Assembly: GCA_001790855.1 (NCBI GenBank)
Contig: MGDH01000032.1
Location: 1 to 20,699 of the forward strand
Length of the DNA stretch: 20,699 bases
Origin: Candidatus Schekmanbacteria bacterium RIFCSPLOWO2_02_FULL_38_14
GTDB lineage: Bacteria; Schekmanbacteria; GWA2-38-11
Reading direction: 5' to 3'
Positions 1 to 20,699 of this stretch are shown here, piece by piece. Under the pieces are notes generated by a model. It was not told the origin of the DNA, did not search any database, and saw only the letters and a program-made list of their open reading frames with translations. The translations under genes and the position numbers were made by a program. Each line of letters starts with the position of its first letter. The stretch's first letter is position 1.

Positions 1-291
1 AAGATGAAAGAGGATAAAGGAACAAACAATCCATTGAATCTTTATACACTTCTAATCCTTTCTGTTGCAACAAGCATAGATGCCCTTGCTGTAGGATTGA
101 GCCTGGCATTTCTAAAAGTCTACATTGTAACACCTGCAGCAATAATTGGTGCTGTTACATTTTTACTTTCCTTTATTGGAGTTTTTGTTGGCAATAGGGT
201 AGGCCATTTCTTTGAGAATAAAATTGAGATACTCGGGGGTCTTATTCTGATTGCTATTGGAGTAAAAATACTGGCTGAGCATTTGTTCTGA
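1..291 (+). CDS. mntP: Manganese efflux pump MntP, C-terminal half (5' end outside window)
   Basis: Exports Mn2+ across the inner membrane, protecting the cell from manganese excess. The reading frame is open from the first base, so the gene begins upstream; the visible ~96 residues match the second half of the ~190-residue family. Seen directly: the signature of the second repeat, LSVATSIDALAVGLSLAFL, whose Asp lies in a membrane helix and belongs to the conserved metal path, then a hydrophobic helix (IIGAVTFLLSFIGVFVGN) and the family-typical C-terminal helix EILGGLILIAIGVKILAEHL. The internal ATG at base 4 is not a credible start because the first three helices would be missing. It converges on the TPR gene with about 30 bases between. 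Confidence in the family is high; substrate follows from the family. Confidence 0.9.
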   Translation, partial: KMKEDKGTNNPLNLYTLLILSVATSIDALAVGLSLAFLKVYIVTPAAIIGAVTFLLSFIGVFVGNRVGHFFENKIEILGGLILIAIGVKILAEHLF

Positions 292-323
292 TATGGTTGA
301 AAAAGATACTATCTGAATGGCAG

Positions 324-929
324 TTAAGGCTGGATCTCTAAATTTTTACTCTTTATTTCCTCCTCAAAGGCTTTTACATTAAGCCCTTTTACCCTGTAGG
401 CTTTTGCCATATTGTTGTGTGGGGTAGGGTCGTACTTATCAAGTTTTGTAGATGCTTCAAACTCTGCAATAGCCTCATCAATCATTCCCCTGCTAAAATA
501 GGCAACACCCAAGTCATTGTGGGTAATTGAATCATTGGGCATAATTTTCAGTGCCTTCTTGTATTCAGCAATGGCAGTATCATTATCACCTCTTTTGTAA
601 TAAATATTCCCGATGTTCTTGTAAGCAAAGGAGTATCTTTTTGGGTTAAGTTCTATGGCTCTTCTGTAATATATTACAGCTTCATCAAAGCTGTTTTTCT
701 GTGTGTCAAGGATGTAGGCAAGATTAAAATTTGCAATAACATTATCAGGAGTAATTTCAATACCTTTTTTGTACTCTTTTACTGCCTCATCATACTTTTT
801 AGCTTGAACAGCTTTTGCAGCATTCCTGAAATGTTCAGCAGCTTTATTCTCTTTTGATTTGATGCAGGCAAAAGAAAAGATAAAAGAGAATAGAAGCAAA
901 GAGATTATTATCAGATAAATCTTTTTCAT
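324..929 (-). CDS. TPR-repeat putative lipoprotein
   Basis: A 201-residue exported protein made almost wholly of tetratricopeptide repeats, a protein-interaction scaffold. Residues 1-21 form a signal peptide (MKK followed by a long hydrophobic stretch) ending at Cys22 (FSFAC). The site is a loose lipobox, with Phe at -2, so a lipid anchor is likely but not certain. About five TPR units follow (near 31-63, 64-98, 99-133, 134-167 and 168-199), each with the Y..A...Y..A....P pattern, for example YDEAVKEYKKGIEITPDN. No enzymatic domain is visible and the partner is unknown. The gene diverges from panD and converges on mntP. It would sit in the periplasm or on the membrane face. Function beyond scaffolding cannot be assigned. 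Confidence 0.8.
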   Translation of the reverse strand: MKKIYLIIISLLLFSFIFSFACIKSKENKAAEHFRNAAKAVQAKKYDEAVKEYKKGIEITPDNVIANFNLAYILDTQKNSFDEAVIYYRRAIELNPKRYSFAYKNIGNIYYKRGDNDTAIAEYKKALKIMPNDSITHNDLGVAYFSRGMIDEAIAEFEASTKLDKYDPTPHNNMAKAYRVKGLNVKAFEEEIKSKNLEIQP

Positions 930-995
930 TTTTTTATCCTAACCTCAAAATAACTCAAATGATTTCTTAATGCAAGAGGGAAAGGGTTAAAATTC

Positions 996-1024
996 TTGAC
1001 ATGAAGATTTTTATCTGTTAACAA
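996..1024 (+). promoter_or_regulatory. Candidate sigma70 promoter for panD-ribF operon
   Basis: TTGACA at 996-1001, a 17-base spacer and TAACAA at 1019-1024, about 60 bases ahead of panD. The -35 is a consensus match and the -10 is weak. The same ...TTCTTGACATG... context occurs ahead of rpiB (5296), which supports a shared promoter type in this genome. Confidence 0.45.
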
Positions 1025-1082
1025 AAACGTAAAAAAGGCATTAAGCCTTGTATTTAAAAAGAGAATTTAGGAGCAGATTCAG

Positions 1083-1442
1083 ATGTTTCGCATGATGTGT
1101 AAGTCAAAAATCCACCGGGCTACTATTACTGAGGCAAATCTTCATTATGTTGGAAGCATAACTATTGATGAAGAACTTATGGAACTTGCTGATATTCTGC
1201 CAAATGAGCAGGTTCATGTTCTTGATGTCAATAATGGCAACAGATTTGAAACCTATGTGTTCAAAGGTGAAAGAAACTCAGGCGTGATATGCATAAACGG
1301 TGCAGCAGCAAGGCTTGTGCACAAAGGCGATTTGCTGATAATAATTTCCTATGGCTATTTTACTGATGAAGAGGCGAAAAAATTAAAGCCAAAGATAATA
1401 CAGGTGGATGGAAAAAACCACCCTGCGGAATCTGCAGAATAA
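1083..1442 (+). CDS. panD: Aspartate 1-decarboxylase
   Basis: Decarboxylates L-aspartate to beta-alanine for pantothenate and coenzyme A synthesis, in the cytoplasm. The family is a pyruvoyl enzyme that cleaves itself between Gly24 and Ser25; both are present here (HYVGSITID). Also conserved are [10 protein letters not shown] at the N-terminus, with the catalytic Lys9, and NGAAARL in the second half. The length (119 residues) is normal. An AGGAG lies at 1068-1072, about 10 bases ahead of the ATG. It is followed 12 bases later by ribF, making a small vitamin/cofactor operon. Nothing is missing, so it should be active. Confidence 0.96.
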
Positions 1443-1454
1443 AGAGTCTTTAGA

Positions 1455-2381
1455 ATGAAAATTATCCGGGGGTTTCCTGAAAAGGAAGAGAGGCTTAAAA
1501 CCCCAATTATAGCTTTAGGAAATTTTGACGGTGTACACCTTGGTCATCAGGAGATATTAAAAAGAGTAGTTGAGAAAGCTAGAAGGAAAGGTGGTACAGG
1601 AATTGTCGTTACCTTTGAACCACATCCGCTAAAAATCCTCTCTCCTGGGAAATGTCCTCCTTTGATAATTTCTTTTAGAGAAAAAGCAGAACTGTTAGAA
1701 CAGGCTGGGATTGACATTCTCGCCTGCCTTCACTTTGACAGGGAATTTGCAGGGTTAAATCCTTCTGAATTTGTTGATAAAATTATAGTTGAAGGAATTG
1801 GGGCAAAAGAAGTTTTTGTCGGCTATGATTTTGCATTTGGAAAGGGACGCGAAGGAGATACCAATACCTTAAAAAAGTTAGGGAAAAAATTTGGGTTTGA
1901 TGTTAATGTTGTTGAACCGATTAGAGTTGCGAACAAAACAGTCAGCAGTACCTTGATAAGGAATCTGATAAGAGAAGGGAATGTGAGAGAGGCATCAATT
2001 TATCTTGGAAGGTATTATTCAGTAAGGGGAAGAATTATTGGCGGGGATAAGAGAGGTAGAAAATTAGGTTTTCCCACAGCGAATATCCATCCTCACCACG
2101 AACTTATACCAAAAGAAGGGGTTTACATAGGAGAAGTACACCTTCACGACAACAAGAATTACAAGAGCCTTATCAACATTGGAACAAGGCCAACGTTTGG
2201 AGAACATGAACTGAACATAGAAGCCTTCATTTTTGATTTTGATAAAGATATTTATGGTGAATTTCTAAAGGTATCATTTTTAGAAAGAATCAGGGATGAG
2301 GTTCGGTTTGAAACTTCAGAGCTTCTGATTTCACAAATGACTGAGGACTTAAAAAAAGCTAAGAAATTTTTTGGGGAGTAA
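1455..2381 (+). CDS. ribF: Bifunctional riboflavin kinase / FAD synthetase
   Basis: Phosphorylates riboflavin to FMN and adenylylates FMN to FAD. The N-terminal FAD-synthetase (nucleotidyltransferase) domain shows GNFDGVHLGHQEIL near residues 22-35, the HxGH-type nucleotide-binding motif, and the STLIRNLIREG segment near 170-180. The C-terminal riboflavin-kinase barrel shows GRKLGFPTANI near 202-212 and NIGTRPTFGE near 240-249. Length (308 residues) is typical. It lies 12 bases after panD and its 3' end overlaps the next gene by 11 bases, so all three are probably co-transcribed and partly translationally coupled. No oddities seen. Confidence 0.95.
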   Translation: MKIIRGFPEKEERLKTPIIALGNFDGVHLGHQEILKRVVEKARRKGGTGIVVTFEPHPLKILSPGKCPPLIISFREKAELLEQAGIDILACLHFDREFAGLNPSEFVDKIIVEGIGAKEVFVGYDFAFGKGREGDTNTLKKLGKKFGFDVNVVEPIRVANKTVSSTLIRNLIREGNVREASIYLGRYYSVRGRIIGGDKRGRKLGFPTANIHPHHELIPKEGVYIGEVHLHDNKNYKSLINIGTRPTFGEHELNIEAFIFDFDKDIYGEFLKVSFLERIRDEVRFETSELLISQMTEDLKKAKKFFGE

Positions 2382-3441
2382 GATAATTTCAAAAAAAAGA
2401 ATTATTTTCTGGGCAGGTATACTTGTAAGCATCTTGTTTCTTTATCTTTTTCTCTTTGGCATTGAATTTACTGTTCAGGGAAAGAAGATTGTCTATCCGG
2501 GAGTTGATTTCAAAGAAGTCGGAAGGGCAATGAGCAACGCAAATTATTTTTATATCCTTCCATATTATATCCTCTATATGCTTATGTTTTTTATAAGGGC
2601 AGTAAGGTGGGGATATTTTATGGAACCAATAAAGAAGGTTTCTCTCTCAAGCCTTCTTTCAGCTACTTTCATAGGGTTTATGGGTAACTGTATTTTCCCT
2701 GCAAGGGCTGGTGAGGTCATAAGGCCTGTGCTCATTGGAATGAAGGAAAAAGTCAGCAAGAGCGCTTGTTTTGCTACGATAGTTGTGGAAAGGATCTTTG
2801 ACATGACCACGCTGTTGCTTTTTTCAGGATTTATTTTAATTTACTTCCCATTTCCTTCAGATTTGGGGAACATCGGAAAAAGTCTTAAGACGGCAGGAAT
2901 TGGTATTGCAATAATGACTTTTCTGCTTATAATTTTTCTCGTTCTTCTGAAAACAAAAACAGAGCTTGTTCTTAAGATAATGAAAAAGGTCTTTTCAATA
3001 CTTCCTGAAAAAATGTCAGATAATCTTATAAAATTCATCGGGTCTTTTATTGATGGCTTGGGAATTCTTGGCAATTTAAAAAATCTCATAATATCTGCTC
3101 TTTTATCTATATGCCTGTGGGTAGTTATGGCAACAGGGTTCTTCATAATGCTTCCTGCCTTTGGCATGAAACTTCCCTATTCTTCAGGTTATCTTCTCAC
3201 TGTTATCAATGCCCTTGGAGTTGCCCTGCCTTCATCTCCGGGTTTTATAGGAGTTTATCAGGTTTCAATTGAGGTAGCTTTGAAGATTATGAATGTAAGT
3301 GATATTTCAAATTCCAAAAGCTATGCAATTACAATATGGGCATTGAATATGATATTCACCATATCAGTCGGAATGGTCCTTCTCTGGAAAGAAAACTTGT
3401 CTCTTAAGGACATAAGAAAAAGCGGAGAAGACTCTTTATAA
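2371..3441 (+). CDS. Flippase-like integral membrane protein (UPF0104 / LPG_synthase_TM family)
   Basis: A multi-spanning inner-membrane protein of the family that includes the membrane domain of MprF and YbhN-type proteins, thought to move or modify lipid-linked substrates. Family marks seen: FPARAGEVIRPVLIG (near 108-122), VVERIFDM (near 138-145) and LPSSPGFIGVYQ (near 285-296), with about eight hydrophobic helices over 356 residues. The start is TTG, placed inside the ribF stop region with an 11-base overlap, preceded by only a weak purine run; an ATG further in would lose the first helix. No soluble lysyl-transferase domain is attached, so lysyl-phosphatidylglycerol synthesis should not be assumed. 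The substrate is unknown. Confidence 0.85.
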   Translation: MGSKIISKKRIIFWAGILVSILFLYLFLFGIEFTVQGKKIVYPGVDFKEVGRAMSNANYFYILPYYILYMLMFFIRAVRWGYFMEPIKKVSLSSLLSATFIGFMGNCIFPARAGEVIRPVLIGMKEKVSKSACFATIVVERIFDMTTLLLFSGFILIYFPFPSDLGNIGKSLKTAGIGIAIMTFLLIIFLVLLKTKTELVLKIMKKVFSILPEKMSDNLIKFIGSFIDGLGILGNLKNLIISALLSICLWVVMATGFFIMLPAFGMKLPYSSGYLLTVINALGVALPSSPGFIGVYQVSIEVALKIMNVSDISNSKSYAITIWALNMIFTISVGMVLLWKENLSLKDIRKSGEDSL

Positions 3442-3444
3442 ATC

Positions 3445-3554
3445 AGCTATAAGCTATAAGCTTTAAGTTATAAGTTTTTATAAACTTAACTTCTTGAAAT
3501 TTTAGATTATAACTAATTTCTTTAATTTTTGCTTACAGCTTATAACTTATAGCT
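3445..3554. repeat. AT-rich inverted repeat between convergent genes (AGCTATAAGC family)
   Basis: The left arm at 3445-3467 (repeats of AGCTATAAG) pairs with 3532-3554 at about 21 of 23 positions. The arms fill the gap between two convergent genes, so the RNA hairpin may act as a two-way terminator. The tandem AGCTATAAG words look like a dispersed simple repeat that expanded here. Confidence 0.6.
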
Positions 3555-3557
3555 ATT

Positions 3558-4466
3558 TCAGTTTCTCAACATTCCGTTCTCTTTTAGCAAAATCTTTATA
3601 ATAGCCCTTGCAGAGCCTTCGTAAAAAACATAGGAAAGCTGTTTTACATAGCCTTTGTTGTATCTTTCTTCCAGGGAATTTATTACTGTTCCTATGTCTT
3701 TGTACTCTGAATATTTTTCCAGAATTATCTTTTTCATCTTCATTGCCTCATCACGTATTTTCAGGAATATCCCTTTTGTATCTTTTCCGGTAAGCGCTAA
3801 AAAATGGCCAAAACATATTATATCAGCATCTATCCCTGAGAGCTTTTCACAGGTTGATACAAACTGGCTGAAATTGCCAAATACCATCGGGAAAGCCATT
3901 TTTGATGAGATGGGAAGTCCTGCAGAATCGCTGACAAACAATGCCTTCTGCTCAGGAATATACGCAGACATACTGCAGGGGCTGTGCCCCGGCGTTGACA
4001 AAAACTGGATTGTTATTCCATTTCCAAGTGAGATTTCATCACCATCTTTTAGGACTCTGTCTATATTTATCCTGTTTGGAGTTGGCTCTGGTTTTCCTAA
4101 ATTCTTTTTAAGGTTCAAAAACCTTTCAACAGACTCTTCCATCTTTTTTATTGAGGGATGGATTTCTTCTTTTGTGACAGCTTCAGCTGTTTCTTCTGAA
4201 GCACAGAGCAATAAATCAGGAAAAACTTTTTTAAAAGAATTCGAAATTCCAGTATGATCTATGTGGGAGTGGAGGAGTATTAGATGGGAGATTTTCTTTG
4301 GGTCAATTCTCCAGCTATCAATCTGCTTTCTCAGTAAAGGATAGAGGGCTTTGACCCCTCCCTCAACAAGGGCACAGGTTTCCCCTTTTATTAAATAAAT
4401 TGGAATAAAGGGTGTTCCAAGAATTTTAATCTTGTCATTAATTTTTCCCGGAAACTGGATAATCAT
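3558..4466 (-). CDS. MBL-fold metallo-hydrolase
   Basis: A cytoplasmic metallo-beta-lactamase-fold hydrolase of 302 residues. The metal site is complete as far as can be read: HSHIDH at residues 66-71 (H66, H68, D70, H71), His161 in LSTPGHS, Asp180 in FVSDSAG, and a later His in CFGHF. The C-terminal third lacks an obvious second domain. It resembles the broad glyoxalase II-like/SoxH-like group whose substrates are mostly unknown, so no reaction is assigned. The ATG has little ribosome-binding sequence ahead of it. It stands alone, convergent with the flippase-like gene, and is probably its own transcription unit. Confidence 0.85.
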   Translation of the reverse strand: MIIQFPGKINDKIKILGTPFIPIYLIKGETCALVEGGVKALYPLLRKQIDSWRIDPKKISHLILLHSHIDHTGISNSFKKVFPDLLLCASEETAEAVTKEEIHPSIKKMEESVERFLNLKKNLGKPEPTPNRINIDRVLKDGDEISLGNGITIQFLSTPGHSPCSMSAYIPEQKALFVSDSAGLPISSKMAFPMVFGNFSQFVSTCEKLSGIDADIICFGHFLALTGKDTKGIFLKIRDEAMKMKKIILEKYSEYKDIGTVINSLEERYNKGYVKQLSYVFYEGSARAIIKILLKENGMLRN

Positions 4467-4699
4467 GGCAGGCGTAGTATTATTTTGTCATTAGCAAGTC
4501 AATAAAAAGATTTTTTTTGGATTTAACTTTACTCAACTACCATAAATTTTGATTAACAAAAAAATCTACCCTGATGCAAAGGAATAAAAACAATTTCTGA
4601 AAACAATAAATTCTGTTCACGACCCAAAACATCCTCTAATTAAAAAAGAGTGTGACTACATAGTGAAAGAAGCAAAAGGGAAAAGGAATAAAATAGTAG

Positions 4700-4718
4700 G
4701 ACAGGCGTCCCGCCTGTC
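4700..4718. repeat. GC-rich palindrome GACAGGCG-TCC-CGCCTGTC
   Basis: Perfect 8-base arms with a 3-base centre in an otherwise very AT-rich spacer. The same kind of GC-rich palindrome recurs at 7743-7786 and 16580-16743, which suggests REP-like dispersed elements. There is no T-run, so it is not a standard terminator. Confidence 0.6.
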
Positions 4719-4779
4719 ATTATGAAAATAATATTTATAAATAGCCAGATAGGCTTTAGCACCACAAAAAAAGAAATTT

Positions 4780-4857
4780 TTATCTGCACAAGGGATAGAG
4801 GTTGGTATTCAGATTGCCTATTGAGCGCGGCAAGTCTTCATCAATCAAAAATTGCAT
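4780..4857 (-). pseudogene. Truncated DUF5615 (PIN-like) toxin stub
   Basis: Nine bases after the DUF433 antitoxin stop, a frame opens with ATG and reads MQFLIDEDLPRS. This is the characteristic N-terminus of DUF5615 PIN-like toxins, with the acidic residues of the first strand. It then loses similarity and stops at 25 residues (family usual length about 110). The order, DUF433 then DUF5615, is the usual one for this toxin-antitoxin pair. What is seen is the start codon, the 12 family-like residues and the early stop; the loss of toxin function is inferred. Confidence 0.7.
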
Positions 4858-4866
4858 AAGTTTATT

Positions 4867-5088
4867 TTATTCAGGAAGAGGATGAAACTCTTCGTTCTCG
4901 ATAAGTTCGCTGGCATAAGTTAGAGCAGCTCGAATATCCTCCTCAGTAACCTCATATTCCAGCATGATCTCTTCTTTTGTCATACCACCAGCAAGTTCAC
5001 CAATAATGCGCGTAACAGGAATTCTTGTTCCCTTGATAACAGGTTTTCCGTGTTGGATATCAGGGTCTATGATAATTCGGTTATTCAT
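4867..5088 (-). CDS. DUF433 antitoxin
   Basis: A 73-residue DUF433 protein, a small helix-turn-helix-like antitoxin normally paired with a DUF5615 PIN-like toxin. Signature segments are IIIDPDIQHGKPVIKGTRIP (N-terminal strand and loop, residues 5-24) and the helical part with MTKEEIMLEYEVTEEDIRAAL. A perfect AAAGGAGGT lies 12-14 bases ahead of the ATG. The toxin that should follow is reduced to a stub, so this is an orphan antitoxin. It may persist as an antidote against related toxins or simply be on its way out. The family assignment is firm; the role is inference. Confidence 0.88.
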   Translation of the reverse strand: MNNRIIIDPDIQHGKPVIKGTRIPVTRIIGELAGGMTKEEIMLEYEVTEEDIRAALTYASELIENEEFHPLPE

Positions 5089-5295
5089 AATTTGCTTCTA
5101 CCTCCTTTGGTAAAAACATTGTGCATATACACTTAATTTGCAATGATATATTACGCTTAAACTTCTCTATAATTATAATTTCTCTTTTGTGATTTGTAAA
5201 CTGAATTCAACCTTAGAAAGTTTTTTCAAAATGTGACTTGTCAGGAATTTTGGGTATTGCCAGCAATAAGCATATTTTGTGGAGCAAAAACCTTC

Positions 5296-5322
5296 TTGAC
5301 ATGGAAGTTTATTAAATATAGT
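5296..5322 (+). promoter_or_regulatory. Candidate promoter for rpiB-glyA
   Basis: TTGACA at 5296-5301 and TATAGT at 5317-5322, 15 bases apart (shorter than ideal). The alternative -10 TAGTTA at 5319 gives 17. It lies about 47 bases ahead of the chosen rpiB start. Confidence 0.4.
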
Positions 5323-5368
5323 TATTGTGGACTAAGAGTAAACAATGTCATTGAAAAGGAAATTTTTT

Positions 5369-5824
5369 ATGATTGCAATTGGGAGCGACCACGGCGGGTT
5401 TGACCTTAAAGAGAAGATTAAAACTTTTCTCATTGAAAGAAAGATTGAAATTGAAGACCTCGGCACCGTAACAAGGGAATCTGTTGATTACCCCGACTAC
5501 GGTATAAAAGTCTCAAAGCTTGTTTCTGAAGGAAAGGCAGAGCGTGGAATCCTTGTTTGCGGAACAGGTATAGGAATGAGCATTGTGGCAAATAAATTTC
5601 CAAGGGTAAGGGCAGCACTGTGTCACGATTCATACAGTGCAAGAATGAGCAGGGAACATAATGATTCAAATGTGTTGATTCTTGGCGGAAGAGTAATAGG
5701 AGATGAGCTTGCTCTTGAGATAGTAAAGGTATGGCTTGAAGCTTCTTTTAGCGGTGGAAGGCACAAGAATAGGTTGGAAAAAATAGAGGAAATAGAAAAA
5801 GAATATTTTAAAAAGCAAAGGTAA
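5369..5824 (+). CDS. rpiB: Ribose-5-phosphate isomerase B
   Basis: Interconverts ribose 5-phosphate and ribulose 5-phosphate in the pentose phosphate pathway. Seen: [13 protein letters not shown] at the N-terminus (Asp7, His8), [13 protein letters not shown] with the catalytic Cys64 and anion-binding loop, and [15 protein letters not shown] near residues 92-106. I start at the ATG at 5369 because AAGGA lies 8 bases ahead and the protein then opens with the first strand of the fold, giving 151 residues as in the family. The ATG at 5345 adds eight residues with no good ribosome-binding site. glyA follows after 18 bases, a pairing common in bacteria. Confidence 0.94.
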
Positions 5825-5842
5825 ATTGCATAAGCAGGAGAT

Positions 5843-7096
5843 ATGTCAGTGAAAAAATTATCAGAAGTTGACCCGGAAATTGCAGAAGCAATACGCAAGG
5901 AAACAGAACGGCAGGAATATAAGCTTGAACTAATAGCATCAGAAAACTATGTCAGCGATGCTGTGCTTGAGGCGCAGGGATGCCTTATGACAAACAAATA
6001 TGCTGAGGGGTATCCAAAGAAACGTTACTATGGAGGATGCGATTTTGTTGATACTGCTGAAGAGCTTGCGATTGAAAGAGCGAAAAAACTTTTTGACGCA
6101 AAATATGTAAATGTGCAGCCCCATTCCGGGTCACAGGCTAATATGGGGGTATATTTTTCAGTCTGCAAACCCGGTGATACAATCCTTGGAATGAACCTTT
6201 CTCACGGAGGACATCTGACCCATGGGAGCCCGGTCAATTTTTCAGGGATTTTATACAAGGTATTTTTCTATGGAGTTAATAAAGAGACAGAGACAATTGA
6301 TTATGATGAAGTATTAACCCTTGCAAGGGAGCATAAACCAAGGCTTATTGTTGTAGGCGCAAGCGCATACCCGAGAAAAATAGATTTTGCAGCCTTCAGA
6401 AAAATTGCGGACGAAGTTGGTTCAGCAATAATGGCTGACATTGCCCATTATGCAGGACTTGTAACCGCATCACTCTTTCCGAATCCTCTTCCATACTGCG
6501 AATTTGTGACAACCACAACCCATAAAACCTTGAGGGGTCCCAGGGGCGGAATGATAATGACAAACAACGAAGAATACGCAAAGATTATAAACAAAAACAT
6601 ATTTCCGGGAATGCAGGGAGGTCCCTTGATGCACATAATTGCTGCAAAGGCTGTGGCTTTCAAAGAGGCTTTGTCAAAGGATTTTAAAGATTATCAGAGA
6701 CAGATTATTAAAAATGCTGCAACCCTTGCAGAAGAACTTAAAAGACTCGGATTCAGGCTTGTTTCAGGTGGCACTGATACCCACCTCATGCTTGTGAATC
6801 TGACTGATAAGAATATCACTGGCAAGGAAGCTGAAGATGTTCTTGATAAGGCAGGAATAACAGTAAATAAAAATACTATTCCTTTTGAAACAAAAAGCCC
6901 TTTTGTAACAAGTGGCATCAGGATAGGAACACCTGCAGTTACTACCCGTGGAATGAAAGAAGCAGAAATGAAACTAATTGCTTCATTCATCACAAGAGTG
7001 CTTAAGGATGTAAAGGATGAAGAATGTTTCAGGAAAGTAAAGGGAGAAGTTAAAGAGCTATGCTTGAAGTTTCCATTTTACAGCCATAGACTGTAG
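5843..7096 (+). CDS. glyA: Serine hydroxymethyltransferase
   Basis: PLP enzyme that converts serine and tetrahydrofolate to glycine and 5,10-methylenetetrahydrofolate, the main source of one-carbon units. The PLP lysine is Lys228 in [14 protein letters not shown]. Other landmarks are [25 protein letters not shown], the Ser/His loop HSGSQAN (94-100), and [10 protein letters not shown] with the cofactor-binding Asp199. Length (417 residues) is typical. AGGAG lies just before the ATG. It follows rpiB in the same operon. The methylene-THF it makes feeds thymidylate synthesis, which fits the dCMP deaminase gene downstream. Confidence 0.97.
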
Positions 7097-7132
7097 AATA
7101 GAAAGTTCAAATGGCAAATAAATTTAAATTTC

Positions 7133-7199
7133 CAAATTCCAAAAGTGTTTTAAGTTTTTAGTATTTGGTGTTTTGATATTGTTTGAATTTTGGAATTTG
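7133..7199. repeat. Inverted repeat CAAATTCCAAAA / TTTTGGAATTTG
   Basis: Perfect 12-base arms at 7133-7144 and 7188-7199 around a 43-base AT-rich loop, in the gap between glyA and the deaminase gene. The words CAAATTCCAAA look like a simple dispersed repeat. It may attenuate read-through from glyA, but there is no U-run. Confidence 0.5.
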
Positions 7200-7231
7200 T
7201 AATTTAATTTTTTGATGAGTTTAATTAAAAA

Positions 7232-7708
7232 ATGAACAGGCCTTCTTGGAATGAATATTTTATGGAAATTGCCCTTCTTGTAAGGAAGCGGTCGACCTGT
7301 ATCCGCAGGCAGATAGGATGTGTTATTGTAAGTGACAAGAAAATAATGGCGACAGGATACAACGGAGCCCCTTCAGGGTTAAGACATTGCCTTGATATGG
7401 GATGCCTCAGGGAAAAGATGGGGATACCTTCAGGTCAACGTCATGAACTGTGCAGGGCGCTTCACGCAGAGCAGAATGCAATTATTCAGGCAGCAATATC
7501 TGGAATTAATATCAAGGGATCAACTATTTTCTGCACTCATTTTCCCTGTTCTCTCTGTGCAAAGATGCTGATTAATGTGAAAGCATCTAAAATATATTAT
7601 ATTGAGGGATATCCTGATGATTTGTCTAAAAGTTTGTTTTACGAATCAAACATTCCAACAGAGAAAATTGATATTCCGATTGAAGAAATAAGCAGAGAAG
7701 AAATCTGA
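7232..7708 (+). CDS. Deoxycytidylate (dCMP) deaminase family protein
   Basis: Deaminates dCMP to dUMP, the thymidylate precursor; homologous to the ComEB/dCMP deaminase group. The zinc cytidine-deaminase core is intact: HAEQNAI at residues 78-84 (zinc ligand His78, proton-shuttle Glu80) and PCSLCAK at 105-111 (Cys106, Cys109). The N-terminal block [20 protein letters not shown] is diagnostic of dCMP deaminases as opposed to tRNA adenosine deaminases. Additional Cys/His (CLDMGC, HELC) resemble the second zinc site of some members. The ATG has a poor ribosome-binding site. nrdR follows after 92 bases, linking the region to deoxynucleotide supply. Confidence 0.9.
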
Positions 7709-7742
7709 ACATGAAAACCTGCAGGACAGGAATGTCTTGCAT

Positions 7743-7786
7743 ACCTGCCGGCAGGCAGGTCTATTGACGGGGTTTTCTAACCCCGT
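7743..7786. repeat. Two adjacent GC-rich hairpins
   Basis: ACCTGCC-ggca-GGCAGGT at 7743-7760 and ACGGGGTT-ttct-AACCCCGT at 7767-7786, both perfect, between the deaminase gene and nrdR. They are followed by A residues and the nrdR ribosome-binding site rather than a T-run. This fits REP-like elements or a leader structure better than a terminator. Confidence 0.6.
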
Positions 7787-7800
7787 AAAAGGATTTTTGT

Positions 7801-8265
7801 ATGAAATGTCCTTTTTGTGGTCATCTTGAAGATAAGGTAGTTGATTCAAGGCTTGGAAAAGAAGGCAAAAGCATAAGACGGAGGCGTGAATGCCTTTCCT
7901 GCAAGGCACGTTTTACTACCTATGAAGAGGTTGAAGAGCTTCTTCCAATGGTTGTGAAAAAGGATGGGAGAAGGGAGCAATTTGACCGCCAGAAAATTTT
8001 AGCTGGCATAAAAAAAGCCTGCGAGAAGAGGCCTATTTCAATCGAAGAACTTGAAAAGCTTGTTGATGATGTGAAGCATATCTTACAGGAAAACTCAGAC
8101 AAGGAAGTACCAAGTACACGCATAGGAGAAATTGTTGTTAATAAACTTCATGAGCTTGATGAAATTGCTTATGTCCGCTTTGCCTCGGTTTATCGCCACT
8201 TCAAGGACATAAACGAATTCATGGAAGAACTCACAGGTCTTCTTAGTAAAAAAGCCAATGGCTAA
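7801..8265 (+). CDS. nrdR: Transcriptional repressor NrdR
   Basis: Zinc-ribbon/ATP-cone repressor that turns down ribonucleotide reductase genes in response to ATP/dATP. The zinc ribbon has Cys3, Cys6, Cys31 and Cys34 (MKCPFCG ... ECLSC), with the basic stretch SIRRRRECL used for DNA contact. The ATP-cone spans about residues 49-139 ([27 protein letters not shown]). Length 154 is exact for the family. AAAGGA lies 7 bases before the ATG. No ribonucleotide reductase gene or clear NrdR box is visible in this window. The stop codon overlaps by 4 bases that of the convergent transporter gene. Confidence 0.96.
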
Positions 8266-9662
8266 GCCTCAAGAATCTTAAACGCTACAGCTGAAAGGAA
8301 CCCAGCCAGCGTGCTCAGACCCACGAAGTTAGGACCACCTAAATGCACTGCCTCAGGAATCATTGTCTGTGCAATCATCGTGAGCATTGCCCCTGCGGCA
8401 ATGCCTTCAATAGCTACTTCAATTGTGTGACCCACTTCAGCACCAATTGAGTAACCCACCACTGCACCAACGGCTGTCATAACCATCAGCGATACCCACA
8501 GGACAAGAATTTTCGATGCTTTCCAGCCCTGCTCCTTCATACCTATGCTACTTGACATTGCTTCGGGGAAATTAGATAGAAACAGCCCAGCAATCAGCGT
8601 GTACGGAATGACTTCTGCAAAAGCAGGTATTCCATAAGCCATTTTTGAAGTCAATATAGCCAGAAAACCAGCACCAATGACAAAACTTTCAGGGATGCCG
8701 TCAAGAAAAATACCCAACCAGATTGCCAATGGTGCACCTGTGTGCTCCTTTGCTGCAAGCCTTATCTCAGTGGTGGTCGGCAGAGAAGTGCCTTGGCGCA
8801 AAGCATTGGCTGCCTGCGCTGCCCAATCAGCAGCTGCATGAGTAGCGACCTGTTGGTACTGGCGCAGTTCATCGAGCCGCTGGCTTGCCAGCTGTGTGGT
8901 TGTCGCCTCGAGTTCCGGCAATATCCTGCGAAGCCTATCAAAGTCTTCCTTTAGCAGCATAAAGGTAGTAGTATGGCTTCGGGCTATTGCATCCGCTGTT
9001 CGTGGCGCTCCTGTCAGCAAGGCAATCTCGCCCAACACATCACTATTAACTAAGGTTTTAAACTCTTTCCCATCCACCAATAGGGATATTTCGCCTTGTT
9101 CAATAAAATACATCCGATCACCTCTATTTCCCTGACTGAATAGTCTCTCGCCTACTTTAAAAACGACTGGTCGCAAATATTCTACAAGCATTTGTACATG
9201 CTCAGGAGGAATGCTACGAAAGAATTCAATCTGTCCCAGTCGGTGTAACATTTTCTCAGTCCTCCGCTTCCGGCGTTGACTGAGATAGGTAATAGTTGTT
9301 GCTGATTTGCGAAGATAACCGCCCTTGGCGTTTAGTAGTTGGTCAAGTACAACAAATAAAATACCGCCAAAAACACATCCAACCAGCAAAGCAACTAAAG
9401 CACTAAGTGGATTATTCCCATGAGTACCAGCATTATTATTACCCATCTCCTTTCCTATCACTGCCATTGCAGTTGGAGCTACCAGTTCTACACTCAGAGC
9501 AGCCAGAAGGGCTCCTGCGCCAAAGGCTGTAAAAGCTGCTGTAAGTCCCGGCTTAGGTTTCCAGACAATTCCAAGCATTGACCCCATTGGAAGGGATATT
9601 GCACTTAGTCCCCCTAACAGAAATGCCCAAAAGGCGTGTTCAAGAGTAAAACCCGATGTCAC
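8262..9662 (-). CDS. ZIP-like metal transporter with an inserted cyclic-nucleotide-binding domain
   Basis: A 466-residue inner-membrane protein. Three hydrophobic helices (about 9-30, 38-70, 86-108) are followed by a basic linker, a cNMP-binding domain (about 140-255) and five more helices (about 310-465). The domain carries the full phosphate-binding cassette, [13 protein letters not shown] (211-223, with the conserved Arg), and [20 protein letters not shown]. The later helices carry the ZIP-type signatures DGIPES (321-326) and SNFPEA (363-368) and a final MIPEA. The usual His residues of ZIP helices 4 and 5 are replaced by Asp321 and Asn364, so metal preference may differ or transport may be lost. 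The start is GTG with AAGGGG ahead. Base composition is GC-richer than its neighbours, suggesting transfer. Gating by cAMP or a related ligand is inference. Confidence 0.75.
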
Positions 9663-9716
9663 TAATTAACCCCTTTTGATAAGCTCCAAAAAGTTACCGA
9701 ATTATTGAGATAGTAC

Positions 9717-9732
9717 AACCGTTTGCTTTTCT
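9717..9732 (+). repeat. 16-bp box, copy 1 (AACCGTTTGCTTTTCT)
   Basis: Identical to 11537-11552, and related to the AACCGGTTCTCTTTTCT end of the three ~65 bp repeats described below. Here it lies in the short gap between the transporter start and DUF488. Confidence 0.6.
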
Positions 9733-9801
9733 TTAAGGCTTTTTTATTGGTGGATAGAAAACACCCAATACCATAAAATTTTTGCGAAATCTTTTCATAT
9801 C

Positions 9802-10245
9802 TCAAATATATTTTATTTTTAAACCATTGCCTTCATACTCTTTGACCTTTTTAGCAACGGCTGAGCGATGGCATTTCTCCGAGAAACGCTCAAAACACAT
9901 TACGCAATTTACGCCTTCGGTGACGTAACGATGCATCTCGACAATGGCATCCTGATTCTGCAACAAATATTCCGAATAAGCTTTGAAGAAATAATCATAA
10001 TCCCAATCTGCTTTTAATTTCCTGCGGATTTCATCAGGACTTCCAAGTGATTTCAAATGCACGTATTCAATATTCTCTGAGTTAAGAATTTCTTTTAATG
10101 GCGATTTAGAAAATCCTTTCTTGCGGGATAATGGAATTTTCCTCACATCAATTAAGCGGGTGATATTAAAATCTTTAAGGTGAGAAATAAATTCCCCTAT
10201 ATTTCTGCCTTCGTATCCAATTGTAAAAAGTTCGTTTGTTTTCAT
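9802..10245 (-). CDS. DUF488 family protein
   Basis: A 147-residue DUF488 protein. Family marks: LFTIGYEGRNIGEFI at the N-terminus, RLIDVRKIPLSRKKGFSK (about 30-47), the aromatic WDYDYFFKAYSEYL segment, and the Cys/His motif MCFERFSEKCHRS (about 116-128). The function is unestablished. Members often sit in defence or toxin-antitoxin neighbourhoods, as here. No Shine-Dalgarno is seen; a TTTACT-N18-TATAAT promoter inside repeat R1 lies just upstream and would leave a very short leader. A second, broken copy of the first ~44 codons lies at 11250-11381, so the gene has been duplicated locally. Confidence 0.85.
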   Translation of the reverse strand: MKTNELFTIGYEGRNIGEFISHLKDFNITRLIDVRKIPLSRKKGFSKSPLKEILNSENIEYVHLKSLGSPDEIRRKLKADWDYDYFFKAYSEYLLQNQDAIVEMHRYVTEGVNCVMCFERFSEKCHRSAVAKKVKEYEGNGLKIKYI

Positions 10246-10260
10246 TTTTTATTTTTATGT

Positions 10261-10325
10261 TATCATATTATATTGATTAAGTGAAATAAAAGTAAAATCT
10301 TATGCGGGACAAAAGAGAACCGGTT
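10261..10325 (-). repeat. Promoter-like repeat R1 (~65 bp)
   Basis: Reading on the minus strand: AACCGGTT box, CTCTTTT, a CCCGCATAA block, TTTACT (-35; 10291-10296), an 18-base spacer containing CACTTAATCAA, and TATAAT (-10; 10267-10272), then DUF488. R2 (10947-11012) and R3 (11388-11452) match it along the whole length with scattered changes. Confidence 0.8.
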
Positions 10326-10348
10326 CAATTAATTAAAAGGATTTTTGA

Positions 10349-10570
10349 TTATGTTGTGTGTAGTGCAAGGTCTTCAAGTGTTACTTTCTTAAACACATCC
10401 TTACTGCCAAAACGCTTTACCGCATCAAGAATTTCAATGCCTGCAATTTTTCCTTCTGCATCATAGTCAACTGCTATCCCTTCAGCAACATGGTGAGTTG
10501 TTACTGTGGTTTCTATAAACCGTATGTATAAAACATCCACTTCTGAATCATATGTTATTCTCATTTTCAA
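10349..10570 (-). CDS. DUF2283 protein, probable antitoxin
   Basis: 73 residues with the DUF2283 pattern: ITYDSEVDVLYIRF at the start, then a Gly/Asp-rich turn (VDYDAEGKIAGIEILDA). DUF2283 genes typically follow DUF4258 genes and the pair is regarded as a toxin-antitoxin-type module, DUF2283 being the antitoxin candidate. The same order is seen here, 6 bases apart, with AAGGAGG of this gene lying across the DUF4258 stop, so the two are translated together. Both appear complete. The antitoxin role rests on genomic association rather than on anything visible in the protein. Confidence 0.85.
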   Translation of the reverse strand: MKMRITYDSEVDVLYIRFIETTVTTHHVAEGIAVDYDAEGKIAGIEILDAVKRFGSKDVFKKVTLEDLALHTT

Positions 10571-10576
10571 TCCTCC

Positions 10577-10834
10577 TTATTTAAAGAAATATGTATACAC
10601 TGTTATTATTACTATCTCTTTCTCTTCTTCAATAAAAATAGGTCTTACCTGCTTAATTTTATAATACTTCTTATTCCATTCATTTTCAAAGGGAAAATTC
10701 TTTCTGCTTTCCAGCCTGCCTAATTCCGCTGGTTGCCACTCTGATGTCTGAATCGTCTCAATAACCTCTTCTTCTGTAGTGCCTCTGAAAAAGAGCTGCT
10801 CTTTTGCATGTTCTGAAAGTTTAATCGGCTTCAT
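10577..10834 (-). CDS. DUF4258 protein, probable toxin
   Basis: 85 residues of the DUF4258 family: LSEHAKEQLFFRGTTEEEV (the H..R..R/G-type N-terminal helix), a middle with ESRKNFPFENEW, and a C-terminal strand pair ending VIITVYTYF. The compact fold is related to small RelE/BrnT-like proteins, hence the toxin proposal. Its ATG overlaps the TGA of a methylase-gene remnant (ATGA), showing that this pair was once the tail of an operon behind a restriction/methylase gene. DUF2283 follows after 6 bases. It has no obvious Shine-Dalgarno of its own beyond GGAAGGGAA in the remnant. Confidence 0.8.
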   Translation of the reverse strand: MKPIKLSEHAKEQLFFRGTTEEEVIETIQTSEWQPAELGRLESRKNFPFENEWNKKYYKIKQVRPIFIEEEKEIVIITVYTYFFK

Positions 10835-10941
10835 CCATTCCCTTCCACAATCCCAATCTATTCCGGCGTGAGGTTATAGAGTTTATAAACAAGCTGGTCA
10901 ATTTGTTTTTCGTATTCATGGACCTTGGTTTGTTTAGCTGA
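10831..10941 (-). pseudogene. C-terminal remnant of a type IIG-like restriction/methylase gene
   Basis: A frame ending at the DUF4258 start reads YEKQIDQLVYKLYNLTPE, then an in-frame TAG, then IGIVEGNG and TGA. This tail (…IDxLVYxLYxLTxEEIxIVEG) is the common C-terminus of large Eco57I/type IIG restriction-methylase proteins. The rest of the gene is absent: repeat R2 lies immediately upstream. A second, differently diverged copy of the same tail is at 11153-11248. Confidence 0.7.
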
Positions 10942-10946
10942 GTTAG

Positions 10947-11012
10947 TAATATACTATATTGATCAAGTGAAATAAAAGAAAAATCTTTATGTGGGAGAAA
11001 AGAGAACCGGTT
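10947..11012 (-). repeat. Promoter-like repeat R2 (~65 bp)
   Basis: Second copy of the R element; the AACCGGTT box is at 11005-11012. The minus-strand -35 is TTTTCT and the -10 TATAGT, also 18 bases apart. The DUF1016 fragment breaks off exactly where the AACCGGTT box begins, and the methylase tail follows on the other side, so R2 sits at a recombination junction. Confidence 0.8.
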
Positions 11013-11151
11013 GCTTTAATTTACCAATGTCCCAATATAATTTTATCAGCTCTTTGTTTACAGACTTGAGGGCGTCATACTGGGCTTTATATATGCGCTC
11101 TTTAATCTCTTTTAAAAATGTCTTATATTCAGTAGTTGTTATAACTGGCAT
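10987..11151 (-). pseudogene. DUF1016 (YhcG N-terminal domain) fragment
   Basis: From ATG at 11151 the frame reads ITTTEYKTFLKEIKERIYKA and SVNKELIKLYWDIGKL, the N-terminus of DUF1016/YhcG-type PD-(D/E)XK nucleases (family usual length about 350). Family similarity ends at IGKL; the last residues (KQPVLFSPT) are simply translation of repeat R2. The nuclease domain is gone. The ATG overlaps the TGA of the upstream methylase tail, so this gene was coupled to a restriction/methylase gene before it was cut. Confidence 0.75.
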
Positions 11152-11152
11152 T

Positions 11153-11248
11153 TCAATTCTTCCCTTCAACTATGGAAATTTCTTCTTGAGTGAGGCCGTA
11201 GAGTTTATAAACCATTTGGCCAATTTGCTTTTCGTATTCTTTGACTCC
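11153..11248 (-). pseudogene. Second type IIG-like methylase C-terminal remnant
   Basis: The frame reads EYEKQIGQMVYKLYGLTQEE and then ISIVEGKN before TGA. It is homologous to the remnant at 10831-10941 but without its internal stop, and with several substitutions. At its upstream end it is joined, out of frame, to the broken DUF488 copy. Confidence 0.7.
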
Positions 11249-11381
11249 TTCCTTTCTTGCGGGATAATGGAATTTTCCTCACATCAATTAAGCGGGTGAT
11301 ATTAAAATCTTTAAGGTGAGAAATAAATCCCTCTATATTTCTGCCTTTGTATCCAATTGTAAAAAGTTCGTAGGGTTTCAT
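11205..11381 (-). pseudogene. Broken DUF488 duplicate
   Basis: From ATG at 11381, about 44 codons are nearly identical to the intact DUF488 gene at 9802-10245 (IGYKGRNIEGFISHLKDFN; RLIDVRKIPLSRKKG). The DNA match runs to about 11250. After that the frame runs into the methylase tail in the wrong phase and stops at 11205. Repeat R3 stands in front of it just as R1 stands in front of the intact gene, so gene and promoter were duplicated together. Confidence 0.8.
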
Positions 11382-11387
11382 TTTTTT

Positions 11388-11452
11388 TATTATACTATAA
11401 TGATCACGTGGAATAAAAGTAAAAATTTATGCGGGAGAAAAGATAACAGGTT
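11388..11452 (-). repeat. Promoter-like repeat R3 (~65 bp)
   Basis: Third copy of the R element, with the box changed to AACAGGTT (11445-11452, + strand reading). The minus-strand TTTACT and TATAGT are again 18 bases apart, and TATAGTATAAT lies close to the ATG of the broken DUF488. Confidence 0.75.
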
Positions 11453-11536
11453 CCTTCTTAATTCTGTGATTTTGACTACTACCAGAAAAGGGCTGGAGAA
11501 TCTTAAAAAGGTGTGGTGAAAAACTCTAAAAAGAAA

Positions 11537-11552
11537 ACCGTTTGCTTTTCTC
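11537..11552 (+). repeat. 16-bp box, copy 2 (AACCGTTTGCTTTTCT)
   Basis: Identical to 9717-9732 and related to the boxed end of R1-R3, but facing the other way, toward higA. It could be an upstream promoter element of higA. Confidence 0.55.
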
Positions 11553-11577
11553 AATGTTAATTATATAGATTATCATT
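11553..11577 (+). promoter_or_regulatory. Candidate HigA operator
   Basis: Imperfect palindrome AATGTTAAT-tatatag-ATTATCATT (8 of 9 arm positions pair) ending just before the AGGAGGAG ribosome-binding site of higA. HigA-type antitoxins usually repress their own promoter by binding such a site. Confidence 0.45.
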
Positions 11578-11592
11578 AGGAGGAGAAAGAAT

Positions 11593-11886
11593 ATGAAGAT
11601 AAGAAAAAGACCTCCGGTACATCCGGGAGGAATTTTAAAGAGACACTATTTAGAACCTCTGTCTTTGACAATTTCGGACCTTTCGAAGACACTCGGTGTC
11701 TCCAGAAAAACACTTTCTAAAATTATAAATGAGCATGGTTCCATTACTCCGGACATGGCGCTTCGCTTATCAAAGGCGTTCAACACAACGCCTGAGCTAT
11801 GGCTTAACTTACAGCAGAATTATGATTTATGGTATGCTTCGCAAAAATCTAATAGCTGGAAGATGATTGAGGCAATAGCTGTATAA
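11593..11886 (+). CDS. higA: HigA/VapI-family antitoxin (XRE-type)
   Basis: A 97-residue helix-turn-helix protein of the HigA/VapI group: the N-terminal PPVHPGGILKRHYLEPLSLT is the family signature, followed by the HTH with LSKTLGVSRKTLSKIINE (about 30-47) and TPELWLNLQQNYDLW near the C-terminus. A strong AGGAGGAG lies 7 bases ahead. It normally neutralises a HigB (RelE-fold) mRNA endonuclease encoded just upstream. Here the ~140 bases upstream hold only repeat R3 and unassigned sequence, and the downstream side has no toxin either, so this is a solitary antitoxin or a remnant of a pair. Autoregulation is likely from the palindrome ahead of it. Confidence 0.9.
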   Translation: MKIRKRPPVHPGGILKRHYLEPLSLTISDLSKTLGVSRKTLSKIINEHGSITPDMALRLSKAFNTTPELWLNLQQNYDLWYASQKSNSWKMIEAIAV

Positions 11887-11962
11887 AATATCAAAATGGA
11901 TTTTTCCTCACATCAAGAATTAAAGGGAACAACCGTCCCCTTAAATCCCTAAATTAAAAATC

Positions 11963-12019
11963 TTGACTACACTATGCTAACAATATATTTTAAACTTATT
12001 ATATAGAATAAGTTTAAAA
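11963..12019 (+). promoter_or_regulatory. Candidate promoter and perfect inverted repeat ahead of the R-M genes
   Basis: TTGACT at 11963-11968, an AT-rich -10 region around 11984-11991, and a perfect inverted repeat with 13-base arms (TTTTAAACTTATT at 11988-12000, AATAAGTTTAAAA at 12007-12019; 6-base centre ATATAG). It lies about 50 bases ahead of the endonuclease gene, where it could bind a regulator at the transcription start. No T-run follows, so a terminator for higA is less likely. Confidence 0.55.
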
Positions 12020-12072
12020 GTAAACGTTCGCCAGATACACATGAAATATTTGCATTTCAGAAGGTAAGTCTA

Positions 12073-13266
12073 ATGATTACGACCACGCTTTCTCAGCCTG
12101 AATCCCAACTAGGAACTGAATTCACAACATTGCTTGCCTCAGATCGCCCATATACGCGAATTATTTTCGTTTCGGCATTCACTGCGTTGAGAACCATATT
12201 GCGATTGCGCGAAGGTATGATAGCTGCGGCAGACGCGGGAGCTTCCGTTAGTTTAACCGTGGGAATCGATCTTCGCGGAACAAGTCGAGAGGTATTAGAG
12301 GAACTATATCGATGGGGTTGTGATGTGTTCGTATATCACAATCCAATACAACGTGCTACTTTTCACCCCAAAATCTACCTATTTGAGCGTGAATTGGATT
12401 CCACACTGTTCGTGGGGTCGAACAATCTCACAGACGGCGGACTTTATACAAACTACGAGGCGGCCACCCGCTATGTTTTCAATTTTCCCGCTGATACCAA
12501 TGAATATGAACGTTTGTTGCGACCAATAAGGTCATTTCTCTATCCATCGGGGCCGACTGTGTGCCGTCTTGATGCCCCGCTGATCGAAACCTTGTCAGCT
12601 CGCGGGATCCTCCCAACTGAGATTGATGCGCGTCGAAGCCGTCGCGATAGATGGGGACAGCCTTCAGCAGACGGCCAAGTTATGCCTCCAAACCCTTTTT
12701 TACCAATAGCAGTTCCACTTCCCCCCTTATTACAGAGAGATATCCGAGATGCTTTTTCACCGAAACCTCATATCGAAACACCACAAGGCGAGGCGGTAGC
12801 ACCAATCGGGTTACCACGACCAGAGGGCGTCTTGGTGTGGAGAAAGGTGTTACCACAAACCGATGCTCTTCGGGTTCGCCCAGGAAGTCACCACGTTGGT
12901 GGCGTTCGCCTTACTCAGGCAAGATTCGAAAATCCTCCAGGCCATAGAATTGACCAAACGACTTATTTTCGTGGTCTTTTCGACGACTACGATTGGGAGC
13001 CAGAGGCCAGCGGACATACCGATCAAGAGCACACATTTGTGCCAATGAGAATTATTATCCGCGGACATGACCACGGTATTCGGAATTTTGAGATCAGCCA
13101 CAAGCCCTCAGGAGAAGCTGGCCAAGACAACTACACCACAATCCTTCGATGGGGACGCAATTTTAACAACGTAATCGAGAAAGCTAATTTAACAAACACC
13201 GTCTTTTCTTTGTACGAAACCCCAAATCCCGACGCTCCTTTTTTCATCGAGATCACAAACGAATGA
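12073..13266 (+). CDS. PLD-family restriction endonuclease
   Basis: Probable restriction enzyme of the phospholipase D superfamily (BfiI/NgoFVII-like), which cuts DNA through a covalent phosphohistidine step without metal. The 397-residue protein has one HKD motif, FHPKIYLF with His98 and Lys100, then VGSNNLTDGGL (115-123), so the active site would form between two subunits, as in BfiI. An N-terminal segment, RIIFVSAFTALRTIL, matches the first strand of the PLD fold. Residues ~240-397 form a separate C-terminal region that probably recognises DNA; I cannot name its fold. AGAAGG lies 7 bases ahead of the ATG. The DNA methyltransferase follows after 61 bases. Both genes are GC-richer than their surroundings, a sign of recent transfer. 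Cleavage specificity cannot be read from the sequence. Confidence 0.82.
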   Translation: MITTTLSQPESQLGTEFTTLLASDRPYTRIIFVSAFTALRTILRLREGMIAAADAGASVSLTVGIDLRGTSREVLEELYRWGCDVFVYHNPIQRATFHPKIYLFERELDSTLFVGSNNLTDGGLYTNYEAATRYVFNFPADTNEYERLLRPIRSFLYPSGPTVCRLDAPLIETLSARGILPTEIDARRSRRDRWGQPSADGQVMPPNPFLPIAVPLPPLLQRDIRDAFSPKPHIETPQGEAVAPIGLPRPEGVLVWRKVLPQTDALRVRPGSHHVGGVRLTQARFENPPGHRIDQTTYFRGLFDDYDWEPEASGHTDQEHTFVPMRIIIRGHDHGIRNFEISHKPSGEAGQDNYTTILRWGRNFNNVIEKANLTNTVFSLYETPNPDAPFFIEITNE

Positions 13267-13327
13267 GAAAGCACTACACACTCCAGAGAGCCAATGGAAT
13301 CATGCTGTTCTTCCAGAGGGCAAGCAA

Positions 13328-14974
13328 ATGAATTTTATAGGATTAGAGTCGAGCCAAAAGCTTCGCGGGGGGTTTTATACCGATCCTGTCATTGCTTCGT
13401 TCTTGACAAGGTGGATCAAGATAGGCAATCCAACATCTATCTTGGAGCCAAGTTGTGGAGACGGGATTTTCTTGCAGATGATTGAGCAACAGGGAATTCC
13501 CGGTTTGAAGCAAGTGACTGCGTTTGAAATCGAACACGATGAAGCCGAAAAGGCGCGAAAGCGCACGCACTTACCTGTTCGCGTACTTGATCGCGATTTC
13601 CTGCGATGGTTTCTTTTTAAGGCACAAGATGAAGATAGGTTTGACGCTGTCATTGGCAATCCCCCTTTTATTCGATATCAATATCTTCCTGAAGAGCAAC
13701 AACTTCTCTCGGAGAAAATATTCGCACAATTAGGACTCCCTTTCACTAAGCACACAAATGCATGGGTACCTTTCGTGCTAGCCTCGATCAGACTTCTCAA
13801 TCCTGGCGGTAGGATCGCAATGGTCATTCCTTCAGAAATATTCCACATACCGCATGCAGCTTCTCTAAGGCGGTACCTTGCGACGCAATGTTCACGAATT
13901 CTCTTGTTCGACCCACAGGAAATATGGTTTAACGATACCCTTCAAGGAACCGTGCTCCTTCTTGCCGAAAAAAAGCGGGAGGTTTCAGGCAAGAGCAAAG
14001 GAGTTGCAGTAATTCCCATTTCTGATCGACAGGCCCTTTCTGAAAACCCTGAGCGGCAGTTTCAGCGTGCGGTATACGCCAATGGTGTAATCATAGAAGG
14101 CAAATGGATGCCAATCTTCTTGACCTCACACGAGCGTGAATTACTCGCGCAGCTACGCATTTCACCCAATGTCAAGTGTTTCTCGGAGGTTGCATCGGTT
14201 GATGTCGGGATTGTAACCGGTGCCAATAAATTCTTTTTAGTGCCCGATAAAACGGTAGAAGAGTTCGCCTTGCAACAATGGGTACACCCAATGTTTGGTC
14301 GGAGCAATCATGTGGAAGGCTTGGTATTCACAACTGATGATCATCAAGCTAACAAATCAGTTGGACTGCCATCAAATTTTCTCTGGTTTCAGGAAGAAAA
14401 TATTGAAAACCTGCCTTCAAATGTAAGACGCTATCTTGAAGTGGGGCTTAATCAACAACTGCAGAAGCGCTTTAAGTGTCGGACAAGGAGATGCTGGTAC
14501 AAGGTCCCGTCGGTCTACTCAGCACCGATTGCAATGTTGAAACGAGCACACAACTATCCACGCCTCGTTCTAAATAGGGCAGACGCCTATACGACTGACA
14601 CAGCTTATCGAATTAAGCCAATTAACATTAGATCATCTGCTTTGGTGGTTGGATTTGTAAATAGCTTAACATGTCTTACGGCTGAATTGGAAGGCCGCCA
14701 TTATGGGGGCGGTGTTCTCGAACTCGTGCCTTCAGAAATCGAGCGACTTCTTGTGCCAAAGATAGATGATTCCACAGCTGATCTAAATTCAGCAGACCAC
14801 CGATTCAGAAAGATGAAAGATGATTTAGCTTTCCTGCGCGAGCAGGACTCTCATGTTCTAGGGAAAATTGGTTTGACAAAAAAAGAGCAGATCATATTGC
14901 ATGATGCTTGTGTAAGATTGCGGAATCGACGACATCGAACTCCTTCTTCTGAAAAAGTATTGAATGAAGAGTAA
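13328..14974 (+). CDS. N6-adenine DNA methyltransferase (gamma-type, Eco57I/PaeR7I-like)
   Basis: Methylates adenine in the recognition site, protecting host DNA from the neighbouring endonuclease. Motif X-like GGFYTDP (14-20) and SAM-binding motif I ILEPSCGDG (38-46) precede catalytic motif IV NPPF (111-114), the order of gamma-type N6-adenine enzymes. GGRIAMVIPSEIF is the usual later core strand. The C-terminal half, ending in RHYGGGVLELVPSEIERLLVP, is the target-recognition region of Eco57I-like proteins. At 548 residues it is a complete enzyme with no nuclease domain of its own. AGAGGG lies shortly before the ATG. With the PLD endonuclease it makes a two-gene type II system. Its C-terminus differs from the methylase tails left at 10831 and 11153, so those came from other systems. 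Confidence 0.9.
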   Translation: MNFIGLESSQKLRGGFYTDPVIASFLTRWIKIGNPTSILEPSCGDGIFLQMIEQQGIPGLKQVTAFEIEHDEAEKARKRTHLPVRVLDRDFLRWFLFKAQDEDRFDAVIGNPPFIRYQYLPEEQQLLSEKIFAQLGLPFTKHTNAWVPFVLASIRLLNPGGRIAMVIPSEIFHIPHAASLRRYLATQCSRILLFDPQEIWFNDTLQGTVLLLAEKKREVSGKSKGVAVIPISDRQALSENPERQFQRAVYANGVIIEGKWMPIFLTSHERELLAQLRISPNVKCFSEVASVDVGIVTGANKFFLVPDKTVEEFALQQWVHPMFGRSNHVEGLVFTTDDHQANKSVGLPSNFLWFQEENIENLPSNVRRYLEVGLNQQLQKRFKCRTRRCWYKVPSVYSAPIAMLKRAHNYPRLVLNRADAYTTDTAYRIKPINIRSSALVVGFVNSLTCLTAELEGRHYGGGVLELVPSEIERLLVPKIDDSTADLNSADHRFRKMKDDLAFLREQDSHVLGKIGLTKKEQIILHDACVRLRNRRHRTPSSEKVLNEE

Positions 14975-15004
14975 GGCAATAGAAATTCACAAGAGTGGGG
15001 ATTA

Positions 15005-15018
15005 AACCGGTTCTCTTT
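15005..15018 (+). repeat. AACCGGTTCTCTTT box (partial R element)
   Basis: The 14 bases match the boxed end of repeats R1/R2 exactly and are followed by AT-rich sequence (ATTATATTACTATGG). It lies about 30 bases after the methyltransferase gene and may be an end of the accessory block. Confidence 0.55.
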
Positions 15019-15098
15019 AATCCTAAAATTATATTACTATGGAACAGGGAAAAATTGAGAAAAAACAAGATACACTGTGGGTATTAGTAGAAAAAAAA

Positions 15099-15173
<75 letters not shown>

Positions 15174-15185
15174 GTAAATATAGTG

Positions 15186-15245
15186 AATAGGCAAAAGGCA
15201 TTAGGCAAAAGATAAGAACTATCTAACTTCCAGTTTTTTCATTAA
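15186..15245. repeat. Direct repeat flanking tRNA-Asp copy 1
   Basis: AATAGGCAAAAGGCATTAGG and the following 6 bases (15186-15211) recur exactly at 16488-16513. The ~35 bases after that (CTAACTTCCAGTTTTTTCAT) recur with a few changes near 16531-16550. Together with the tRNA this makes a ~150-base imperfect direct duplication around the MNT-HEPN genes. Confidence 0.75.
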
Positions 15246-15267
15246 ACTTTAAAAGAGGATATCTCTA

Positions 15268-15306
15268 TTGACATTGTATGCTGATTTGAGTACAGTTGTA
15301 CTCAAA
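15268..15306 (+). promoter_or_regulatory. Promoter with palindromic operator for MNT-HEPN operon
   Basis: TTGACA (15268-15273), a 17-base spacer and TACAGT (15291-15296). A perfect palindrome with 10-base arms, TTTGAGTACA (15285-15294), GT, TGTACTCAAA (15297-15306), lies over the -10 box. A protein bound there would block transcription; the winged-helix domain of the first gene product is the obvious candidate. Confidence 0.7.
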
Positions 15307-15317
15307 ATGGAGTTCAT

Positions 15318-15893
15318 ATGTTAGAGAGTCTATATATTGCAAAATCAAAAATCAGGCAGGGTTTGCTAACTTTATTCTTCACAAATCCATCGCAAAGGTA
15401 TTATTTAAGAGAGATCCACCGTATTTTAGGCTATTCCGCTGGCAGCATAAGGAGGGAGCTTTTAAGATTCCAAAATGACAAATTATTTAATACCAATAGT
15501 GTTGGAAACCTGCTTTACTATTCATTAAATATCAGCCACCCTTTATTTAAAGAACTAAAAAGTATTGTTTCTAAAACAGTTGGTGTTGAAGGAAGCCTGA
15601 AAGAAGCATTGTCATCCGTTAAAAAGATAAAGATAGCCTTTATCTATGGTTCTTTTGCTGCAAAGCGTGAAAAGGCTATCAGCGACATAGACCTTATGAT
15701 AATAGGGGAAGCTGATATCTCTCATCTAAATGAAAAAATTATTGGATTAGAAAAAAAGCTTAAAAGAGAGATAAATCCGACAATCTATTCCTTGAAAGAG
15801 TATAGAGCTAAGAAAAGGGCTAAAAGTGGGTTCATTCTGGAGTTGTTGAAAAGCCCAAAAATAATGTTGATAGGCAAAAAAGATGATTTATAG
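15318..15893 (+). CDS. Winged-helix MNT-type nucleotidyltransferase (probable antitoxin)
   Basis: 191 residues in two parts. Residues ~10-75 look like a winged helix (SQRYYLREIHRILGYSAGSI, then RRELLRF). Residues ~85-190 are a minimal nucleotidyltransferase with the exact GS-x10-DxD pattern: Gly111-Ser112 ... Asp123, Asp125 (YGSFAAKR; ISDIDLMI). In MntA/HepT (type VII) systems the nucleotidyltransferase adds AMP groups to the HEPN toxin and so silences it. Classical MntA lacks the DNA-binding part, so this version may combine antidote and repressor in one chain. TGGAG lies 5 bases before the ATG. It overlaps the HEPN gene by 11 bases, so their translation is coupled. Confidence 0.85.
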   Translation: MLESLYIAKSKIRQGLLTLFFTNPSQRYYLREIHRILGYSAGSIRRELLRFQNDKLFNTNSVGNLLYYSLNISHPLFKELKSIVSKTVGVEGSLKEALSSVKKIKIAFIYGSFAAKREKAISDIDLMIIGEADISHLNEKIIGLEKKLKREINPTIYSLKEYRAKKRAKSGFILELLKSPKIMLIGKKDDL

Positions 15894-16353
15894 AGACTCA
15901 AAAGAAAAGCTTTCAAAAGAAGGATTAATTAAAAAATCTCCTGTTGATTACAAGGCTATAGAGAACCTGATGAAGAGAGCGTATATTGACCTAAAAACAG
16001 CTAAGAGGAATATAGAGGATGACCAAGAATGTGCTTATAACTGTGCCTATAATGCCATGTTACGCTCTGGGCTTGCTTTAATGTTTAGCGAAGGATTCAG
16101 GCCAGAAATTAAAGATAAGCATCTAACTATTGTTAGATTTGCAAGTTCAGTTTTAGGAGATGAGTTTGAAAAACTTATTAACAATTATGATTTCATGAGA
16201 AGAAAAAGGCATCGCTTTATCTATGAACCTGATATTCCGTGCTCGAGAAAAGAAGCTGAAGATGCTATAAATACTGCTGAGGAATTTGTTAGTAAAATTT
16301 CTAAACTAATAAGAGAAAAGATGCCGCAAAAAGAGTTCAACTTTAAAAAATAA
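15883..16353 (+). CDS. HEPN-domain protein (probable toxin RNase)
   Basis: 156 residues, mostly helical: a HEPN core at about 22-145 (YKAIENLMKRAYIDLKTAKR; CAYNCAYNAMLRSGLALMF). The usual HEPN catalytic signature R-x4-6-H appears here as RRKRH with a following Tyr (FMRRKRHRFIYEP; Arg106, Arg107, His110, Tyr114), i.e. a shorter arginine-histidine spacing than in HepT (RX4HXY). The enzyme may therefore use a variant site, or may have a role other than RNA cleavage. It is coupled to the nucleotidyltransferase gene ahead of it. Toxin function is inferred from the pairing; AMPylation of Tyr114 is a testable guess. Confidence 0.8.
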   Translation: MIYRDSKEKLSKEGLIKKSPVDYKAIENLMKRAYIDLKTAKRNIEDDQECAYNCAYNAMLRSGLALMFSEGFRPEIKDKHLTIVRFASSVLGDEFEKLINNYDFMRRKRHRFIYEPDIPCSRKEAEDAINTAEEFVSKISKLIREKMPQKEFNFKK

Positions 16354-16389
16354 AAGGTCTCCTTATCAATAGATTATTTTATAAAAAAA

Positions 16390-16464
<75 letters not shown>

Positions 16465-16579
16465 GGATTAATAAAAAGGCAATAGGCAATAGGCAAAAGG
16501 CATTAGGCAAAAGACAAAAATTATTTAATCTCCAATTTTTTCATTAAGCTAATTAACATTTTGATATTTTCAACTTGTA

Positions 16580-16743
16580 ATTCCCTGTGGTCTTGCCACA
16601 GGGTTACCTTATACATTCCTCCCCCTTGATGGGGGAGGATTAAGGTGGGGGTGATTACCTGATTATGTTTTCACCCTCCCCTTAGTCCCCTCCCATCAAG
16701 GGAGGGGAGATTTTGGGATTCCCTGTGGTCTTGCCACAGGGTA
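16580..16743. repeat. Composite repeat: palindromic direct repeats around a long GC-rich hairpin
   Basis: Two copies of a 26-base unit (16580-16605 and 16718-16743), each containing CCCTGTGG-tcttg-CCACAGGG, flank a long inverted repeat. Its left arm (16617-16654: CTCCCCCTTGATGGGGGAGG, then TTAAGGTGGGGGTG) pairs with the right arm (16672-16709) around an 18-base AT-rich loop. The inner hairpin resembles dispersed CCTCCCTTGATGGGAGG elements. It abuts the stop codon of the four-helix gene. Confidence 0.75.
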
Positions 16744-16745
16744 GT

Positions 16746-17081
16746 TCATTTATTTAATTTTTCTATCTTTTCCAGTGTATCCTTTTGCAAACCATTAGTT
16801 AATTTCTTTGAGTCCTTAAAAATCTGTATCCAGTTATCACTTTCATGCGCTGATTTTAAAGCAATATTTAAATATCTTCTATATTTTTTACTGCTGTAAC
16901 TTCCAAAACCCTCTGCGATATTTGCACTTACTGAACTAATTGAACGCAAAAACTGAACAGATATTACATTTAAAATCTGATTTTTTGGCAAACATTCAAG
17001 CAACTCAATTGAAAGTAATATTGCTTCATGAGACTTTTGCCAAACTATTAAGTCCTTATAATTTTTTATTTCTCCTTTCAC
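16746..17081 (-). CDS. Four-helix-bundle protein (S23/IVP family)
   Basis: About 111 residues of the four-helix-bundle family, first known from proteins encoded in intervening sequences of 23S rRNA genes and related in fold to Avd of diversity-generating retroelements. Signature: YKDLIVWQKSHEAILLSIEL at the N-terminus, QFLRSISSVSANIAEGFGSY in the middle, KKYRRYLNIALKSAHESDNW after it. I start at GTG (17081). The longer open frame continues into tRNA-Val and cannot be real there. AAAGGAGA lies just inside that start, so a shorter non-ATG start near the conserved KNYKDL is possible. The gene sits between a composite repeat and tRNA-Val, not in rRNA. Biochemical role unknown. Confidence 0.78.
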   Translation of the reverse strand: MKGEIKNYKDLIVWQKSHEAILLSIELLECLPKNQILNVISVQFLRSISSVSANIAEGFGSYSSKKYRRYLNIALKSAHESDNWIQIFKDSKKLTNGLQKDTLEKIEKLNK

Positions 17082-17103
17082 TATTGCCTTTTGCCTATTG
17101 CCT
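17081..17103 (-). repeat. GGCAATAGGCAAAAGGCAATAG repeat, inverted copy
   Basis: Same word family as 15186-15211 and 16473-16513, in the opposite orientation. Here it fills the gap between tRNA-Val and the four-helix gene, so every copy in the window is next to a tRNA gene. Confidence 0.6.
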
Positions 17104-17110
17104 AAATTAG

Positions 17111-17183
17111 TAGGCGGAACAGGGATCGAACCTGCGACATCAGCCTTGTAAGGGCTGCGCTCTCCCAACTGAGCTATCCGCCC
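17111..17183 (-). tRNA. tRNA-Val (UAC)
   Basis: The 73-mer folds as a cloverleaf: acceptor GGGCGGA with UCCGCCU (G-U at the first pair), D-arm GCUC...GAGC, anticodon arm CAGCC-CUUACAA-GGCUG with anticodon UAC, T-arm GCAGG-UUCGAUC-CCUGU, discriminator A, no encoded CCA. Confidence 0.93.
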
Positions 17184-17324
17184 AAATTCGTGAAGTGCTT
17201 TTTATTAGACTTTTTCACGCTTGTCAAGACTTATTGTTTATTTGCACGTTAGATACCAATTTCCTTTCTAAAACAGAATGCTGAACTGCAAACTTTTTAA
17301 AGAATTTACCCTCTTTATTGATGA

Positions 17325-17477
17325 AAAAGTAGAGGAAAATTTGAAAGATATTTCAAACTCCATGATGGTTCAAATGTTGATGGAATCAAGGCAAACCTGA
17401 AAGATGGGATTTTAAAGATTATGGTGTCAAAGGGTGACCATATCAGATCAAAGACAATTGATATAACAACTGTATGA
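17325..17477 (+). pseudogene. 3' remnant of a small heat-shock protein (Hsp20) gene
   Basis: After an in-frame TGA, the frame reads RGKFERYFKLHDGSNVDGIK and continues ANLKDGILKIMVSK to a stop, ending DITTV. This is the second half of an alpha-crystallin domain (…F.R.F.L...VD...I.A...DGIL.I..PK). About 50 codons remain of a usual ~145, with no start codon. The terminator at 17497 probably belonged to it. No intact copy is in the window. Confidence 0.75.
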
Positions 17478-17496
17478 AGAAAAATTTTAGGGAAGG

Positions 17497-17533
17497 AAGG
17501 AGGTAATTCGATTGCCTCCTTTATGTTTTTTTA
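17497..17533 (+). terminator. Rho-independent terminator
   Basis: 11-base arms AAGGAGGTAAT (17497-17507) and ATTGCCTCCTT (17511-17521) pair fully with one G-U, with a TCG loop, followed by TATGTTTTTTT. The T-run is on the + strand, so it ends transcription from the Hsp20-remnant side. It overlaps the stop of the convergent glycosyltransferase gene. Confidence 0.85.
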
Positions 17534-18519
17534 ATAATATTTTTGCAGGCTTCAAAAACCTCATTAACATCTATTAACTCAATGCATTTTTGTTGAGCAC
17601 AGGAAGACATTTTTTCTCTGCTGCAAGGGGAACAACTTATTTCTTTATAGATTATTCTTATATTGTTTCCTGTTGGTTTCCATACATTGACATTTGTTGG
17701 GCCAAAAATTGCAATCACAGGAATGCCAACAGCAGAAGCAAGATGAGTAATACCTGAATCATTGCCTATGTAAAGACTGCATTTTTCTAATATTGATGCT
17801 AACTCTATGAGAGAAAGTCCTGAGGCATTTATAAAGCAGTTTTTTTCTTTAATAATTTTAGGGCTTTCTGCAGGACCTGACAGCAACAGTATGTTACAAT
17901 TAAATTCATTTTTTAATTTCTCTGAAAGCTTAACAAAATTATCAAAGCTCCAGTTTTTCTTCTTGCTTCCGCTGCCGGGATGGATTGCAACATAATAATT
18001 TTTCTGGTTAATAGATAATTTTGATTTGATAAAATTATCTGCAAACTTACGGTCCTGCTTATTTAAAAAAATCTTTGGCTTTTTAATGTTAAGTTCAATT
18101 CCAAGCGGTTTAATAATTTTGCTGTATTCTATTGTTGCATGCTCTTTAAAGGCTTCAGGAGACGGTTTGTCGAGGGAATAAATCTTCTCTGCACCAGTTC
18201 TTTTGAGATTTTTCAAGAAAATCCCTTCGCGGTCATTTAAAAATGTAAATATTATTTGGAATGATTTAAAATATTTCACCAAGGAATCAGGAAGATTATC
18301 TTTTTCCAGAAAAAAATTTGAAAGGCTATTTATCTCAATAGAAATTCCTTTATTCACATAAAATCTGTTTTCTGCAAGTCCTAAAATTTCACTTTTCCCC
18401 ATAAGTTCTATATATCCTTGCGGGGATTTTTTTCTTATTGCAAAAAGAGTTGGCAGAGAAAGGATGAAGTCCCCTATGGAACTGCTGTTTATAATAAGAA
18501 TCCTTTCTGAGTAATTCAT
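17521..18519 (-). CDS. Glycosyltransferase family 9 (heptosyltransferase-like)
   Basis: GT-B fold transferase of the ADP-heptose:LPS heptosyltransferase family, acting at the cytoplasmic face of the inner membrane in outer-membrane polysaccharide synthesis. N-terminal ILIINSSSIGDFILSLPTL is the acceptor-side glycine-loop signature; VAIHPGSGSKKKNWSFDNF opens the second domain; and YIGNDSGITHLASAVGIP with IFGPTNVNVWKP is the nucleotide-sugar site. The C-terminal Cys cluster (SCSPCSREKMSSCAQQKC) is common in this family. I start at ATG 18519 (332 residues) because it opens directly with the first strand. A TTG at 18567 would add 16 residues of no family likeness. It is not in a visible LPS cluster, so the sugar it transfers is unknown. 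Confidence 0.87.
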   Translation of the reverse strand: MNYSERILIINSSSIGDFILSLPTLFAIRKKSPQGYIELMGKSEILGLAENRFYVNKGISIEINSLSNFFLEKDNLPDSLVKYFKSFQIIFTFLNDREGIFLKNLKRTGAEKIYSLDKPSPEAFKEHATIEYSKIIKPLGIELNIKKPKIFLNKQDRKFADNFIKSKLSINQKNYYVAIHPGSGSKKKNWSFDNFVKLSEKLKNEFNCNILLLSGPAESPKIIKEKNCFINASGLSLIELASILEKCSLYIGNDSGITHLASAVGIPVIAIFGPTNVNVWKPTGNNIRIIYKEISCSPCSREKMSSCAQQKCIELIDVNEVFEACKNIIKKT

Positions 18520-18589
18520 CTTTTCAAACAATAATTTATCAGGAACTGAATATCGTTGAAAAAACAAAGTGTTGACGCAATCTTAAATC

Positions 18590-18636
18590 AGCTGAAAACT
18601 GTAACCTTAATCTATACATTCTATCAGTTTTCAGCT
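18590..18636. repeat. Inverted repeat AGCTGAAAACTG / CAGTTTTCAGCT
   Basis: Perfect 12-base arms at 18590-18601 and 18625-18636 in the divergent gap between the glycosyltransferase and DUF4321 genes. The right arm touches the -35 box of the DUF4321 promoter, so it could also be an operator. Confidence 0.55.
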
Positions 18637-18665
18637 TGACAGATAAAAATTCTTGTTAATATAAT
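18636..18665 (+). promoter_or_regulatory. Strong sigma70 promoter for DUF4321-yhaM
   Basis: TTGACA (18636-18641), 18-base spacer, TATAAT (18660-18665): both boxes are exact consensus. It implies a leader of about 95 bases before DUF4321. Confidence 0.75.
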
Positions 18666-18768
18666 TCCAATACGTATTGTTTTGTAGATTAAAAGAATAT
18701 TTACTATTAATAACCAATAAAAATCTTGTCAAGGATGAACAGAAGATAAATATTGCAGGGAGGTTTAG

Positions 18769-19035
18769 ATGAAGAATAGTTCCGGTGTCTGGCTCTTTAT
18801 AGTAATAGTCCTTTTTGGGATGCTCATAGGGAATTTTTTAACAGAGCTTATTTTGTTAATTCCCTTAAATACATTGACTAAAATTTTCTCAACCGGTTTT
18901 CCAATCAGTTTGCGCGATACAAATTTTGATATGAAGATTATTCAGCTTACATTTGGGTTTGTATTAAAAATAAATATAGGAAGCGTTCTCGGGATTTTTC
19001 TTGGAATATATTTGTTTCGCTGGGTAAGCAAATAG
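18769..19035 (+). CDS. DUF4321 membrane protein
   Basis: An 88-residue inner-membrane protein with two hydrophobic helices (about 9-31 and 66-84) joined by a loop with the family pattern STGFPISLRDTNFDMKIIQL and TFGFVLKINIGSVLGI. DUF4321 proteins are widespread in Firmicutes and Deltaproteobacteria-like genomes, and their function is not known. AGGGAGG lies a few bases before the ATG. The gene ends 9 bases before yhaM, whose ribosome-binding site overlaps its stop, so the pair is co-transcribed from the strong promoter upstream. Confidence 0.8.
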   Translation: MKNSSGVWLFIVIVLFGMLIGNFLTELILLIPLNTLTKIFSTGFPISLRDTNFDMKIIQLTFGFVLKINIGSVLGIFLGIYLFRWVSK

Positions 19036-19044
19036 AGGTTTTAG

Positions 19045-20019
19045 ATGGAAAGAATATCTGTAAAAGAATTAAAACCTGATACTGAGATTACAAGTTCTTT
19101 TGTATTAAGAAATAAACAGGTATTTCAGAAAAAAAATGGTGAGCCTTATCTGCGCTTGACTCTTGGGGATAAAACAGGTGAGATTCAGGCTTTGATGTGG
19201 GATAATCTTCCAAAACCTGAGGATATAAAAGCAGATGAACTCCTAAAGGTTAAGGGAAGGGTGAATAGCTATCAGGGGAAGCTGCAGATTACTATACAAA
19301 AACTTGAAAAAACAGATTTTGGTGATACAAAACCTTCTGAGTTTATGCCTGTTGGAACTCAGGACCCAAACATTCTGCTGTTTTATCTTGAGAAAATAAT
19401 TTCTTCAGTAAAGAATAACAACCTCTCTGACCTGCTTGATTTATTTTTTAAGCAGGAAGATTTTATTAGAGAGTTTTCAGCTTGTCCTGCAGGAAAAACG
19501 CTTCACCATCCTTTCATAGGAGGGCTTCTTGAGCATACGGTTACAGTAGCAAAGATATGCGAGAGTTTATTTTTCCTTTATGATTTTCTGGATTATGACC
19601 TTTTACTCACCTCTGCTCTTCTTCATGATATTGGAAAAATAAAAGAACTTAAATTTTCAAGCTCAATAAGCTACAGCAATGAGGGGAAGCTGCTTGGACA
19701 TATAATTATCGGGGTAGAAATGATAGATGAGAAGATCCGCTTGATTGCTGATTTTCCACAGGAACTTTCTAACCAGTTAAAGCATATTATCCTGAGCCAT
19801 CACGGAGAATATGAATACGGTTCGCCAAAAATGCCAATGACTTTAGAAGCCCTTATTATTCATTATGCAGACAATATAGACGCAAAGGTAAATGGTTTTA
19901 AAATATGGATGGATAACAGGCCGGATTCATCAAATCCAAACTGGACAGAATTCTGGCCTAAGATGGAGCGCTATCTGTTTCGCCCTAAGAATAATGCAAA
20001 AAACATATCAGAGGAATAG
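19045..20019 (+). CDS. yhaM: YhaM-type 3'-5' exoribonuclease (OB fold + HD domain)
   Basis: Cytoplasmic 3'-5' exonuclease acting on RNA (and single-stranded DNA in known members). The N-terminal OB fold spans about 10-90 (YLRLTLGDKTGEIQALMWDN). The HD phosphohydrolase domain spans about 145-310: HHPFIGGLLEHTVTVAK with His164, LLTSALLHDIGKIKEL with the metal pair His194-Asp195, ILSHHGEYEYGSP with His252-His253, and HYADNIDAKVNGF. Length 324 is close to the family's. AGAGG lies 8-10 bases before the ATG, inside the end of DUF4321. All metal ligands visible in known members appear present, so it should be active. Confidence 0.93.
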   Translation: MERISVKELKPDTEITSSFVLRNKQVFQKKNGEPYLRLTLGDKTGEIQALMWDNLPKPEDIKADELLKVKGRVNSYQGKLQITIQKLEKTDFGDTKPSEFMPVGTQDPNILLFYLEKIISSVKNNNLSDLLDLFFKQEDFIREFSACPAGKTLHHPFIGGLLEHTVTVAKICESLFFLYDFLDYDLLLTSALLHDIGKIKELKFSSSISYSNEGKLLGHIIIGVEMIDEKIRLIADFPQELSNQLKHIILSHHGEYEYGSPKMPMTLEALIIHYADNIDAKVNGFKIWMDNRPDSSNPNWTEFWPKMERYLFRPKNNAKNISEE

Positions 20020-20067
20020 ATATTTTAGGACATTTCTGAATTGGTTTGACACATCTAATTATAAGGG

Positions 20068-20096
20068 TTGACAATTGACTAAATAAAATTTAAATT
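20068..20096 (+). promoter_or_regulatory. Candidate tatA promoter
   Basis: TTGACA (20068-20073), 17-base spacer, TAAATT (20091-20096), 82 bases before tatA. A second TTGACA at 20046-20051 has no good partner. Confidence 0.45.
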
Positions 20097-20177
20097 GAAT
20101 TATATAATTATTGCGCAGATAATAGATTTAATTTCAATAATCATATTCAGACTGAAACTTTTTAAGGAGATAAAAAA

Positions 20178-20369
20178 ATGTTTGGCCTTGGAATGCCGGA
20201 GTTAATAGTAGTACTCCTGATAGCTTTTTTAATCTTTGGCGCAAGGAAACTGCCAGAGATAGGAGAAGGGCTTGGAAAGGGCATAAAAAACTTTAAAAAG
20301 TCAATCAAAGAGATTAAAGCTGAGCCCGAGAAAAAGATTGATGGGGAACAGACCAAAGAAGAAAGTTAA
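20178..20369 (+). CDS. tatA: Sec-independent translocase subunit TatA/E
   Basis: Pore-forming subunit of the twin-arginine pathway, which exports folded proteins. The 63-residue chain has the short N-terminus [20 protein letters not shown] (Glu8 in the helix), the hinge [20 protein letters not shown] with its amphipathic helix, and a charged tail. AAGGAG lies 10 bases before the ATG. tatB/tatC are not in the window and the next gene is convergent, so TatA is encoded alone here. Its stop overlaps that of the convergent gene by 4 bases. Confidence 0.94.
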
Positions 20370-20699
20370 GGTTTGTAAATCAGTGAAGGTTCTTCTTTCT
20401 TCTTTGCCTCGATAATGCCTTTAATCTTTAGAATGCTTTTCTTCAAAAGCTCTGATAAAAACAGCTTCCTGTCAGGTTCACCAGAATTTTCAGAAATATT
20501 TATAGCTGCAGAGAGCGCAAGCTTTGCCTTTTCTTTTTTTCCTGCCATGTAAAGCACATAAGAAATCTCTTCAAGCTTTCTCTTTAATGTTTCCTTTACG
20601 TTGATATCAAAAACTTCTTTTGATGCCTCAAATATCAGATTTGTGATTCTTTCTTCTTTCTGATACTGATTAATGATAATCCTGCTATTCTCTATTTCT
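20366..20699 (-). CDS. Unidentified protein, C-terminal part (5' end outside window)
   Basis: The frame is open from the right-hand window edge to the stop at 20366, at least 110 residues; internal GTG/ATG codons are not credible starts because the frame continues upstream. The visible part is charged and mostly helical ([60 protein letters not shown]), without membrane segments or recognisable motifs. It resembles the helical C-terminus of a cytoplasmic protein, but I do not recognise the family. Confidence 0.6.

What the first reader, a model, noticed from the sequence alone, without database searches (positions are those of the whole stretch)
8262..9662. ZIP-like transporter with a cyclic-nucleotide sensor in its central loop
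The phosphate-binding cassette ([13 protein letters not shown]) is complete and lies exactly where ZIP proteins have their variable loop between helices 3 and 4. Metal-site His residues of ZIP are replaced by Asp and Asn. A ligand-gated metal carrier, or a membrane sensor derived from one, is possible. GC-rich composition suggests it arrived by transfer.
Basis: partly seen in the sequence, partly recalled or inferred. Interest (0 to 1): 0.6.

Follow-up and report, generated by a model that had tools for sequence, protein, structure and literature searches.

The report
ZIP-fold metal carrier carrying cAMP-type sensor
The gene encodes a membrane protein with the fold of ZIP metal transporters whose cytoplasmic loop, the place where known ZIPs sense zinc, has been replaced by a cyclic-nucleotide sensor; hundreds of bacteria carry the same fusion, and it has apparently never been studied.

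Summary
Confirmed and extended. ORF 8262-9662 (-) is a real 466-aa protein. Residues 1-112 and 310-466 form an eight-helix ZIP fold (AlphaFold2 model against BbZIP: Z 23.6, 256 residues, 3.2 Å). Residues about 135-272 form a cyclic-nucleotide-binding domain (CNBD; Pfam E 2.8e-16) with an intact phosphate-binding cassette, sitting between TM3 and TM4. The fusion is an old family: 282 relatives encoded in GTDB genomes; all 80 kept loci carry it, across about 17 named phyla. A sister group of CNBD-less ZIPs (~250 aa) shares its unusual DGIPES/SNxPE metal motif. Against BbZIP, M1 keeps both glutamates (E325, E367), His177 becomes Asp321, and M2 is dismantled. In BbZIP this loop is the zinc autoregulation loop and joins scaffold TM3 to moving TM4; here a CNBD occupies it. 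Best explanation: a cyclic-nucleotide-controlled elevator-type divalent-cation transporter. The host encodes class III cyclases. About half of the family has lost the cassette arginine while the CNBD stays under purifying selection, so ligand use is not uniform. Transport, metal and ligand are untested. No paper on this fusion was found.

The parts
8262..9662 (-). ZIP-CNBD fusion protein, 466 aa, GTG start
   Evidence: ORF; full-length homologues in 80 kept loci
9327..9644 (-). TM1-TM3 (residues 7-112), first part of the ZIP fold; L52 (equivalent of BbZIP M99) and D107 (equivalent of M3 Asp144)
   Evidence: AF2 model, VIA alignment to BbZIP; M99 and D144 equivalences read by eye; conservation
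9261..9326 (-). Basic linker from TM3 into the CNBD (residues 113-134; G114, R118, K119 nearly invariant; the GxxxRK element is also in CNBD-less relatives)
   Evidence: conservation, charge count, unfused sequences
8847..9260 (-). Cyclic-nucleotide-binding domain (residues 135-272) inserted in the TM3-TM4 loop
   Evidence: Pfam E 2.8e-16, model helices/strands 119-273, VIA Z about 20 to HCN2/HCN4, MloK1 and SthK CNBDs
8988..9032 (-). Phosphate-binding cassette [15 protein letters not shown] (residues 211-225; E212, R221)
   Evidence: sequence, family comparison, cassette consensus in PMC2246266
8268..8735 (-). TM4-TM8 (residues 310-465), second part of the ZIP fold
   Evidence: AF2 model, HMM hit to BbZIP E 7e-6
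8685..8702 (-). TM4 motif DGIPES (residues 321-326): D321 at BbZIP His177, G322 at Asn178, E325 at Glu181
   Evidence: HMM alignment; D321 in 82/82, E325 in 81/82 members
8559..8576 (-). TM5 motif SNFPEA (residues 363-368): S363 at Gln207, N364 at Asp208, E367 at Glu211
   Evidence: HMM alignment; N364 and E367 in 82/82 members

Best explanation
A ZIP-fold, elevator-type divalent-cation transporter whose TM3-TM4 loop has been replaced by a CNBD. In BbZIP, TM1/4/5/6 carry the metal and slide against static TM2/3/7/8, and the TM3-TM4 loop folds back and senses cytoplasmic zinc. Here the CNBD ties scaffold helix TM3 to mobile helix TM4, so cyclic-nucleotide binding (C-helix closure) is proposed to lock or release the elevator and tune cation uptake. 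In this protein the ligand is most likely cAMP made by the host's class III cyclases. The metal site is all-oxygen (D321, E325, E367, with S363/N364 nearby), so a harder cation such as Mn2+, Mg2+ or Fe2+ is more likely than Zn2+. Shown: fold, domain, position, conservation, cyclase genes. Inferred: transport, substrate, ligand, direction of regulation.
For: ZIP fold Z 23.6 over 256 residues and TM4-8 HMM hit to BbZIP. CNBD with intact Glu/Arg cassette in this protein. M1 carboxylates invariant or nearly so in 82 members, so the site is under selection. The linker carries 10 basic and 1 acidic residues and the BbZIP loop is cytoplasmic, placing the CNBD where cAMP is. BbZIP TM3-TM4 loop as zinc autoregulator (PMC10256678); domain assignment TM1/4/5/6 against TM2/3/7/8 (PMC9873690); M1 is the transport site (PMC11549095). 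Own genome has 3 Guanylate_cyc proteins; in the two read, the metal, base-specifying (Lys, Asp/Thr) and transition-state (Asn, Arg) residues are present (my reading). CNBD dN/dS 0.05-0.13 in close pairs.
Against: No transport or binding data. The canonical M1 His and the M2 ligands are gone. About half of the family lost the cassette Arg (R in 37 of 82), so cNMP control is not a family-wide property. The stretch between CNBD and TM4 is of low confidence (273-296), so coupling geometry is unknown. No conserved cyclase neighbour; only one locus has a cyclase-like gene within the same flank, and DUF3095 beside L067 has no demonstrated cyclase activity.
Confidence: 0.55

Rival explanations
1. A membrane receptor (transceptor): the ZIP part binds but does not move a cation, and the CNBD passes the state on to other proteins, such as the ion channels or antiporters encoded nearby in some relatives.
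For: Canonical M1 His and M2 ligands lost. Upstream voltage-gated-type channels in a betaproteobacterial lineage and Na+/H+ antiporters, PiT carriers or a CitMHS carrier beside others.
Against: M1 Asp and first Glu are kept also in CNBD-less relatives and M1 Asp/Glu/Glu are essentially invariant in the fused ones; small-residue helix motifs such as [11 protein letters not shown] are kept; neighbours are not conserved between lineages.
Confidence: 0.18
2. The CNBD is ligand-free and serves as a structural or docking domain, as the CNB homology domain of KCNH channels does (established knowledge, not tested here).
For: Cassette signature intact in only 34 of 74 tree members, at least 10 changes on the tree, while the CNBD stays under purifying selection in cassette-less pairs (dN/dS 0.05-0.12).
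Against: This protein, its closest relatives and most early-branching members keep Glu and Arg; the loss looks derived.
Confidence: 0.15
3. The CNBD senses another small ligand (cCMP, cUMP, a nucleoside or other), not cAMP.
For: CNBDs with changed pockets bind other ligands: trypanosomal PKA regulatory CNBs bind nucleosides (PMC10959531, abstract) and a PycTIR CNBD binds cUMP (PDB 8jsk).
Against: Canonical cassette close to that of bacterial channel CNBDs ([17 protein letters not shown]); host encodes adenylate-type class III cyclases.
Confidence: 0.12

Closest known systems
BbZIP (Bordetella bronchiseptica ZIP; PDB 5tsa, 8ght, 8czj)
   Same: Eight-TM ZIP fold (Z 23.6), TM4 P-E and TM5 P-E glutamates of M1
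   Different: CNBD instead of the His-rich zinc-sensing TM3-TM4 loop; His177 to Asp321, Gln207 to Ser363; M2 ligands Asn178/Asp208/Glu240 to Gly/Asn/Thr; M99 to Leu; M3 His149/His151/Glu276 lost; 22% identity
CNBD-less 'ZIP family zinc transporter' of Deinococcus, Haladaptatus, Rhizobium, Pantoea (about 250 aa)
   Same: Same DGIPES and SNxPE-type motifs, same GxxxRK element after TM3
   Different: No CNBD; a short loop instead; their separation from the fused proteins is supported at 97/85 in the careful tree
Cyclic-nucleotide-gated channels (HCN, SthK, MloK1)
   Same: Membrane protein controlled, or presumed controlled, by a cytoplasmic CNBD; nearest CNBD structures (Z about 20)
   Different: Channel fold with a C-terminal CNBD; here the CNBD is inserted inside a carrier fold
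CNBD fusions to MFS carriers and cation:proton antiporters
   Same: Regulatory CNBD attached to a transporter (MFS: PMC10710835; antiporter: locus L139)
   Different: In L139 the CNBD match is at the C-terminal end of an unrelated fold; here it splits a ZIP fold

Membership tests
ZIP (SLC39) transporters | Eight-TM ZIP fold | tested here: met
   BbZIP Z 23.6, 256 residues, 3.2 A; TM4-8 HMM E 7e-6
ZIP (SLC39) transporters | Pfam Zip curated cut-off reached by this protein | tested here: not met
   17.5 bits against 35.1; 50 of 75 relatives match at E 0.01 or better
ZIP (SLC39) transporters | HNxPEG on TM4 with the M1 His | tested here: not met
   DGIPES; Asp in 82 of 82
ZIP (SLC39) transporters | M1 glutamates on TM4 and TM5 | tested here: met
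   E325 81/82, E367 82/82
ZIP (SLC39) transporters | Second metal site M2 (Asn178, Asp208, Glu240) | tested here: not met
   G322, N364, T396
ZIP (SLC39) transporters | His-containing TM3-TM4 loop site M3 | tested here: not met
   Loop replaced by CNBD; Glu276 position is T433
ZIP (SLC39) transporters | Transports a divalent metal | not testable with these tools
   needs an uptake assay
Cyclic-nucleotide-binding domain | CNBD fold and Pfam cut-off | tested here: met
   59.7 bits against 27.5; Z about 20 to HCN2/HCN4 CNBDs
Cyclic-nucleotide-binding domain | Cassette Glu and Arg | tested here: met
   E212, R221 in this protein; Arg kept in 37 of 82 relatives
Cyclic-nucleotide-binding domain | Binds a cyclic nucleotide | not testable with these tools
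   needs a binding assay

The most novel reading that the evidence does not exclude
A widespread, uncharacterised family of carriers in which a cyclic nucleotide directly gates an elevator-type transporter: the CNBD links the static and the moving half, and has replaced the zinc-sensing loop of ordinary ZIPs, putting uptake of a hard divalent cation under second-messenger control.
Probability: 0.4. Interest if true: 0.75.

Novelty: new variant of a known kind. Interest (0 to 1): 0.52.

Why it matters
If cAMP gates it, this would be a direct link between second-messenger signalling and divalent-metal uptake, and a natural switch for an elevator transporter built by swapping the autoregulatory loop for a sensor. 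The family offers built-in controls: members with and without the cassette, and a sister group without the CNBD.

Tried and rejected
Phage records gave no match and no plasmid record covers 80% of the query, so the fused form is not a phage or plasmid gene in those collections. A fixed operon partner was sought across 80 loci: none is conserved between lineages. A cyclase neighbour as a general rule was rejected. DUF488, upstream here and upstream of a CNBD-less ZIP in Rhizobium sp. BG4, is not near the fused relatives. DUF3095 beside L067 found no solved relative. An independent origin of the fusion in different phyla was rejected as unneeded: one change of state suffices, but bootstrap of the fused clade is only 57, because the place of the root is unsure. 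Pairwise dN/dS for distant or very GC-rich pairs was ignored as saturated.

Full report
Observation. The ORF at 8262-9662 on the minus strand encodes 466 aa from a GTG. Pfam finds cNMP_binding at 166-244, E 2.8e-16, and only a weak Zip match. PDB sequence searches hit PKG, PKA-R, SthK and HCN CNBDs.

Family. Two full-length relatives (47% and 41%) came from 60 genomes sampled around the host. A scan of GTDB species genomes with their alignment found 282 encoding places; the best 80 were kept, and all 80 show the same order TM1-3, CNBD, TM4-8 (L063 is split by a frame change). They span about 17 named phyla, with Pseudomonadota and Bacteroidota the most frequent. In a second set of 386 genomes, eight besides the host have a match of the fused type (E below 1e-45, reading frames of about 430-490 aa), three have a CNBD-less match (E about 1e-30, 248-274 aa) and seven have ordinary ZIPs (E about 1e-13). 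CNBD-less relatives on plasmids are annotated 'ZIP family zinc transporter' or 'hypothetical protein' and share LLDGIPES, SNxPE-type and the RK element after TM3.

Structure. An AlphaFold2 model from 75 sequences has mean pLDDT 85.9; only 273-296 is under 50. Foldseek lists CNBDs first because they dominate; VIA-align puts eight BbZIP entries on top (Z 21.4-23.6, 221-256 residues, spanning model 1-466), then HCN2/HCN4 and other CNBDs (Z about 20, residues 121-273). The protein is therefore a ZIP fold split by a CNBD.

Metal site. The HMM alignment with BbZIP gives D321 = His177, G322 = Asn178, E325 = Glu181, S363 = Gln207, N364 = Asp208, E367 = Glu211, T396 = Glu240; L52 = Met99 and D107 = Asp144 are read by eye. 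Across 82 members D321, N364, E367 and L52 are invariant and E325 is 81/82. M1 is thus kept as a carboxylate site and M2 is gone. In BbZIP M1 is the transport site (PMC11549095). In human ZIP8 a Glu at the TM5 His position goes with a broader range that includes Mn and Fe (PMC10372143), which makes a harder cation plausible here; this is inference.

Position of the sensor. In BbZIP the TM3-TM4 loop carries His149 and His151 and with Asp144 and Glu276 forms a zinc site that inhibits uptake (PMC10256678). TM1/4/5/6 move against TM2/3/7/8 (PMC9873690). The CNBD sits in that loop and joins a static to a moving helix. The Glu276 position is Thr or Ala in this family. Replacement of the zinc-sensing loop by a CNBD follows directly from the alignment; that it works as a nucleotide sensor is inferred.

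Ligand. The cassette of this protein, [15 protein letters not shown], is close to that of bacterial channel CNBDs (PMC2246266). The host genome has three class III cyclase domains, two of which I read as catalytically intact, and three CNBD proteins in all. The cassette signature is present in 34 of 74 tree members, with at least 10 changes on the tree. In closely related pairs CNBD dN/dS is 0.05-0.13 with or without the cassette, so the domain has a role even without it.

Evolution. Fused and CNBD-less proteins separate with one change of state (CNBD-less group 97/85, fused group 57/83). The nearest relatives of the window protein are from Latescibacterota and Nitrospirota (74-78% identity); three other genomes of the order lack it; GC is 47.5% against 32-41% for housekeeping neighbours, and the Nitrospirota copy also stands out from its flanks (55.7% against 43.0%). 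Horizontal transfer is likely.

Context. Neighbours differ between lineages but include cation-flux genes: Ion_trans channels directly upstream in a betaproteobacterial lineage and two related loci, PF07399 Na+/H+ antiporters (L058, L064), PiT-type carriers (L046, L095) and a CitMHS carrier (L066, with a similar protein at L071). No enrichment test was made.

Novelty. Searches of the held papers found CNBD fusions to MFS carriers (PMC10710835) but none to ZIP; the 2007 survey of CNB domains does not mention ZIP. Absence from an open-access library is not proof of novelty.

Noticed in passing
window 12073-14974: Probable restriction-modification pair: a PLD-type protein with a weak NgoFVII-like match and an Eco57I-like methyltransferase, GC 45-49%, atypical for the window.
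   Followed up: partly
window 15318-16353: Nucleotidyltransferase (Polbeta) overlapping a second small ORF, looks like an MNT/HEPN toxin-antitoxin pair; the second ORF was not searched.
   Followed up: no
window 15098-15174 and 16389-16465: Two tRNA-Asp(gtc) genes on the same strand 1.2 kb apart beside the variable genes; possible island boundary.
   Followed up: no
window 9802-10245: DUF488 gene 139 bp upstream of the fusion gene, same strand; in Rhizobium sp. BG4 a DUF488 gene lies upstream of a CNBD-less ZIP (L106), but not near the fused relatives.
   Followed up: partly
L133, L135, L136: CNBD-less relatives on plasmids lie beside msrA/msrB and, in two of the three, cytochrome P460 genes, hinting at a link with oxidative stress.
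   Followed up: no
L065, L075, L080, L085, L087, L090, L092, L098, L102: One or several Ion_trans-type channel genes directly upstream of the fusion gene, three in tandem in most.
   Followed up: partly
L067 1051-2247: DUF3095 gene 2 bp upstream of the fusion gene; sequence hints at a cyclase-like domain, unproven.
   Followed up: partly
L139: Cation:proton antiporter of Phyllobacterium with a CNBD match at its C-terminal end.
   Followed up: no
L063 5995-7381: Fusion gene split into two overlapping frames, either a frameshift or a sequencing error.
   Followed up: no
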